In this document: one piece after another, positions 1 to 64,000 of the stretch
Layout of the letters: every line of letters starts with the position of its first letter
Numbering within the stretch: the first letter of the stretch is position 1
Origin: an uncultured Loktanella sp.
GTDB taxonomy: Bacteria; Pseudomonadota; Alphaproteobacteria; Rhodobacterales; Rhodobacteraceae
DNA length: 64,000 nt
Assembly: GCA_937132065.1 (NCBI GenBank)
Contig: CAKZNT010000037.1
Span: 1-64,000 of the forward strand
Direction of reading: 5' to 3'
Made by a program: the position numbers and the translations under genes
Notes under the pieces: generated by a model
What the model was told of the DNA's origin: nothing
Databases searched by the model: none
What the model saw: the letters and a program-made list of their open reading frames with translations, nothing else

Positions 1-1232
1 AAGGGCGCTTCGACTTCGCGCAAGATTCGATTGTAAAGGCCAGCTGGCGGCAAATCACCGCCGTGAAGATCAAAGTAGCGCCGAAGATGCGCAGCAACCG
101 ACCCTGCAAGCCTGTCGTCCTGCCCGCCATTTGCCAAAGGCGCAACCGCAGGCTGGGTTCCCAAGATGACCTCGACCTCGCCCCGCGAGATGTCGGCTTC
201 GGTCGCGGTGACGACCAGCCGTTGTATAGCGTTTTCGAGCTGGCGCACATTGCCAGGCCAGCTATAGGAGCGAATGAGCGCCATCGCCGCTGGGTCAAGG
301 CGATGCGCTGCCCCGCTCTCGCGCGCAACCAATGCCAGAAAGTGCTCGGCCAAAAGCGGGATATCATCAACCCGTTCACGCAGTGGCGGCACGTCAATGC
401 TCACTCCAGCGAGGCGGTAAAACAGATCGGCGCGAAACGTGCCCGCATCAAGCTGCGCCATGAGACTGGATTGCGAAGTCGCAAGAACACGCGGCGCGCC
501 GTCACCCATTGCATCCAGCATCCGCACAATCCGCCCCTGCGCGGCGTCAGACAAATCACCAACTTCATCAAAGAGAAGCGAGCCACCCTTTGCCCGCGAA
601 AGCGCCGTTTGCGGCCCGTCCATACCTTCAAGGTCCGCGCCCGACACAACGACAAACGGCAGGCTGCGGCGGTCAGAGAAATCGTGGATTGCACGCGCAA
701 TCAACGACTTTCCCGTGCCGCTTTCGCCTGTAACCAGAACCGGCAGCGTGGTGTTCATCACCCGCGCAACAAGCCGATACAATCCCTGCATCGCGGCCGT
801 GCGTCCGACCAACGGCAAATCACTATACTGCGCCACCGCATTAGCTTCCGCCTGCACAGGCGAGCGGCGTTTTATCTCAAGTGCGCGCGCTGCTCGCTTC
901 ATCAGGTCAGGGAGATCAAAGGGCTTGGGCAGGTAATCGTAGGCCTCTGCCTCGGCCGCCTGAATAGCCGTCATGATCGTGTTTTGCGCCGAAATGATGA
1001 TAACAGGCAGCCCCGGGCGAGCCTGTGCGATTTTGGGCAATTGCTCCAAACCATTCCCGTCGGGCATCACGACATCGGAAATCACCAGCTCGCCTTTGCC
1101 TTCCTCGACCCAACGCATCAACGTAACCAGTGACGAGGTCGCATGAACCTTGCACCCTGCCCGCGTCAAGGCTTGGGTCAGAACGGTGCGGATCGTGCGA
1201 TCATCATCGGCAATCAGGACAGTGCCATCCAT
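1..1232 (-). CDS. ntrC: Nitrogen regulation response regulator NtrC (C-terminus cut by window edge)
   Basis: Response regulator and AAA+ activator of nitrogen-assimilation genes, partner of the NtrB kinase. Read on the minus strand, the receiver domain (about residues 1-120) has the acidic pocket ADDD near residue 9, the phospho-acceptor Asp53 in ISDVVMPDG, and the KPFD lysine. The central domain has Walker A GESGTGKS and Walker [13 protein letters not shown]. Only about 20 residues separate the strand after Walker A from Walker B, and the GAFTGA sigma-54 contact loop is absent. This matches the Rhodobacter capsulatus NtrC, which activates housekeeping polymerase. About 410 residues are visible; the Fis-type DNA-binding helix lies outside the window. 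The start overlaps the ntrB stop by one base (TGATG), so translation is probably coupled. Confidence 0.93.
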
Positions 1233-2302
1233 CAGTTATCTCCTGCTTTTTGAGGGGCGAGCGGTAAGGACACGCGAAACACGGTGCGTCCGGGGCTACT
1301 ATCGACCGAAATCCAGCCACCAGCGTCCCCGATCAGCTTTGAAACCAGCGCAAGCCCGAGGCCCGTGCCATTCTCGCGCCCCGAAATGAACGGCTCAAAG
1401 ACATCGCTCGCGATTTCGGGCGGTAATCCGGGCCCATCGTCGATGATCTCGACCTGAAGGGGCAAGCGCGCGTTTGTGCCATCCGCCCTGCGCACACGCA
1501 GTGACGGGTCGTAAAAACTTCGGAGGCGCACTGTGCCCGCATCAGGGCTAGCCTCGGCCGCATTTTTCAAAAGGTTCAGGAACACCTGCAATAATTGATC
1601 GGTATCCCCCAACACATGCGGCAAAGACGGATCGTAATCCTCGATAAACCTGATATGCGCGCCAAACCCGACAGCCGCGGATTTACGGGCACGGTCCAGA
1701 ACGTCATGGATGTTCAATGGCGCAAGTTCTGGCAGCCGCAAGTTACCGAATTGCTCGACCTGCTCGAGCAACGTCACAATGCGGCGGCTCTCTTCCACGA
1801 TGAGGTCGGTTAGCTCCTGGTCCTCGACAGATAACCCCATCGCGAGCAGTTGCGCAGCCCCCGTGATCCCCGCTAGCGGGTTCTTGATCTCATGCGCCAG
1901 CATCTCCGCCATACCAATCGCAGATTTTGCGGCCTTGCCTGTGCTTTGCCCCGTTGTCATGCGACTGACGATCTCGCGCGGGCTGATCATCATGATCATC
2001 AGACCATCGCGGCCCGTATGTGGGGCAATTTGGATGTTGCACTGCATCGGCGCCCGTTCACCCGACCCGACATCAACGTCATTCACAAAAAGCGGGGTAT
2101 GCGCATCCCTTGCGCGCGAGAATGCGGCCTCAAGCGGGGCGTCGATCAAGACAACATCCCAAAGCGCACGGCCACATAGCGCACGTGCCGAAAGATTAAG
2201 AAAGCTCTCGGCCGCAGGATTGCACTCGACGATTTTGTCAGCACCATCGAGCAAAAGCGCGGGCACGGGCAACGACGCCCAAAGAGATGCATCCGCGCTC
2301 AC
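1232..2302 (-). CDS. ntrB: Nitrogen regulation sensor histidine kinase NtrB
   Basis: Cytoplasmic histidine kinase/phosphatase that sets NtrC phosphorylation in response to PII. At 356 aa it is family-length and has no membrane segment. It has an N-terminal PAS-type domain (about residues 5-110), the H-box [18 protein letters not shown] near residue 140, the N-box [15 protein letters not shown], and the ATP-lid motifs IDDGPGLP and [10 protein letters not shown]. It lies between dusB (4-nt overlap) and ntrC (1-nt overlap), the nifR3-ntrB-ntrC order known from Rhodobacter. Confidence 0.95.
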
Positions 2303-3345
2303 GCGTCGACCTGCGTGGCCATTGCCTCGGGAATAAGGCGGAGCACTTCGCTTGGGTCAGTCGCGGTCAGGATCAGTCGGCGCAGGTCGGATTGCGTGCC
2401 AACGCCGTCCATATACCAGCCCATATGCTTGCGCGACACGCGGCGCCCGAGGTCGGCACCATAAAACGACAGCATCGCCTCGTAGTGCCCGCTGATCATG
2501 TCAACAAGCGCCTTGCCCGTCGGGATCACAGGCATAGGCGTGCCGTGCAATTCTGCTGCGACTTGCGCCAAAATCCACGGTTTGCCCTGCGCGCCACGCC
2601 CGATCATCACGCCATCAGCGCGCGATCTTGCAAGGGCATCACGCGCTGTGACCGCGTCAACAATATCACCATTGGCAATCACGGGGATCGACACTGCATC
2701 CTTGATCTCTGAAATGGCATCCCAGTCGGCGTGGCCCTTATAGAACTGGCAACGGGTGCGGCCATGGATCGTGACAAGCTTGACACCAGCGGCCTCTGCG
2801 CGGGCGGCGACATGGGCCGCATTCAGGCAGTTATCATCCCACCCTAGGCGGGTCTTTAGGGTCACAGGCACATCAACCGCATTCACAACGGCCTCAATCA
2901 GGGACAAGGCATGGTCTGGGTCACGCAAAAGCGCCGACCCGGAATAGCCGCTCGTCACCTTCTTTGCAGGACACCCCATGTTGATATCAATGAAAGCAGC
3001 CCCGTTATCGGCCACAAGGCGCGCGGCCTCGGCCATCCAATAAGCATCCCGGCCTGCAATCTGCACCGCAGTGCCCGCTTGGTCATAGCCAAGCTCGGCC
3101 CGTTCCCGCACGCCCGGCTTGGCTTGCACCATCTCTTGACTCGCAACCATCTCGCTAACCACCCAGCCCGCGCCAAACGAGGCGACAAGCTGGCGAAACG
3201 GCAGGTCCGTGATCCCCGCAAGCGGCGCCAATGCCACTGGCGGCGTCAATGACACGCTGTCGAATGTGATCTGCGAAGCAAGTGCCACTTTTTTGGCCAA
3301 CCTTTTCTGCTCAATCCAGCGGTAATACGGGGACAAGCCTGACAT
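2299..3345 (-). CDS. dusB: tRNA-dihydrouridine synthase DusB (NifR3)
   Basis: FMN-dependent enzyme that reduces uridine to dihydrouridine in tRNA; called nifR3 in Rhodobacter, where it leads the ntrBC operon. The TIM barrel begins at VALAPLAGITDLPFR. NMGCPAKKV carries the conserved catalytic Cys, and TIHGRTR and GDI/GRGAQGKPW are present. The first ATG gives 348 aa with an N-terminal extension of about 27 residues compared with typical DusB. A GTG start near 3288 would remove most of it, so the start is uncertain. It overlaps ntrB by 4 nt. Confidence 0.93.
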   Translation of the reverse strand: MSGLSPYYRWIEQKRLAKKVALASQITFDSVSLTPPVALAPLAGITDLPFRQLVASFGAGWVVSEMVASQEMVQAKPGVRERAELGYDQAGTAVQIAGRDAYWMAEAARLVADNGAAFIDINMGCPAKKVTSGYSGSALLRDPDHALSLIEAVVNAVDVPVTLKTRLGWDDNCLNAAHVAARAEAAGVKLVTIHGRTRCQFYKGHADWDAISEIKDAVSIPVIANGDIVDAVTARDALARSRADGVMIGRGAQGKPWILAQVAAELHGTPMPVIPTGKALVDMISGHYEAMLSFYGADLGRRVSRKHMGWYMDGVGTQSDLRRLILTATDPSEVLRLIPEAMATQVDA

Positions 3346-3387
3346 CGCAACGGCGTTTAGCCCAAAAAACGTGCGACATTCTGTGGT

Positions 3388-3404
3388 TGCCTAATTTTTA
3401 GGCA
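3388..3404. promoter_or_regulatory. Perfect 7-3-7 palindrome in the dusB/ispDF divergent promoter region
   Basis: The sequence reads TGCCTAA-TTT-TTAGGCA, a perfect inverted repeat about 45 bp upstream of the dusB ATG and 75 bp upstream of the ispDF start. The GCC-N9-GGC layout with an A/T core resembles the NtrC binding sites I recall for Rhodobacter capsulatus, so it is a candidate operator for the dusB-ntrBC operon. The identity of the binding protein is inference. Confidence 0.5.
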
Positions 3405-3478
3405 CAAATGCCCGCCGAATGTCGGAATTGCACCGCCGAGCGCTTCAGATTACACCTTTCACAACACATGGGGTCACA

Positions 3479-4609
3479 ATGACAGTAGCAGCAATCATCG
3501 TCGCCGCAGGGCGTGGCACACGTGCAGGAGGCGACCTGCCCAAACAATGGCAACTGCTCGCGGGCAGACCCGTCATCGCGCATACGTTTGCGGCAATGCG
3601 CAGGCACTGCGAGCATATCTGCGTTGTGCTGCACCCTGACGACCTTGATCGTTGGGAGGCGCTTGCCCTGCGCGCCGATACTGTCGTCGTTGGCGGCCAG
3701 ACCCGAGATGCCTCGGTGCGGGCGGGCTTGGAGGCGTTGCGCACCCGCGCGCCCGAACTGGTCTTGATCCATGACGCCGCGCGCCCTTTGGTCAGTGACA
3801 GGATCATCTCCGATGTCATCGCAGCGCTTGCAACCCATGCAGGGGCGGCCCCTGCAATTGCGGTCAACGACTCCCTTTGGTCAGGGGCGAATGGAAAAGT
3901 GACAGGCGCAGTGGATCGCGACGGCTTGTTTCGTGCGCAGACCCCGCAAGGGTTTCACTATCGCGCTATTCTTGACGCCCACACGCAACTCTCGGAGCCA
4001 GCAACAGACGATGTTGCAGTCGCCCGATTGGCTGGGCTAGAAGTCGCGATCATTGAAGGCGACGAGAAAAACCTCAAGATCACGACAAAAGGCGATTTAT
4101 CGCGCATAAACAAACTATTGGAACACGACATGGATGTAAGATGCGGTAACGGATATGACGTGCATCGGTTTGGAGAGGGCGATCATGTCTGGCTTTGCGG
4201 GGTCAAGATCCCGCACGGGCGCGGCCTGCAAGGGCACTCTGACGCCGATGTCGGCATGCATGCAATCACAGACGCGATTTACGGCGCGCTGGGCATGGGG
4301 GACATTGGACAGCACTTCCCGCCGAGTGACCCACAATGGAAAGGCGCACAAAGCCACATCTTCTTGCGCCACGCCGTGCAACTTGCAGCAGATAACGGGT
4401 TTAAAATCAGCAACATAGATTGCACTCTTGTATGCGAACACCCCAAGGTCGGACCGCATCAAGCCACGATGAAAGCTGCCATTGCTGCTATCACAGGGAT
4501 CAACGCGGCGCGCATCAGCGTCAAGGCCACAACCTCAGAGCGTCTCGGGTTCACAGGGCGGGAAGAAGGGATCGCTGCAATCGCAACAACGACATTGGTA
4601 TCATCATGA
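3479..4609 (+). CDS. ispDF: Bifunctional IspDF, MEP isoprenoid pathway
   Basis: A fusion of 2-C-methyl-D-erythritol 4-phosphate cytidylyltransferase (IspD, about residues 1-215) and 2-C-methyl-D-erythritol 2,4-cyclodiphosphate synthase (IspF, about 220-375), two non-consecutive MEP-pathway steps. The IspD half has [16 protein letters not shown] and the IHDAARPL motif. The IspF half has GNGYDVHRF, the metal-binding [16 protein letters not shown], and [17 protein letters not shown] start at ATG 3479 (376 aa, [11 protein letters not shown]) rather than the in-frame ATG at 3419, because the extra 20 residues match nothing in IspD. The stop overlaps the pgpA start (ATGA). dxr, another enzyme of the pathway, is at 24183-25352. 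Confidence 0.96.
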
Positions 4610-5094
4610 GCAAATTGATCGCGACTTTCTTTTATGTCGGTTACATTCGGCCCGCACCGGGCACTTGGGGGTCATTGGCCGCCCTGCCCTTTGCGTGGGT
4701 AATTATAACATTTTCAGGAACTTACGGCCTGATCTTCGCGGCGATTCTCGCTTATGGGCTCGGGTTATGGGCCACAAAGGTCGAGACATCTGGCAAAGAC
4801 AACCACGACCCGTCCGAGATCGTCATCGACGAAGTTGTCGGGCAGTGGATCGCTCTCATCCCAGTGGCCTACGGTGCGACGATGATGAACGTGGACACCC
4901 TTCACCTCTGGCCCGGATGGATCGCAGGTTTCGCGCTCTTTCGCTTGTTTGATATTGCCAAGCCTTGGCTCGTTGGGTGGGCTGACAAACGCGATGACGC
5001 AACTGGCGTGATGCTTGATGATGTGATTGCAGGCATCTTTGCTGCTGTTGGCGTTGTGGTGCTTGGCGGGTTTTCCCATGCGGTGCTGATGTGA
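4606..5094 (+). CDS. pgpA: Phosphatidylglycerophosphatase A
   Basis: Inner-membrane phosphatase that makes phosphatidylglycerol from phosphatidylglycerophosphate. The 162 aa include the family motifs [10 protein letters not shown], the acidic signature [19 protein letters not shown], and [10 protein letters not shown], plus about four hydrophobic segments. The ATG overlaps the ispDF stop by 4 nt, and its own stop overlaps the GTG start of the next gene, so the three genes form one coupled operon. Confidence 0.94.
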
Positions 5095-5567
5095 ACAGGG
5101 CTGAAACGCTTTTCGCGCAGGCTAAGGCGGCGGGCATCATGATCGCAACCGCCGAAAGCTGCACGGCTGGCATGGTCAGCGCTGCAATCACCGATATTGC
5201 GGGCAGTTCGACAATCTTCGAACGCGGATTTGTGACCTACACGAACACCGCCAAAACCGAGATGTTGAACGTGTCGCCGGTCACCCTAAGCACCTACGGC
5301 GCGGTGTCTGAACAGGTCGCGGCCGAAATGGCGCTTGGCGCACTTGCTCAGTCCCATGCACAGCTCGCCGTGTCGATCACAGGGATCGCAGGTCCAGGTG
5401 GATCAGACCACAAGCCAGAGGGGCGCGTCTGCTTTGGCATCGCGACATTGGCAGGGCATCAGACCGAGACCGTCGAGTTTGGACCTTTGGGGCGCACCCG
5501 CGTCCGCGATGCGGCAACAGAGCACGCGCTCGACCTACTCACCGCAGCGGCACGCAAGTTCACCTGA
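5091..5567 (+). CDS. pncC: Nicotinamide-nucleotide amidase (CinA C-terminal domain, PncC type)
   Basis: Deamidates nicotinamide mononucleotide to nicotinate mononucleotide in the pyridine nucleotide salvage cycle. The 158 aa correspond to the stand-alone C-terminal domain of CinA. Visible motifs are TAESCTAGMVSAAITDIAGSS with the catalytic Ser/Lys region, the conserved FVTYTN, and SITGIAGPGG. It starts at GTG 5091 in a GTGA overlap with pgpA. The N-terminal molybdopterin-like domain of full CinA is absent. Confidence 0.92.
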   Translation: MNRAETLFAQAKAAGIMIATAESCTAGMVSAAITDIAGSSTIFERGFVTYTNTAKTEMLNVSPVTLSTYGAVSEQVAAEMALGALAQSHAQLAVSITGIAGPGGSDHKPEGRVCFGIATLAGHQTETVEFGPLGRTRVRDAATEHALDLLTAAARKFT

Positions 5568-5584
5568 CTTGTTTCGGCCCATGC

Positions 5585-6034
5585 TTATAGTTTGGGATAT
5601 AGATTACCCGCACGCGTCTCGAATGCGCCGACGATCCGTTGCATCGCCTCGTTGAAAAACATACCAGCCGCGCCCTGTAGAAGTCTGTTTTTAAACTCGA
5701 AATCTACATCAAACGAAACTTCACAGCCGCCATCAACATCCTTAAATGTCCAGCGGCTCTCAAGGTGTTTGAAGGGGCCATCCAAATAAGAGGTGTCAAT
5801 CTGCTTGCGCTCTGGCCACAATAAAACGCGACTGCCAAAGGTTTCACGAAACACCTTAAACGACACCACCAGATCAGCGAGCATTTCGGTGTGATCTGCC
5901 TGCTCTGTGATGCTGCGCACACGCGCGGCGGCTGTCCAAGGCAGGAATTTCGGGTAACTCGCCACATCTGCGACCAGTGAATACATCTGGTCAGCCGTGT
6001 ATGGCAGGTGTTTTGTTTCGGCGTGACGCGTCAT
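5585..6034 (-). CDS. COQ10/RatA-type START domain protein (type II toxin-antitoxin RatA family)
   Basis: A 149-aa protein of the polyketide cyclase/START fold family that includes mitochondrial Coq10 and bacterial RatA. The N-terminal pattern Y-TADQMYSLVADVASYPKFLPW is diagnostic, with GPFKHLESRW and a C-terminal amphipathic helix. Coq10 homologues bind ubiquinone, and a RatA role at ribosomes is described in E. coli; which applies here cannot be told from sequence. I use ATG 6034; a longer frame to 6121 adds residues unlike the family. It converges on pncC. Confidence 0.85.
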   Translation of the reverse strand: MTRHAETKHLPYTADQMYSLVADVASYPKFLPWTAAARVRSITEQADHTEMLADLVVSFKVFRETFGSRVLLWPERKQIDTSYLDGPFKHLESRWTFKDVDGGCEVSFDVDFEFKNRLLQGAAGMFFNEAMQRIVGAFETRAGNLYPKL

Positions 6035-6047
6035 AATGGACTTTCGC

Positions 6048-6063
6048 GGGGTGACTTCACCCC
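6048..6063. promoter_or_regulatory. 7-2-7 inverted repeat between the START-domain gene and hpt
   Basis: GGGGTGA-CT-TCACCCC is a perfect inverted repeat in the 86-bp divergent gap. On the minus strand it would fold just upstream of the ribosome binding region of the START-domain gene; on the plus strand it sits upstream of a GATAAA box before hpt. Operator and mRNA hairpin are both possible. Confidence 0.35.
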
Positions 6064-6120
6064 CCGATGTCGTAGAATGGCGACGATAAATCAACCCTTT
6101 GCCGCAGATTTGGGGGCCCA

Positions 6121-6663
6121 ATGCCGCACCGACCTTATGTGATCGACACGATGATAAGCGCGAAATCTATTGCCGCGCGGATCGAGGAACTAAGCCGCGA
6201 AATCCAAACCACCTTTGAGGGCACTGACAAGCTTGTCGTCGTTGGGCTTTTGCGGGGGTCATTTGTGTTTATTGCCGACCTCGTGCGCGAACTTGACCTG
6301 CCCGTCGAGGTAGACTTTCTTGAGGCATCATCATACGGCGACGGCATGGAAAGCAGCCGAGAAGTGCGTATTTTCAAGGACTTGCGCGGTGCAATTGAAG
6401 GGCGTGATGTGCTTGTCGTCGAAGATATCATCGACACGGGCCACACATTACACCACGTGCATGACTACCTCATGACCAAGAAGCCCGCGCGCATGAAAAC
6501 AATCGCCCTGCTCGATAAACCGGCGCGCCGCGAAGTGGACTTCAAGCCAACGTGGATCGGATTCGAAATTCCCGATGAATTTGTCGTAGGCTACGGCATT
6601 GATTTCGCACAGAGAAACCGCAACCTGCCATTTGTTGGCAAGGTGCGCTTCAAAGACGAATGA
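6121..6663 (+). CDS. hpt: Hypoxanthine phosphoribosyltransferase
   Basis: Purine salvage enzyme that joins hypoxanthine (or guanine) to PRPP to give IMP or GMP. The 180 aa are typical. The PRPP-binding signature [11 protein letters not shown] is near residue 100, with the flexible-loop region EASSYGDG and the base-contact segment [13 protein letters not shown] near the C-terminus. It is divergent from the START-domain gene. Its stop overlaps the ATG of a 57-aa membrane protein by 4 nt. Confidence 0.95.
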
Positions 6664-6833
6664 ATCCGCGCTGGTTGCTAATGGCTAAACGCTGGGCGCA
6701 GCACCCGCCGAGCATGAAGCGGGTTTTGCTCGTGCTTGGCGTAGTAGCGGCCTGCGTGCTCCTTGTGGTTGCTGAACGCTATGGGTTGGTCCCTGACTGG
6801 ATGACCGCAGATCGGGTGCGGCGCATTCACTAA
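6660..6833 (+). CDS. 57-aa single-pass membrane protein, hpt-coupled
   Basis: Read by eye: a 57-codon frame beginning at the ATGA overlap with the hpt stop and ending TAA at 6831-6833. The start reads [12 protein letters not shown]. After a basic stretch with RW and KR comes one hydrophobic segment ([16 protein letters not shown], about residues 22-37), then a short basic tail ending RVRRIH. The layout is that of a small N-in membrane protein. The exact overlap and coherent topology argue that it is translated with hpt. Function unknown. Confidence 0.75.
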
Positions 6834-6848
6834 AGAGCCAATGACGCG

Positions 6849-7802
6849 TTAACCCAACCCGTGCTTTTTCAAACGCGCAGCACGCAATTGCGCGAAGTCA
6901 TCACCGGCATGATAGCTCGAGCGAGTGAGCGGTGACGCAGATACCATCAAGAACCCCTTGTTATACGCGGTCTTTTCATAAATCGCGAATTCATCAGGCG
7001 TGACAAAACGGTCAACCGCGTGGTGTTTGGGGGTTGGCTGCAAATACTGGCCAATCGTCAGGAAATCGATGTCGGCGGCGCGCATATCTTCCATAACTTG
7101 TGTCACGGCCTGCTTGTCTTCGCCAAGCCCGACCATGATGCCCGACTTGGTAAACATTGTCGGATCAATCTCTTTTACGCGCTGCAACAGGCGCAAAGAA
7201 TGGAAGTAACGCGCACCGGGGCGCACTTCTGGATAAAGGCCGGGCACAGTTTCAAGATTGTGGTTAAACACATCCGGCTTGGCCTCGACGACAATGCGCA
7301 ACACATCGGGATCACAGCGAATAAAATCAGGCGTCAAAATCTCGATTGTTGTGCCGGGTGACTGCTTGCGAATAGCGCGAATCGTTTGGGCGAAATGCTC
7401 TGCGCCGCCGTCCAATACATCGTCGCGGTCCACCGAAGTGATCACCACGTGGTTCAAGCCCAGCTTTTTGACCGCATCGGCCACACGGCCCGGTTCGAAA
7501 ATATCAAGATCTTCAGGTGGCTTACCAGTTGCAATGTTACAAAACGTGCAAGCGCGGGTGCAGACTTCACCCATAATCATCATAGTAGCATGGCCTTGTG
7601 ACCAGCATTCTCCGACATTGGGACAGCCCGCTTCCTCGCAAACTGTGACAAGCTTGTTCTCGCGCATAATGTCGCGCGTTACCTTATAGCCTTCGGATGT
7701 CGGCGCCTTAACCCTGATCCAATCAGGCTTTTTGGGTTGCACATTGTCAGGCCGCTTGGCCTTTTCCGGATGGCGTTGAGCGGGGATTTTGAGGTCACGC
7801 AC
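6849..7802 (-). CDS. lipA: Lipoyl synthase
   Basis: Radical-SAM enzyme that inserts two sulfurs into protein-bound octanoate to make lipoate. Both iron-sulfur sites are visible: the auxiliary cluster cysteines in [12 protein letters not shown] and the radical-SAM CTRACTFCN. The C-terminal RSSYHAGD supplies the conserved serine. I choose GTG 7802 (317 aa, [18 protein letters not shown]), the family start, preceded by GGGAA. The frame stays open up to ATG 7883, but those 27 extra residues look non-coding. It converges on the 57-aa gene with a 15-bp gap and no clear terminator. Confidence 0.93.
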
Positions 7803-7959
7803 GATATTTTCCCATTTTCTAGTCAGGCGTATCGTAGTGCCTTCCCCTAACGACAACAACCGCACACTGATCAAATCTGCCATGCACGACGGGAATAGTC
7901 GTGCGCACGAACGATGCTACGCGCAAAACGAAAGTTGCCTGTTTGAGGCGCCCCAAACC

Positions 7960-9072
7960 CTAGCCGATCATCGGTGCATATTTCCCTTGGTCCTCGTAGT
8001 GTCGCCGCAACCGCTGCAAGGCGATGCGCAACACAATTTTGCCAGAGCGCGCGGACCACCCCATAGATTTTTCGGTCACCTCCAGACCCTCTAGCAAGCA
8101 ACAGCAATGAAACGCCACATCTGCAAGCCCGGGGCCAAGGTCATTCATTGCGGCCTGAACACGAAGATGCCCTGCTGCCGCACCGGGGGGGCCATTCTTC
8201 GCGGGTTTCAACTTGAGAAACGCCTCCGCGCTTTTTGCAATCGGCTGTCCCATTTTCGCCAGCTCGAAATCTTCGCGAAATCGCTCGCCCGTGGCAACGA
8301 GGTCGCGCGACAAAAATCGTTCGCCATCTTTGTCGCGCCGCCGCGACAGGCCAACAAGCGGGCTTTCGATCATCATGCGGCTGGATGCGCCAGTCAGAAG
8401 ACCGTCACCCAACTCCGCCATATCCCATGCATCATCCGCTGTCATCGCGGTTTGGGCATCCGAAAATCCAAGTGCCGCATTTTCACCTTGGGCGGCCAGC
8501 TTGCGCAGCGCCGTGCGTCCCGCATTCGTAATAAAATAACGGGCAATCCGTTGTGAGGCATCAGGACAGGTTATCCACCCCTTCAGGGCAATGGCCTGCG
8601 CAATTTCACGGTCGACAATCGCAGTGCGCAACTGCTCGCCATCATCGGCTTCGCGCACGACAACCGCTGTCTCCATCTCGCGGGCGACAGCCAATACCGC
8701 GCCGGGCTCCGAGAGCCGCAGCAATATGCGCTTTGCCTGTGTGTTGATCCGCTCTTGCGTAAGCCCTTCGCAGGGTTGGGTCGACCTGTTCCAGCGTTCG
8801 ACTTTCATGTGTTCAGTTTCCTTTAGGGGATATTTGGAATGTGCATCGGCCCCGCGCGACAGCGCGTTAAGCGCATCATCAATGAGCGGATCGTCGCGCT
8901 GCATCTCAAAGCGGCGGACCTGCCGCAGGATCGTTGAGGGATGGCAGGACTGGCGACGCGCCAGCTCTCGGATAGAAAGACCGCGTTCGGTATGTGCAAG
9001 GTAGTGGCGGGCCGCGAGCGGAACCCAGCCGGGCATTTGTTCAGTGTTACCAGTCGCCTTACCATTCGGCAT
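7960..9072 (-). CDS. DUF6456 helix-turn-helix protein
   Basis: A 370-aa cytoplasmic protein with an N-terminal helix-turn-helix (RELARRQSCHPSTILRQVRR, about residues 36-55) and a C-terminal DUF6456-like domain (about 250-365, with GPGLADVAFHCCCLLEGLE and MGWSARSGKIVLRIALQRL). The middle looks like a second winged-helix unit. It is probably a DNA-binding regulator specific to alphaproteobacteria; targets are unknown. It is divergent from the DUF6477 gene across a 242-bp gap, an arrangement that may be conserved. Confidence 0.8.
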   Translation of the reverse strand: MPNGKATGNTEQMPGWVPLAARHYLAHTERGLSIRELARRQSCHPSTILRQVRRFEMQRDDPLIDDALNALSRGADAHSKYPLKETEHMKVERWNRSTQPCEGLTQERINTQAKRILLRLSEPGAVLAVAREMETAVVVREADDGEQLRTAIVDREIAQAIALKGWITCPDASQRIARYFITNAGRTALRKLAAQGENAALGFSDAQTAMTADDAWDMAELGDGLLTGASSRMMIESPLVGLSRRRDKDGERFLSRDLVATGERFREDFELAKMGQPIAKSAEAFLKLKPAKNGPPGAAAGHLRVQAAMNDLGPGLADVAFHCCCLLEGLEVTEKSMGWSARSGKIVLRIALQRLRRHYEDQGKYAPMIG

Positions 9073-9185
9073 GTCTTAATCCCTTTTGCGCTACACAAGA
9101 CCAAAGCACAATTCGACCTTGGGTGGAGTCAAATATCACTTATGCAACCTAAAGGCGTTAAGGTTACTCAATGGTTAATTGTCTC

Positions 9186-9203
9186 CAATAGCGTTCACTA
9201 TTG
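9186..9203. promoter_or_regulatory. 6-6-6 palindrome in the DUF6456/DUF6477 divergent gap
   Basis: CAATAG-CGTTCA-CTATTG is a perfect inverted repeat in the A/T-rich 242-bp gap between two divergent genes, one of which encodes a helix-turn-helix protein. It is a candidate operator. Downstream, the 12-mer AAACGAAAAGGA occurs twice (9281-9292 and 9297-9308), so the DUF6477 start is preceded by two Shine-Dalgarno-like sequences. Confidence 0.4.
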
Positions 9204-9314
9204 TTTCCAAAAGATAAATAATCCTAGCACCACCGCACGGTGAATCGCCCCTTGAGGCAACACATCCAAAAGCCGTGTCAAAACGAAAAGGAGATCAAAC
9301 GAAAAGGACAGACC

Positions 9315-9608
9315 ATGCTCGATATCCAAACCCGTATTGCGCAATTGCGCCGCCCGAAACTTCTGGTAAATGCCGCGCGATTCGGGCTTGATGACTATGT
9401 GCGCAGCCAACACCTCAAACGCATTTTGAAGTCTGAGATACTGCCCCGCCCTGCCCCTGCGCTTATGGAGCTTCTTGAAATCGAGAGTGCACTCAATACC
9501 GCACGCAAAGACAAGCAGGCCACCTATTCAGTGGCCCGCCATATTGATGTTATCATTGCATTAATGGCCGAATCCCAAACCTATGCAGCCAGCCGGCGCC
9601 CTACATAA
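9315..9608 (+). CDS. DUF6477 family small protein
   Basis: A 97-aa basic, helical cytoplasmic protein (start MLDIQTRIAQLRRPKLL), recognised as the DUF6477 family of Rhodobacterales. No catalytic motif is visible. The start at ATG 9315 follows AAAAGGA at a 6-nt spacing; a longer frame from ATG 9240 lacks such a site. The last 8 bases overlap the 3' end of the convergent methyltransferase gene. Function unknown; it may share regulation with the divergent DUF6456 gene. Confidence 0.75.
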   Translation: MLDIQTRIAQLRRPKLLVNAARFGLDDYVRSQHLKRILKSEILPRPAPALMELLEIESALNTARKDKQATYSVARHIDVIIALMAESQTYAASRRPT

Positions 9609-11151
9609 AGGCGTCAGGCATGCTTGCCTTTTTCTCGGCAACATAGGCGCGCAGCCGTGCTTCGATTTCGGGATCAAGCGCGGGTTGCTGGTAGGTGTCG
9701 ATCATCTTTTTGACGCGGATCGTGGCGAGGGTTTGGGTGTCACGCGCGCCCTCCTCGTCCCATGTCTCGAAAGGCTTGTAATCGAACAGGTCCGAACGCC
9801 AGAAAGCGGTCTTGAAATTGGCCTGTGTATGCGCGCAACCAAGGTAGTGCCCGCTCGGTCCGACCTCTTCAATCGCCCCCATCGCCTGACCGTTCTCAGA
9901 CATGTCTACGCCACGTGCAAAGTGGTGCAGCGTGCCGAGCTGGTCCGCATCCATAACGAACTTTTCGAACGAAGCGACCAAACCGCCCTCAAGCCAGCCA
10001 CAAGCGTGCAGCATGAAGTTCACACCAGAGAGCAGCCCCATCTGAAGGCTGTTGGATGTCTCGTAGGCGGCCTGCGCATCGGGTAACTTGGACCCGCAGA
10101 ACGAGCCGGCAGAGCGGTAAGGGACGCCCAAACGGCGGGCCAACTGACCAGCGCCATAGGTGACATGGGCGGCCTCAGGCGTGCCGAAAGTGGGCGCTCC
10201 CGAGTTCATGTCGATCGAGGTTACAAACGTGCCCATGATGATTGGCGCGCCCGGACGGATCAGTTGCGAATACGCGATGCCGGCCAAGACCTCTGCAAAA
10301 ACCTGCGTCAGCGTGCCAGCAACCGACACAGGCGCCATCGCGCCCCCTACGATAAACGGCGAAATGATCGAGGCTTGGTTGTTCTTGGCGAACACTTCCA
10401 ACGCGCCCATCATGATGCTGTCAAATGTCATCGGGCTGTTGATGTTGATCAGGGACGTCATGACGGTGTTGTTCTGGACAAAGTCTTCGCCAAACAGAAT
10501 GCCACACATGTCAACACTGTCTTGGGCGCGGCTCGGCTCGGTGACCGACCCCATAAACGGCTTGTCCGACAATGTCATATGGGCCAGCAGCATATCCAGA
10601 TGGCGCTTGTTCACCGGTATGTCTGTCGGCTCGCAAACAGTGCCACCCGAATGGTGCAGCCACTTTGACATGTAGCCTAGCTTCACGAATTTCTCGAAAT
10701 CAGCCATCGTCGCGTAGCGGCGCCCGCCCTCGGCATCGCGCACAAATGGCGGACCATAAACTGGCGCAAGAACAAGATTTTTGCCGCCAATTTCTACATT
10801 GCGCTCGGGGTTGCGGGCGCATTGGGTAAACTGTGCAGGGGCCGTCGCACAAAGCTTGCGGGCCAGCCCACGCGGGATACGGACACGCTCGCCGTCAATT
10901 TCCGCGCCAGCCGCGCGCCACCGCTCAAGCGCCTCGGGGCTATCGACAAAGTTAACGCCAATCTCGGCAAGGATAGTTTCGGCATTCTGCTCAATGATAT
11001 CCAAAGCCGCCTCATCCAGAACCTCGTAGTTCGGGATATTGCGCTCGATATATTTCGCGGTCTCGATGCTGACGGCAGTGCGTTCGGCGCGGCGTGCAGC
11101 CCCGCCACCACCACGTGTGCGGCGTCCGGTTGTTACTTGTGCGTCAGACAT
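9601..11151 (-). CDS. Trimethylamine methyltransferase (MttB) family protein, non-pyrrolysine
   Basis: A 516-aa TIM-barrel methyltransferase of the MttB superfamily, which moves methyl groups from quaternary or tertiary amines to a corrinoid protein. Typical segments include IGVNFVDSPEALERWRAAGA, GGTVCEPTDIPV, HHFARGVDMSENG and GHYLGCAHTQANF. The frame runs without an in-frame amber codon, so it belongs to the widespread class lacking pyrrolysine, like glycine-betaine methyltransferases. No corrinoid protein or reactivase lies nearby, so the substrate is unknown. ATG 11151 is preceded by AGGAGA; an upstream in-frame ATG at 11205 is less likely. It is divergent from guaA. Confidence 0.85.
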   Translation of the reverse strand: MSDAQVTTGRRTRGGGGAARRAERTAVSIETAKYIERNIPNYEVLDEAALDIIEQNAETILAEIGVNFVDSPEALERWRAAGAEIDGERVRIPRGLARKLCATAPAQFTQCARNPERNVEIGGKNLVLAPVYGPPFVRDAEGGRRYATMADFEKFVKLGYMSKWLHHSGGTVCEPTDIPVNKRHLDMLLAHMTLSDKPFMGSVTEPSRAQDSVDMCGILFGEDFVQNNTVMTSLININSPMTFDSIMMGALEVFAKNNQASIISPFIVGGAMAPVSVAGTLTQVFAEVLAGIAYSQLIRPGAPIIMGTFVTSIDMNSGAPTFGTPEAAHVTYGAGQLARRLGVPYRSAGSFCGSKLPDAQAAYETSNSLQMGLLSGVNFMLHACGWLEGGLVASFEKFVMDADQLGTLHHFARGVDMSENGQAMGAIEEVGPSGHYLGCAHTQANFKTAFWRSDLFDYKPFETWDEEGARDTQTLATIRVKKMIDTYQQPALDPEIEARLRAYVAEKKASMPDAFM

Positions 11152-11289
11152 ACGACTTCTCCTGAAAGATTGCTTATGGTGGTGATACGCGCTCCGCACA
11201 GGCAAGCCTACGAGATTAACGCCCCTTGAATGGCAAAAGCGACATCACACGCACTTGCGCACCGCCCCGCTCGGAGTCTAAAACGCGAC

Positions 11290-12849
11290 ATGGATATACA
11301 ATCGCACGAACGCCTTCTGATTATCGACTTTGGTAGCCAAGTCACGCAGCTTATCGCGCGCCGACTGCGCGAGCTGAATGTCTATTGTGAAATTCACCCC
11401 TACCAAAGTGTCACCGACGCATTTCTGACCGATTTCGCCCCCAAGGCGGTGATCTTGTCAGGTGGTCCCGACAGCGTCACCCGTGAGGGATCGCCGCGCG
11501 CGCCGCAGGCCGTGTTCCAGATCGGCGTGCCCGTGCTGGGCATCTGCTACGGGCAGCAAACCATGATGACCCAGCTTGGCGGCAAAGTAGAACGCGGACA
11601 TGGCACTGCCGAGTTCGGGCGAGCCTTTGTCACACCGCAAGACAAACTTGCGCTGCTTGACGGCTGGTTTGAGGATGACCGCGAACAGGTCTGGATGAGC
11701 CACGGCGACCATGTCTCTGAAATCGCTCCTGGATTTAAGGTTTATGGCACCTCGCCAAACGCCCCTTTTGCGATTACGGCTGATGCTGACCGCCACTTCT
11801 ACGCGGTGCAATTCCACCCCGAGGTTCACCACACGCCCAACGGCGCACGCCTTTACGAAAACTTCGTCAAAATGGCTGGTTTTACGGGCGACTGGACGAT
11901 GGGCGCTTACCGCGAACAGGCTATTGCCGCGATCCGTGAACAGGTTGGCGACAAAAAGGTAATCTGCGGCCTGTCTGGTGGCGTTGATTCGTCCGTAGCC
12001 GCCGTTTTGATCCACGAGGCAATCGGTGACCAGCTGACCTGCGTCTTCGTGAACAACGGGTTGCTGCGCCAGAACGAGGCCGATGAAGTCCTCACAATGT
12101 TCCGCGAAAACTACAACATTCCGCTGATCTATGCCGACGAACAAGACCTGTTCATGGGCGAGCTTGAGGGCCAATCCGACCCCGAAACCAAGCGCAAGAT
12201 CATTGGTCGCCTCTTTATCGATGTGTTCCAGAAACACGCCAACACCATCGAAGGTGCAGAGTTCCTTGCGCAAGGCACGCTTTACCCTGATGTCATTGAA
12301 AGCGTTAGCTTTTCTGGCGGGCCATCTGTCACAATCAAGAGCCACCACAATGTTGGCGGGCTCCCCGAAAAGATGGGTCTCAAACTCGTCGAGCCACTGC
12401 GCGAACTCTTCAAGGACGAGGTGCGCGCACTTGGCATGGAACTCGGTCTGCCTGCCTCCTTTATCGGTCGCCATCCCTTCCCTGGTCCCGGCCTCGCGAT
12501 CCGCTGTCCCGGCGAAATCACCAGCGAGAAACTGGCGATTCTGCGCAAGGCTGATGCGGTTTATATCGACCAAATCCGCAAGCACGGGCTTTACGACGAG
12601 ATCTGGCAGGCGTTTGTGGCGATCTTGCCTGTGCGCACCGTTGGCGTCATGGGCGACGGGCGGACATATGACTTCGCTTGCGCCTTGCGGGCCGTGACCT
12701 CCGTCGATGGTATGACCGCTGATTATTACCCGTTTACGCACGAATTCTTGGGCGAAACGGCCACGCGGATCATCAATGAAGTGCAAGGCATCAATCGGGT
12801 GACCTACGACATCACCTCCAAGCCTCCGGGCACTATTGAATGGGAATAA
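11290..12849 (+). CDS. guaA: GMP synthase (glutamine-hydrolysing)
   Basis: Converts XMP to GMP with glutamine and ATP. The class I glutamine amidotransferase domain (about residues 1-195) has the nucleophile loop GICYGQQTM and the His/Glu pair in FHPEV. The ATP-pyrophosphatase domain follows with the P-loop [12 protein letters not shown]. The C-terminal dimerisation domain ends IEWE. I start at ATG 11290 (519 aa, [17 protein letters not shown]); the frame reaches ATG 11230 but that segment is not family sequence. hpt at 6121 serves the salvage route to the same nucleotides. Confidence 0.96.
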
Positions 12850-12894
12850 GCACCGCTTGTTCTAAATCAAAAGCCACCGCGTAAAATGTGCTAT

Positions 12895-12931
12895 GCTCGC
12901 CTCATCAATCGGTTTCATTGAAAGGGCGAGC
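12895..12931 (+). promoter_or_regulatory. 5' hairpin covering the ribosome binding site of the 144-aa gene
   Basis: GCTCGCC (12895-12901) pairs perfectly with GGCGAGC (12925-12931), and the second arm overlaps the AAGGG Shine-Dalgarno element before ATG 12934. A TAAAAT box at 12882-12887 would place the transcript start almost at the first arm. The mRNA could therefore begin with a stem that hides its ribosome binding site. Confidence 0.4.
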
Positions 12932-12933
12932 AG

Positions 12934-13368
12934 ATGCTAAAATTCACTCCACTCATGAGCCGCACCGCCATAGCCAAAACCCTTGGCTTCGTTGCAGGCT
13001 TAATCGGCTTTTTTGGCACACGTATGGTGGCGCCAACCGCTGATCCGATGCTGGCATGGGCCATATTGTTCCTCTTTTTGACGATTGGCGGCGTGATCGG
13101 CGTGATCGGAACAGTGCGCCGTATCCCATTGTTTGAAATCAATTTTTCACCGCTGCTGCGCGGGGGCTTTATGGGCGGGTGGCTTACACTCGTCTGCGTG
13201 TTATTTGGTTACAGCATGCTATCGGATGCCTTTAAAACAATCACTTACCTGCCGACCTTCATGCAATCGCCTTGGTGGTTCATCCTTGACGGCGTCATCG
13301 TTGGCGCAGTGATCGACGTCATCGCGAGCAAGCTCATAAAAGATGTGCCCGACCTCTATAACGCTTGA
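12934..13368 (+). CDS. Uncharacterised four-helix membrane protein
   Basis: A 144-aa protein I do not recognise. Four hydrophobic segments are visible, roughly residues 13-28, 35-55, 72-95 and 108-128, with the basic linker VRRIPLFEI between the second and third. No catalytic motif. ATG 12934 is preceded by AAAGGGCGAG. It sits between guaA and an EamA transporter, 32 bp from the latter, so the two may be co-transcribed. I considered the TrgA tellurite-resistance family of Rhodobacter, but the hallmark residues are not there. Confidence 0.7.
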   Translation: MLKFTPLMSRTAIAKTLGFVAGLIGFFGTRMVAPTADPMLAWAILFLFLTIGGVIGVIGTVRRIPLFEINFSPLLRGGFMGGWLTLVCVLFGYSMLSDAFKTITYLPTFMQSPWWFILDGVIVGAVIDVIASKLIKDVPDLYNA

Positions 13369-13400
13369 TCTTTCGTCTGTGCGGGTGAACTCATGGGCAC

Positions 13401-14267
13401 ATGAATACAACGTTAAATGCAGCACTCTGGATGGTCGGCGCGATCACCGCGTTCACGTCGATGGCCGTGGCGGGGCGCGCGGCCCTCACCAACCTCGATA
13501 CCTTTGAAATCATGCTGTATCGCTCCCTTGTCGGGGCATCCATTGTCGTTCTGGTGGCGTGGCGGATGAATACGCTGCGCGAGATCGGCACAAGCCGCCT
13601 CGGCTTGCATATTGCGCGCAACGCGGCGCATTTCACGGGGCAAAACCTGTGGTTCTTTGCGATCGGCTTTATCCCGCTCGCGCAGGTCTTCGCACTCGAA
13701 TTCACAACGCCGATTTGGGTGATCCTGCTTTCTCCACTCTTGCTTGGCGAAAAGATCACCAAGATCGGCTTGCTCGCCGCTGCACTTGGCTTTGTTGGTA
13801 TCCTGATCGTGGCGCGCCCTGATCCCAGCGCCCTCAGCGCGCCGCTCATCGCAGCAGCACTTTGCGCCGTGGCATTCGCCCTAACCGCCATCGCCACGCG
13901 CAAGCTTACACAAACCGAAACCATCACATGCATCCTGTTCTTCCTGACCACGATCCAAGCGGGATTCGGACTGGTTTTTGCAGGCATGGATGGGGACATC
14001 GCCTTGCCGAGCCCTGAGACACTGCCGTGGGTGATCATCATCGGCATCGCGGGGCTTACGGCACATTTCTGTCTGACCAAGGCGCTCTCGATCGCGCCCG
14101 CCTCAATCGTGATGCCCATCGACTTTGCGCGGCTCCCCGTGATCGCTGTCGTGGGAATCATCTTGTATGATGAACCCGTCGATGCCCTGATTTTCCTCGG
14201 AGGGGGGCTAATCTTCGTGGCAAACTACCTCAATATCTCGTTCGGACAGTCAAAACCGGCCAAATAG
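13401..14267 (+). CDS. EamA/DMT superfamily transporter
   Basis: A 288-aa inner-membrane protein with about ten hydrophobic helices in two EamA repeats (about residues 5-135 and 145-280), the drug/metabolite exporter fold. Typical pieces are the N-terminal ALWMVGAITAFTSMAVAGR, the end of the first repeat GFVGILIVARP, and the second repeat near DFARLPVIAVVGIILYDEP. The substrate cannot be inferred. A second EamA gene follows at 15544; the two are diverged. Confidence 0.88.
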   Translation: MNTTLNAALWMVGAITAFTSMAVAGRAALTNLDTFEIMLYRSLVGASIVVLVAWRMNTLREIGTSRLGLHIARNAAHFTGQNLWFFAIGFIPLAQVFALEFTTPIWVILLSPLLLGEKITKIGLLAAALGFVGILIVARPDPSALSAPLIAAALCAVAFALTAIATRKLTQTETITCILFFLTTIQAGFGLVFAGMDGDIALPSPETLPWVIIIGIAGLTAHFCLTKALSIAPASIVMPIDFARLPVIAVVGIILYDEPVDALIFLGGGLIFVANYLNISFGQSKPAK

Positions 14268-14305
14268 CAGTGTATTTTTGTGACGCTAGGGAATCGGATT
14301 ATACG

Positions 14306-14318
14306 TGACGCGGCGTCA
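14306..14318. promoter_or_regulatory. TGACGC-G-GCGTCA palindrome upstream of the FadL-type porin
   Basis: A perfect 6-1-6 palindrome just upstream of a possible TTGACC (14323-14328)/CTAACG (14346-14351) promoter pair. A further half-site TGACGC is at 14281-14286, 25 bp away. It looks like an activator or repressor site for the porin gene; the binding protein is unknown. Confidence 0.4.
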
Positions 14319-14387
14319 ATAATTGACCGAATCCCCCCGAGGTTTCTAACGTGGCGGTAACGAAAATTTCATGACAGGGATGGAGAC

Positions 14388-15440
14388 ATGAAGAACTTTT
14401 TGACAGTAGGTGCAGCATTGATGCTCACGACAACCGCCGCAACCGCTGGCGGCATTGACCGTTCGGGTCAAAGCGTTGGCGCAATCTACGAAGATGGCCG
14501 CTACGTGGAGTTGAGCTACGGGATGGTCACACCTTCCGTGTCAGGCACATTCACTCACCCGCTCGCGGGCGAACTTGATTCCGGTAGCGTTGCGCCGAGC
14601 TATAGCTCCGTGGGCCTCGCGTTCAAAACCGATATCAACGACAAAGTGTCGCTTGCATTGATCATCGACCAGCCGTTTGGCGCTGACGTTGATTATGACA
14701 CGGCGGGTTACCCGCTGACGGGCACAGCCGCACAGGTCAAAACTGTCGCGATCACAGCTGTTGGTCGTTACAAGTTCAACGAAAACCTGAGCGTTCACTT
14801 CGGTCCACGTTACCTCACAGCGAGCGGTGACTACACGGCTGTTGTAAACGGCGTGCCGCAGTATGCGTCGACATATTCCTCGGGCAACGGCGCAGGCTAT
14901 GTTGCTGGTATGGCTTACGAGCGCAAAGACATCGCAATGCGCGTGGCTTTGACATACAGCAGCGCAATCGACCTCGAGCTTGACGGCTCAGTTGGCGATC
15001 TGACAGCGACAATGCCGCAGTCGGTAAACCTCGAGTTCCAATCCGGCGTTGCCGCTGACACGCTTGTGTTCGGTTCGGTGCGTTGGGCTGAATGGAGCGA
15101 AGGCCACATCACAGATACACTCGCAGGCGAGCTGGTGTCTTGGGATGATGACGTCCTGACCTACACGCTCGGCGTTGGTCGCAAGTTCTCCGATAGCTTC
15201 TCTGGCGCACTTTCCGTGGGCTACGAAAAGGCACTCGGCGGCGCGTCCAGCAACCTGTCCCCAACCGACGGTTACACAAGCGTTTCCTTGGGCGGCACAT
15301 ACACAATGGGCAACGGTGTAGAGCTGACTGGTGGCGTGCGCTACATCATGGCCGGCGACACAACAACAGAGACCATTGGCGCATCCTTCGAGGACAACTC
15401 TGCCGTCGCAGTGGGCCTCAAGATCGCTTACACATACTAA
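14388..15440 (+). CDS. FadL/OmpP1/TodX-family outer membrane transport protein
   Basis: A 350-aa outer-membrane beta-barrel of the long-chain fatty acid/hydrophobic compound transporter family. The signal peptide MKNFLTVGAALMLTTTAATA ends at Ala20 before GGIDRSGQS, a typical FadL N-terminal plug start. Alternating strands follow, and the last strand VAVGLKIAYTY ends in an aromatic residue as barrels do. It is shorter than E. coli FadL (about 420 aa), as in many alphaproteobacterial homologues. It stands alone between two EamA genes, with its own promoter region and a strong terminator. Confidence 0.88.
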   Translation: MKNFLTVGAALMLTTTAATAGGIDRSGQSVGAIYEDGRYVELSYGMVTPSVSGTFTHPLAGELDSGSVAPSYSSVGLAFKTDINDKVSLALIIDQPFGADVDYDTAGYPLTGTAAQVKTVAITAVGRYKFNENLSVHFGPRYLTASGDYTAVVNGVPQYASTYSSGNGAGYVAGMAYERKDIAMRVALTYSSAIDLELDGSVGDLTATMPQSVNLEFQSGVAADTLVFGSVRWAEWSEGHITDTLAGELVSWDDDVLTYTLGVGRKFSDSFSGALSVGYEKALGGASSNLSPTDGYTSVSLGGTYTMGNGVELTGGVRYIMAGDTTTETIGASFEDNSAVAVGLKIAYTY

Positions 15441-15461
15441 GCATCCGCTAAATGAATTGCG

Positions 15462-15492
15462 AAAAGCCCTGCCAATTTGGCGGGGCTTTTTG
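15462..15492 (+). terminator. Intrinsic terminator after the FadL-type porin
   Basis: AAAAGCCCTGCC and GGCGGGGCTTTT form a 12-bp stem (one T-G pair) with loop AATTT, followed by a T run, 22 bp after the porin stop. Confidence 0.9.
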
Positions 15493-15543
15493 TTTGCGCA
15501 AGATACGGGTTGAACCTGCCCCCCAGACAGGCAACACATCCCT

Positions 15544-16455
15544 ATGACCGCAATCCAGAAAACCCTTTCTCCGCATGCATGGCTATTACTTATGTGCCTT
15601 TCCCTGATCTGGGGCGGCTCGTTCCTGTCGGTGCATGTTGCCCTCGCCGAAATCGGGCCGCTAACGGCCGTTGCCCACCGCACGGGCTGGGCGATGCTGA
15701 TCCTTTGGGGGTTTATCGCGTTCAAGCGGCTCGATATTCCACGCGATCCGAAAATTTGGGGCGCGTTTATTGTCATGGGATTGCTCAATAACGTTATCCC
15801 GTTCTCGCTCATGGCGTGGGCGCAACTCTATATCGAAACCGGCCTAACGGCGATCCTGAACGCGGCCACCGCCATTTTCGGCGTGCTCTTTGCTGCGCTG
15901 TTCTTTGTCGACGAGAAACTTAGCTGGCGCAAAGGGCTTGGCGTTTCGCTCGGCTTTATCGGGGTCGCAACAGCAATCGGCCTGTCCTATCTGGCAAGCT
16001 TTGATTTACGCAGCATCGCGCAACTCGCCGTCATCGGGGGCACAATGTCGTATGCGCTCGCTGGGGTCTGGGCACGCAAAACCATTGGCCACCTCAAACC
16101 CCAAGTCGCCGCCGCAGGCATGGTCACAGGCGCAAGCCTGATCACCATCCCCTTGGCGTGGATCGTAGAGGGGCCAATCTCGCTCAACCTTAGCCTAAGC
16201 ACATGGGTCGCAATCGGCTATTACGCCGTGGTCGCCACCGCCGTGGCCTATCTGCTTTACTACCGCGTTCTCGCACTTGCTGGTTCGGGCAACCTGATGC
16301 TCGTGACCCTCACGGTTGCACCTGTGGCGATCATCTTGGGGGCGATCACATTGGGCGAAGCCCTACCGCTCAACGCCTATATCGGCTTTGCAATTCTCGC
16401 TGTCGGATTGCTTATTTTGAACGGGCGGTTGCTACCCCGTCCAAAACGGCCATAG
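15544..16455 (+). CDS. EamA/DMT superfamily transporter
   Basis: A 303-aa inner-membrane protein with ten predicted helices in two EamA repeats. LSLIWGGSFLSVHVALAEI opens the first repeat, AVAYLLYYRVLALAGSGNL lies in the second, and the C-terminus is basic (RLLPRPKRP). Substrate unknown. Its 3' end overlaps the convergent lpxB by 44 nt. The preceding terminator separates it from the porin gene. Confidence 0.88.
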   Translation: MTAIQKTLSPHAWLLLMCLSLIWGGSFLSVHVALAEIGPLTAVAHRTGWAMLILWGFIAFKRLDIPRDPKIWGAFIVMGLLNNVIPFSLMAWAQLYIETGLTAILNAATAIFGVLFAALFFVDEKLSWRKGLGVSLGFIGVATAIGLSYLASFDLRSIAQLAVIGGTMSYALAGVWARKTIGHLKPQVAAAGMVTGASLITIPLAWIVEGPISLNLSLSTWVAIGYYAVVATAVAYLLYYRVLALAGSGNLMLVTLTVAPVAIILGAITLGEALPLNAYIGFAILAVGLLILNGRLLPRPKRP

Positions 16456-17545
16456 CCGCGCGCAAGCCGGGCGCTTGCCCGTCACGGCCCAGACGCGCCA
16501 TCGTCACCGCCATCGCATCCCGCTGAAGCGAAGGGTCACGCAACACATCCAAGACAGCGGCGGCAATCGGGGCGGGCTGACAAGCCTTGCCAATGAATTC
16601 GGGGATCACGCGGGTTTCGCTGACCAAATTCACAAGGGTCACCGTATCGACCAACAAAAGACGGCTGATGATGATGCGGCTCAGCCACGCCATATCATAG
16701 GCCACGACCATCGGCGTATCATTCGCCGCCAGCTCGAGCGAAACCGTGCCAGAGGCCGCCAGCGCCACATCCGCCGCAGCGAACAAGCCCCGCTTTCGGG
16801 CTTTGGCATCAGCGGGTAAAACCTGCACATCAACAGGCCATGTTTGGACCAGTTCAGTGACAAGGTCAGTCACATTCGCCGTTGTCGGTAACACAAATCG
16901 GGCGTTTGGATGCGCTTGCGCAACCAGTCCCGCAACCACCCCGAAGCGGCCCATCAGCCGTGAAACCTCTCCGCGCCGGCTTCCGGGCAAGCACATGACC
17001 AACGGCCCTTCGCCCTGCCAACCAGCAACCTCTTGCGCAGTGGCAAGTTGATCCGTCACCACAGGATGCCCGACAAAATCGCACCGCATGCCAGCCGCTT
17101 CCATATAGGGCGGCTCAAACGGAAATAGCGCGAGCACCTGATCAATATGGGCAGCCATCTTGGCGGCGCGCTTGGGACGCCACGCCCAAACAGTCGGCGC
17201 AACATAATGCACCGTGCGCACATCCGATTGCGCCTTGACCAACTTGGCCACACGCAGACAGAAATCGGGGCTATCAATCGTGATCAAAACGTCAGGCTTT
17301 GTCGCAATCACCGCCGCAGCCATTTCGGCCACGCGAGCCTTTAAGCTCCGGTATTTGGGGAGGATCTCAGCCAGACCCATCACAGACAATTCATCCATCG
17401 GAAACCGGCTCGCAAGGCCCTCGGTCTGCATCAACGGGCCACCCACGCCGTCAAACTGAACCTCTTCCAGTGATGACAACCCTTGCATCAACGCAGCCCC
17501 CAGCTTGTCCCCCGAAGCCTCACCAGCAATGATGAATACGCGCAT
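16412..17545 (-). CDS. lpxB: Lipid-A-disaccharide synthase
   Basis: Glycosyltransferase family 19 enzyme that joins UDP-2,3-diacylglucosamine and lipid X to give the lipid A disaccharide at the inner membrane. The 377 aa start MRVFIIAGEASGDKLGAAL, the diagnostic N-terminus; VHYVAPTVWAWRPKRAAKM and LPGSRRGEVSRL are also family signatures. ATG 17545 overlaps the lpxI stop by one base. It is the last gene of the lpxA-lpxI-lpxB block and overlaps the convergent EamA gene by 44 nt. Confidence 0.96.
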   Translation of the reverse strand: MRVFIIAGEASGDKLGAALMQGLSSLEEVQFDGVGGPLMQTEGLASRFPMDELSVMGLAEILPKYRSLKARVAEMAAAVIATKPDVLITIDSPDFCLRVAKLVKAQSDVRTVHYVAPTVWAWRPKRAAKMAAHIDQVLALFPFEPPYMEAAGMRCDFVGHPVVTDQLATAQEVAGWQGEGPLVMCLPGSRRGEVSRLMGRFGVVAGLVAQAHPNARFVLPTTANVTDLVTELVQTWPVDVQVLPADAKARKRGLFAAADVALAASGTVSLELAANDTPMVVAYDMAWLSRIIISRLLLVDTVTLVNLVSETRVIPEFIGKACQPAPIAAAVLDVLRDPSLQRDAMAVTMARLGRDGQAPGLRAAMAVLDGVATARSK

Positions 17546-18324
17546 CACTGTTCGGTGCTCGGGCGCACCCATAGCACCTTCTCGTGGACATCAAGTAGGG
17601 CAGAAACTGCATCGAGGTCCATGACCATGACACCGCCCGCCTCGATGACAATTCCGTCGAGGCCAGCATCAACAATGCCCCGTGCCGTATCAATGCCGAT
17701 CATGGGCAAATCGGCCCGACGATCCTGTTCGGGTTTCGGCCCTTTAAACAAGATACCGCCCTTGGCCGTCACGCCCGCAATCATTGCGTCCGTGCCTTCT
17801 GGACCTTCTTCAGCCAACAACTTGCCACCATGAATGACACAGGCCTGACCACGATCGCGCTCACCCAGCTTGATCAACACACGCTCGCCCAAAACGGCCT
17901 CGGCCATCATACCAGCATCGGGGCGGGCGCGGGTCGGCACACCTGCAACAGGAAGCAGTTGAGGCACAAATTCATGCGCCGCTTTCACGTGAAAACCAGC
18001 AGCTTCAAAGACGGCGATAATCGCGCGTAATGCGCCATCATCCCCCTTGGCGATCGCAGCCTGAATGACAGGAACCAACGGCATCGTCTGGGCGTCAATC
18101 TGGCTTGGATCAATCTCGGGGCGGCGAACCGCTCCGGCAAGACAGATATCTGTCACGCCTTGGCCCCGCAAATGGGCAAGCAACGAGCCGAGATGCTCGA
18201 TACGAAACGTCACATCAACGGGCACAGCAGGGGCAAAACCTGCCAATGCGCAAACATAGGCCTCGGGTTGGCGGGCCAAAATCGCGGCGGGTAAATCCCC
18301 TGTGCCTGCAATCAACGCAAGCAT
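17545..18324 (-). CDS. lpxI: UDP-2,3-diacylglucosamine diphosphatase LpxI
   Basis: Hydrolyses UDP-2,3-diacylglucosamine to lipid X and UMP. Alphaproteobacteria use LpxI instead of LpxH, and no LpxH-like calcineurin protein is seen here. At 259 aa it starts MLALIAGTGDLPAAILA and contains DICLAGAVRRPEI and the C-terminal DGIVIEAGGVMV region. It has one-base overlaps with both lpxA and lpxB. Confidence 0.94.
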   Translation of the reverse strand: MLALIAGTGDLPAAILARQPEAYVCALAGFAPAVPVDVTFRIEHLGSLLAHLRGQGVTDICLAGAVRRPEIDPSQIDAQTMPLVPVIQAAIAKGDDGALRAIIAVFEAAGFHVKAAHEFVPQLLPVAGVPTRARPDAGMMAEAVLGERVLIKLGERDRGQACVIHGGKLLAEEGPEGTDAMIAGVTAKGGILFKGPKPEQDRRADLPMIGIDTARGIVDAGLDGIVIEAGGVMVMDLDAVSALLDVHEKVLWVRPSTEQ

Positions 18325-19106
18325 CAGCTTGGCGTCAAGAAGTTGCGGTCAGTCTCACCCAAGATAAAGCCGACCATTTCCTGAACATACAGGCTGTCGC
18401 TTTCCTTGGCCAAACGACCAGCGCGCTCATGGAATGTGCCCTCGCCATCACGAAGGGTCTGGAACGCCGCGCGCAACGCCGTAATGTCACCGCGGGCGAC
18501 CCCCTTGCGCTTGAGGCCAACGAGGTTCAATCCGTCCAGCTTGGCACGTGGACCCATCACAAGCCCGTGGGGAACCACATCGTTCGTGACCATCGAAAGC
18601 GCACCGATAATGGCGCCCTGCCCGATCCGCACCCATTGGTGAATGCCACTCAAACCGCCAATGATGACATCATCTTCAATGTGACAATGCCCCGCCACCG
18701 CAGAGGAATTCACAACTATGACGCGGTCCCCGATCTGGGCGTCGTGGGCAATATGACAGCCAGCCATAAACAAACCGTCATCACCGATACGGGTTTCGCC
18801 GCCTCCACCAGCCGTGCCGGTGTTCATCGTAACATGCTCGCGAATACGGTTGCGCGCACCAATGCGCAGACGGGTCTTTTCGCCGTCAAACTTTAGATCC
18901 TGCGGGATTTCGCCAATGACCGAAAACGGAAAGACAACCGTGTCTTCACCGATATGCGTGTCACCTGTGACAACCACATGGGATTTCAAAACCACACCTT
19001 TGCCCAGCACCACCTCGGGGCCAATCACGCAAAACGGACCAATCTCACAACCGTCACCAATGACAGCCCCCGCTTCGATCACAGCAGAGGGGTGAACGCC
19101 AGACAT
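18324..19106 (-). CDS. lpxA: Acyl-ACP--UDP-N-acetylglucosamine O-acyltransferase
   Basis: First enzyme of lipid A synthesis, moving a 3-hydroxyacyl chain from ACP to UDP-GlcNAc. The 260 aa start with left-handed beta-helix hexapeptide repeats (IHPSAVIEAGAVIGDGCEIG-type). The catalytic-His segment GCHIAHDAQIGD and the specificity segment GGLSGIHQWVRIG are present, with a helical C-terminal domain. Coupled to fabZ upstream and lpxI downstream by single-base overlaps. Confidence 0.96.
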   Translation of the reverse strand: MSGVHPSAVIEAGAVIGDGCEIGPFCVIGPEVVLGKGVVLKSHVVVTGDTHIGEDTVVFPFSVIGEIPQDLKFDGEKTRLRIGARNRIREHVTMNTGTAGGGGETRIGDDGLFMAGCHIAHDAQIGDRVIVVNSSAVAGHCHIEDDVIIGGLSGIHQWVRIGQGAIIGALSMVTNDVVPHGLVMGPRAKLDGLNLVGLKRKGVARGDITALRAAFQTLRDGEGTFHERAGRLAKESDSLYVQEMVGFILGETDRNFLTPS

Positions 19107-19567
19107 CAGGCCTTGAGGTCCATCATGGCCGTGAACTCGGCCTCTGCTGCCATTTCGCCGTCCACAGTTGCCACGCCTTTAAAGCGCCAGACCTTGCCAC
19201 CCGGCTTGCCACGGGTCGTTTCCAGATGCATCTCAAGCACATCCCCCGGCACGACCATGCGGCGGAACTTGCAGCCGTCAATTGCCATGAAATATACGTT
19301 CAAATTCCCGTCCGTCAGGCCCAGACTTGTGCCGATCATAACAGCGGCGGTTTGCGCCATTGCCTCAACAATCGTGACACCGGGCATAATCGGGTTTCCA
19401 GGGAAATGCCCTTGAAAATGCGGCTCGTTCATCGTGACGTTCTTGATGCCAACAGCCGACTTGATCCCGTCAATATCGCGCACCTTATCAACGAGCAAAA
19501 ACGGGTAACGGTGCGGAATGATCTTCTGGATCAGCTTGATGTCGGCGGTTGTTGGGGTCTCGGTCAT
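19106..19567 (-). CDS. fabZ: 3-hydroxyacyl-ACP dehydratase FabZ
   Basis: Dehydrates 3-hydroxyacyl-ACP during fatty acid elongation and so competes with LpxA for 3-hydroxyacyl-ACP. The 153 aa contain [13 protein letters not shown] and the hot-dog-fold active site [11 protein letters not shown] with its His, followed by the catalytic acid in VEAMAQ. I start at ATG 19567, preceded by GGAC at a suitable distance; an ATG at 19585 is less likely. Confidence 0.95.
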
Positions 19568-19634
19568 GCGAACAGGTCCATTCATGTTACTTTTATCAAT
19601 GCTACCAAAGCGATAGCGCCCGAGCAAGCAAAGC

Positions 19635-20201
19635 CTAGTTTTCAGGGGTCTCGGGCGTGGTTCCATCGCCCAGCACCTCGTCGATGCGGGCGATCGCGTC
19701 TTTGGTGACATCAACGCTGCTCAAGCTCAGGAACACAATCCGCTGGTCCAGAACCACAGCCGCGCCGCGCTCGATCATCAAATCGCCGACCACATTGCGC
19801 ACCTGTTCGAGAAACGCGCGTGGCGCGCCATCGCGCTCGGCCTCGAATGTCGCAATTGCGGAATCGCGGGCGCGGCGAATGCCCTGCACGCGGGTGTCAA
19901 AATCCTCGGCTTCCTTGCGAAATGCAGCAGGGTCCATCGTCGGGCGCCGCTCTGTCAGGCTCTTTTCTTCGGCCGTCAGCGCAGAGGTAATCCGCTCGTT
20001 CTCGGCCTGTAATTCGCGGGCGCGCACCTCGAGTTCGGCCGTGATCCGCTTGCCCATCAACGTGCCACGAAACAGCGCATCGGTATCAATCAGAACAACC
20101 GCGGATTGGGGTGTGCCAATCGGGGCCGCCTCTTGGGCCGTGGCCTGCACGGTCAATGCGACCGTGCAAAGCGCCCCGAATGCGATGTGGCGAAAAGCCA
20201 T
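19635..20201 (-). CDS. OmpH/Skp-family periplasmic chaperone
   Basis: Periplasmic chaperone that holds unfolded outer-membrane proteins for the Bam complex. The 188 aa have a signal peptide ([16 protein letters not shown], cleavage near residue 22), a strand with [16 protein letters not shown], a long charged coiled coil (about residues 50-125), and a closing strand [14 protein letters not shown]. Its ATG directly abuts the bamA stop (TAAATG), and fabZ follows. Confidence 0.88.
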
Positions 20202-22550
20202 TTAGAAGCTCGTCGAGATCGTCACGTCAAAGTTCTTGGGCGTATCGTATTCTTGCCCGTCCAAGACTTCGGAGAAGTTAAACCGCAGCGGCCCGATCGG
20301 TGTGTTCCAGAACAAGGAGACACCCGCAACCGTGCGTGGTGTGAACTCGTTATATAGAACCGTGCCGGGCGCTGCGCGGCCAATATCCCAAACGGAGCCG
20401 TAATCGACGAACGCACCGCCAGAGATGCCGTATTCGCTTGGCAACCCGATCGGGAACTCGGCCTCAAGACGCGCTACCGCATAGACATTGCCGCCCAATG
20501 CATCGTTGATGATGGCATCTGGGTCACTATCGTCAAAGTCGCGCGGGCCAACACCGCCAGCCTCGAAACCACGCATCAAGCGGCTACCAAGAAAGAAGCG
20601 ATCCGTAATACGGCTCTGGCCCTTGGAGTAATCAAGATACCCGCCCTCAAGGGTCGCGCGCAGGGTCACTTCTTCGTTCATGACCTTGGTTTCAACCGCA
20701 GCCAGACCCGTGGACTTGATGTATTGCGCATCGCCAAAGCCGAACTCCTGACCAAAGCGCAAGACAACACCCGTATTGGGATCAAGCCCGGAACGGCGGC
20801 TGTCAAAGCTATAAACGTAACCGACCGAGCTGGCACCAACGCCACCTTCATCAGCCTTGATCAGGTCACTCGACGTGGCGCTAACATCAGACAGATCGGT
20901 GTAGTCATATGCGTAAAACACCTGCAAACGGCCATTCTCACTGACAGGAAACGTCAGGGATGGCTTAAAGCGGAATGTCTCGGTGTCATAGGTCGCGTTT
21001 TCGTTGTCGGTCACGCGATAATCGAAATCGAGCCCAAAGCCCAAATCACGACCCAAAAACTGCGGCTCTTCAAACGAGAACGAAAGCACGCGGTTGGTCT
21101 CTGCCGTCGAAAGCTGAACATTCAACTTCTGACCACGGCCCATGAAATTGCTCTGGCGGAAAGAGCCAAGCAAACCAAACCCTGTGTCCGAATTATAGTT
21201 GGCGCCAAACGAAAGCGACCCTGTGTTCGCCTCTTCGACGTTCACATCTACGATGATCTGGTTTGGCGTGGACCCTTCACGCGCCTGCACGTCAGCGTTC
21301 CCAAAGAAGCCAAGGGCACGAATGCGCTCTGCACTTTCGCGGATTTCACGCGGGTTGAACGGGTCACCTTCCACGGTGCGGAACTGGTTACGCACAATAC
21401 GATCAAGCGTTGTGTTGTTGCCCTCAATGTCGATCCGCTCCACAAAGATACGCTCGCCGCGCACCAGTGCAAATTCGAGGTTAAGCAGAAGCCCACGGTC
21501 ATCACGCGTGATCCGCGGATCAACCTGCAAGAAATTGATCCCCATGCGCAGTGCCAACCGCTCGAGGCGGGCAATCTCGGTTTCGATCAATGACGGGGAA
21601 TAAACCACGCCTGGGCGCAGGCGCATTTCCGCGCGGAACACCGCGGCGTCAGCTTCGGGGATATCGCTGGTCACGCTGACATCACCGATGCGGAACTGTT
21701 GCCCCTCTTGCACGTTGAACGTCACAAGATAGGCATCGCGTTCACGCGTCAGCGACACATCAACGTTTTGCACCTGAAAATCGACATAACCACGCGATTG
21801 GTAAAAATCGGTCAAGGCGCGGCGGTCAAATGCAATGCGGTCTTCCACAAAGGTATCGCGCGAAATGATCGACCGTAAAATACCCGCCTGCTTTGTCTCA
21901 AGCACGCGGCGCAAACGGTTCTCGGAATAGGTGCGGTTGCCAACAAACGAAATCCGCTCGATCTCGGTGACACCGGCCTCGACAACTTCAAAAATCAGAT
22001 CAACGCGGTTATTGGAACGCGCGATCAGGCGCGGACGCACAATCGCATTCACGCGGCCCTTGGAGGCATAAACTTCCGAAATAGCAGCCGTGTCGCGTTC
22101 TGCCTGTTCGGGGCTATACACACGGCGCGACTGGGACTGCACAACCGCAAGCAACTGCGCGTCACGAATTTTGGTGTTCCCTTCGACGTTGATCTGGTTG
22201 ATCGTCGGACGCTCGACAACCGCAATCACAAGCGTGCCACCGCGCGGGGTCACATCCACGCTTTCGAACAGGCCGGAATTGCGAATGCGTTGGGCCGCAT
22301 CGTTCATTTCACCCGCAGAAATCGTCGCGCCGCGGCTGATTCCCGCAAATGAAAGGATCGTGCCATCCTCTACGCGCTGGTTTCCATCGATCTGCACGGT
22401 GTTAAACGTGAAGGATTGGGCGCTCGATTGAGAGGCGAAAATCGTCGCAAACCCTATAAATAGAACGAAAAATAGCCGTTGATAGACGGTGACAGATTGC
22501 GCGGCTGCGCGGACGGTTTCACGGTTCATAATTTTCGCCTGTTGTGACAT
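20202..22550 (-). CDS. bamA: Outer membrane protein assembly factor BamA
   Basis: Omp85-family barrel that inserts beta-barrel proteins into the outer membrane. The 782 aa consist of an N-terminal signal sequence ending in SSAQS, five POTRA domains (about residues 45-440; the first begins FTFNTVQIDGNQRVEDG) and a C-terminal 16-strand barrel. The barrel has the conserved loop-6 RGF in SRLMRGFEAGG and a terminal aromatic residue (SF). ATG 22550 has an upstream AGGGA. The gene follows the 41-aa ORF and rseP. Confidence 0.96.
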   Translation of the reverse strand: MSQQAKIMNRETVRAAAQSVTVYQRLFFVLFIGFATIFASQSSAQSFTFNTVQIDGNQRVEDGTILSFAGISRGATISAGEMNDAAQRIRNSGLFESVDVTPRGGTLVIAVVERPTINQINVEGNTKIRDAQLLAVVQSQSRRVYSPEQAERDTAAISEVYASKGRVNAIVRPRLIARSNNRVDLIFEVVEAGVTEIERISFVGNRTYSENRLRRVLETKQAGILRSIISRDTFVEDRIAFDRRALTDFYQSRGYVDFQVQNVDVSLTRERDAYLVTFNVQEGQQFRIGDVSVTSDIPEADAAVFRAEMRLRPGVVYSPSLIETEIARLERLALRMGINFLQVDPRITRDDRGLLLNLEFALVRGERIFVERIDIEGNNTTLDRIVRNQFRTVEGDPFNPREIRESAERIRALGFFGNADVQAREGSTPNQIIVDVNVEEANTGSLSFGANYNSDTGFGLLGSFRQSNFMGRGQKLNVQLSTAETNRVLSFSFEEPQFLGRDLGFGLDFDYRVTDNENATYDTETFRFKPSLTFPVSENGRLQVFYAYDYTDLSDVSATSSDLIKADEGGVGASSVGYVYSFDSRRSGLDPNTGVVLRFGQEFGFGDAQYIKSTGLAAVETKVMNEEVTLRATLEGGYLDYSKGQSRITDRFFLGSRLMRGFEAGGVGPRDFDDSDPDAIINDALGGNVYAVARLEAEFPIGLPSEYGISGGAFVDYGSVWDIGRAAPGTVLYNEFTPRTVAGVSLFWNTPIGPLRFNFSEVLDGQEYDTPKNFDVTISTSF

Positions 22551-22599
22551 CCCAGTCCCTACGAACTAACGGACCAATGACGTGATGTCAAAACCAACA

Positions 22600-22624
22600 A
22601 ACGCGCCACAATGGGCGCGTTTTT
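22600..22624 (-). terminator. Hairpin between the 41-aa ORF and bamA
   Basis: AACGCGCC and GGCGCGTT form a perfect 8-bp stem with loop ACAATG. On the minus strand the stem is followed by TTTGTTGGTTTT, a weak T tract, so it could partially end transcripts from rseP and the 41-aa ORF before bamA. On the plus strand the T run is better, but no plus gene precedes it. Confidence 0.55.
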
Positions 22625-22652
22625 GCTTATCAATTATCTGGTGAACGCTGGT

Positions 22653-22778
22653 TTAGCCAAGCGCCAGATAGGAGCCGACATAAAGAGCTGTCACCAATGT
22701 GACCATCATCATCAACCGGTCGGCGTTCAGCTTGACCAAAAATGACAGACCTTTGTAACCCTGAGAAATGGTTTGCAT
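22653..22778 (-). CDS. 41-aa membrane miniprotein between rseP and bamA
   Basis: Read by eye: a 41-codon frame starting MQTISQGYKGLSFLVKLNAD and ending TAA at 22653. The N-terminal half is polar and amphipathic. A single hydrophobic helix rich in Met, Val and Leu (RLMMMVTLVTALYVGSYLALG) spans the rest. GGAG lies 8 nt upstream of the ATG, a good ribosome binding site. It follows the rseP stop by 74 bp in the same direction. I believe similar small proteins occur here in other Rhodobacterales, but that is from memory. Function unknown. Confidence 0.72.
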   Translation of the reverse strand: MQTISQGYKGLSFLVKLNADRLMMMVTLVTALYVGSYLALG

Positions 22779-22852
22779 AAGTTTTACTCCACTAATCTGC
22801 GGTCATATCTACCGTCAGAACATGGCGCAAATGTGGCAACCGCGTGTCACCT

Positions 22853-24178
22853 TTAGGGACAAAGCACCAAATCGTTCAGCAACGCAAAGATCATCATCGC
22901 ACCAATCAGGGCCAGCCCCATCAGCATCAGGATGTTATAAGCGCTGTCTGACGGCTTTTTGCGAAACACCGCTTCATAGGCGTAAAACACAAGGTGACCA
23001 CCGTCCAGAATTGGCACGGGGAACAGGTTCAACAGGCCCACCGCCGCCGACAACATGCCCACAAACCAGATAAAGCTTGTCGCGCCCTGCGCCGCCATCG
23101 AGCCACTCGTTTGGGCGATTCCAACAGGGCCAGACAGGTTGCATGTCGAAATTGCGCCCGTGGCCACATGCCATAGGCCGGACAGCGACGATTTCATGAT
23201 AAACAACAGTTGCGTAGTCGCCCCCTTCAGGGAGTCCCAAAGCCCGAGGTTCTCGGTCGCCTCCTCAAAGAAGACAGACCCCGTAATGCCGATCAACCAA
23301 CGGGTTTCAAACCCGCCAGCTTGCAGCGGGATATCAACGCGGCGCGGTGCAAGCGTGAATTTGGACATGTCACCATTGCGCCAGACATCAAGCGTCAAAG
23401 GCTCGCCGTCCACCGCTTTCACGGCTTCAACAATCTGGTCAAACGCAACGATCGCTGTGCCGTCAATCGCGGTGATCACGTCTCCCTTGCGCAAGCCCGC
23501 ATCGTCCGCAGCAGAGCGCGGGTTGATCCCCGTGATCAGCGATGGCATCAAATATGGCCCCTTGATCTCCATTTCCACGCCATCACGGCGGATCTGGTAA
23601 TCAAGCACTGGCTCATATGGCAGCGCCTCCATCGAAAAATCGTCGACCCCGAACCGCTGACCCGCAACCGAAATCACTTCGTCACCAGTCTGAAACTCCG
23701 AAACAAACATGTCGGGCAGCGTCAAACCGCTTTCAAACGTCAACGGGTCTTTGGAGCGGCCATCAGTCATCGCAACAGCGGCAAAAATCAGGATTGCGAG
23801 CACAAAGTTGAATACCGGCCCCGCCAGAACAGTCAGAGTGCGCGCCCATAGCGGCGCACCTGCCATCGATCTGCGCTTGTCAGCGGCACTGACCTCGCCC
23901 TCGGGACCAATTCCCGCAGCATTTGTATCACCCAAAAAGCGCACGTAGCCGCCAAACGGCAGCGCCGCCAATTGCCAACGTGTGCCCCGCTTATCGACCC
24001 GCGAATAAAGAACCGGGCCCATGCCAAGGCTAAACACTTCGGCGTAAATCCCGCACCAGCGGCCTACAATATAGTGACCATACTCATGGATCGCGACAAT
24101 GATCGACAGCGCGACAATGAAGGCGATAATCGTAAAAGCGGCGCCGCCGAACGACGGTAATATCTGGGCAAAATCCAA
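22853..24178 (-). CDS. rseP: RIP zinc metalloprotease RseP
   Basis: Site-2-type intramembrane protease that cleaves anti-sigma factors and signal-peptide remnants. The 441 aa have the zinc motif HEYGH in the first transmembrane helix (near residue 32), a tandem PDZ region (about residues 130-300, including GLRKGDVITAIDG), and the third zinc ligand in PVPILDGGH near the C-terminus. Four membrane segments are visible. It follows dxr by 4 nt, the usual dxr-rseP-bamA order. Confidence 0.95.
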   Translation of the reverse strand: MDFAQILPSFGGAAFTIIAFIVALSIIVAIHEYGHYIVGRWCGIYAEVFSLGMGPVLYSRVDKRGTRWQLAALPFGGYVRFLGDTNAAGIGPEGEVSAADKRRSMAGAPLWARTLTVLAGPVFNFVLAILIFAAVAMTDGRSKDPLTFESGLTLPDMFVSEFQTGDEVISVAGQRFGVDDFSMEALPYEPVLDYQIRRDGVEMEIKGPYLMPSLITGINPRSAADDAGLRKGDVITAIDGTAIVAFDQIVEAVKAVDGEPLTLDVWRNGDMSKFTLAPRRVDIPLQAGGFETRWLIGITGSVFFEEATENLGLWDSLKGATTQLLFIMKSSLSGLWHVATGAISTCNLSGPVGIAQTSGSMAAQGATSFIWFVGMLSAAVGLLNLFPVPILDGGHLVFYAYEAVFRKKPSDSAYNILMLMGLALIGAMMIFALLNDLVLCP

Positions 24179-24182
24179 CGGT

Positions 24183-25352
24183 CTATCCTAGTTCATGCAA
24201 AGCTTCATCCGCACGCACGCGCGCTAAAGCATCTATTTCCAACACGGTATCTAATGTAATTCGGGCATTTTGCAGCCCATCACGCGCCAACATGGTGTCA
24301 ATTACGCGTGACACAACACCCGCCATGTCCACAAACCTGATCTGACCCGCGATAAACTGATCCAACGCGCGCTCCTTAGCCGCGTTAAACACCGCCCCCG
24401 CAAGGCCGCCAATCTGCATGACATCCGCCGCAATCCCGAGCGCAGGATAGCGCGCAGGATCAGGCGCTTCAAAACTCAACTGACCGATCTTGGCAAGGTC
24501 TAGCCGCTCAACAGGCAATTCGGCGCGCTGCGGCCAATGAAGCGCATAACCAATCGCATGGCGCATATCGGGCGGGCCAATATGGGCCATCAACGCGCCA
24601 TCATTGAACCCGACAAGCGCATGCACAAGGCTTTCACGATGAACAAGCACCTCGATCATACTTGGATCAACACCAAAAAACTCTTTGGTTTCAATCAACT
24701 CCATGCCCTTGTTGAACATAGAGGCACTATCAATCGTGATCCGCTGGCCCATATCCCAATTGGGATGGCTCGAGGCTTGGGCAAGCGTGGCGTTGGCCAG
24801 ATCGGCCATGGGCCAGTCGCGAAACGCGCCGCCAGAGGCCGTGATAATCACCCGCTCGACCGCCGCCATATCCTCACCGACAAGAGCTTGAAACACCGCC
24901 GAATGCTCACTATCGACAGGCAATATCGTGGCGCGATGATCTTTGGCGGCTTGCATCAACAACGGTCCAGCCGTGACCAGACTTTCCTTGTTGGCCAGCG
25001 CCAAAGTGCGCCCATGTGACAAGGCGGTAAAGCTTGGCATCAGACCCGCCGCGCCGATAATCGCCGAGAGGGTCCAGTCAGCGGGGCGATGGGCCGCCTC
25101 GGTAATCGCCAAATCCCCTGCCGCCACCTCAACGCCCGTGCCAGCAAGCAAGGCCTTCAAATCATTGAACAACTCTGAATGACAGGTGACCGCCAGCTTG
25201 GCATTCAAACGCACGGCATCGGCGGCAAGCTGCGCGATGTTGCGGCCCCCTGTCAGGGCGATCACATCATAGGACGCAGGGGCGCGCGCAATCAGATCAA
25301 CTGCACTTTGCCCCACCGACCCCGTTGCGCCAAAAATCGAAACCGATTTCAA
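24183..25352 (-). CDS. dxr: 1-deoxy-D-xylulose 5-phosphate reductoisomerase
   Basis: Second step of the MEP isoprenoid pathway (DXP to MEP, NADPH-dependent), feeding IspD in the ispDF fusion at 3479. The 389 aa have the nucleotide fold GATGSVGQSAVDLI at the N-terminus, the catalytic/metal motif PVDSEHSAVFQ, and the flexible substrate loop region SMIEVLVHRESLVH. It overlaps cdsA by 4 nt (ATGA). Confidence 0.96.
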   Translation of the reverse strand: MKSVSIFGATGSVGQSAVDLIARAPASYDVIALTGGRNIAQLAADAVRLNAKLAVTCHSELFNDLKALLAGTGVEVAAGDLAITEAAHRPADWTLSAIIGAAGLMPSFTALSHGRTLALANKESLVTAGPLLMQAAKDHRATILPVDSEHSAVFQALVGEDMAAVERVIITASGGAFRDWPMADLANATLAQASSHPNWDMGQRITIDSASMFNKGMELIETKEFFGVDPSMIEVLVHRESLVHALVGFNDGALMAHIGPPDMRHAIGYALHWPQRAELPVERLDLAKIGQLSFEAPDPARYPALGIAADVMQIGGLAGAVFNAAKERALDQFIAGQIRFVDMAGVVSRVIDTMLARDGLQNARITLDTVLEIDALARVRADEALHELG

Positions 25353-26134
25353 AAAGCGACTCCAGACAGATCAAACACTGACGCGGCAATAAACATGACA
25401 AGCGCAACACCAAGCAGCGCGTCAAAACGGTCGAGAAAACCACCATGGCCGGGAATAAGTGTGGAACTGTCCTTGATCCCCGTGCGGCGCTTGATGGCGC
25501 TTTCGGCGATATCACCCATCTGACCCGCAAAACTCAAGAGCATCGACAGTGGCACAAGGATCAGGCCAGCATCGGTAAATATCGCAAAGATCAGGCCAAT
25601 GACCCCTGCCCCGATCCAGCCAGCCACCGTGCCGCTCCATGTTTTCTTGGGGCTAATGGCAGGCCAGAACTTTGGCCCCCCAAAGCTGCGGCCGGCAAAA
25701 TAGCCCAAAACATCGGAGGCAATAACGACAAGAAGCATCCAGACGATCCAAAGGGCGCCAAACTCGTTGCGAAAGTGGATCAAGGCGTAGCCGGCAACCA
25801 TAATCACCAGCCCATATAGCAGAAACGTATAGCGCATTTTCTTCAGCAAAAGCGCGCCTATAACGGGCACGATCAGGAACAGCAGCGCAAATGACGTGCC
25901 CGCATCGACAAGTTGGGCCGACATGACGGTCGAAGCCAGCGCACTGAGCAAAGCAGCAGCCGTCGTGCGCTGCGGCGCGATCATCGACCACAACTCCCAG
26001 ATCATGACAGCAGAGGCGAGGACAACAAGCATCTGGAACCAGATACCGCCCGCGACCACGCCAAATATGCCGACAACAACCATCACAACCGCAGAGGTTG
26101 CGCGCGCCGAAAGATCATCCCAATTGCTTGCCAT
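25349..26134 (-). CDS. cdsA: Phosphatidate cytidylyltransferase
   Basis: Membrane enzyme making CDP-diacylglycerol, the precursor of the phosphatidylglycerophosphate handled by PgpA. The family signature reads SAIKRRTGIKDSSTLIPGHG, followed by GFLDR, near the C-terminus. About seven hydrophobic segments are visible. I use ATG 26134 (261 aa, MASNWDDLSARA), one base after the uppS stop. The frame extends to 26296, but that region is uppS sequence in another frame. Confidence 0.93.
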   Translation of the reverse strand: MASNWDDLSARATSAVVMVVVGIFGVVAGGIWFQMLVVLASAVMIWELWSMIAPQRTTAAALLSALASTVMSAQLVDAGTSFALLFLIVPVIGALLLKKMRYTFLLYGLVIMVAGYALIHFRNEFGALWIVWMLLVVIASDVLGYFAGRSFGGPKFWPAISPKKTWSGTVAGWIGAGVIGLIFAIFTDAGLILVPLSMLLSFAGQMGDIAESAIKRRTGIKDSSTLIPGHGGFLDRFDALLGVALVMFIAASVFDLSGVAF

Positions 26135-26135
26135 T

Positions 26136-26864
26136 TTATACTGTTGCTCCGCCATACCGGCGCTCGCGCCCACCAAATCCAGAAAGGATATCACCAAATT
26201 CCTTGGCCGTGAAATCAGGCCAAAGGGTATCGACAAACTCGTATTCGGAATACGCAGATTGCCACAATAGAAAGTTCGAGATACGCGCTTCGCCACTTGT
26301 GCGGATCACCAGATCGGGATCGGGCAGAAAGCGGGTGTCCAGAAACCGCGAGAGTGTCTCTGCGTCCACATCCTTATGCGACAGCCTGCCCTGTTCGATC
26401 TCCAGCGCCATCAGCTGCGCAGCACGGGTCACCTCGTCGCGGCCCCCGTAATTCAACGCGATTGTCAGATGCACCTTTGTATTCTGGGCCGTATGTAGCT
26501 CAAGACTATCCATCAGCGACACAAGCTTTGCGTCAAGCTTCATACGGTCGCCAATAAAACGCACGCGCACACCATCTTCAAACAGGGCTTTCGCCTCGCG
26601 TTCGATATAGCGGCGGAACAGCTTCATCAGGCCCGCAACCTCGGACTGTGTCCGCTTCCAGTTTTCGGTCGAAAACGCAAAAATCGTCAGATATTTGACG
26701 CCAAGATCAGGGCAGGCCTCGACAATTTCGCGAACACGCTTGGCGCCAGCATGGTGGCCAAACAATCTTGGCCGCCCGCGCTGCTGCGCCCATCGTCCGT
26801 TCCCATCCATAATGATGGCAACGTGGGACGGGCCACTTTGCGTTTCTGAAATGTCCTTGGCCAT
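26136..26864 (-). CDS. uppS: Undecaprenyl diphosphate synthase (UppS)
   Basis: Cis-prenyltransferase that makes the C55 carrier lipid for peptidoglycan and O-antigen. The 242 aa contain IMDGNGRWA with the catalytic Asp, FGHHAGAKRVREIV, TIFAFSTENWKR, and the C-terminal RTSGEARISNF and EYEFVDTLWPDF. AAGGGG precedes the ATG. It sits between frr and cdsA as in many proteobacteria. Confidence 0.96.
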   Translation of the reverse strand: MAKDISETQSGPSHVAIIMDGNGRWAQQRGRPRLFGHHAGAKRVREIVEACPDLGVKYLTIFAFSTENWKRTQSEVAGLMKLFRRYIEREAKALFEDGVRVRFIGDRMKLDAKLVSLMDSLELHTAQNTKVHLTIALNYGGRDEVTRAAQLMALEIEQGRLSHKDVDAETLSRFLDTRFLPDPDLVIRTSGEARISNFLLWQSAYSEYEFVDTLWPDFTAKEFGDILSGFGGRERRYGGATV

Positions 26865-26881
26865 AAACGGCCCCCCTTGGG

Positions 26882-27445
26882 TCAGACCTGCATGATCTCG
26901 GCTTGTTTCACCTCAAGGGTCTCGTCGACTTTCTTGATATGGGCATCCGTGATTTCCTGCACCGCTGCCTCCCAGAACTTCTGGTCGTCCTCGGACAGGC
27001 CGTCAGTCTTGGCTTTCTTGATCTGGTCCATACCGTCACGGCGCAAGTTGCGCACAGACACACGAGCGCGCTCGGCGTAATCGCCTGCCACCTTGGTCAG
27101 ATCACGGCGGCGCTCTTCGTTCAACTCGGGGATCGGCAACATAATGATCGTGCCGTTCAATTGGGGGTTAATGCCCAAACCGGAGTTGCGGATCGCCTTT
27201 TCGACGGGACCGACAAGCGCCTTGTCCCAGACGTTGATCGTCACCATGCGTGGCTCTGGCACGTTCACGGTTCCCACTTGGTTGATCGGCGTCATCGCGC
27301 CATAGGCCTCGACCATTACGGGTTCCAACATTGATCCAGAGGCGCGTCCTGTGCGCAGCGAAGAAAACTCAACGCGCAGGTTTGCAATTGCGCCGTCCAT
27401 ACGGCGTTCCAGATCATCGGTATCGAGCATAAAGTCGTCAGACAT
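26882..27445 (-). CDS. frr: Ribosome recycling factor
   Basis: Splits post-termination ribosomes together with EF-G. The 187 aa match the family length, with [20 protein letters not shown] (domain junction), [15 protein letters not shown] and the C-terminal helix pair with [18 protein letters not shown] precedes the ATG. It follows pyrH across a 176-bp gap in which I see no gene. Confidence 0.96.
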
Positions 27446-27621
27446 GCGGTCCTCAAAAGCTATTCTTTGTTAATGCGTTACTATGTCAGGCAATCCCAAA
27501 TGTATAGACATCAGACACAACCCGCACAGCAATAGGCGAAACACCCCGACCATAACTTGCGGCATGTGCAGGTTTTCGTCCGGGTTTCATCATATCTGCG
27601 TCAAAGGGTGGGCAAAGCGGC

Positions 27622-28347
27622 CTAGCCCTGCACCTTGGTATACGTGCCCTCGCCAGCCAAGATACCGCGAAAGCCGCCCGATTCATCAAGACTGAACACG
27701 ATAATCGGCAACTTGTTGTCGCGCGCCAATGCAATCGCTGAGGCGTCCATGACCGCAAGGCGCTTTTGCAGAACCTCGTCGTAAGTGACAACATCATAGC
27801 GCTCTGCATCATCGTGCTTTTTGGGGTCTTTGTCGTAGATCCCGTCAACCTTCGTGCCCTTAAAGATCGCTTCGCAGGCCATCTCGTTGGCGCGCAACGT
27901 CGCGGCAGTATCGGTCGTAAAATAAGGGTTTCCCGTGCCCGCCGCAAAAATAACAACGCGCTTTTTCTCAAGGTGGCGCACCGCGCGGCGACGAATGTAA
28001 GGCTCGGCGACCTCGTCCATGCGAATGGCGCTGATCACGCGGGTATGAATGCCAAGGTCTTCCAATGCGGATTGCATCGCCAGCGCGTTCATCACCGTAG
28101 CCAACATGCCCATGTAATCCGCCGTGGTGCGCTCCATGCCCTGCGCAGACCCTTGCAACCCGCGAAAGATGTTGCCGCCGCCAATGACCATGCAAATCTC
28201 GACGCCCATCTCGTGCACCGTCTTCACCTCGCGCGCAATCCGCTGCACAGTCGGGGGATGCAGGCCAAAGGCCGTATCACCCATCAAAGCTTCGCCGGAA
28301 ATCTTAAGCATCACGCGATCATAAGTCTTATTCGGAGTCTCGGTCAT
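27622..28347 (-). CDS. pyrH: UMP kinase
   Basis: Phosphorylates UMP to UDP in pyrimidine synthesis; a hexameric amino-acid-kinase-fold enzyme. The 241 aa start [20 protein letters not shown], with the nucleotide-binding [23 protein letters not shown] and the C-terminal [19 protein letters not shown] 28347 follows AAGGGC; an upstream ATG (28404) would add unlike residues. It begins the long minus-strand cluster and is divergent from miaA. Confidence 0.96.
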
Positions 28348-28479
28348 GTGCTGCCCTTTGCGATGTGAAATGAACCTGCCGCAAAATGTCCGACTTTGAG
28401 ACAAGTTTCAATGCGGCTTAGGCTGTTCTTTTGGGCAATTCGCTAGAATGCTGCGACAGGGTGCACTAAGACAAGCGCC

Positions 28480-29370
28480 ATGATCCAGATTGCTCCCCAC
28501 GCCCCTGTCCTGATTGCTGGCCCGACCGCCTCGGGGAAGTCCGCACTTGCGCTGCACATTGCACGCACGCAAGGGGGTGTCATTGTGAACGCGGATGCGC
28601 TTCAGGTGTTTGACGGCTGGCGTATCCTGACGGCACGCCCCGACGACACCGATCTGGACGCTGCGCCCCACGCGCTTTACGGGCATGTGGCCTTTGATCA
28701 GCCCTATTCAACAGGGCATTGGCTACGGGACGTGACGCCATTTCTGACAGGACACCAGCGACCGATCATCGTAGGGGGGACCGGGCTCAACTTTCACGCG
28801 CTCACACAGGGACTGGCCGAGATACCCGCGACCAAACCCACTTTAAGAGAGCATGGCAATACACTGTCTTTAAACGATTTACTCCTAGAGCTAGACGACG
28901 AAACGCAGGCAAGGATCGACATCCAGAACCGGATGCGGGTGCAACGGGCTTGGGAGGTTCTCAAGCAAACCGGGCGCACGATTGTCGCGTGGCAGGACGA
29001 CACACCGCCGCCCTTGCTACCAGCTGAAAATGCCGTGCGGATCACGCTTGATGTGCCCGTGGACTGGCTCAACGCGCGGATCGAAAAGCGGTTTGATCTG
29101 ATGATTGAACAAGGGGCGATCAACGAGGCGCAAGCCATGCTGCCCACTTGGGACGCAACGCATCAATCCGCCAAGGCAATCGGCGCGCCCGAACTGATCA
29201 GCCATCTCAAGGGCGAAACCAGCCTCGCAGATGCACGCAAAGCGGCGATCATTGCATCGCGCCAATATGCCAAACGGCAGCGCACATGGTTCCGCTCCAA
29301 GCACAAAACATGGGAGCACCTCGACATTTCGTCCACAAGGTTGTCCACAGCTTTGACCTTTTTGCCATAA
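28480..29370 (+). CDS. miaA: tRNA dimethylallyltransferase
   Basis: Adds a dimethylallyl group to A37 of tRNAs reading UNN codons, using DMAPP from the MEP pathway. The 296 aa include the P-loop GPTASGKSALALHIA, NADALQVFDGWRILTARP, GGTGLNFHAL, and the C-terminal RQYAKRQRTWFR. It is divergent from pyrH, and a TAGAAT box lies about 35 bp upstream of the start. Confidence 0.95.
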   Translation: MIQIAPHAPVLIAGPTASGKSALALHIARTQGGVIVNADALQVFDGWRILTARPDDTDLDAAPHALYGHVAFDQPYSTGHWLRDVTPFLTGHQRPIIVGGTGLNFHALTQGLAEIPATKPTLREHGNTLSLNDLLLELDDETQARIDIQNRMRVQRAWEVLKQTGRTIVAWQDDTPPPLLPAENAVRITLDVPVDWLNARIEKRFDLMIEQGAINEAQAMLPTWDATHQSAKAIGAPELISHLKGETSLADARKAAIIASRQYAKRQRTWFRSKHKTWEHLDISSTRLSTALTFLP

Positions 29371-29435
29371 ATTTACCGTTGTTTTGGTTTAAGGATGCGT
29401 GCAACCTAAAGGTCAGACGAGAAAAAGGGACGACT

Positions 29436-30278
29436 ATGCAATTTGCTTCCGAGATGCAGAAAACCGCACTTGCATTGACCCCTATCGCGCAAAACCCCAC
29501 CGCTGGCCGCTGGCGCACAGAAGCCATGCGCAGCCATGCAACCCCGCGGCTGATCTACATCACCAAGGGGCAAGGCCGGATCACGATTGCAGGGCTGACA
29601 AGCGGTTACGGGCCGAACAACCTGATCTTTATCCCCGCACATACGATGTATGGATTTGACGTCGGCCCGACAGTCTACGGGCATATGATCACTGTGCCGT
29701 CCGCAATGGCGAGCGAATGGCCTGATGATGCGACCCAACTGCGCCTGATCGACGTTGGCGTTCAAAAAGAGATGATCGCGCTGACAGAGGCGCTCGAACG
29801 CGAGCTTAAATCCGCAGGACAAGGGCATTCGCGCGCCGCGCATTACCATCTGGGGTTGCTGGCGGTGTTTTTCGAGCGACAGCTTGTGACCGCGCCAAGC
29901 GACACTTTTAAAAAGCGCTCGCAAACAACTGCCGCCCGTTTGGTTGCGGCATTTACCGACCTGATCGAACGTGACTATCGGTCTGATCGCGGCGTGGCGG
30001 AATATGCGACAGCGCTGGGCGTGACGCCCACACATTTGACGCGTTGCTGCAATCAGACTTGTGGCAAATCTGCCCTCGCTCTGCTGCGGGACCGTGTGCA
30101 TTACGAAGCCTGCATGTTGCTGCGCGAAACCCCGACACCCGTCAAGGAAATCGCCTCGCAACTCGGATTTCACTCAGCTGCCTATTTCTCGCGCAGCTTT
30201 GCCGCCCAAACAGGGGCAACACCCAGCCAGTTTCGCAAATCGGGCGCATCAATGCTGCACTTGCAGCGCATGAATTAG
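29436..30278 (+). CDS. AraC-family transcriptional regulator
   Basis: A 280-aa regulator with an N-terminal cupin-like sensing domain (about residues 25-95, LIYITKGQGRITIAGL) and two C-terminal helix-turn-helix motifs (about residues 180-275). The second ends in the family signature GFHSAAYFSRSFAAQTGATP. I start at ATG 29436, where GGGA lies at a good spacing; the longer frame runs over the end of miaA. It sits immediately upstream of, and in the same direction as, a peptide/opine ABC operon whose promoter region is rich in palindromes, so it may control that operon. Confidence 0.9.
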   Translation: MQFASEMQKTALALTPIAQNPTAGRWRTEAMRSHATPRLIYITKGQGRITIAGLTSGYGPNNLIFIPAHTMYGFDVGPTVYGHMITVPSAMASEWPDDATQLRLIDVGVQKEMIALTEALERELKSAGQGHSRAAHYHLGLLAVFFERQLVTAPSDTFKKRSQTTAARLVAAFTDLIERDYRSDRGVAEYATALGVTPTHLTRCCNQTCGKSALALLRDRVHYEACMLLRETPTPVKEIASQLGFHSAAYFSRSFAAQTGATPSQFRKSGASMLHLQRMN

Positions 30279-30312
30279 TGCAATTGCAGTATTGCGAAGC
30301 CGCTGAACTATT

Positions 30313-30333
30313 GTCGAAAATGTCGGTTTCGAC
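30313..30333. promoter_or_regulatory. GTCGAAA-N7-TTTCGAC palindrome upstream of the ABC operon
   Basis: A perfect 7-7-7 inverted repeat in the 224-bp gap between the AraC gene and the binding-protein gene. A smaller dyad ATTTG-TCG-CAAAT follows at 30339-30351. Together with the pair at 30383-30407, this gap carries four dyads. Confidence 0.45.
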
Positions 30334-30382
30334 CCATTGATTTGTCGCAAATGTGATCCAAATCTCGATTACGTCCATTGAC

Positions 30383-30407
30383 GTTTTGATCAAAACATTG
30401 CGCAATG
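30383..30407. promoter_or_regulatory. Two abutting perfect palindromes at the ABC operon promoter
   Basis: GTTTTGATCAAAAC (30383-30396, 14 bp) and CATTGCGCAATG (30396-30407, 12 bp) share one base. A TTGACG box (30378-30383) lies directly at the left edge, so both would occupy the space between -35 and -10 of a promoter for the binding-protein gene. This is what a strong operator looks like. The regulator is unknown; the neighbouring AraC protein is a candidate, though AraC proteins usually prefer direct repeats. Confidence 0.5.
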
Positions 30408-30502
30408 GTCCAACTGACCATCCGCTCGATCGCGCAAATGACCTTACTTCATTTGCCCAGCTTATCGAGCGAGACTAAAAAACGTGTCACAGGGAGAGAC
30501 GA

Positions 30503-32164
30503 ATGACGAAAACTACACAAACCAAGGTGCACCCAGCAGCACTGATGTATGCAAACGAAGAAAAGGCAGGCAAGCTCAGCCGCCGTGAATTTCTGACGCG
30601 CACAACTTCGCTGGGCCTGACGGCGACGGCTGCTTACGGTCTTCTTGGCTTGGCCGCCCCCGTTGAGGCCGCAGCGCATGCGCAGCAAGGCGGCGAGATC
30701 CGCATCGCAATGACGGTTTACGCCCCGAAAGATCCACGCACTTATGACTGGACAGAGTTTGCCTATGTCTCTTCTGGCTGGCTGGAATATCTTGTAGAAT
30801 ACAACAACGACGGCTCGTTTGTGCCAATGCTCCTCGAGAGCTGGTCGATCAACGACGATTCCACCGAATACACGCTCAACGTGCGCAAAGGCGTTAAGTG
30901 GAACAACGGTGACGACTTCACAGCCGAAGATGTGGCACGCAACATTGCGGGCTGGTGTGACAAAGGTGTTGAGGGCAACTCAATGGCTGGTCGTTTCGCC
31001 GTTCTTATTGATGCCGAAACAAATATGGCTGGCGAAGGCACAATCGAAGTTGTGGATAGCCACACCGTCAAGCTGAACCTGCCTGCGCCAGACATCTCGT
31101 TGATTGCGGGCATGTCCGATTATCCGGCTGCGATCACGCATGCTGACAACAACACCGAAGACATGCTGTCCACAATGATCGGCACAGGGCCGTATCTTGT
31201 CGAAACAAACGAAGCAGGCGTTAAGGCTGTTCTCGTGCGTAACGAAGGCCATGACTGGTGGGGCTACGCGGCTGGTAAAGGCGCGTATATGGACAAGATC
31301 ACCTATATCGATCTTGGCACAGACCCGTCCGCGCTTGCAGCGGCTGCTGCCTCTGACGAGGTTGACATGCTCTATGAAACAACAGGCGACTTCGTTGATA
31401 TCATCGACGGCATCGGCTGGGAGCGTTCAGAAGTCGCATCAGGTGCGACAGTCTCCGTGCGCACAAACCAGATCGCTGAAGTTGACGGCAAAATGCCTTA
31501 TGCTGACAAGCGGGTGCGTCAGGCGATTGCGATGTCTGTTGATAACGCAGTCTGCCTTGAACTCGGCGTTGCAGGGCTCGGCTCGGCTGCACGTAACCAG
31601 CACGTAGGTCCAATGCACCCAGAGTGGGCTGACGTGCCTTCGCTCGGCTACGATCCGGCCCGCGCGATGGAACTGATGACCGAAGCGGGCATGCAGGACT
31701 ATGAGTTTGACCTGATCTCCGTGGATGACGACTGGCTCAAGAACACCAACGACGTTGTTGCAGCACAGATGCGTGACGCGGGCTTCAACGTGAAGCGCAC
31801 CGTGATCCCGGGCTCGACGTTCTGGAATGACTGGACAAAGTATCCGTTCTCCTCGACCAACTGGAACCACCGCCCACTTGGCACGCAAGTGCTTGCGCTG
31901 GCTTATAAATCCGGTGAAGCATGGAACGAGGCGGCGTTTGCCAACGCCGAGTTCGACGAGTTGCTGATCGAAGCCAACAGCCTCGCAGACGCCGACGCGC
32001 GCCGCGAAGTGATGGCGAAGTTGCAAGGGATCATGACGGAAGAGGGTGTGACAGTGCAACCATACTGGCGCTCGATTTTCCGCCACGCCAAGCCGGGTCT
32101 GGTTGGCTGGGATATGCATATCGCATACCTGCCGCAAATCTATAAGATCGGCTACGCAGCCTAA
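30503..32164 (+). CDS. ABC transporter substrate-binding protein (peptide/opine family 5)
   Basis: A 553-aa periplasmic solute-binding protein of the DppA/OppA-type SBP family 5. Residues about 25-55 carry a Tat signal with the twin-arginine motif SRREFL and a hydrophobic stretch ending near PVEAAAHA, so it is exported folded. Typical family segments are [20 protein letters not shown] and [14 protein letters not shown]. Ligands of this family range from peptides and opines to sugars and nickel; the ligand here cannot be told. GGGAGA precedes the ATG. An intrinsic terminator follows, before the permease genes. Confidence 0.92.
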
Positions 32165-32172
32165 AAACCAAC

Positions 32173-32205
32173 AAGACCGCCCTCCTTACTTGGGGCGGTC
32201 TTTTT
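32173..32205 (+). terminator. Intra-operon terminator after the binding-protein gene
   Basis: AAGACCGCC and GGCGGTCTT form a 9-bp stem with a 12-nt loop, followed by a T run, 9 bp after the binding-protein stop and 60 bp before the first permease. Such attenuating terminators set a high ratio of binding protein to membrane components. Confidence 0.88.
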
Positions 32206-32264
32206 CGTTCTAACAAGAAGAGCGTGCAAAAATGCGCGCCAATACCAGACACACAGGGGTGTAA

Positions 32265-33311
32265 ATGGGACTGTTTATTCTGCGCCGCCTTGGGGTCATG
32301 ATCCTCACGGCAATCTGCCTGACGTTTGTTGTCTTCTGGCTGACAAACCTCGCGCCAAACCTCGAAAAACTCGCCAAAACGCAAGGCAACGCGCGTATGT
32401 CCGACGAAGCTGTGATCAGCTACTTGGAAAACCGCGGCTATGCGCAACCTTTGCCGATCAAATACGGGCAATGGATGGGGCTCTTGCCGGGCTATGTCAT
32501 CGAGGGAACGGACGGCGAACTCAGAGGGCGCTGCGCAGAACGCGGACAAGACCCGACCGATGCGCCGAAATTCTGCGGCGTTCTGCAAGGCGAATGGGGG
32601 TTCTCCACACGCTTTAAAGAAGACGTCAGCAAAATCATCTCAGTGCGGCTCGGCCATACCGCAAAGCTGATGGGGCTTGTCATGCTGGTCATGGTTCCGG
32701 GCGCGTTGATTATCGGCGTCCTTGCGGGCATGCGCGAAGGATCAAGGACCGACCGGACCTTGTCGACATTCTCGATCATTTCGACGGCGACGCCAGAATA
32801 TGTGTCGGGTGTTGTCCTGATTGCACTCTTCGGAACGGCGACCTTCGGGATGAAAATCTTTAAGGGGAACGCCAACTCGGCGATGGACGATGCAACCTTC
32901 GAGAACTTCACCCTGCCCGTCCTGACAATCGCGCTTTACGGCATGGGCTATATTGCGCGGATGACACGGGCCTCGATGACCGAAGTCATGACGGCGCAGT
33001 ATATCCGCACCGCGCGGCTCAAGGGGGTCGCGTTTCGCACAATCGTGATGAAACACGCGTTGCGCAACGCCCTGATTGCACCCTTCACGGTGATCATGTT
33101 GCAATTCCCGTGGCTCTTGAACGGCGTTGTGATCGTCGAAAGCCTGTTTAGCTATAAAGGCTTCGGGTGGACCCTCGTCGAGGCGGCCTCAACGAACGAC
33201 ATCGAACTTCTGCTTGGGGTTTCTGTGGTGTCGGTCTTTGTGGTGCTGGTCACGCAACTGATCTCCGACATCGGTTACGTCTTCCTCAATCCTCGTATTC
33301 GTATCGCTTAA
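32265..33311 (+). CDS. ABC transporter permease (DppB-like)
   Basis: A 348-aa inner-membrane permease of the binding-protein-dependent family. The first helix RLGVMILTAICLTFVVFWLT opens the protein. An extended periplasmic segment (about residues 30-125) contains two cysteines (GRCAERG and KFCGVL). The transport domain follows with the EAA-type loop YIRTARLKGVAFRTIVMKHA that contacts the ATPase. The ATG is preceded by AGGGG. It pairs with the next permease. Confidence 0.92.
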   Translation: MGLFILRRLGVMILTAICLTFVVFWLTNLAPNLEKLAKTQGNARMSDEAVISYLENRGYAQPLPIKYGQWMGLLPGYVIEGTDGELRGRCAERGQDPTDAPKFCGVLQGEWGFSTRFKEDVSKIISVRLGHTAKLMGLVMLVMVPGALIIGVLAGMREGSRTDRTLSTFSIISTATPEYVSGVVLIALFGTATFGMKIFKGNANSAMDDATFENFTLPVLTIALYGMGYIARMTRASMTEVMTAQYIRTARLKGVAFRTIVMKHALRNALIAPFTVIMLQFPWLLNGVVIVESLFSYKGFGWTLVEAASTNDIELLLGVSVVSVFVVLVTQLISDIGYVFLNPRIRIA

Positions 33312-33324
33312 AGGACTATTGCTC

Positions 33325-34776
33325 ATGGAATCCCTCAGCTGGACCGGCGCAATAGGCGCCTTTATGAACCCAATCTTTGTCATCACGCTTGCCTGCTTCG
33401 GGCTGGCAGTGGTGATGCAACTGGTCATGTCGTTCTTTGCAGAACCGATGACCCTTCAATCAAACGCGGACGGCACATTGATGCAGCGCGGCGGGATGTT
33501 CGGCGGCATCGAACGGATCACCAAAGTCGCCTTCATGGTGCTGATCGCCCTGATCCTGCTCTATGTGATCGCTGGGGTCTTGCTGCCCTACGGCAAGGCG
33601 GGGATCGTCGGGCTGATGGCCAAACGGCTCCTGCCCGTCTGGATCGCCCTTGTGCTGACCTACACGCTCTCGATCATGTTCAAGCGCAAGCTCGGGCTTT
33701 ACGGCAAACTTTTCGATAGCACCGTGGGGATGATCGGGTTCGGGCTTGTGATGTTCTGGGTCTTTACCGCGATTTTCGCAGGCGGGTTCGACATGCTCGT
33801 CACCCACGACCCGCTTGACCAGATCTCGGGCCTGAAAAACAAAGTGCCCGGTGTCGCAATTCCTGACGGGAACGAGGTCACTTGGCCGCACTACCTGCTG
33901 GGCGGTGATAACCTTGCGCGCGACATCTTTAGCCGCATGATCAAAGGGTCGGTCATCGTGATCGCCATCGCACCACTGGCAACGCTCTTTGCCTTCATGG
34001 TCGGGATCACGCTCGGACTGCCTGCGGGTTACTTTGGCGGTAGGCTCGACACAGTGCTGTCGTTCCTTGCCAACCTGATCCTCGCCTTCCCTGTCATCTT
34101 GCTGTTCTACCTGCTTGTGACACCAGAGATCGTCGCGACTGGCATTCCGTCCTTCATGGCGGCCTTCCTCTTTGTCTTCCCGATCGTGTTCTTTGCCGTG
34201 CTCTTGAACTCGCGCTATTACACACAACCCTCCAAGCGGAACCCGATGTTGATCGTCGTGCTTGGCATCTTGGGCTGGCTCTATCTGTCGCTGATCTCGC
34301 AAAGCGGCACAGTGCTCAACTTCATGCCAGACGCGCTTGACGGGTTTGACATCAATCCGGGCATCCTTGTGGTCTTTGTCTCCGTTGTCTTCGTGAACGC
34401 GCCGACAGTGTTTCGTATCGTGCGCGGCCTCGCGCTTGATCTGCGCACACGCGACTACGTTGCAGCGGCGCAAACCCGCGGCGAAGGGTCATGGTATATC
34501 ATGCTCTGGGAAATCCTGCCCAATGCGCGTGGGCCGCTGATCGTCGATTTCTGCCTGCGGATTGGCTACACAACCATCCTGCTCGGCACACTCGGCTTCT
34601 TTGGCCTCGGCCTGCCACCAGAAAGCCCCGACTGGGGGTCCACCATCAACGAAGGGCGCAAGCTGCTGTTGATCGTGGCGCACCCTGCCCTCCCACCTGC
34701 GGCGGCGCTTTTGTCGCTCGTGCTGGGCCTGAACCTGCTGGCCGATGGCCTGCGCGAAGAAAGCTTGAAGGATTGA
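33325..34776 (+). CDS. Oversized ABC transporter permease (DppC-like with extra membrane segments)
   Basis: A 483-aa permease, against about 280-320 aa for usual DppC-type proteins. The normal core is present: LLGGDNLARDIFSRMIKG before the first core loop, and the EAA loop RTRDYVAAAQTRGEGSWYIM. Residues about 1-150 add roughly three extra hydrophobic helices before the usual first helix. A further helix (NPMLIVVLGILGWLYLSLIS) is inserted in the middle. ATG 33325 has AAGGA 9 nt upstream; the TTG at 33319 is too close to it. Confidence 0.9.
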   Translation: MESLSWTGAIGAFMNPIFVITLACFGLAVVMQLVMSFFAEPMTLQSNADGTLMQRGGMFGGIERITKVAFMVLIALILLYVIAGVLLPYGKAGIVGLMAKRLLPVWIALVLTYTLSIMFKRKLGLYGKLFDSTVGMIGFGLVMFWVFTAIFAGGFDMLVTHDPLDQISGLKNKVPGVAIPDGNEVTWPHYLLGGDNLARDIFSRMIKGSVIVIAIAPLATLFAFMVGITLGLPAGYFGGRLDTVLSFLANLILAFPVILLFYLLVTPEIVATGIPSFMAAFLFVFPIVFFAVLLNSRYYTQPSKRNPMLIVVLGILGWLYLSLISQSGTVLNFMPDALDGFDINPGILVVFVSVVFVNAPTVFRIVRGLALDLRTRDYVAAAQTRGEGSWYIMLWEILPNARGPLIVDFCLRIGYTTILLGTLGFFGLGLPPESPDWGSTINEGRKLLLIVAHPALPPAAALLSLVLGLNLLADGLREESLKD

Positions 34777-34886
34777 TGATGATGAAAACAGTTAATCAAA
34801 CATCCTTCCCGCGCGGTGCACGCTTGGTGCACGCACGGTGCACGCAAATCACAGGCACATTTCAACTGTGCGGAGGTAAATCCTAA
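34776..34886 (+). CDS. Possible 36-aa coupling ORF between permease and ATPase genes
   Basis: This frame starts in a TGATG overlap with the permease stop and ends in a TAATG overlap with the ATPase start, so it exactly fills the gap. It begins MMMKTVNQTSF. It contains three copies of GGTGCACGC (34815-34823, 34826-34834, 34837-34845) at an exact 11-bp spacing, which encode the basic LVHARCTQ region. There is no recognisable domain. It may be a leader that couples translation, or the DNA repeats may matter rather than the peptide. Confidence 0.4.
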   Translation: MMMKTVNQTSFPRGARLVHARCTQITGTFQLCGGKS

Positions 34887-36970
34887 TGGATAATCAGGAC
34901 TACGACGGACCGATCCTCGAGATCGATAAACTCTCCATTTCGTTCTTCACACGCCTGCGCGAAATCCCTGCTGTGATGGACTTTTCCGCCTCCATTATGC
35001 CCGGCGAAGCCCTTGGCGTTGTTGGGGAATCCGGCTGTGGCAAATCCACGGTGGCGCTGGGCGTTATGCAGGATCTGGGCGTGAACGGGCGCATCGTCGG
35101 TGGCTCGATCAAGTTCAAGGGCGAAGAGATGAACACCATGTCGCCCGAGCGGCTGCGCGACATCCGTGGATCGCAAATTGCCATGATTTATCAAGAGCCT
35201 ATGGCCTCTTTGAACCCCGCGATGCGCATCGGTGATCAGCTCATGGAAGTGCCGATGATCCACGAAAACGTCTCAAAAGATGTAGCCTACAAACGCGCGC
35301 TCGAAGTGGTCACCGACGTCAAGCTTCCCGATCCCAAACGGATGCTCAAATCCTATCCCCACCAGCTTTCTGGCGGGCAACAACAGCGCATCGTGATTGC
35401 GATGGCCTTGATGTCAAAGCCGTCTTTGCTGATCTTGGACGAACCAACCACCGCGCTCGACGTGACCGTCGAGGCCGCCGTGGTCGAGCTGGTCAAGGAT
35501 TTGGGCAAGAAATACGGAACGTCAATGCTCTTCATCAGCCACAACCTCGGGCTCGTTCTTGAAACCTGCGACCGCATCTGCGTGATGTATTCTGGCGAAG
35601 CGGTCGAGCGGGGGTCCATCGAGGATGTGTTCGACGAGATGCAACACCCTTATACGCAAGCACTTTTCCGGTCTATCCCGCTGCCGGGTGCGGACAAAAA
35701 TGCACGGCCTCTGGTGGCCATTCCGGGCAATTTCCCGCTGCCACACGAGCGGCCTGACGGGTGTAACTTCGGGCCACGCTGCGATTATTTCCAAGCAGGC
35801 CGCTGCGATAGCGAAGCCATCAACATGGTGCAGGTCAAAGGCAATGATCGCCACCAGACCCGCTGCTTGCGCCACGACGAAATCGACTGGAACGCACCGC
35901 TAGAGGTCGGAGAACAAAAGGAAAAAGCGCCCGTTGGCGAGGTTGTCCTCAAGATGGATAACCTCAAGAAATACTATGAGGTCGCGGCAAACGCTCTCTT
36001 TGGTGGCGGCGACAAAAAGGTGGTGAAAGCCAACGAAACGCTGTCTTTCGAGGCGCGCGAATCCGAGACACTTGCCATCGTCGGGGAATCGGGCTGTGGC
36101 AAATCCACATTTGCCAAGGTTCTCATGGGCTTGGAGACCGCAACCGAGGGGCAAATCCTGCTCGACGGCACTGACATCGGCTCGACCGCAATCGAGGATC
36201 GCGACACGAAAACCGTGGCCGACATCCAGATGGTGTTCCAGAACCCGTTTGATACGCTCAACCCGTCCATGACCGTGGGGCGCCAGATTATGCGGGCACT
36301 GGAAATCTTCAAAATCGGGAATAACGATAGCGAACGCCGTGCGCGGATGCTTGATTTGCTCGACCTCGTGAAGCTGCCCCGCGATTTTGCGGACCGCATG
36401 CCCCGCCAGCTTTCGGGTGGGCAAAAACAACGGGTTGGCATCGCGCGCGCCTTTGCCGGTGACGCGCGGATCGTGGTCGCAGACGAGCCTGTCTCTGCAC
36501 TTGATGTTTCTGTGCAGGCGGCGGTGACCGATCTGTTAATGGAAATTCAACGCGAACATAAGACAACACTCCTGTTCATCAGCCACGACCTTTCGATTGT
36601 GCGCTACCTGAGTGACCGCGTTATGGTGATGTATCTAGGGCATGTCGTTGAAATCGGCACAACCGATCAGGTGTTCGCGCCGCCATACCACCCTTACACA
36701 GAGGCGCTTTTGTCTGCTGTGCCAATTGCCGACACGAGCATCACCAAAAAGCATATCGTGCTCGAGGGTGACATTCCTTCCGCAATGAGCCCGCCCTCTG
36801 GCTGCCCGTTCCAGACACGGTGTAACTGGAAATCGCAGGTTCTAGGTGGCTTGTGTGAAAAAGAGGTTCCACCACTGCGCACAATGGCGGCTGGCCATCA
36901 GGTCAAATGCCACCTGAGCGAGGCTGACTTTGCCACGATGGAACCCGTCATCCAGATGGCGGCAGAATAA
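34886..36970 (+). CDS. ABC transporter double ATPase (DppD-DppF fusion)
   Basis: A 694-aa protein with two complete nucleotide-binding domains. The first (about residues 1-335) has GESGCGKSTVALG, LSGGQQQRIVIAMAL and LLILDEPTTALD; the second (about 350-690) has GESGCGKSTFAKV, LSGGQKQRVGIARAF and IVVADEPVSALD. Each ends in an oligopeptide-type C-terminal extension with four cysteines (CNFGPRCDYFQAGRC plus TRCLRH; GCPFQTRCNW, LCEKE and VKCHL). It energises the two permeases above and completes the importer. Confidence 0.94.
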   Translation: MDNQDYDGPILEIDKLSISFFTRLREIPAVMDFSASIMPGEALGVVGESGCGKSTVALGVMQDLGVNGRIVGGSIKFKGEEMNTMSPERLRDIRGSQIAMIYQEPMASLNPAMRIGDQLMEVPMIHENVSKDVAYKRALEVVTDVKLPDPKRMLKSYPHQLSGGQQQRIVIAMALMSKPSLLILDEPTTALDVTVEAAVVELVKDLGKKYGTSMLFISHNLGLVLETCDRICVMYSGEAVERGSIEDVFDEMQHPYTQALFRSIPLPGADKNARPLVAIPGNFPLPHERPDGCNFGPRCDYFQAGRCDSEAINMVQVKGNDRHQTRCLRHDEIDWNAPLEVGEQKEKAPVGEVVLKMDNLKKYYEVAANALFGGGDKKVVKANETLSFEARESETLAIVGESGCGKSTFAKVLMGLETATEGQILLDGTDIGSTAIEDRDTKTVADIQMVFQNPFDTLNPSMTVGRQIMRALEIFKIGNNDSERRARMLDLLDLVKLPRDFADRMPRQLSGGQKQRVGIARAFAGDARIVVADEPVSALDVSVQAAVTDLLMEIQREHKTTLLFISHDLSIVRYLSDRVMVMYLGHVVEIGTTDQVFAPPYHPYTEALLSAVPIADTSITKKHIVLEGDIPSAMSPPSGCPFQTRCNWKSQVLGGLCEKEVPPLRTMAAGHQVKCHLSEADFATMEPVIQMAAE

Positions 36971-36974
36971 ACAA

Positions 36975-37005
36975 AAAACGGCGCGTGAGTGTCACGCGCC
37001 GTTTT
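36975..37005. terminator. Bidirectional terminator between ABC operon and transglycosylase gene
   Basis: AAAACGGCGCGTGA and TCACGCGCCGTTTT form a perfect 14-bp stem with a GTG loop. A and T runs on both sides fit termination of both convergent transcripts. Confidence 0.93.
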
Positions 37006-37026
37006 ACATTAAATATCAATAACTTA

Positions 37027-37614
37027 TCAGTTACCCCAGATCACCCGCACGTAATTGCGGGTTTCCTTGTAGGGTGGCACGCCGTTGTATTTCTGAACAG
37101 CCCCCGGACCGGCGTTATAGGCAGCCAAAGCCAAACGCCAGCTCCCGAAAGTCTCGAATTGGCGCCGCAAGTAGCGCGCTCCGCCTTCAAGATTTTGCGC
37201 AGGATCACGCGGGTTCACACCCAAGGCACGCGCGGTTTGCGGCATCAATTGCGCCAATCCCATCGCGCCCTTATGCGAGCGTGCATTCGGGTTCCAGCCG
37301 CTTTCTTGCTGCACAAGGCGCAAGAATAGATCTTCGGGGATGTTATGTCGGCGCGCCGCAGCACGGGCCACATTCAAAAGCGGCCCCGTGTAGCGCCCGC
37401 GATATGTCGGCGTATTCGTCGCCACCGATGGCACAACCGCGCGCGGCGGCTGAAGGCGGATCGAATTGCTATATTGATTGGAAGACCTGCTATCCAAAAC
37501 GCTTAACTGGTTTTGAAACAACGCCGCTCGCGAGCGCGTTGAAATCGTATCCGCAAACCCTGCTGCGGGTAACGTAAGGGCCGAAACAACAGCCAAATAA
37601 CCAACCAATTTCAT
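37027..37614 (-). CDS. Soluble lytic transglycosylase (SLT domain)
   Basis: A 195-aa exported peptidoglycan-cleaving enzyme. Signal peptide [20 protein letters not shown] is followed by a linker of about 60 residues, then a compact lysozyme-like SLT domain (about residues 75-190). The catalytic Glu is in [12 protein letters not shown], followed by [10 protein letters not shown] and the [12 protein letters not shown] and AYNAGPGAV motifs. Cleavage leaves anhydro-muropeptides. It stands alone, divergent from ssb. Confidence 0.92.
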
Positions 37615-37768
37615 CCAAACACATCCCCAGATGTTATCACTGCGGGCACAATAGCCGATTTTTCAAAAACTGCCAGCCCTCCCCCGATATCAAGGAACGG
37701 TTAACCTTGTCGCGTCAAACGTGGTCTGTCACAACAGTTTCGACAACAGAATCGTGAGGGGAATTACC

Positions 37769-38293
37769 ATGGCCGGAAGCGTCAACAAAGTTATCTTGAT
37801 CGGCAATCTCGGGCGTGACCCCGAGGTGCGGACATTTGGAAATGGCGGCAAGGTCTGTAACCTGCGCATTGCAACGTCCGAAAACTGGAAAGACAAGAAC
37901 ACTGGCGAGCGCCGCGAAAAGACAGAGTGGCACTCGGTTGCCATCTTTCAAGAAGGTCTGGTGCGGATCGCCGAACAATACCTGCGCAAAGGCTCCAAGG
38001 TTTATATCGAAGGCGCATTGCAAACCCGTAAGTATCAGGCGCAAGACGGCTCTGACCGCTATAGCACAGAGGTTGTGCTGCAAGGGTTTGGTGGCACTTT
38101 GACCATGCTTGACGGTCGCGGCGAAGGCGGCGGCGGTGGTGACCAAGGTGGCGGTTACGGCGGCGGCGATCAGGGTGGCTACGGTGGTGGCAACCAAGGC
38201 GGCGGTTACGGTGGCGGCAATCAGGGCGGCGGCAATCAGGGTGGTTCGTCTGGCGGTGGTCGCTCCGACATGGATGACGAAATCCCGTTCTAA
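37769..38293 (+). CDS. ssb: Single-stranded DNA-binding protein
   Basis: Essential replication/repair protein. The OB-fold (about residues 1-112) starts [20 protein letters not shown] and holds [18 protein letters not shown] linker of repeated [14 protein letters not shown] units follows (about residues 118-165), ending in the acidic tip MDDEIPF that recruits partner proteins. ATG 37769 follows GAGGGG; the earlier in-frame ATG adds 16 unlikely residues. Total 174 aa. Confidence 0.96.
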
Positions 38294-38295
38294 AA

Positions 38296-38329
38296 CAAAA
38301 GCATAGAGCGGGACATTCAGCCCGCTCTA
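38296..38329 (-). terminator. Terminator of the aroK-aroB transcript
   Basis: On the minus strand TAGAGCGGG and CCCGCTCTA form a 9-bp stem (8-nt loop), followed by TGCTTTTGTTTT. The first arm contains the aroB stop codon. The same hairpin lies just after ssb, but on the plus strand it lacks a T run. Confidence 0.8.
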
Positions 38330-39448
38330 CCGCTCTGCCAGTGCATCCGACAGCACAGCAAGCACCGCTTTAGGTGGCACATCAGAGGTGATAAATGCAT
38401 CACCGATACGACGTGCCAGAATGAACCGCAGTTTGCCCGCAACCACCTTTTTGTCCTGCCCCATCAGGGCAAGCAAGCCAGCGGCGTCCGGCAGTTCGCC
38501 GTCGATATCGCGCAGATCCGTTTTCATGCCCATCTCGCGCAGATGCGCACGCACACGGCTAGGGCTTTCCTGACTACACAGCCCCATGCGCGCCGATAGT
38601 TCGAACGCCATTGCACAGCCGATCGCCACGCCTTCCCCGTGCAACAGCCGATCCGAATAGCCCGTTGCAGCCTCAAGCGCGTGGCAAAAAGTATGCCCCA
38701 AATTCAAAAGCGCACGATCCCCTTGCTCGGTTTCGTCGCGCTGCACGATATCGGCTTTCATCTGGCAGGCAATTCTGACCGCTTGCACGCGCGCATCCAT
38801 GTCGCCCGCCGCCATTGCAGGTCCGTTTGCTTCGAGCCACTCAAAGAAGGTGTCATTCCCAAGCAGGCCATATTTCACGACTTCGCCGTAGCCCGCCAAG
38901 AAGTCCCGAGGCTGTAGCGTGCCCAAAAGCGAGGTATCGGCCAGCACAAGGGAGGGTTGATGGAACGCCCCGATCAGGTTTTTCCCTTGCGGCGCATTGA
39001 TCCCTGTTTTCCCGCCGACGGAACTATCGACCTGCGCAAGCAGGCTGGTCGGGATTTGCACAAACCGCACGCCCCGCCGCAAGATCGCCGCTGCGAACCC
39101 GACGAGATCTCCGATGACGCCGCCGCCAAAGGCAATCACAACATCGCCGCGCTCTACCTTTTGATCCAAAAGCCATTCACATGTCCGTTGCAGCTGTGGC
39201 CAGCTTTTGGTTGCCTCGCCTGCGGGCAGGATCAACGCCTCTGACGTCAGCCCCGCCGTGCGCAAGCCGTTCTGCAAGGTTTGCAGATGAAGCGCCGCGA
39301 CGTTTTCATCTGTCACAATCGCCACATGTTTGCGGCCACCAAAGGGTTCAACATAAGCGCCCGCCTGCCCCAGCAACGCAGGCCCGATCTGAATATCATA
39401 TTCACGTCCAGGGAGGTTAACATGCACTGTGGCGGCTGGTGACGTCAT
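38327..39448 (-). CDS. aroB: 3-dehydroquinate synthase
   Basis: Second shikimate-pathway step, turning DAHP into 3-dehydroquinate with NAD and a divalent metal. The 373 aa contain GEATKSWPQL, the NAD-binding GGGVIGDLVGFAA, SSVGGKTGIN, and the metal-binding His segments NLGHTFCHALE and LLHGEGVAIG. The ATG overlaps the aroK stop by 4 nt. Confidence 0.96.
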   Translation of the reverse strand: MTSPAATVHVNLPGREYDIQIGPALLGQAGAYVEPFGGRKHVAIVTDENVAALHLQTLQNGLRTAGLTSEALILPAGEATKSWPQLQRTCEWLLDQKVERGDVVIAFGGGVIGDLVGFAAAILRRGVRFVQIPTSLLAQVDSSVGGKTGINAPQGKNLIGAFHQPSLVLADTSLLGTLQPRDFLAGYGEVVKYGLLGNDTFFEWLEANGPAMAAGDMDARVQAVRIACQMKADIVQRDETEQGDRALLNLGHTFCHALEAATGYSDRLLHGEGVAIGCAMAFELSARMGLCSQESPSRVRAHLREMGMKTDLRDIDGELPDAAGLLALMGQDKKVVAGKLRFILARRIGDAFITSDVPPKAVLAVLSDALAER

Positions 39449-40008
39449 GTGGTTTGCTCCAAGATATCGGGGGTCTGCGCGAGAATATTGATCACGCTGC
39501 GGGTCGTTTCTTCGATGCTCGCAGAGGGCAGAATCGGCACGTGCAGCTGCGCTTTGGCATAGATCGGCGCGCGGATTTCCATCAATTCGGTCAATGTTGC
39601 AAGCGGATCAGGCGTGCGCAGCAAGGGGCGCGTGTTCTTGTGGCGCACCCGCTCCCAGAGCGTCTTGAGGTCCGCATCCAACAGAACGGCCACCCCTTTT
39701 TGGGCGATCACATCGCGGTTACGCTGCGCGAGAAAAGCACCGCCCCCCGTGGACAGGATCGCGGGTGGGCCAGACAACAAACGGTCGATCACCTCGGCCT
39801 CGCGGGCGCGAAAAAACGCCTCTCCGTCACGCGCAAAGATTTCCGCGATGCTCAAGGCAGCGGCCTCTTCGATGGCTGCATCACTATCAAGAAATGCAAC
39901 GTCAAGGGCGGCCGCCAGCGCGCGCCCGATCGCGGTTTTGCCAGACCCCATCATGCCGACCAAAACCACCGTTTTGCGCAAATTCGGCTTTGGTTCGCCA
40001 GTGTCCAT
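39445..40008 (-). CDS. aroK: Shikimate kinase
   Basis: Phosphorylates shikimate with ATP, fifth step of the pathway. The P-loop GMMGSGKTAIGRAL is near residue 18; DSDAAIEEAA and STGGGAFL supply shikimate contacts. I use ATG 40008 (187 aa, MDTGEPKPNLRKTVVLVG), 11 nt after an AGGGG. ATG 40041 would add 11 residues and has no Shine-Dalgarno; either is possible. It overlaps aroB. Confidence 0.93.
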   Translation of the reverse strand: MDTGEPKPNLRKTVVLVGMMGSGKTAIGRALAAALDVAFLDSDAAIEEAAALSIAEIFARDGEAFFRAREAEVIDRLLSGPPAILSTGGGAFLAQRNRDVIAQKGVAVLLDADLKTLWERVRHKNTRPLLRTPDPLATLTELMEIRAPIYAKAQLHVPILPSASIEETTRSVINILAQTPDILEQTT

Positions 40009-40169
40009 CGGTCTGCGGCCCCTATGTTTCAGGTCATTCATCGGCTATCTGCCGCTTAATGAGAAATTGTTCAACTGAATGGCGTGATATTGCACAAAAG
40101 GCCATATATAAACAATGCAAGTCGTGGCAAAGAGACCGCGATACAGGCAAAAACTGAGGCAAAATCACT

Positions 40170-40325
40170 ATGTTATGGCGACTTATCAAATTTCTCATCG
40201 TGCTCGTGATCCTCGCGGGGATAGGCCTAGTCGCGTTTGCATATGTCGGCCCGATCTTTTTCCCGACCGAATTTGCTGCCCCAAGCGCGCCGATTACGGA
40301 ACCGATCACGTTGGACCTCGACTAA
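40170..40325 (+). CDS. 51-aa single-pass membrane protein upstream of the 508-aa gene
   Basis: Read by eye: a 51-codon frame starting MLWRLIKFLIVLVILAGIGL and ending TAA immediately before the next ATG (TAAATG). A hydrophobic helix covers about residues 5-25, followed by a short Pro/acidic tail (ending ITEPITLDLD) likely facing the periplasm. The zero-base junction with the next gene and the clear topology support it as real. Function unknown; it may pair with the exported 508-aa protein. Confidence 0.72.
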   Translation: MLWRLIKFLIVLVILAGIGLVAFAYVGPIFFPTEFAAPSAPITEPITLDLD

Positions 40326-41852
40326 ATGCGGGTTCTGGGGGCTCTCCTTTTGACCTGCGCGGCGGTGCTGCCCCTTAACGCGCAAGAGGCAAATCCGCTC
40401 TCGGCAATTGACTGGCTGTCCGAAAGCGTCGAGATCACAGCCGCGCGCCCTGCCCCTGTCGCGCCGACAATCAATGAGCCGCCCGCATCAACCGCAGCAG
40501 GCGTGCCGCAGGTCACCGTGCGCCCGCTTGATGCGCCGTCCCCCGATCCTGTTGGCCTTATTCCGAGTGATGTTTCGGGTTTGCCGCAATCGCTCTGGGC
40601 GAAGAGCGATTCACAAACGCTTGTCACCTTGATGCAAAACGAACGGGTAGATACCCTGCCTGGCGTGCACGATTTGATGATGACCCTGCTATTGGCGGAG
40701 GCCGATCCACCTTTGGGTGCGGGTGCTGACGGCGCGTTGTTCCTGGCCCGCGTTGATAAACTGCTTGATCTGGGGGCGCTTGATCCTGCGCTGGCCTTGC
40801 TTGGGCAGGTTGATCAGCAATCCCCAGACCTGTTCCGGCGGTGGTTTGATGTTGCGCTCCTGACGGGGGACGAAGGTCTTGCATGTGATGTGATGCAGGA
40901 AACCCCAAGCGTTGCCCCTACCTACCCTGCCCGTATTTTCTGCATGGCACGCAATGGCGATTGGTCCGCAGCGGCGCTTACGCTTAATACCCACCGCGTT
41001 CTCGGGGATGTGACTCAAGAGGAAGAGGCGTTGATTTCCCGCTTTCTTGATCCTGAACTCTATGAGGACGAGCCGTTATTGCCTGCCCCGTCACGGCTTA
41101 GCCCGCTGGTGTTCCGGATGCGAGAAGCCATTGGGCAGGCTTTGCCCACCACGCGATTGCCAAATGCATTTGCCCATTCCGACCTGCGCAACACGACTGG
41201 CTGGAAGAGCCAACTTGAGGCCGCAGAGCGGCTTGCCCGCATTGGTGCGATTTCCGAAAATGTCTTGCACGGGAAGTATAGTGCGCGCAAACCCGCCGCG
41301 TCTGGCGGCGTTTGGGATCGCGCGTCAGCGGTGCAACGGCTTGACCGTGCGCTTGCCAGCGATGACAGCGATGCAACCTCAACGGCGCTTGTGGCCGCTT
41401 GGAATGCCATGCAGAGCGTAAAGCTGGAGGTCCCGTTTGCCCGTCTTTACGCGGATCAACTCGCACCGCTTGACCTCTCGCCAGCCGCCGCCGCAGTGGC
41501 TTACAACATTGCGCTGTTGTCTGCGAACTACGAGACCGCCGCCCAAGACCATCCCGCGCAGGACTTTTTGTCGCTGCTTGCCCAAGGGATCCCGTCAGGC
41601 GCGCGCACATCAAAAGAACAGGCCATCCAAGCCGCATTTGATGATGCTATGCCGTCTGCCGAACTCGAAGCCCTTGCGCGTAACGGGATGCTTGGTGAGG
41701 CGCTTCTTGAAAGCATCTACGTCTTTAACGACGGGTTCGCGGGGGATTTGCGATCTTTGACGGACGCTTTGGCGTTCTGGCGGTTTGTCGGCCTTGAGGA
41801 TGTGGCCCGCAAGGTGGCGTTGCAGGCGATGCTTTTGGAACGCAAAACATGA
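40326..41852 (+). CDS. Exported 508-aa helical protein of unknown function, operon with xerD
   Basis: I do not recognise a named family. A signal peptide (MRVLGALLLTCAAVLPLNAQ) is followed by a Pro/Ala-rich linker (about residues 40-85) and an all-helical region (about 95-505) whose periodic Leu/Ala pattern suggests a helical-repeat solenoid, for example DPALALLGQVDQQSPDLFRR. Two cysteines near residues 190-200 could form a disulfide. The ATG abuts the 51-aa gene, and the stop overlaps xerD by 4 nt, so the three form one operon divergent from aroK. Confidence 0.8.
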   Translation: MRVLGALLLTCAAVLPLNAQEANPLSAIDWLSESVEITAARPAPVAPTINEPPASTAAGVPQVTVRPLDAPSPDPVGLIPSDVSGLPQSLWAKSDSQTLVTLMQNERVDTLPGVHDLMMTLLLAEADPPLGAGADGALFLARVDKLLDLGALDPALALLGQVDQQSPDLFRRWFDVALLTGDEGLACDVMQETPSVAPTYPARIFCMARNGDWSAAALTLNTHRVLGDVTQEEEALISRFLDPELYEDEPLLPAPSRLSPLVFRMREAIGQALPTTRLPNAFAHSDLRNTTGWKSQLEAAERLARIGAISENVLHGKYSARKPAASGGVWDRASAVQRLDRALASDDSDATSTALVAAWNAMQSVKLEVPFARLYADQLAPLDLSPAAAAVAYNIALLSANYETAAQDHPAQDFLSLLAQGIPSGARTSKEQAIQAAFDDAMPSAELEALARNGMLGEALLESIYVFNDGFAGDLRSLTDALAFWRFVGLEDVARKVALQAMLLERKT

Positions 41853-42793
41853 GTGCTGCCGATCAACCTATGGCCCATTGGGTGCAATCGTTTATCGAGG
41901 CGCAAGCGGCCGAATTGGACGCCGCCACGAACACCCAATTGGCTTATGCCCGTGACCTGACCGATTTCGCAGGCTGGTTATCCCCTAAATCGCTCCATTT
42001 CATGACGGCCACGCAAGACCATATCGAAAGCTATCTGATCGAATGCGATGACTTGGGGCTATCCAAGGCGACCCGCGCGCGCCGCCTCTCCGCGATCAAG
42101 CAACTTTATCGCTTTGCATTCGAGGAAAGCTGGCGCGGGGATAATCCTGCTATTCGCATCAAAGGGCCGGGGCGGTCCAAGTCTCTCCCCAAGACGCTGG
42201 ATATTGACGAGATCGGGCGGCTCCTAGAGGCCGCCGCGCAAAGTAAAGAAGGCCTGCGCAACGGGTGTTTGATGGAGCTTCTTTACGCGACAGGCATGCG
42301 CGTGACCGAATTGGTGAGCCTCCCCGTCAGCGCCGCACGCGGTGATCCTGCGATGTTGCTTGTGCGGGGCAAAGGCGGGAAAGAGCGCCTTGTGCCCCTT
42401 TCCCCACCAGCCCGCCAAGCGATGGCCACGTGGCTTGCGGCGCGTGATGCCCTTGACGAGGCCGCCCAACAAGACGGGAAGCCCGCATCAAAATTCCTGT
42501 TTCCCTCGCGCGGCAAGTTGGGCCACCTCACGCGCCACCGCTTTTTCGGGCTGATCAAAGAATTCGCCGTGGCGGGCGGGGTCTCTCCTGCCAAGGTCAC
42601 GCCGCATACAATCAGGCACGCTTTTGCGACGCATTTGCTGGCGGGTGGTGCGGATTTGCGCGCGATCCAGACCATGCTGGGGCATGCGGATGTGGCCACC
42701 ACCGAGATTTACACCCATGTTCTTGACGAGCGATTGACCGCATTGGTTATGGAACATCACCCATTGTCACGAAAATCGCGCGAGTCCGAGTGA
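41849..42793 (+). CDS. xerD: Site-specific tyrosine recombinase XerD
   Basis: With XerC it resolves chromosome dimers at dif. The 314 aa comprise a core-binding SAM-like domain (about residues 5-95) and a catalytic domain. The catalytic set is visible: Arg in ATGMRVTELVSL, Lys in VRGKGGKERLVPL, His-x-x-Arg in TPHTIRHAFATHLL, His in MLGHADVATT, and the Tyr nucleophile in EIYTHV. An insertion of about 10 residues precedes the HxxR motif. No mobile genes flank it, so a housekeeping role is likely. Confidence 0.93.
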   Translation: MSAADQPMAHWVQSFIEAQAAELDAATNTQLAYARDLTDFAGWLSPKSLHFMTATQDHIESYLIECDDLGLSKATRARRLSAIKQLYRFAFEESWRGDNPAIRIKGPGRSKSLPKTLDIDEIGRLLEAAAQSKEGLRNGCLMELLYATGMRVTELVSLPVSAARGDPAMLLVRGKGGKERLVPLSPPARQAMATWLAARDALDEAAQQDGKPASKFLFPSRGKLGHLTRHRFFGLIKEFAVAGGVSPAKVTPHTIRHAFATHLLAGGADLRAIQTMLGHADVATTEIYTHVLDERLTALVMEHHPLSRKSRESE

Positions 42794-42866
42794 TCGCAAG
42801 CGCGGCGCATCTTGAATGAGACGCGCCTAAACCCCATAACAGCCCTACATAAATTGAAAGTGGATT

Positions 42867-44168
42867 ATGGAAACGTCTTTGTTCGACGGCGCCTTTTGGA
42901 TGACGGCTGGCGCCATTCTTGTGCTCTTGGTGCTCTCTGGCTTCTTTTCGGGGTCCGAAACGGCGTTGACGGCGGCCTCGCGTGGCAAGCTGCGCAGCGC
43001 AGCCGATAAGGGCAATCGGGGCGCGATACGTGCACTGGAAGTGACCGAAGACAACGAACGTCTGATCGGATCTGTTCTGCTTGGCAATAACGTCGTCAAC
43101 ATTCTGGCGACCTCGCTGGCGACAGCCCTTTTGACGAAACTGTTCGGTCAGAACGGCGTGGCCTTTGCGACCTTGATCATGACCTTGCTTGTGCTGGTTT
43201 TTGCCGAAGTGCTGCCCAAAACATACGCGATTACCAATCCTGAAAAGGTGGCCTCCAGCGTTGCTGGCCCCATCGGGTTCGTTGTGCGTATCTTCGCGCC
43301 CATTGTCTCCGCTGTGCGGTTCTTTGTGCGCGGGGTGCTGTTTCTGTTTGGCGTGCGCACTGATCCCGACAGCCAGATCCTCGCGGTGCGCGAAGAGATC
43401 GCAGGGGCACTCAATCTCGGGCATTCCGAAGGGGTTGTCGAAAAAGAGGACCGTGACCGCATTCTGGGCGCGCTTGATCTTAACGAGCGCATGGTCGAGG
43501 AAATCATGCTTCACCGTTCGGGCATCGAGCTTATTGATATTGACCAGCCACTTCAGGACATTCTCGCTCAATGTCTGGAAAGCAATTTCACCCGTCTGCC
43601 GCTTTACAAAAACGATCCTGAAAACATCGTTGGTGTTGTGCATGCCAAGGACTTGCTACGGGCCATGCACAAGCTGCTGAATGGCGGTCGTGTTGATCAA
43701 AAAGCCTATGAAGAGTTTGATATCCTCAAGGTCGCGATGCCGCCGTATTTCATCCCCGAGACCACAACCTTGGATGATCAAATGCATGAGTTCTTGCGCC
43801 GCAAAACGCACTTTGCGCTTGTTGTGGACGAATATGGCGGGCTTGAAGGGCTGATTACGCTGGAAGACATCCTCGAAGAAATCGTTGGCGAGATCGTTGA
43901 TGAGTTCGACAAGGACGAGACAGTGCAGTTCGAAGAGACTGCGGATGGTGCGCTGCTGGTGGAAGGTGGCATGACGATCCGCGACCTTAACCGTGCCTAT
44001 GATTGGTCTTTGCCTGACGATGAGGCGAACACGGTCGCAGGGCTTGTCATCCACGAGGCCCAGATGATCCCAGTCGAGGGCCAAGTGTTTAGCTTCCACG
44101 GCTACCGCTTTGAAGTTGTTGAGAAAGACGAGAACCGGATCGCCACATTGAAGATCCGGTCCCTGTAA
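42867..44168 (+). CDS. HlyC/CorC (CNNM-type) transporter-associated protein
   Basis: A 433-aa inner-membrane protein of the UPF0053/CNNM family linked to magnesium or cobalt handling. A DUF21 membrane domain with about four helices (residues 10-190) opens with LLVLSGFFSGSETALTAASR. A CBS pair follows (about 205-330), then a C-terminal CorC_HlyC domain (about 345-430) with GGLEGLITLEDILEEIVGEI at the junction. It ends 1 bp before the convergent HerA-like gene. Confidence 0.92.
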   Translation: METSLFDGAFWMTAGAILVLLVLSGFFSGSETALTAASRGKLRSAADKGNRGAIRALEVTEDNERLIGSVLLGNNVVNILATSLATALLTKLFGQNGVAFATLIMTLLVLVFAEVLPKTYAITNPEKVASSVAGPIGFVVRIFAPIVSAVRFFVRGVLFLFGVRTDPDSQILAVREEIAGALNLGHSEGVVEKEDRDRILGALDLNERMVEEIMLHRSGIELIDIDQPLQDILAQCLESNFTRLPLYKNDPENIVGVVHAKDLLRAMHKLLNGGRVDQKAYEEFDILKVAMPPYFIPETTTLDDQMHEFLRRKTHFALVVDEYGGLEGLITLEDILEEIVGEIVDEFDKDETVQFEETADGALLVEGGMTIRDLNRAYDWSLPDDEANTVAGLVIHEAQMIPVEGQVFSFHGYRFEVVEKDENRIATLKIRSL

Positions 44169-44169
44169 A

Positions 44170-45714
44170 TCAACGCCCTTTGAACAGGCCACCAAGGATG
44201 CCGCGCACGATGCGGCGTCCTGTTGTGCCCTTGAGTTCTTTCATCACCACATTTGCGAGCGCGCCGCCAAATCCGCTATCGGATTTACGCCGGCTGCGGG
44301 TTGTCGTGTGGGTCGTTTGTGCGCCCTCTTGATAGCGCCGCGCTTGCTTGAACTCGCGTTCCTTTTCTTCAAGTTCGGCCTCGCGGGCTTCTGCGGCTTC
44401 TGCCTCTTTGGCGGCATTCGCGGCACGTTTGCCAAGCATCTCTGACGCGCTTTCGCGGTCCAGAGGCGTGTCGTATTTGCCCGCCATGTCGGACCCTGCC
44501 ATGATCGCATCACGCACTGGTTTGCCGATTGGACCAAGTTGGGAGGACGGTGGCCGGATCAAGGTGCGCTCGACGACTTGCGGAATGCCCTTTTTATCCA
44601 GAAACGATGTAACCGCCTCGCCCGTGCCGACCTGCTGGATAGCCTCTGCGGTATCAAAGGCGGGATTGTCGCGATAGGTCTCGGCAGCCGACTTGAGTTC
44701 TTTGCGGTCTTTGGCCGTGAACGCCCGAAGCGCGTGCTGCACGCGGTTGCCCAACTGGCCCAAAACATCATCAGGAATATCGCCGGGGTTCTGGGTGACA
44801 AAGTAGACGCCGACCGCCTTGGAGCGGATCAGGCGTGCGACCTGCTCGACCTTGTCAACCAAGGCCTTGGGCGCATCATCAAAGAGCAAATGCGCCTCGT
44901 CAAAGAAGAACACAAGCTTGGGCTTATCGGGGTTGCCGACCTCTGGCAGCTCCTCGAAGAGTTCCGACAACAGCCATAGCAGGAAAGTCGCATAAAGCCG
45001 CGGACTGCCCATCAATTTGTCAGCGGCCAGAATGTTGATCTCGCCTTTTCCGTCCGCACGCACACGCATCAGATCGGCAAGTTCGAGCGCAGGTTCGCCA
45101 AACAAGGCGTTGCCCCCCTGGTTTTCGAGCACAAGGAGCTGGCGTTGGATCGCGCCGACCGACGAGGATGCCACATTGCCGTAGCGTAGCGAAAGCTCAG
45201 AGGCGTTTTGCCCGACCCAGACCAGAAGCGCTTGCAGGTCTTTGAGGTCAAGCAGCGGCAAGCCCTCTTCGTCAGCCACTCGGAAAGCGACGTTCAGCAC
45301 GCCCTCTTGCACATCCGTCAGCTCAAGCAAACGCGACAGCAAGAGCGGCCCCATTTCGGCCACCGTTGCGCGGATCGGGTGACCCTGCTCGCCAAAGAGA
45401 TCCCAGAATGTCACGGGAAAGCTATCGTATTGCAGATCAAGCCCGATTGTTTCGCTGCGGCTCATGAAGGCCTCGTGCAGCTTGAACCCCTCGGATCCGG
45501 CAACCGCCAGCCCAGATAGATCACCTTTTACGTCCGACAAAAACACAGGCACGCCTGCATTCGAGAACCCTTCGGCCATGATCTGAAGCGTCACCGTCTT
45601 ACCCGTGCCAGTTGCCCCCGCGACCAAGCCATGTCGGTTCGATTTGTCCAGCAACAGCACCTGTGGCGCGCCATATGCGTCGCCGCCACCGCCAATAAAA
45701 ATGTCTTCCGCCAT
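44170..45714 (-). CDS. HerA-like ATPase (DUF853)
   Basis: A 514-aa P-loop ATPase of the HerA/FtsK superfamily, DUF853 branch. Walker A is [12 protein letters not shown] near residue 33 and Walker B is [16 protein letters not shown] near residue 285, with a later arginine-rich region. A charged Glu/Arg helix (about residues 440-480) precedes the basic C-terminus. The cellular role of this branch is not settled; archaeal HerA works in DNA end resection. I use ATG 45714, preceded by AAGGG; an ATG at 45750 is also in frame. No NurA-like nuclease is nearby. Confidence 0.9.
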
Positions 45715-45772
45715 GTTCGGCCCTTTTTGTATGAATTCTTGTCGGGCCAAAATACATTCTTAAGGTTTTCAT

Positions 45773-45872
45773 GCCAGTCTATTCGCACGATCAGGCGTCA
45801 CCATGTCCCCCGACGCTTGATCGTATCCTCCCTATCAGACTGCCGTGCCTTCGGGCGCGGCCTTTTCATTTC
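45773..45872 (+). ncRNA. Candidate structured small RNA A
   Basis: Three nested or adjacent helices are visible. P1 is CAGTCT (45775-45780) with AGACTG (45837-45842). P2 inside it is a 12-bp stem (one G-T pair), 45788-45799 with 45812-45823, capped by a 12-nt loop ACCATGTCCCCC. A terminator hairpin GCCGTGCC-TTCG-GGCGCGGC (45842-45861) stacks on P1 and is followed by CTTTTCATTTC. The 13-nt bulge on the 3' side of P2 holds CCTCCC, able to bind Shine-Dalgarno sequences. TTGTCG (45739-45744) and TAAGGT (45761-45766) could be the promoter. Known families I compared from memory did not match. Confidence 0.5.
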
Positions 45873-45909
45873 TGGTGCAAGTTTTTGAACTCAAACGCTT
45901 TGTTTTGTA

Positions 45910-45938
45910 TTGACGCCTCGCGCGGCTTCACTTAACGT
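45910..45938 (+). promoter_or_regulatory. Candidate promoter for small RNA B
   Basis: TTGACG (45910-45915) and TAACGT (45933-45938) have a 17-bp spacer, predicting a start near 45945 inside a stretch with no gene. Confidence 0.4.
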
Positions 45939-45944
45939 TCGATC

Positions 45945-46005
45945 AAATAGTCGGCTAAGTCCGATAGGGAGAAGACGGAAAAGGGTCCTTTGGGGCCCTT
46001 TTTCT
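45945..46005 (+). ncRNA. Candidate small RNA B with terminator
   Basis: About 60 nt from the predicted start to an intrinsic terminator (AAAAGGGTCC paired with GGGGCCCTTTT and a T run, 45979-46003). It contains GATAGGGAG (45963-45971), the exact reverse complement of CTCCCTATC (45828-45836) in the internal bulge of candidate RNA A, so the two could pair. It carries no ORF of note. Alternatively it is a leader or a bare terminator, because the hairpin also reads acceptably on the minus strand. Confidence 0.4.
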
Positions 46006-46061
46006 ATGTCTAACCCCGATTTTTCGGCGGCGGAACCTCGCCATAGCGCCCTCTTTTCCCA

Positions 46062-46089
46062 CTGACATATCAAGAATGGCGTGCTAAAT
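46062..46089 (+). promoter_or_regulatory. Promoter of the IalB-like gene
   Basis: CTGACA (46062-46067) and CTAAAT (46084-46089) with a 16-bp spacer predict a start near 46096, about 23 nt before the ATG. Confidence 0.5.
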
Positions 46090-46118
46090 CGCGGTAACAG
46101 AAATTTAGGAAGTATCCC

Positions 46119-46730
46119 ATGTTGCAGTCGATCAAACCTCTCCTTCTCGCCACTTTGCTTGCAGCGGCCACCAATGTCGCAGCGCAGGAAACAGAAACGC
46201 CCGCTGCAGAAGCGGAGGCGCCAGCAGCAGAGGCCGCCCCGTCCGATCTGGACATGGGCACAGAGGTTGTGGCTGAAACTGCGGTTGGCACGCCTTACGT
46301 GCGTGAAGAATTTGGGGACTGGGCGCTGCGCTGTTTGCGCGCCGAAGAAGGCACAGCCGACCCATGCCAGCTCTATCAACTGCTCAATGACGCCGAGGGT
46401 AACTCGGTCGCCGAAATCAGCATGTTCCCCCTCGCTAATGGCGGGCAAGCCGCCGCAGGTGCGACGATTGTTGTGCCACTTGAAACACTGCTGACCGAGC
46501 AACTGTTGATCTCGGTCGACGGGTCAGCGGCACGCCGTTACCCGTTCACATTCTGTAACCGTGCGGGCTGCGTTGCACGTGTCGGATTTACGCAGGCTGA
46601 AATCGACCAGTTCAAGCGCGGCAATGCAGCGACATTGCAGATGGTTCCAGCCGCCGCACCAGACGAGAAAGTCATTTTGAACATCTCGCTGACCGGCTTT
46701 ACTGCGGGGTATGACGGCGCAGGTCAGTAA
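46119..46730 (+). CDS. Invasion-associated locus B (IalB) family protein
   Basis: A 203-aa exported protein. A signal peptide (LLLATLLAAATNVAAQ, cleavage near residue 23) is followed by an Ala/Glu-rich low-complexity linker (about 24-50) and an IalB domain (about 60-200). That domain holds the conserved EFGDWALRCLR and cysteine pairs in CLRAEEGTADPCQLYQ and FCNRAGCVARVGF. IalB was named in Bartonella, but free-living alphaproteobacteria carry it too, so invasion is not implied. It has its own promoter and terminator. Confidence 0.9.
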   Translation: MLQSIKPLLLATLLAAATNVAAQETETPAAEAEAPAAEAAPSDLDMGTEVVAETAVGTPYVREEFGDWALRCLRAEEGTADPCQLYQLLNDAEGNSVAEISMFPLANGGQAAAGATIVVPLETLLTEQLLISVDGSAARRYPFTFCNRAGCVARVGFTQAEIDQFKRGNAATLQMVPAAAPDEKVILNISLTGFTAGYDGAGQ

Positions 46731-46753
46731 CCCCACCCAACATCACCGCATTG

Positions 46754-46788
46754 GCCGCCCCTAGCACACTGCTTCGGGCGGCTTTTTT
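46754..46788 (+). terminator. Terminator after the IalB-like gene
   Basis: GCCGCCC (46754-46760) pairs with GGGCGGC (46776-46782), followed by six T residues. Confidence 0.88.
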
Positions 46789-46831
46789 ATGCCCTAGAAA
46801 AAGATCCTATCGCGCCACTATTCGTCCATAA

Positions 46832-46854
46832 TTTGTTGCTAATACTGCAACAAA
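46832..46854. promoter_or_regulatory. 8-7-8 palindrome around a -10-like box before the sterol desaturase gene
   Basis: TTTGTTGC-TAATACT-GCAACAAA is a perfect inverted repeat whose centre is TAATAC, a good -10 box. It ends 22 bp before the ATG. Symmetric arms flanking the -10 suggest a repressor site. Confidence 0.5.
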
Positions 46855-46876
46855 GCAATGTGAAGTGGATCATTTG

Positions 46877-47857
46877 ATGGACATCCTGAACAGTATTACC
46901 GACGCCTTTTACCAGTATTTCTGGAACATGAATTCACGTCTTGCGGTGCTGTATTTGGCCGTAACTGTCGTCATTGCCTACGTGATCTGGCTGACGCGCG
47001 GTCGCCCGCAAACCTTTGTTAAATGGCTCCTGCCTGCATCGGTCTATCGTCATAAATCCAACTTGGTTGACCTTAAGATATTCCTTTTCAATGCGGTCCT
47101 TGCGCTGGTCGGGTTTTTCGCGGCCATCAGCTTTGCACCGATCATCGCGTCCACTTTGCTTACCTCGTTTGTGAACTTGTCGGGCGAGACCTATGTGCCG
47201 CATGAATTTTCGTGGGGCCGCAGTATCGTGGCCACAATCATTATGATCCTGACCTTGGATTTCTGTAAATACTGGGCGCATTACATTCACCACGAGCACC
47301 CTGCCCTTTGGCCGTTTCACGCGGTGCATCACTCCGCAGAGGTCATGACCCCGCTGACGGTTGCGCGCGTTCACCCGTTCTTTCGTGTGCTGCAAATTCT
47401 GATTGTTGCGGTCATCGTGGGCGCGGCTCAGGCTGTCATTTTGTTTGCGGTGATGGGGCAGATCGACCTTGTCACGATCGGCTCGGCGAATGCGGGCTAT
47501 GTCATCTTCAACATGCTGGGGTCCAACCTGCGCCATAGTCACATCTGGTTGTCATACGGACGCCGCATGGAGCACATCTTTATTTCGCCAGCGCAGCACC
47601 ATATCCATCACTCGTCCGATAAAAAGCACTTTAACAAGAACTACGGCGAGGTGTTTGCGTTCTGGGATTGGATGTTTGGCACACTCTATATTACCAGCGG
47701 CGAAGAGGATCTCACCTTTGGCATTGCAGACGCGGATGGCGTGCGCATCGAGCAACCACACCCGACCCTGTGGGCCGCGATCATCCATCCCTTCATCGAA
47801 AGCTTTGAGGCGATGCGTGCGCCCAAGCGCCCCAAGCCAGCCCCAAAGCCACAATGA
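46877..47857 (+). CDS. Sterol desaturase/fatty acid hydroxylase family protein
   Basis: A 326-aa inner-membrane di-iron oxygenase. Four membrane segments precede and surround the histidine clusters HYIHHEH, HAVHHS and HHIHHSSD, which bind the two irons. Family members hydroxylate or desaturate sterols, carotenoids or lipid acyl chains; the substrate here is unknown. I use ATG 46877; a GTG at 46865 in frame would add four residues. The stop overlaps the acyltransferase start by 4 nt, so the pair may modify the same envelope lipid. Confidence 0.9.
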   Translation: MDILNSITDAFYQYFWNMNSRLAVLYLAVTVVIAYVIWLTRGRPQTFVKWLLPASVYRHKSNLVDLKIFLFNAVLALVGFFAAISFAPIIASTLLTSFVNLSGETYVPHEFSWGRSIVATIIMILTLDFCKYWAHYIHHEHPALWPFHAVHHSAEVMTPLTVARVHPFFRVLQILIVAVIVGAAQAVILFAVMGQIDLVTIGSANAGYVIFNMLGSNLRHSHIWLSYGRRMEHIFISPAQHHIHHSSDKKHFNKNYGEVFAFWDWMFGTLYITSGEEDLTFGIADADGVRIEQPHPTLWAAIIHPFIESFEAMRAPKRPKPAPKPQ

Positions 47858-49032
47858 ACAAGGGGTTTTCACTCTGGCTTGATGTGCTGCGCGTTCTGGC
47901 GACCTTTGTGGTTGTCGTCTCGCACTTTGCCTATCAGCGGTTTTCGGGCGGCGGCTTGCAGTGGTTTCGTGACCTGAACTTTGGCAGTGACGCGGTCGTC
48001 GTTTTCTTTGTGGTGTCAGGCCTTGTGATCGCCTTTGCCGCCGAGCGGGACGGCACAGCGAACAAATACGCTTTCAACCGCCTAACGCGGCTTTGGTCTG
48101 TGGTGATCCCTGCGATTGTTCTGACGATGGTTCTTGATGGGGCGGGCTCTCGGCTTGACCCGACAGCCTATCCCGCAGGATATTATGCACCGCAAAGCTG
48201 GCTTGATATGATCCTGCGCGGCGGTAGTTTCTCGAACGAGTTTAGCAGCTTGGGTCGCCTGCGCCTTGGCACAAACGGGCCGCTTTGGTCGCTAAGCTAT
48301 GAGGCCGCCTATTACGCCCTGTTTGGGGTCGCGATGTTTATGACCGGCTTGCGGCGGATCGCATTGCTTGTCGCGCTCGTGGTCCTTGTTGGTCTGCCGA
48401 TCCTGCTCTTGATGCCCGCGTGGCTTATGGGTGTTGGCGCATGGCATGCGATCAAGACCGGGCAAGCGGCGGCGCTGTCGCGCACTGCGGCATGGGCGCT
48501 CGCGCTGGCTGGGCCACTTGGCTACGCGGGTTTGCTCGCGCTTGGTGCGCCAGATGCATTGCTGCACGCGTCATCTCAACTGCTGGGTGGCCTTAATATG
48601 AATGCCACTTTCGGGTTCTCGGACGAATTTGTCTGGAATGCCGTGCTTGGGATGTTCACCGTTTTGCATATCCTCGGCATGGCACGGCTCATGCAAGGGG
48701 TTCAAACCGACAGTGCGGCTATTCGCTGGTTTGCTGGCGCCAGCTTTTCGCTTTACGTGACCCATTACCCTGCACTGCATTTTTTCGATGCGCTCTTGCC
48801 GCAGATGACTGGCCGCGCGCTTGTTTTGCTTGTGGCGGCAATCATATCGGGCTTGGTTTTTGCTTCGCTATTTGAACGCCGGATCATCGGGTTCCGTCAG
48901 ACTTTGCGCAAAGCGATGACCGCGTTCAACCCGCCAAAGGCAAAGGCGTTGGATAATGCAACATCAACAACGGCATCCCTCGCGACATTAGGCACAACAT
49001 CAAGTGCACATTCGGGGTCGGGTTCTTCATAG
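47854..49032 (+). CDS. Acyltransferase family 3 (OafA/YrhL-type membrane protein)
   Basis: A 392-aa multi-pass inner-membrane acyltransferase. It opens LWLDVLRVLATFVVVVSHFA with the conserved Arg and His; GPLWSLSYEAAYYALFG is a further signature, and about ten hydrophobic helices follow. Such proteins O-acetylate surface glycans or lipids. The last about 45 residues (after residue 348) run over the 3' end of the opposite ketosynthase gene in a 136-nt overlap, and that tail is Ser/Thr/Ala-rich without structure. Confidence 0.88.
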   Translation: MNKGFSLWLDVLRVLATFVVVVSHFAYQRFSGGGLQWFRDLNFGSDAVVVFFVVSGLVIAFAAERDGTANKYAFNRLTRLWSVVIPAIVLTMVLDGAGSRLDPTAYPAGYYAPQSWLDMILRGGSFSNEFSSLGRLRLGTNGPLWSLSYEAAYYALFGVAMFMTGLRRIALLVALVVLVGLPILLLMPAWLMGVGAWHAIKTGQAAALSRTAAWALALAGPLGYAGLLALGAPDALLHASSQLLGGLNMNATFGFSDEFVWNAVLGMFTVLHILGMARLMQGVQTDSAAIRWFAGASFSLYVTHYPALHFFDALLPQMTGRALVLLVAAIISGLVFASLFERRIIGFRQTLRKAMTAFNPPKAKALDNATSTTASLATLGTTSSAHSGSGSS

Positions 49033-50108
49033 CCGATTGTCGGCGCAATCACGCCATCACGCAGCGCCATGATACACGCCAATAGCTCTACCGCGCCCGT
49101 GCCGCCAATCAGGTGACCATGCATTGATTTGGTCGACGAGATCATCAGCTTGTCCGCGTGCGCGCCAAAGACGTCAGCCACCGCGGCGCATTCCGTTTTG
49201 TCATTGGCTGCCGTGCCTGTGCCATGCGCATTGATATAGCCGACCTCGTCGCGGTCCAGCTTTGCGTCACGCAATGCCCCCGCGATGGCGCGCGCGGCCC
49301 CTTGTTTGGACGGCATAACAATATCGGACGCATCCGACGACATTGCGAACCCCGCGACCTCACATAGAATTTGCGCGCCGCGCGCCTTCGCATGCTCATA
49401 GTCTTCAAAGACGAAGATACCCGCACCCTCGCCCTGCACCATGCCGTTGCGGGTTGCAGAGAACGGGCGGCAGGCATCTTTTGACATCACCCGCAGGCCT
49501 TCCCAGGCTTTGATCCCGCCAAAGCAAAGCATGCTTTCGGACCCGCCTGTCACCATCACAGTCGCCATTCCAGAACGGACCATATTGAACGCTTGTCCCA
49601 TCGCGTGATTGCTCGATGCGCAGGCTGTGGCCACGGTAAACGACGGGCCGCGCAGGTTCCATTCCATCGAGACTTGCGAAACCGCCGCGCTATTCATCAG
49701 TTTGGGGACAATAAACGGGTGAACGCGGTTCTTGCCCTCTTCATAGACCACGCGGTAATTTTCGTCTTGGGTGTTCAATCCGCCGCCGGACGTGCCCAGA
49801 ATGACGCCCGCGTTGTCGGCGAGTGCGCCATTAAACGTCAGCCCTGACTGGCTTAGCGCCTCGCGCGCGGCCAGCAGTGTGAACTGGGTAAACCGATCAT
49901 AAAGTGCAATTTGCTGGCGGTTGAAATGCGCCTGTTCGTCATAGTTTTTGACCTGACCGCCGATCTGGATCGACAGGCGGTCGACATCGCGGATATCAAG
50001 CGGGCCGATCCCGCACTGTCCGTCTTTCATTGCCTGCATTGTCTGGTCGACAGAGTGCCCCAATGGATTAATCGTCCCTGCGCCGGTAATCACCACGCGG
50101 CGGGTCAT
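48897..50108 (-). CDS. Beta-ketoacyl-ACP synthase (FabF/KAS II type), lpxD-linked
   Basis: Condensing enzyme of 403 aa (MTRRVVITGAGTINPLGHS). The Cys-His-His triad is complete: Cys163 in TVATACASSNHAMG, His in NAHGTGTAANDKTE, and His in STKSMHGHLIGGTGAVE. It begins one base after the stop of a dedicated ACP gene and lies downstream of lpxD, not in a general fatty-acid operon. The context suggests a specialised acyl chain for lipid A or another envelope lipid, which is inference. I start at ATG 50108. Confidence 0.93.
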   Translation of the reverse strand: MTRRVVITGAGTINPLGHSVDQTMQAMKDGQCGIGPLDIRDVDRLSIQIGGQVKNYDEQAHFNRQQIALYDRFTQFTLLAAREALSQSGLTFNGALADNAGVILGTSGGGLNTQDENYRVVYEEGKNRVHPFIVPKLMNSAAVSQVSMEWNLRGPSFTVATACASSNHAMGQAFNMVRSGMATVMVTGGSESMLCFGGIKAWEGLRVMSKDACRPFSATRNGMVQGEGAGIFVFEDYEHAKARGAQILCEVAGFAMSSDASDIVMPSKQGAARAIAGALRDAKLDRDEVGYINAHGTGTAANDKTECAAVADVFGAHADKLMISSTKSMHGHLIGGTGAVELLACIMALRDGVIAPTIGYEEPDPECALDVVPNVARDAVVDVALSNAFAFGGLNAVIALRKV

Positions 50109-50109
50109 A

Positions 50110-50367
50110 TCAGGCTTGTTCCGCTTTGAGGGCGTCAACTGCGGCGATGATCGACCCCACAGTCGAGATATCAAAGTCGCTCTGCTTTGGATCGTTTGCG
50201 TTGAATGGCACGGTGATATCAAAGGCCTCTTCGATCGCGAAAATGCTTTCGACCAGCGACATGCTATCAATGCCCAAGTCTTCTAGCGAGTTGTCCAGAC
50301 CGACATCACTAGGCGCAAGCAGCGCCTGTTCAGCAAGGATCGCGATGATTTTGTCTTGAGTGCTCAT
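50110..50367 (-). CDS. Acyl carrier protein, dedicated copy
   Basis: An acidic 85-aa four-helix carrier. The phosphopantetheine site is Ser35 in DLGIDSMSLVESIFAIEEAF. It differs from housekeeping AcpP in the stretch around NANDPKQSDFDISTVGSI and is shorter than AcpXL of rhizobia (about 92 aa). It lies between lpxD (31-bp gap) and the ketosynthase (1-bp gap), so it probably serves that enzyme. Confidence 0.93.
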   Translation of the reverse strand: MSTQDKIIAILAEQALLAPSDVGLDNSLEDLGIDSMSLVESIFAIEEAFDITVPFNANDPKQSDFDISTVGSIIAAVDALKAEQA

Positions 50368-50398
50368 TAAATCTGTCCCGTGTTCATAGGTTGCTGAT

Positions 50399-51472
50399 TT
50401 AGTTACTTTGCAAGTCTTTTGAAACAGGCTTGTGACGCAAGCCCGCCTGACGCAAGTGGCGCTCGCGGGCGCGGTAGGTCAGCATCGGTTGCGCAGGATA
50501 TCCCATCATGAAGCTGCCGTCAGGTACATCAGACAAGACAATCGCCGCGCCGCCAATGACGCAATCGGTTCCGACCTTCAGGTTGTCGCCCACGCCTGAC
50601 TTTCCGCCAAGAACGGTGCGGTCCCCGATCACAGCGGACCCAGCAACGGCAGTCTGCGCGCAGAGCAGACAATGCGCGCCCACAACGACATTGTGACCAA
50701 CCTGCACAAGGTTATCGATCTTTGTGCCATTGCCGATACGGGTTGCGCGGATCGTGCCTGCGTCAATCGTGCTATTGGCCCCGACCTCGACATCATCACC
50801 AATCTGGACGCCGCCCAATGAATGTATGCGGTGTTGAACAGGATCGGCTGGCGCTTCAAACGGCACCTTGCCGAGCGTCTTGCGCCCGATTTCGACATTT
50901 GACGGTGTGGCTGTCACAAACGAGAACCCGTCACCACCGATGACAACATTCGGCTGGATGATTGCGCGCGCGCCAACACGCACCCCGCCCATCAGGCGCG
51001 CACCTGCGTGGATGTGCGACGCTTGCCCGACAACTACGCCCGCGCCAATCGTGACGTGCTCTGCAATGCGGCTGCGATTGCCGATCACAGCGCCCGCGCC
51101 AATAATTGCGAAATGGCCGATAGAAACATCCTTGCCGATGTTGGCAGTCGGATCGACAATGGCATGCACGCTAACGCCGAGCGGCGGCTCTACGCGGTCC
51201 ATCATCTGCGTCAGGCCTGCCATTGCAAGGCGCGCACGGGGCGCTTCGATTGCGGCATCTAGGCCAAGTGCGCGCCAGTCTGCCCCGGCCCAGACCACGG
51301 CAGCGCGGGCCTTCCCTTGCAGCAGCGCATCGCCATAGGCAGGCGACATTGCAAGCGCGAGGTCGTCAGGGCCAGCCCCCGCAGGCTCTGACAACCCTGT
51401 CACCAACAGATCAACGGCGCCAAAGGCCTTCGCCCCCAGCGCCGTTGCAATATCCTGAACAGTCTTTGCCAT
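50399..51472 (-). CDS. lpxD: UDP-3-O-acylglucosamine N-acyltransferase
   Basis: Third lipid A enzyme; transfers a 3-hydroxyacyl chain from ACP to the 2-amino group. The 357 aa comprise an N-terminal uridine-binding domain (about residues 1-100), a left-handed beta-helix of hexapeptide repeats (about 105-320) with the catalytic-His segment DNLVQVGHNVVVGAH, and a C-terminal helix. It is separated from the lpxA-lpxI-lpxB block by 30 kb and leads the ACP-ketosynthase unit. Confidence 0.95.
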   Translation of the reverse strand: MAKTVQDIATALGAKAFGAVDLLVTGLSEPAGAGPDDLALAMSPAYGDALLQGKARAAVVWAGADWRALGLDAAIEAPRARLAMAGLTQMMDRVEPPLGVSVHAIVDPTANIGKDVSIGHFAIIGAGAVIGNRSRIAEHVTIGAGVVVGQASHIHAGARLMGGVRVGARAIIQPNVVIGGDGFSFVTATPSNVEIGRKTLGKVPFEAPADPVQHRIHSLGGVQIGDDVEVGANSTIDAGTIRATRIGNGTKIDNLVQVGHNVVVGAHCLLCAQTAVAGSAVIGDRTVLGGKSGVGDNLKVGTDCVIGGAAIVLSDVPDGSFMMGYPAQPMLTYRARERHLRQAGLRHKPVSKDLQSN

Positions 51473-51504
51473 TCGTCGTGATCCCTCAAATGATAGGGAT
51501 AGAC

Positions 51505-53103
51505 TTAGCCTTGAACGGCACGGACTGCTACCCCTTGGCGCGCAAGTGCATTCCAGATCCTTGCGTCACGTCCATAAATGTCGCGGCGGAACTGCAAGCT
51601 CCCTGTCACATTCGTAAAGGCCGTGCGGTAAACGATGTGCACTGGCACAGGCGCGTCAAGATTGACGCGGGCCTCAGCACCCGTGTTCAGACGCGATTTG
51701 AAGAAGCCCTCCGGATCGGACGTTTGCTTTGCGAGCAACGCATAGGCAAAATCGAACGGGTCGTTCAGGCGGATACACCCGTGGCTGAATGCACGGACTT
51801 CACGGCCAAACAGGCTTTTGGACGGCGTGTCGTGCAGGTAGATGTTGTATTTGTTAGGAAAGATGAACTTCACCAAACCAAGCGCATTGCCCTCTGATGG
51901 CCCTTGGCGCATCGAGTAAGGGAATGTTTTGGCGGTATATTGGTCAAAGTTCACTGACCCACGGCTCACAATACGCCCACGGCTATCTGTGACGTCAAGC
52001 TGACGCACAGCGTTCGGATTGGCCTGCAACATCGGCAAGTATTCTTTGGTCACAATCGAGCGCGGCACATACCAGCTCGGGTTGATAACCATGAATTCCA
52101 TGACGTCGGAAAACTCTGGCGATTGACGGTCTGCGGCGCCTGCCCCGATGACGGAGCGGGTCGAGAATGTCACACGGTCATTGTCAACAATTGCTGCGGT
52201 AAAGTCGGTCAGGTTCACCCAGATATGGCGTTGCCCGCGTGGGCGGTTGATCCAGCGCTCGCGCTCCATCGCAACGATGACCGCCTGCAAACGCGCAGCC
52301 ATAGGAACGTTGATTTCACGCAATGTGCCCTGCCCGACGTTGCCGTCAACAGTGATGCCATGTGATTGCTGGAAGCGCTGGACAGCGGCTTGAATGGAAG
52401 CGTCATACGTCTGTGTCGCGGTCATCTCGAGGAAGCCCATCGCCATCAAACGGTTACGCAGTTTCACAACGTTCTGACCAGTTGCACCAAAGGCCAAGGA
52501 GCCACCAGAAACGGTTGGCCCCCAACCACCAGCACCAAGCATGCGCTCAAGGCGCAGCTTTTCACGCATCAAGCGCGTGTATTCTGGCGAGCTTGGCGGC
52601 AACGAGCGCAAGAAACCGGCAGGGTTCGACTGTGCAAATGCCTGTAGATTTCCCAAACGCGAACGGTAAGGGATTTCGCGCTTTACCGCGTCGACGACCG
52701 AGCTTGGTGTCAGAACACCCGTCTGGATGTCACGCGCATACTGCATGAACAAGCGGCTCAACTCGACTTCCATCGTGCCTTTTTCAGCAGGCGTAGACGC
52801 CGCGCGCATCTTGGCCATCAGTGCATCCGCATCGTAACGGGCTGCTGGCAAACCGTGCATTGGTGCATCAGCGAAAGCCGACATCAAAGCATTGCGACGG
52901 CGCTGGTCGCCTGCCCCGCTCCAGATTCCCTGGAAGTCGCGGCCACGATAAAACGCGGCCAATTCCTCGTCACGAGATGCCGCATCCGCGACAGCCTGAC
53001 GAAAAGCGGTTGATTGCGCATGCGCTGCCGTTGCCGTCATCGACAGCAATAGGCCAACAATCATCAAAAGACGCACGAAGTGCGCGTGTAAAACTTTAAA
53101 CAT
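51505..53103 (-). CDS. L,D-transpeptidase (YkuD family, YcbB-like)
   Basis: A 532-aa periplasmic enzyme that makes 3-3 peptidoglycan cross-links or related bonds. Signal peptide (about residues 1-30, ending TAAHAQ); a helical N-terminal region (35-200); a peptidoglycan-binding repeat (about 205-265, VVKLRNRLMAMGFLEMTATQ); then the YkuD domain with the catalytic Cys in RAFSHGCIRLNDPFDFA (about residue 425). GGGGGA precedes the ATG. It is divergent from the DUF882 gene and ends 32 bp before lpxD. Confidence 0.93.
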   Translation of the reverse strand: MFKVLHAHFVRLLMIVGLLLSMTATAAHAQSTAFRQAVADAASRDEELAAFYRGRDFQGIWSGAGDQRRRNALMSAFADAPMHGLPAARYDADALMAKMRAASTPAEKGTMEVELSRLFMQYARDIQTGVLTPSSVVDAVKREIPYRSRLGNLQAFAQSNPAGFLRSLPPSSPEYTRLMREKLRLERMLGAGGWGPTVSGGSLAFGATGQNVVKLRNRLMAMGFLEMTATQTYDASIQAAVQRFQQSHGITVDGNVGQGTLREINVPMAARLQAVIVAMERERWINRPRGQRHIWVNLTDFTAAIVDNDRVTFSTRSVIGAGAADRQSPEFSDVMEFMVINPSWYVPRSIVTKEYLPMLQANPNAVRQLDVTDSRGRIVSRGSVNFDQYTAKTFPYSMRQGPSEGNALGLVKFIFPNKYNIYLHDTPSKSLFGREVRAFSHGCIRLNDPFDFAYALLAKQTSDPEGFFKSRLNTGAEARVNLDAPVPVHIVYRTAFTNVTGSLQFRRDIYGRDARIWNALARQGVAVRAVQG

Positions 53104-53333
53104 AAATCCCCCAACAGAACATTTTTGCGGGAATTAGTGCAGATTCCCAGCGTCCTAGCCAGTATCGGTAACCCTGCGACCTCTTGTCCATTCACAAACA
53201 GGCAAAGCAGCACAATGTGTCAAAATTGTTGCCCCAGCGCACTGGTTGCCTCGGGTGCGTGTAAAATTATCGACAATTTGCGCAAATTCTCGCCGATTTC
53301 CCCCTTGTTAACCATGACCCGCGTAAACAGGGG

Positions 53334-53361
53334 TTGGTTGGCGAATCGACTTGTGTAATAA
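53334..53361 (+). promoter_or_regulatory. Candidate promoter of the DUF882 gene; remainder of the 337-bp gap empty
   Basis: TTGGTT (53334-53339) and TAATAA (53356-53361) with a 16-bp spacer lie about 80 bp upstream of the chosen start. I see no gene or strong repeat in the rest of 53104-53440, which must also hold the promoter of the divergent L,D-transpeptidase. Confidence 0.4.
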
Positions 53362-53440
53362 AGCCCACACATCTGGGGATGAGATGAAAAACTTCGCGGT
53401 AGCGCGATTAAATATTGAGCGACGGGACAGGCGCATAAAT

Positions 53441-54010
53441 ATGACGAAACTCAACTCAACGGGCTTGACCCGGCGTGGCCTCTTGGGCGCGTTCGCAGCA
53501 ACAGCGATTACAGCAGCACCAACCTTTTCAAACGCCGCAGGCTTCTTGCGCGGTGGTGGTGATGTGCGGCGCATTTCAATGTATTCGGGCCGCACTGGTG
53601 AACGCCTCGACACAATCTATTGGATCGAGGGCAAGTATATCGGTGAGGCCATTCGCGAGATTAACCTGTTTATGCGCGACTGGCGCAATGGTCAGGCGAT
53701 CCAGATTGATACACGCACAATCGACATTATGGCAGCCTCCCACAATCTGATGGATGCAAGCGAACCCTATATGCTGCTATCTGGATATCGGTCCCCCGAG
53801 ACGAACGCGATGTTGCGCAGCCGCTCTTCTGGCGTTGCCAAGAATTCGCTGCACATGCGCGGGCAAGCGGCCGATCTACGCCTTGATAGCCGCTCGACGG
53901 CGCAAATGTCGCGCGCCGCTCAGTCCTGTGCCGCAGGTGGCGTAGGCCGTTACCGCGGGTCCAACTTTGTCCACATGGATTGCGGTCCCGTGCGCGCCTG
54001 GAGCGGCTAA
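53441..54010 (+). CDS. DUF882 / peptidase M15-like (YcbK type) periplasmic protein
   Basis: A 189-aa putative zinc peptidase of the D-Ala-D-Ala carboxypeptidase fold. A Tat signal (LTRRGLLGAFAATAITAAPT) opens it. The metal site residues are visible: SGYRSPETNAML, His and Asp in NSLHMRGQAADLRL, and His in FVHMDCGPVR. I use ATG 53441; ATG 53384 is in frame with a GGGG upstream and would give a longer n-region. Its pairing with the divergent L,D-transpeptidase fits a role in peptidoglycan editing. Confidence 0.88.
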   Translation: MTKLNSTGLTRRGLLGAFAATAITAAPTFSNAAGFLRGGGDVRRISMYSGRTGERLDTIYWIEGKYIGEAIREINLFMRDWRNGQAIQIDTRTIDIMAASHNLMDASEPYMLLSGYRSPETNAMLRSRSSGVAKNSLHMRGQAADLRLDSRSTAQMSRAAQSCAAGGVGRYRGSNFVHMDCGPVRAWSG

Positions 54011-54036
54011 ACCGCGACCACACCAATAGAATTTGC

Positions 54037-54067
54037 AAAACCCTTGGTATGATGCCGAGGGTTTTTT
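54037..54067 (+). terminator. Terminator after the DUF882 gene
   Basis: AAAACCCTTGG and CCGAGGGTTTT form an 11-bp stem with a 7-nt loop, followed by T residues. Confidence 0.9.
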
Positions 54068-54106
54068 GCATTTATAGAGCGACGTGAAAGCAAATATCAG
54101 GAGAAA

Positions 54107-54183
54107 TGGTGCACCCAGCAGGATTCGAACCTGCGACCTCTGCCTTCGGAGGGCAGCGCTCTATCCAGCTGAGCTATGGGTGC
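54107..54183 (-). tRNA. tRNA-Arg (anticodon CCG)
   Basis: On the minus strand a full cloverleaf of 77 nt with encoded CCA. The acceptor GCACCCA pairs with TGGGTGC, the D-loop has AGCTGGATAGAGC, the anticodon stem CTGCC/GGCAG encloses loop CTCCGAA (anticodon CCG, reading CGG), and the T-loop is GTTCGAATC. It lies between the DUF882 terminator and the 3' end of sufS. No attachment-site duplication or integrase is near it. Confidence 0.96.
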
Positions 54184-54236
54184 AACTTGTGGGTTTCTAT
54201 AACCATGCAGGCAGCGGGCCGCAACGCCCAAACGGC

Positions 54237-55457
54237 CTATCCGAAAAGATCTTGGCACAACGCAAGCGCCTCGACCAAAGCATCGACTTCAGCGCGCGTG
54301 TTATACATGGCAAATGAGGCGCGGCATGTGGCCCCGACACCAATGTGCTCCATCAATGGCATCGCGCAATGGGTCCCTGCCCGCACGGCCACGCCCTTTT
54401 TGTCCAGCACTGTCGAAATGTCATGCGCGTGGGCCGCCCCTGCCATCGTAAAGCTAAAGATCGCCCCCTTGGTCGCAGACTGCCCCTGCACATTCAGCCA
54501 GTTCAACCCATCGAGCTGCGCACGTGCGTAGGCGCAAATGTCCTTTTCGTGGGCGGCAATCGCATCCATGCCGATCCCCATCATATAGTCGATCGCAACG
54601 CCAAGGCCGATCGTCTGCACGATCCCCGGAGTGCCCGCCTCGAATTTCATGGGCGCGCTATTATATGTCACCGCATCACGGCTGACCTCGCGGATCATAT
54701 CCCCGCCACCCAAGAACGGGCGCATCTCGGCCATCCGCTCTGGCGTCACGTAAATCGCGCCCGAGCCAGTGGGGCCGTATAGCTTGTGCCCCGTTATGGC
54801 GTAGAAATCTGCGCCAATGTCTTGCACATCAACGGGCATGTGAACCGCCGCTTGGCTCCCGTCGACCAAGACAGGCACGCCCTTAGCGTGTGCGCCCGCG
54901 CAGATCGCTTTCACGTCGACGACTGTGCCCAGCACGTTTGACATATGTGTGACAGCCACCAGTTTGGTTTTCGGGCCAATAGCAGCAATCACCGCCGCTG
55001 GATCAAGGTCACCGTTGGCATCCACATCAACCCACTTGATCACAACGCCCATCCGCTCGCGCAGGAAGTGCCAAGGCACAATATTGGCGTGGTGCTCCAT
55101 AATCGACAGCACAATCTCGTCGCCCGCCTGCAAGTGCTGCGCAGCCCAAGCATAGGACACCATGTTAATGGCTTCGGTCGTGCCCGAGTTCAGGATGATG
55201 TGGTCTTCTGACGGCGCATTGATAAAGCGGGCAATTTTCGCGCGCACGCCTTCATATTTCTCGGTCGCGATTGTCGATAGGGTGTGTAACCCACGGTGAA
55301 CATTGGCATATTCGTCGCGGTAGGCAGTGGTAATTGCATCAATCACCACCTGCGGTTTCTGCGCTGAAGCGCCATTATCAAGATAAACCAGCGGCTTGCC
55401 ATTTACCTCACGTCCAAGAATTGGAAAGTCGGATCTGATCTTTTGAACGTCATACAT
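54237..55457 (-). CDS. sufS: SufS-type cysteine desulfurase
   Basis: PLP enzyme that takes sulfur from cysteine for Fe-S clusters. The 406 aa start [33 protein letters not shown], the PLP lysine in [14 protein letters not shown], and the catalytic Cys in [15 protein letters not shown] are all present. ATG 55457 is chosen; ATG 55472, five codons earlier, is possible. It ends the suf operon here. No SufE or SufU partner is seen next to it. Confidence 0.95.
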
Positions 55458-55480
55458 GGCTCGATCTTTCATCGTTAACG

Positions 55481-55978
55481 CTATTTCTCGGCTTCGCGCA
55501 GGGTCAGCATCCAGATGATCGCGAACGCACCCAGCCAGAAAACCCCGACAAGCTGCGTGCCAGCAGTGTTGCCTAGAAATCCGGCCATCATCCCGTAAAG
55601 CAAGGCCGCAGGCGTTGTTGCAAGCAGCGACCAGAACAGCGCCAGACGCGCGGTATACCAACTGCCCTGCCCGCCGACCAACTTGGCAACGACATGCGAC
55701 ACCGCCCCGATTGCATAAAACATTAGCGGCCACACCATGAGCCAGCCAAGGAATTCATAGGCAATCAGCTGCGACAGCTCGGGCACATCCGCGCCCGCCG
55801 CAAGGTCAAACCCCGCCGCAATTCGCGACAGACGCGGCCACTGCGCGATAAAGATCACGATGCAGGCAATCATCAGGAATGCCAGCGCGCGATCTTCACG
55901 CTGCCCTTGCGAGAGCAGCTCGCGCATCACAACGCGCGGGGCGCGCCATGTCCGCATCATATCATTGGTGACTGACAT
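55481..55978 (-). CDS. YIP1-family membrane protein in the suf operon
   Basis: A 165-aa inner-membrane protein with about four hydrophobic helices (residues 33-50, 75-100, 108-130, 138-158), matching the YIP1 domain pattern. The ATG overlaps the sufD stop by one base, so it is co-translated with the Fe-S assembly genes. No link between YIP1 proteins and Fe-S assembly is established as far as I know. Confidence 0.82.
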   Translation of the reverse strand: MSVTNDMMRTWRAPRVVMRELLSQGQREDRALAFLMIACIVIFIAQWPRLSRIAAGFDLAAGADVPELSQLIAYEFLGWLMVWPLMFYAIGAVSHVVAKLVGGQGSWYTARLALFWSLLATTPAALLYGMMAGFLGNTAGTQLVGVFWLGAFAIIWMLTLREAEK

Positions 55979-57255
55979 CAGGTCCGCCGTGCCAGCCAGC
56001 TTTCGAGACGATCACGCAAATCATCGGCAAGCGTTTCATCCGCAATCTCATCAAGGCTTTCGGCCAAGAAGGCGAGCGTCAACAGATCCGTCGCAGCTTG
56101 CAGTGGCACGCCACGTGATTGCAAATAGAACAAGGCGTCTTCGTCAATTGCACCCGATGTAGAGCCATGCGAACAGGCAACGTCATCTGCATAAATCTCA
56201 AGCTCGGGCTTGGCGAGGAACTGGCTGTCGCCGTCCAACAAAAGCGATTGGCTAATCTGATAACCATCCGTCTTTTGCGCGCCTTCCTTGACCAGAATTT
56301 TGCCCTGAAACACGCCAACAGCGCCGTTGCGCAGCACCTTTTTGAACACCTGACGGCTTTCGCCATTCAAGGCGTCATGGGTGATAAACACTGTGTCGTC
56401 ATGGTGAAACGCAGTGCCGTCGCCCACGCAAGCACCCGCGACATGGGCAACAGCATCGTCACCCAACATCTCGATGATGCATTCATTGCGCGTCAGCTGT
56501 CCGTTGACAGTCAACGTAAATGATTTGAACAACGACTCGTCAGCAATCCTTGCAAAACAATGCGTTACAGCGCGACGTTCATGATCGCGCCCTTGCGAGC
56601 GGACATGGTGAAACGCGCCGCCCGTCGCAACTTCAACCTCAAGAACCGAGTTCAACCGTGCAGCCGCAGGTCCGGTCTCAAGCAAGGTGACCTCAGCGCC
56701 AGCTTCAACTTTGACAACTGAATGCAGCATCACATCAGAGCCAGTATCACCGTGCAGATAGATCAGATTGATCGGCTTTGCGGCCTTGCCTGTTGCGCGG
56801 ATCAAAATGCCGTCTTGCGCAAATGCGGTGTTGAGGGCTGCCAACGGGCGCTCCACGGGCGATTGTCCACGGGTTTCAAGCGTGCCGTATAACTCGCTCG
56901 CCCAGTGAATATCAGCACCAGCTGCATCCGCCAGCCGCGCGATCTCGATCCCCTCGCACGCAAGGTCATCGGAGGCGTCGGCGTCGAAAACACCATCGAC
57001 AAAGACGATCTTTACGCGGTCAACCGCACCAAATAAGGGCGTTTCCTGCGCGTCAAATAGCGCCGCGGCAATTGGCTCGGGCTGGGTCAGGCTCGTCGGA
57101 TCGGTGTATTTCCAATACTCGTCGCGCTTGCTTGGCAGGCCCATCGCGGCAACCCGTCCAAGAGCATCCTTGCGCGCGCCATCAAAGCCGCTTGGCAGCG
57201 TAAGGCCCGCCATGCGCGCCTCTGCCGCGTCCGCTTTCAATTTAGCGAGTGCCAT
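55978..57255 (-). CDS. sufD: Fe-S cluster assembly protein SufD
   Basis: Scaffold partner of SufB in the SufBC2D complex. The 425 aa show the right-handed beta-helix family core, with VKVEAGAEVTLLETG, FKKVLRNGAVGVFQGKILV, EIYADDVACSHGSTSGAIDE and the C-terminal FYLQSRGVPLQAA. One-base overlaps join it to sufC and to the YIP1 gene. Confidence 0.95.
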   Translation of the reverse strand: MALAKLKADAAEARMAGLTLPSGFDGARKDALGRVAAMGLPSKRDEYWKYTDPTSLTQPEPIAAALFDAQETPLFGAVDRVKIVFVDGVFDADASDDLACEGIEIARLADAAGADIHWASELYGTLETRGQSPVERPLAALNTAFAQDGILIRATGKAAKPINLIYLHGDTGSDVMLHSVVKVEAGAEVTLLETGPAAARLNSVLEVEVATGGAFHHVRSQGRDHERRAVTHCFARIADESLFKSFTLTVNGQLTRNECIIEMLGDDAVAHVAGACVGDGTAFHHDDTVFITHDALNGESRQVFKKVLRNGAVGVFQGKILVKEGAQKTDGYQISQSLLLDGDSQFLAKPELEIYADDVACSHGSTSGAIDEDALFYLQSRGVPLQAATDLLTLAFLAESLDEIADETLADDLRDRLESWLARRT

Positions 57256-58010
57256 TATGCCACCTCTGCCAGAATATCTGCGTATCCGTTGTTTTCGACT
57301 TCAAGCGCAAGCTCGGGGCCACCCGATTTGATGATACGGCCATCAGCCATAATGTGCACAACGTCAGGCTGGATATGATCAAGTAGACGCTGGTAGTGCG
57401 TGATGACAAGGAACGACCGTCCCTCAGAGCGTAGCGCATTCACGCCCTCGGCCACGAGCTTCATTGCGTCAACGTCAAGGCCCGAGTCAGTCTCGTCCAA
57501 GATGCACATCTTTGGCTCGAGCATCGCCATTTGCAAAATCTCGTTCCGCTTCTTTTCGCCGCCAGAAAAGCCGACGTTGACGGGGCGCTTCAACATATCC
57601 GCGTCGATCTTGAGGGTCTTTGCCTTGGCGCGCACGATCTTGAGGAAATCACCCGCAGAAAGCTCGTCTTCGCCGCGCGCTTTGCGCTGAGCGTTCACGG
57701 CTGTGCGCAGGAACGTCATGTTACCCACACCAGGAATCTCGACAGGATACTGGAACGCAAGAAACAGGCCAGCGGCGGCGCGCTCTTCTGGCTCCATGTC
57801 CAACAGGTCAACACCATCAAGCGTGGCAGAACCACCCGTCACTTCGTAGCCGTCTTTGCCAGAGAGGATGTAGGACAGCGTTGACTTACCAGACCCGTTC
57901 GGGCCCATAATCGCATGCACTTTGCCTGCGGGAATATCCAGATCAACCCCTTTGAGGATTGTTTTGTCTTCGTCTTGAAGGTCAGCCATCAGGCCTTTGA
58001 TTGCTAGCAT
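57255..58010 (-). CDS. sufC: Fe-S cluster assembly ATPase SufC
   Basis: ABC-type ATPase of the SufBC2D scaffold. The 251 aa contain Walker A GPNGSGKSTLSYI, the SufC-typical signature NVGFSGGEKKRNEILQM, Walker B MCILDETDSGLD, and the His switch in VITHYQRLLD. It is joined to sufD by a 1-nt overlap and follows a 166-aa membrane protein gene. Confidence 0.96.
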   Translation of the reverse strand: MLAIKGLMADLQDEDKTILKGVDLDIPAGKVHAIMGPNGSGKSTLSYILSGKDGYEVTGGSATLDGVDLLDMEPEERAAAGLFLAFQYPVEIPGVGNMTFLRTAVNAQRKARGEDELSAGDFLKIVRAKAKTLKIDADMLKRPVNVGFSGGEKKRNEILQMAMLEPKMCILDETDSGLDVDAMKLVAEGVNALRSEGRSFLVITHYQRLLDHIQPDVVHIMADGRIIKSGGPELALEVENNGYADILAEVA

Positions 58011-58110
58011 CTTTTACTCTCCTGCACGCGGGCGAAATATGAGTTGAAACGGGGAAAACCCTGCAAACCGAATGGCTTGCAAGGCAAAACTGGTTGGCCG
58101 ATTAGGCCGC

Positions 58111-58611
58111 TTATAAGGTGTAGGTCGCGCCCATGACCATGACGCTGCCCGCTGTCGTTGTGGCTTGCACCATCGACACAAACTCTGGCGAATAGATCAT
58201 CGCGAATTGATCGGGAAACTGCCACACAAGGTTGTGCATCGTGGCGATCATTGCGCCGACGCCCGCAAACTGGGCGCCCATATGGGGCATCGTCTTGAGC
58301 CGCAACAGGCCGCCAATCAGAATGGCCACAATCGCGGCTGCGCCGTAAATCAGCACGGGCGCATCGTGACCGATCAACCCGAACCGACAGCAGGCCAGAT
58401 GGCTTAACATCAATGCAAACGCCCCGACGAACAGCGACAAAAGAAGGGCCGAAAAGCCCGCTTTCTTGAGCTTCTTGCGGTTGATCAACTCTTTGGACAC
58501 CCGCTTTGGAATAGCCATCTTGAGCTCTGGATCGTAATACGACTTGTTCTTTGGATCGGAAATCCGAGCCAAGCGGTTGTTGAATTCGTCCAGTTGCGCA
58601 GCCATAGCCAT
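58111..58611 (-). CDS. 166-aa membrane protein between sufB and sufC
   Basis: Not recognised as a named family. A soluble N-terminus (about 55 residues, MAMAAQLDEFNNRLARI then a basic KRVSKELINRKKLKK) is followed by three or four hydrophobic helices (about residues 56-80, 88-108, 115-132, 145-165) with a CC pair in LSHLACCRFG. I start at ATG 58611. It sits inside the suf operon, 114 bp after sufB and 100 bp before sufC. Confidence 0.78.
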   Translation of the reverse strand: MAMAAQLDEFNNRLARISDPKNKSYYDPELKMAIPKRVSKELINRKKLKKAGFSALLLSLFVGAFALMLSHLACCRFGLIGHDAPVLIYGAAAIVAILIGGLLRLKTMPHMGAQFAGVGAMIATMHNLVWQFPDQFAMIYSPEFVSMVQATTTAGSVMVMGATYTL

Positions 58612-58725
58612 AGTGATCAGTCCTAGGTTGTGTCCTAAGATTAACACTATCGCAATCTCTGCGGCCCAAATAAGGCGCGTCTACGGCAACACCGCGACCA
58701 ATATGATCAAAGCCATAAGTCACGG

Positions 58726-60249
58726 TTAACCCACGGACCCTTCCAGCGAAATCGCGACTAGAGCTTGCGCCTCCATTGCGAATTCCATCGGTAGTTCTTG
58801 CAAAACGTCCTTGATGAACCCGTTCACAACCAATGCAACGGCCTCTTCTTCGTCCATCCCGCGCGAGCGGCAATAGAACAACTGGTCATCGTCAACCTTA
58901 GATGTCGTGGCCTCGTGTTCGACGCGGCTGCTGTTGTTCTTTACCTCGATATAGGGAACCGTATGCGCCCCGCAGTCGGAGCCGATCAGCAAGCTGTCAC
59001 ACTGTGTATAGTTGCGGCTTTCCTTTGCCTTGGGGTGCATGGAAACAAGGCCGCGATAGGTGTTCTGCGCCTTGCCAGCCGAAATCCCCTTGGACACAAT
59101 CCGCGACTTCGTGCGCTTGCCAAGATGCACCATCTTTGTGCCAGTGTCGGCCTGCTGCATGTTGTTGGCGATTGCGATGGAATAAAACTCGCCTTGGCTA
59201 TCGTCACCGCGCAGGATGCATGACGGGTATTTCCACGTCACCGCAGAGCCGGTCTCGACTTGCGTCCAGCTCACCTTTGCGCGTGCGCCACGGCAATCTG
59301 CCCGCTTGGTCACAAAGTTGTAGATACCACCATTGCCGTTCTCATCACCCGGGAACCAGTTTTGAACGGTCGAGTATTTCACTTCCGCGTCTTCTTCGAC
59401 GATGATCTCGACCACGGCAGCATGCAGCTGGGCGACGTCGCGCTTGGGCGCTGTGCAGCCTTCAAGGTAGGACACATAGGACCCCTTATCGGCGATAATC
59501 AACGTGCGCTCGAACTGGCCTGTGTTTTCGGCATTGATGCGGAAATATGTGGATAGCTCCATCGGGCAACGCACACCGGGCGGGATGTAAACAAACGACC
59601 CGTCCGAGAACACAGCAGAGTTTAGCGTGGCATAAAAGTTGTCAGACGCAGGCACGACCGTGCCCAGATATTTCTTCACAAGATCAGGGTATTCGCGGAT
59701 CGCCTCGGAAATCGAGCAAAAGATCACGCCAGCCTTTTTCAACTCGGCTTGGAACGTCGTGCCGACAGAAACACTATCGAACACCGCATCCACGGCGACC
59801 TTGCGGCCTTCTGCGGGAGGCATATCCGCCCCTTCAACGCCCGCAAGAATAGCCTGCTCTTTCAAAGGAATACCAAGCTTTTCGTATGTGGCCAGCAGCT
59901 TTGGATCAACCTCGTCAAGCGACTTCGGCTTCACTTCCATGCTCTTGGGGCGGGCATAGTAATAGATGTCCTGAAAATCGATATCGGGGTAGTTGACCAT
60001 CGCCCATGTCGGCTCTTCCAGCTTTTCCCAACGCGCAAATGCCTCAAGGCGCCAGTCGGTCATCCACTGTGGCTCTTCGTTCTTTTTCGAAATCAGCTTG
60101 ACGATATCGGTGTTCACACCCTTGGGCGCGTATTCCATCTCGATCTCGGTTTCCCAGCCGTATTTGTAAGTGCCAGACAGGGCCGCCACCGCGTCCACGG
60201 TGTCCTGATCTACGCCGTCTTTGACGTCAACTTGATCTACAGTCGCCAT
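58726..60249 (-). CDS. sufB: Fe-S cluster assembly protein SufB
   Basis: Core scaffold that receives sulfur and builds the cluster. The 507 aa include [40 protein letters not shown] with the conserved Cys, and [26 protein letters not shown] lies 9 nt before ATG 60249. It is 13 bp downstream of the cysteine desulfurase gene. Confidence 0.96.
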
Positions 60250-60262
60250 TTGTCTCAACTCC

Positions 60263-61300
60263 TTAACCGCGGGCTATCGCGCGCGCGTGCTTGTCCGTCC
60301 ATGCCTGCGCAAAACGCAAGACCTCATCTTCTGTCGTATCAATGCCCAGTGAAACGCGCACTGCGCAGCGGGCATCGTCGTCGCTTATTCCCAAGGCCGC
60401 CAAAACGGGGCTGGCCTTCACCTTGCCGCTTGAACAGGCCGAGCCTGCCGAGATCGCAAAGCCTGCAAGATCAAGCGCCATCACTTGGGTCTCGCCTTTC
60501 CAGCCTTTTGCAATAAAGCAGCTCGTGTTCGGCAATCGGTTCAAATCATTCCCGACAAAAATAGTCTGCGGGGCAGAATTCTCAATGGCCTTCTCTAGAA
60601 TTATTCTAAGTTGCGCAACCCGATCCCAACGACCATCTGCTAAATCTTGCTGTGCGGCGACCGCTGCGGCCCCAAATCCCGCAATTGCGGCGACATTTTC
60701 CGTGCCCGACCTGCGCCCCATCTCTTGGCCACCGCCCTTGATCTGCGCAGCAAGGTCAGTGCCCGCAGGCATGATCAACGCGCCGATGCCCTTGGGGCCA
60801 CCAAATTTATGGGCCGATAAAAATACCATCTCGACGCCAGACCAAGCATAAGAAAAAGGCACTTTGCCGAACCCCTGCGTAAGGTCACTGACGGCCAGTC
60901 CTTGCGGCAATGCCTGCACCAGCCCCGTTTCAGAGTTGGCAAGCTGCACAACCGACATCGCGGGGTCACTCACAGCCACCTGCCCGTTCACAACCGACAG
61001 GCTCGGGGTCACCCATGCCGCAACAGCCGCGTGCTCTAGCCCTGAAGCTTGCAAATCACGGCCCGCAAGGCACAGCGCCGCCGCCTCGGTCGCGCCCGAC
61101 ACAAAAACGATATCCGCACCAGATGCGCCAACAGCCTCTGCGATCTGCGCCCGCGCGGTTTCAACGATCCCCTTGGCCGCACGCCCCTCGGCATGCACGG
61201 ACGACGGGTTGCCCGTGACATCCATCGCCGCAATCATCGCGGCGCGCGCCTCTGCCCGCAGCGGGGTCGTCGCATTCTGATCCAGATAAACGCGGCTCAT
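60263..61300 (-). CDS. NifS/IscS-like cysteine desulfurase
   Basis: A second cysteine desulfurase in the same operon, class I type. At 345 aa it is about 50 residues shorter than typical Isc[13 protein letters not shown] opens it, with the PLP lysine in [16 protein letters not shown] and the catalytic Cys in [15 protein letters not shown]. The start overlaps the iscR stop by 4 nt. Inside it, at 60596-60608, lies the dyad TAGAA-TTA-TTCTA, matching the core of the operator upstream of iscR. Confidence 0.93.
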
Positions 61301-61758
61301 TCTTCGTCGATCACCTCAAACAATGCAGGAACCGCAGGGCACGGGGCCATGTCATTGGACACAACATCCGACAGCCGCGTCTGATGCAAAAATACATAGA
61401 CGTTGGCCGACAACCCTTCCCAAAGGCGATTGGTCAGTGACTGCGCGCGACTGCCAGACGCCCCGCCAGACGCGCCAGCACCCTTGTGCATCGCGCTCAC
61501 GGTCTCGTCGACAGCACCCAGAATTTCGGCAACACGAATATCCGAGGGCGCGCGCGCAAGACGATACCCACCCCCCGGACCGCGCACAGACTCAACAAGT
61601 TCGGCGCGGCGCAATTTGACAAACAACTGCTCAAGATAGGCAAGAGACACGTCCTGACGCTTTGATATCTCGGTAAGATTGACCAAGCTGCCAGCAGGCT
61701 GAAGCGCCAAGTCAGCGAGAGCGACCATCGCATAACGGCCCTTTGTGCTCAGTTTCAT
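61297..61758 (-). CDS. iscR: Rrf2-family regulator IscR (single-cysteine Rhodobacterales type)
   Basis: Transcription regulator of Fe-S assembly and iron genes. The 153 aa have a winged helix at the N-terminus (MKLSTKGRYAMVALADLAL, SLAYLEQLFVKLRRAELV) and the dimerisation helix. The three cysteines that bind the [2Fe-2S] cluster in E. coli IscR (region 92-104) are missing: the matching stretch is HKGAGASGGASGSRAQ. The only cysteine is Cys140 in DMAPCPAV. This is the atypical IscR described for Rhodobacter sphaeroides. I use ATG 61758. Confidence 0.93.
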   Translation of the reverse strand: MKLSTKGRYAMVALADLALQPAGSLVNLTEISKRQDVSLAYLEQLFVKLRRAELVESVRGPGGGYRLARAPSDIRVAEILGAVDETVSAMHKGAGASGGASGSRAQSLTNRLWEGLSANVYVFLHQTRLSDVVSNDMAPCPAVPALFEVIDEE

Positions 61759-61862
61759 CGTATCGGCCCCCTCAAACAGGTGCAAAAGCGCAATTTCATT
61801 GACGTCAGCGCCCTGCCTCATTAGGTGCAAGGCAACCCCCAGACATGTGGATCAGCCGCGTG

Positions 61863-61879
61863 TTTAGAATCTTTCTAAA
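61863..61879. promoter_or_regulatory. Perfect 7-3-7 palindrome in the iscR/hydrolase divergent promoter (Iron-Rhodo-box-like)
   Basis: TTTAGAA-TCT-TTCTAAA lies 105 bp upstream of iscR and 61 bp upstream of the divergent hydrolase. It resembles the palindromic Iron-Rhodo-box that IscR is proposed to bind in Rhodobacterales, so it is probably the control site for the suf operon. Binding by IscR is inference. Confidence 0.62.
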
Positions 61880-61939
61880 GTGCCTGAGCGTTTTCGTCAA
61901 GAATAGCAATCAGCACAAAGCTTAAAGAAGGCCGTTATC

Positions 61940-62593
61940 ATGCCCGAAGTCATTTTCCCTGGTCCAGAAGGCCGCCTTGAAGGTCGTTATCACCCGCAAA
62001 AGGACCGCGATGCGCCGATCGCAATCGTGTTGCACCCGCATCCGCAATTTGGCGGGACGATGAACAACCGTGTCGTTTATAACCTGCATTACGCGTTTTA
62101 TAACATGGGCTTCACTGTGCTGCGGTTCAACTTCCGTGGCGTTGGCCGCTCGCAAGGTGAATACGATCAAGGCGTTGGCGAATTGTCTGATGCGGCTTCG
62201 GCGCTCGACTACCTCCAGTCAATGAACAACAACGCCAAGCATTGCTGGGTCGCTGGCTTCTCGTTTGGCGCGTGGATTGGCATGCAGCTTTTGATGCGCC
62301 GTCCCGAAATCACGGGCTTCATCTCTGTTTCGCCACCTGCAAACATGTATGACTTCAGCTTCCTTGCGCCCTGCCCTGCATCTGGCCTGATCATGAACGG
62401 GTCAAACGACCGCGTGGCCCCGCCCGCTGATACCGTGACGCTTGTGAACAAGCTGCACGAGCAAAAGGGGATCACCATCACGCACGACGAAATGGAAGGG
62501 GCTGGCCACTTCTTTGAAGATCCGCATATGGACCCGATGATCGGCACAGTGAAATCCTACGTCCGTCGCCGCCTCACAGAGAACACACGCTAA
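61940..62593 (+). CDS. Alpha/beta hydrolase
   Basis: A 217-aa cytoplasmic alpha/beta-hydrolase fold protein. The catalytic set is visible: HPHPQFGGTMNNRVV near the oxyanion site, the nucleophile elbow GFSFGAWIG (Ser near residue 112), Asp in NGSNDRVAPP, and His in MEGAGHFFEDP. No natural substrate can be named. It is divergent from iscR across a shared regulatory region and is followed at 1 bp by a 73-aa gene. Confidence 0.9.
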   Translation: MPEVIFPGPEGRLEGRYHPQKDRDAPIAIVLHPHPQFGGTMNNRVVYNLHYAFYNMGFTVLRFNFRGVGRSQGEYDQGVGELSDAASALDYLQSMNNNAKHCWVAGFSFGAWIGMQLLMRRPEITGFISVSPPANMYDFSFLAPCPASGLIMNGSNDRVAPPADTVTLVNKLHEQKGITITHDEMEGAGHFFEDPHMDPMIGTVKSYVRRRLTENTR

Positions 62594-62594
62594 A

Positions 62595-62816
62595 ATGTCT
62601 GACTATACACTCAATGCGGCAAACGAACTTGCCGACCTCGCGCTTGCCGAACAGGCCGCATCTGGCGACGAGAAAATCGTCGCCGCAATTGGCGAGGTGT
62701 TGGGTGCATCATCCCAAACCTTGCAAGAGGCCTACCTCACCGCGGTGCGCGTGCGCCGCGCAGAGGCCCGCGCCCACGAGCTTCTGGCCGCATCTGCGGC
62801 CAAACGCGCGGGGTAA
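62595..62816 (+). CDS. 73-aa helical protein of unknown function
   Basis: An acidic, Ala-rich, all-helical 73-aa protein (start MSDYTLNAANELADLALAEQ) with a basic C-terminal helix RVRRAEARAHELL. No motif recognised. It starts one base after the hydrolase stop and is followed 8 bp later by the HD-domain gene, so the four genes from 61940 onward look like one operon. Confidence 0.72.
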   Translation: MSDYTLNAANELADLALAEQAASGDEKIVAAIGEVLGASSQTLQEAYLTAVRVRRAEARAHELLAASAAKRAG

Positions 62817-62824
62817 GGAGGCAC

Positions 62825-63412
62825 ATGTCGCGCATTGACCAGCAACTCGGCTTCCTTATCGAAGCGGACAAGCTCAAGTCGGTGACGCGCGGCACAACCT
62901 TGCACGATGGATCACGGCGCGAAAACTCGGGCGAACATAGCTGGCATATCGCACTATATGCGCTGATCATGGCCGAGCATGCGATCAAGCCTGTGAATGT
63001 CGACCGTGTCATCAAAATGCTATTGCTTCACGACCTTGTCGAGATAGACGCGGGCGATGTTCCGATCCACTCAACAGCAGCGCGCGACGAAGCAGCCCAA
63101 ATTGCCGCAGAACAGGCCGCCGCAGACCGCATTTTTGGCCTATTGCCAGCCGATCAGTCCGCAGAGTTGCGCGCGCTATGGGATGAATTTGAAGCGGCAA
63201 CAACAGACGATGCCATCTTCGCAAAATCTTTGGACCGCGTGCAGCCAGTCGTTTCAAACCTCGAATCTGGCGGCGCAAGCTGGCTTGAATACGAGGTCAC
63301 GCGCGCCCAGCTTGAACACCGCGTGGCAAGCAAGGTCAAGCGCGGCGCACCTGCGCTCTGGGACGCGATCAAGCTGCGCATCGACGCATGGTTCGACCAA
63401 CAGGCGCGCTAG
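62825..63412 (+). CDS. HD-domain phosphohydrolase (YfbR-like)
   Basis: A 195-aa protein with the HD metal-binding pattern: RENSGEHSWHIALYALIMAEH supplies the first histidine, LLLHDLVEIDAGDVP the His-Asp pair and Glu, and the final Asp is near KSLDRVQPVVSN. The spacing fits the YfbR 5'-deoxynucleotidase group (HD_3). GGAGG precedes the ATG. The substrate is probably a nucleoside monophosphate, but that is inference. Confidence 0.88.
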   Translation: MSRIDQQLGFLIEADKLKSVTRGTTLHDGSRRENSGEHSWHIALYALIMAEHAIKPVNVDRVIKMLLLHDLVEIDAGDVPIHSTAARDEAAQIAAEQAAADRIFGLLPADQSAELRALWDEFEAATTDDAIFAKSLDRVQPVVSNLESGGASWLEYEVTRAQLEHRVASKVKRGAPALWDAIKLRIDAWFDQQAR

Positions 63413-63414
63413 AT

Positions 63415-64000
63415 ATGGGCCTGATAGCGCCCCTGCAAAACGCCGCCGCACGCTACCCGTTACGGGTCGCTGTCGCCTTGCAACTTTCCATCCTTGGCCT
63501 GTTTGCGTGGTCGCTCGCCACTTACGGTGTTTTTGACGCGACCGATGCGTCAGGACAGCCAAGCATCGACTATATCGTCAGCAGCCTCACACTCGAAGCC
63601 ATCGCCGCCACGATCATGCTTGTCATCATCGGGGTGATCGGCTGGGGCAAGGCCTGCCGCCTGACAACAGCCCCCGACCCTGCCGGATTGAAATGGGCGT
63701 TGCCGCTCAACGGGGTGCTGGCATTCATAGCGCTCTCGACGGCTACCCTGATCCTCACGGATGGTACTGCGCCTGACAGGGGCTTGGTGTTGCTGCAACT
63801 CCTGCTCTTTTCCATCGCGGTTGGCGTGTTTGAGGAAACGCTCTATCGCGGCACGCTTTTTCACGGGCTGCGGCAATATCTGCCACCGTTTTGGGCGATG
63901 ATCGTGTCTTCGGCCGTTTTTGGCATCTTTCATATGCAAAATGTCGCGGCTGGTCAGGCAATTGACGCCACGCTCTTTCAGTCGCTCAACGCCTTTGCGC
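63415..64000 (+). CDS. CPBP-family intramembrane glutamic endopeptidase (cut by window edge)
   Basis: The first 195 residues are visible, starting MGLIAPLQNAAARYPLRVAV at ATG 63415, two bases after the HD-gene stop. At least five hydrophobic helices are seen. The family signature EETLYRGTLFHGL supplies the catalytic Glu pair, and a second motif is in VFGIFHMQN with the histidine. CPBP proteins cut membrane-bound peptides, including CAAX-like and bacteriocin-related ones. The C-terminal motif lies outside the window. Confidence 0.88.
   Translation, partial: MGLIAPLQNAAARYPLRVAVALQLSILGLFAWSLATYGVFDATDASGQPSIDYIVSSLTLEAIAATIMLVIIGVIGWGKACRLTTAPDPAGLKWALPLNGVLAFIALSTATLILTDGTAPDRGLVLLQLLLFSIAVGVFEETLYRGTLFHGLRQYLPPFWAMIVSSAVFGIFHMQNVAAGQAIDATLFQSLNAFA

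What the first reader, a model, noticed from the sequence alone, without database searches (positions are those of the whole stretch)
45773..45872. Structured small RNA candidate beside the HerA-like gene
In a 404-bp stretch without a convincing gene, a compact fold is visible: a 6-bp P1, an asymmetric internal loop (7 and 13 nt), a 12-bp P2 with a 12-nt loop ending CCCCC, and a GC-rich UUCG-capped terminator stacked on P1. The 13-nt bulge exposes CCUCCC, the kind of motif Rhodobacter stress RNAs use against Shine-Dalgarno sequences, but there is no DUF1127 gene upstream as for the known CcsR RNAs. The helices are read directly; RNA identity and function are inference.
Basis: partly seen in the sequence, partly recalled or inferred. 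Interest (0 to 1): 0.72.

Follow-up and report, generated by a model that had tools for sequence, protein, structure and literature searches.

The report
SorX-like small RNA with antisense partner
The segment is very probably a real, conserved small RNA related to a known oxidative-stress RNA, and just downstream lies a second conserved small RNA element complementary to its pairing region, so the two may form an RNA regulator and its RNA sponge.

Summary
The fold is present and is not chance (z -5.84). The segment (element A) recurs beside the HerA-like gene in many Rhodobacteraceae. Hairpin P2 and the terminator are supported; P1 is not. A's CCUCCC belongs to a conserved seed, CUCCCUGUYRGACUUG, followed by a terminator. 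Both are shared with SorX (Rfam RF02784), a stress sRNA of Rhodobacter sphaeroides. A scores only 22.5 bits against a cut-off of 46.6 and sits elsewhere, so it is SorX-like, not a SorX.

The main result lies outside the given coordinates. Element B (about 45943-46006) has a sigma-70-like promoter by eye, GTCGGCTAAGTCCGATAGGGAG and a terminator hairpin. It is complementary to A's seed: 1503 of 1524 cells in 127 selected pairs, position 10 left out. It is also complementary to SorX: 16 or more consecutive pairs in 12 of 18 genomes. The order herA / A / B / ialB is widely kept.

My reading: A is a SorX-type trans-acting sRNA and B a stand-alone anti-sRNA (sponge). Conservation and complementarity are shown. 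Transcription, titration, its direction and the mRNA targets are inferred.

The parts
45773..45868 (+). Element A: SorX-like small RNA; the 5' end is not known
   Evidence: Fold z -5.84; same place in 24 of 35 other genus genomes; model R2
45776..45841 (+).
45787..45824 (+). P2 hairpin (45787-45799 with 45812-45824) with C-rich loop
   Evidence: 10 of 13 pairs changed on both sides in 9 sequences; mean z -2.11 in 125 loci against about 0 in two control regions
45828..45842 (+). Seed CTCCCTATCAGACTG, shared in type with SorX
45842..45861 (+). Terminator hairpin of A
45910..45938 (+). Sigma-70-like promoter of B by eye: TTGACG, 17 nt, TAACGT. The promoter scan, with its stricter -10 rule, listed none in 45500-46200
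   Evidence: TTGACN-N16-18-TNNNNT precedes B in 199 of 211 loci, 1.2% of shuffles
45943..46006 (+). Element B: putative anti-sRNA (sponge)
   Evidence: Model R1, 83 bits (the window is in the model's training set); family search
45957..45971 (+). Antiseed of B, AAGTCCGATAGGGAG, complementary to the seed of A and of SorX-type RNAs
46062..46090 (+). Separate sigma-70-like site before the IalB gene, CTGACA-17-TAAATC
   Evidence: Pattern in 124 of 192 loci, 1.7% of shuffles; not listed by the scan
44170..45714 (-). HerA-like gene, divergent from A
   Evidence: PF05872, 732 bits
46119..46730 (+). IalB-family gene downstream of B
   Evidence: PF06776, 127 bits

Best explanation
Element A is a trans-acting small RNA of SorX type: a hairpin of variable sequence, then the seed CUCCCUGUYRGACUUG, able to cover Shine-Dalgarno sequences, then a terminator. 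Element B is an independent small RNA whose AAGUCCGACAGGGAG mimics a ribosome-binding site. It pairs with the seed of A and with the same seed in SorX and in a second SorX-like RNA elsewhere in the genome. At low sRNA level B would occupy the seeds; when stress raises the sRNAs above B, free seeds would repress mRNAs, probably of transporter genes. Shown: structure of A, conservation, gene order, complementarity. Inferred: that both are transcribed, that B titrates A and SorX rather than the reverse, and the targets.
For: P2 conserved as a structure. Seed of A shared with SorX-type loci. B-type opposite-strand copy near the HerA-side element in 13 of 13 genomes searched. B model: 150 family matches listed, by my count, all at 36.7 bits or more, against at most 28.5 bits in 24 genomes of other families. 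Predicted A/B seed duplex -31.7 kcal/mol on average against -12.5 with shuffled A; own partners better than every one of 20000 partner permutations. Double changes that keep pairs in L001, L012, L187, L086, L213. SorX/B duplex -34.4 kcal/mol on average in 18 genomes. Promoter pattern before B in 199 of 211 loci. SorX is Hfq-dependent and represses potA of a polyamine transporter (PMC9438474, passages).
Against: No expression data. No promoter for A was found. The promoter and terminator scan lists neither B's promoter nor B's terminator. Covariation between A and B is modest: 60 of 5000 partner permutations reach the observed number of paired cells, and swapped partners still average -30.9 kcal/mol. 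Both sides were selected by consensus-like patterns. Position 10 is a mismatch in 107 of 127 pairs, so the longest uninterrupted A/B run is 9 nt in 103 of 127. The folding prediction for A leaves the seed only partly open: 0.64 unpaired for its first 7 nt, 0.43 for the next 9. In the window the minimum-energy fold of B is not the family hairpin. The excess of target-like sites is weak.
Confidence: 0.55

Rival explanations
1. The reverse direction: B is the regulator, acting on mRNAs that carry CUCCCUGUC-like sites, and A (perhaps SorX too) is its sponge.
For: B has the clearer promoter, while none was found for A. Complementarity is symmetric.
Against: SorX, with the same seed, is reported to act on an mRNA, potA (PMC9438474, passages). 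B's antiseed resembles a ribosome-binding site, which fits a target mimic.
Confidence: 0.15
2. B is the leader of the IalB gene: its terminator is an attenuator, and A pairs with it to control readthrough, as StsR acts on UpsM and the dcw leader in R. sphaeroides.
For: IalB lies downstream on the same strand in 185 of 194 loci. StsR/UpsM is a described sRNA/leader pair (PMC8307010, PMC8625941, passages).
Against: IalB has its own sigma-70-like site in 124 of 192 loci against 1.7% of shuffles.
Confidence: 0.12
3. The A/B complementarity is an inverted repeat in the DNA, kept by copying between the two arms or by a DNA-level role, not by pairing of two RNAs.
For: The arms lie about 100-130 nt apart, so local copying could produce matched changes. 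Unlike A, SorX did not change along with B where B changed (G030, G022).
Against: The same complementarity holds with SorX at an unlinked locus. B carries a promoter pattern and a terminator hairpin of its own, and A keeps an RNA-like structure.
Confidence: 0.08
4. A is only a terminator with chance upstream pairing, not a functional RNA.
For: No promoter for A was identified. The conserved block upstream fits the divergent herA promoter.
Against: P2 z mean -2.11 against -0.03 and -0.06 in control regions; covariation score 0.340 against 0.063-0.124 when slid; seed conserved across genera.
Confidence: 0.05

Closest known systems
SorX (RSs2461; Rfam RF02784), R. sphaeroides
   Same: Seed CUCCCUGUYRGACUUG followed by a GC-rich terminator
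   Different: SorX is cut from the 3' UTR of an OmpR-type gene (PMC6238624, passages); A stands beside the divergent HerA-like gene, has an extra hairpin P2, and scores 22.5 bits in the window, up to 36.8 among the HerA-side relatives that I identified, against a cut-off of 46.6
SroC, sponge of GcvB in enteric bacteria
   Same: An RNA that titrates an sRNA controlling transporter mRNAs (PMC9438474, passages); proposed for B
   Different: SroC is processed from the gltIJKL transcript; B seems to have its own promoter and lies next to one of its partners
StsR / UpsM, R. sphaeroides
   Same: One sRNA pairing with another RNA in the same family of bacteria (PMC8307010, PMC8625941, passages)
   Different: UpsM comes from the dcw leader, StsR is RpoHI/RpoHII-dependent; the locus of B is another one
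CcsR1-4, R. sphaeroides
   Different: Made from the 3' UTR of ccaF1 (PMC8625941, passages); upstream of A lies the divergent HerA-like gene

Membership tests
SorX (RF02784) | Score at or above the curated cut-off, 46.6 bits | tested here: not met
   22.5 bits
SorX (RF02784) | Located in the 3' UTR of an OmpR-type gene | tested here: not met
   A is beside the divergent HerA-like gene. The SorX locus checked in L028 follows a PF00072/PF00486 gene, seed 33 nt after its stop
SorX (RF02784) | Seed CUCCCUGUUGGACUU followed by a terminator | tested here: met
   Seed type and terminator shared, one mismatch to the degenerate pattern in the window
SorX (RF02784) | RNase E maturation, stress induction, repression of potA | not testable with these tools
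   Needs experiments; published for SorX only
[quoted passage not shown]
   Upstream of A is the divergent HerA-like gene
sRNA sponge / anti-sRNA (B) | Extended complementarity to the seed of an sRNA | tested here: met
sRNA sponge / anti-sRNA (B) | Separate transcript | tested here: inconclusive
   Promoter pattern before B and terminator hairpin, but neither is listed by the scan; no RNA data
sRNA sponge / anti-sRNA (B) | Binding lowers level or activity of the sRNA in cells | not testable with these tools
   Needs genetics or interactome data

The most novel reading that the evidence does not exclude
Much of the Rhodobacteraceae keeps a dedicated anti-sRNA gene (B), beside one SorX-type sRNA (A), that is complementary to the common seed of a whole class of stress sRNAs and sets the threshold above which they shut down transporter mRNAs.
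Probability: 0.45. Interest if true: 0.75.

Novelty: new variant of a known kind. Interest (0 to 1): 0.6.

Why it matters
SorX is a studied stress RNA. In the papers that I could search (titles, abstract starts and the passages read) I saw no sponge described for it. A conserved RNA of about 60 nt that fits its seed in many genera would add a negative arm to the oxidative-stress RNA network of a major marine and photosynthetic family. It would also make sRNA thresholds directly testable, with natural compensatory variants at hand.

Tried and rejected
P1 as a conserved helix: not supported. In nine sequences it has no pair with a change on both sides, and one of its five pairs is broken in 4 of 9. 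In 125 loci the expected pair number is 3.72 against 2.87 with the 5' end shuffled, 72 of 125 above their own control.

SorX ortholog and CcsR member: rejected on score or place. B as leader of IalB: kept as a rival.

A promoter for A: looked for by eye. The conserved block upstream fits the herA promoter on the other strand (CTGGCA-17-TATTTT) with a TTAAC inside; the 5' end of A stays open.

Genus-wide MAFFT and RNAalifold of A recovered only the terminator, because P2 varies too much in sequence; a shuffle test per locus replaced it.

Target search: AAGNCYRACARGGAG before ATG matches in 100 of 295 genomes, but most rows are reverse complements of SorX-type seeds. By my count 32 rows are not, against 15 for one scrambled pattern: a hint only. 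Of the 32, 10 had been fetched and were read; 3 of these 10 are SBP or NMT1 proteins. Four near-matches picked by me stand before solute-binding-protein genes (4 of 4); this is not an unbiased sample. In the window's own genome the three other near-matches (L245-L247) lie inside reading frames, not at a start. Three more near-matches stand before an ATG (L300, L302, L304); their genes were not read. The seed pattern itself has 71 matches in 13 genomes against 37 for the pattern read backwards (my sums).

Reach of B: the tally of 260 of 295 at E <= 0.01 overstates it. In 24 genomes of other families 7 also match at that level, best 28.5 bits, and 7 of the 10 listed matches cover only the terminator half.

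Rows dropped: one search dropped 6 of 101. One search found no A in 32 loci by its pattern, though models or other scripts find A in several of these. One search dropped 16 of 143. The 211 loci include repeated genomes and five matches outside the family (L101, L125, L135, L138, L142), which I take for chance.

Full report
Observation. A terminator-like site at 45842-45861 is listed by the scan, which expects 0.6 by chance; the same scan lists no promoter in 45500-46200. The stretch lies between a HerA-like gene (PF05872, - strand) and an IalB-family gene (PF06776, + strand). Rfam gives no match here at its own cut-offs. The best match below them is SorX, 22.5 bits, E 0.0039.

Conservation of A. 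BLAST with 45700-45900 finds the place in 24 of 35 other genomes of the genus and 0 of 24 genomes of other families. The loci share a conserved 3' half, CCTCCCTGTYNGACTKGCCGYGCC, loop and terminator, and a variable 5' half. The variable half still forms a hairpin. In 125 loci the 49 nt before the seed have mean z -2.11, 82% below -1. The control stretches of the same loci have -0.03 (17%; 125 loci) and -0.06 (21%; 116 loci). In nine sequences chosen by me, scored on the window's structure, P2 has 77.7% of cells paired and 10 of 13 pairs with a change on both sides; the covariation score of the whole structure is 0.340 against 0.063-0.124 for slid versions. P1 has no pair changed on both sides. 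Genus-wide RNAalifold recovered only the terminator.

Relation to SorX. The SorX model has a match over its cut-off in 34 of 60 genomes searched; in many genomes of the genus two loci pass, and the HerA-side element is listed below the cut-off (the same search also rings below the cut-off in 8 of 14 control genomes). In L028 the seed starts 33 nt after the stop of a gene with PF00072 and PF00486, as published for SorX in the 3' UTR of RSP_0847 (PMC6238624, PMC8625941, passages). The locus over the cut-off in the window's own genome lies about 94 nt after a LysR-type gene (L244); no SorX on the OmpR side was seen there, and the genome is incomplete. The printed SorX-type loci carry CTCCCTGTTGGACT.

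Element B. In each of 13 genomes searched with CTCCYTRTYRGACTT, allowing one mismatch, a further copy lies on the opposite strand near the HerA-side element (A itself is among the rows in 11 of 13). This is B: TTGAC-type promoter, GTCGGCYAAGTCCGAYAGGGAG, terminator hairpin. A covariance model built from 23 genus sequences matches in 260 of 295 family genomes at E <= 0.01. The listing holds 150 rows by my count, all at 36.7 bits or more. Other families reach at most 28.5 bits. From listed ranks below 30 I fetched 40 loci; the B core is seen in 40 of 40, taking together (in L223, L242, L243 the first script reported the complement of A; in L216 the second script missed B). A was found by at least one of the two scripts in 34 of these 40 (not in L212, L217, L227, L232, L235, L238). 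A promoter pattern precedes B in 199 of 211 loci, 1.2% of shuffles. In 23 genus sequences B's hairpin GTCGG/CCGAC varies on one side only, and one pair is broken in 2; forms changed on both sides (GCCGG/CCGGC) are seen in L232, L242 and L243. In the window alone the minimum-energy fold of B is a different one (z -2.78, 2 of 200 shuffles as low).

Pairing of A and B. By model search, 119 of 134 loci with a B match have an A match upstream on the same strand within 350 nt; 101 are distinct (only 80 of the 117 stretches were given to the models). For 127 distinct pairs kept out of 143 the predicted seed duplex averages -31.7 kcal/mol; shuffled A gives -12.5; swapped partners average -30.9, and none of 20000 permutations is as good as the own partners. 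In paired cells of positions 1-13 without 10, 1503 of 1524 pair, and 60 of 5000 permutations reach this (46 of 5000 within loop classes). So pairing is nearly absolute in this selected set, and covariation is modest. Position 10 is a mismatch in 107 of 127, and the longest uninterrupted run is 9 nt in 103 of 127.

Single events. The window has CUCCCUAUC in A and GAUAGGGAG in B, while L002, its best BLAST relative, has the G-U intermediate. L012 and L187, in different genera, each have A-U in place of G-C at position 11. L086 has C-G in place of U-A at position 8. L213 has A-U for G-C further on. Against: L211 and L225 changed on one side only and lost a pair, and L133 and L152 have mismatches inside the seed. 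B forms with a 3-nt loop go with A seeds in ACUG in 30 of 32; with the 4-nt loop, ACUUG occurs in 57 of 94.

SorX and B. In the 18 genomes for which I had both, the duplex averages -34.4 kcal/mol: 20 consecutive pairs in one (G007), 16 in 11, 13 plus 5 across a bulge in 5, and a weaker duplex, -19.7, in G025. Co-folding A and B of the window gives -79.0 against -37.6 and -25.1 alone.

Neighbourhood. HerA is divergent upstream of B in 172 of 211 loci (the other 39 have no HerA match within the fetched stretch), and IalB follows on the same strand in 185 of 194. IalB has its own sigma-70-like site in 124 of 192 loci, 1.7% of shuffles.

Mechanism. SorX is Hfq-dependent and inhibits translation of potA of a polyamine transporter (PMC9438474, passages). 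B's AAGUCCGACAGGGAG resembles a ribosome-binding site. Similar sequences stand before start codons of solute-binding-protein genes: SBP_bac_5 (L248, L250), OpuAC (L249), DctP (L254), NMT1 (L266, L288) and SBP_bac_8 (L280). The overall excess is small and the sample is partly picked. I propose that A and SorX repress such mRNAs and that B, a target mimic, titrates them. That B is transcribed, and that titration runs in this direction, is inference.

Known or new. The searches for SorX with R. sphaeroides and sRNA, sponge with SorX and Rhodobacter with sponge and sRNA showed no anti-SorX RNA in titles, abstract starts or the passages that I read. The SorX paper itself was not held, and the sRNA table of R. 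sphaeroides could not be read, so A or B may be among its uncharacterised orphans. The kind (sRNA plus sponge) is known. A sponge that stands as its own conserved gene beside one of its partners and fits a whole paralog class is, to my knowledge, a variant.

Noticed in passing
32888-33065 (-): Rfam match to Cis52_sRNA (RF02647), 126.2 bits against a cut-off of 56.
   Followed up: no
L244:3520-3604 (G000:C43): Second SorX-type RNA, over the Rfam cut-off (47.8 bits), about 94 nt after a LysR-type gene; similar seeds at such loci in relatives.
   Followed up: partly
45737-45778: Conserved block with TTAA/TTAAC between the -35 and -10 of the putative herA promoter; it recalls a CtrA half-site (recalled, not tested).
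   Followed up: no
45800-45811: The P2 loop carries ATGTCCY, found in the P2 region of 38 of 125 loci against 1% of shuffles: perhaps a second C-rich contact site.
   Followed up: partly
L148:7-54 and 2306-2370: In a Flavimaricola MAG A and B lie about 2.2 kb apart instead of about 100 nt, which suggests an insertion between them.
   Followed up: no
L251, L252, L253, L255 (around 950-970): A similar stretch, AAATCYGACAAGGAGGAAAGCGCGGGC, recurs in three genomes of the genus without an evident gene start.
   Followed up: no
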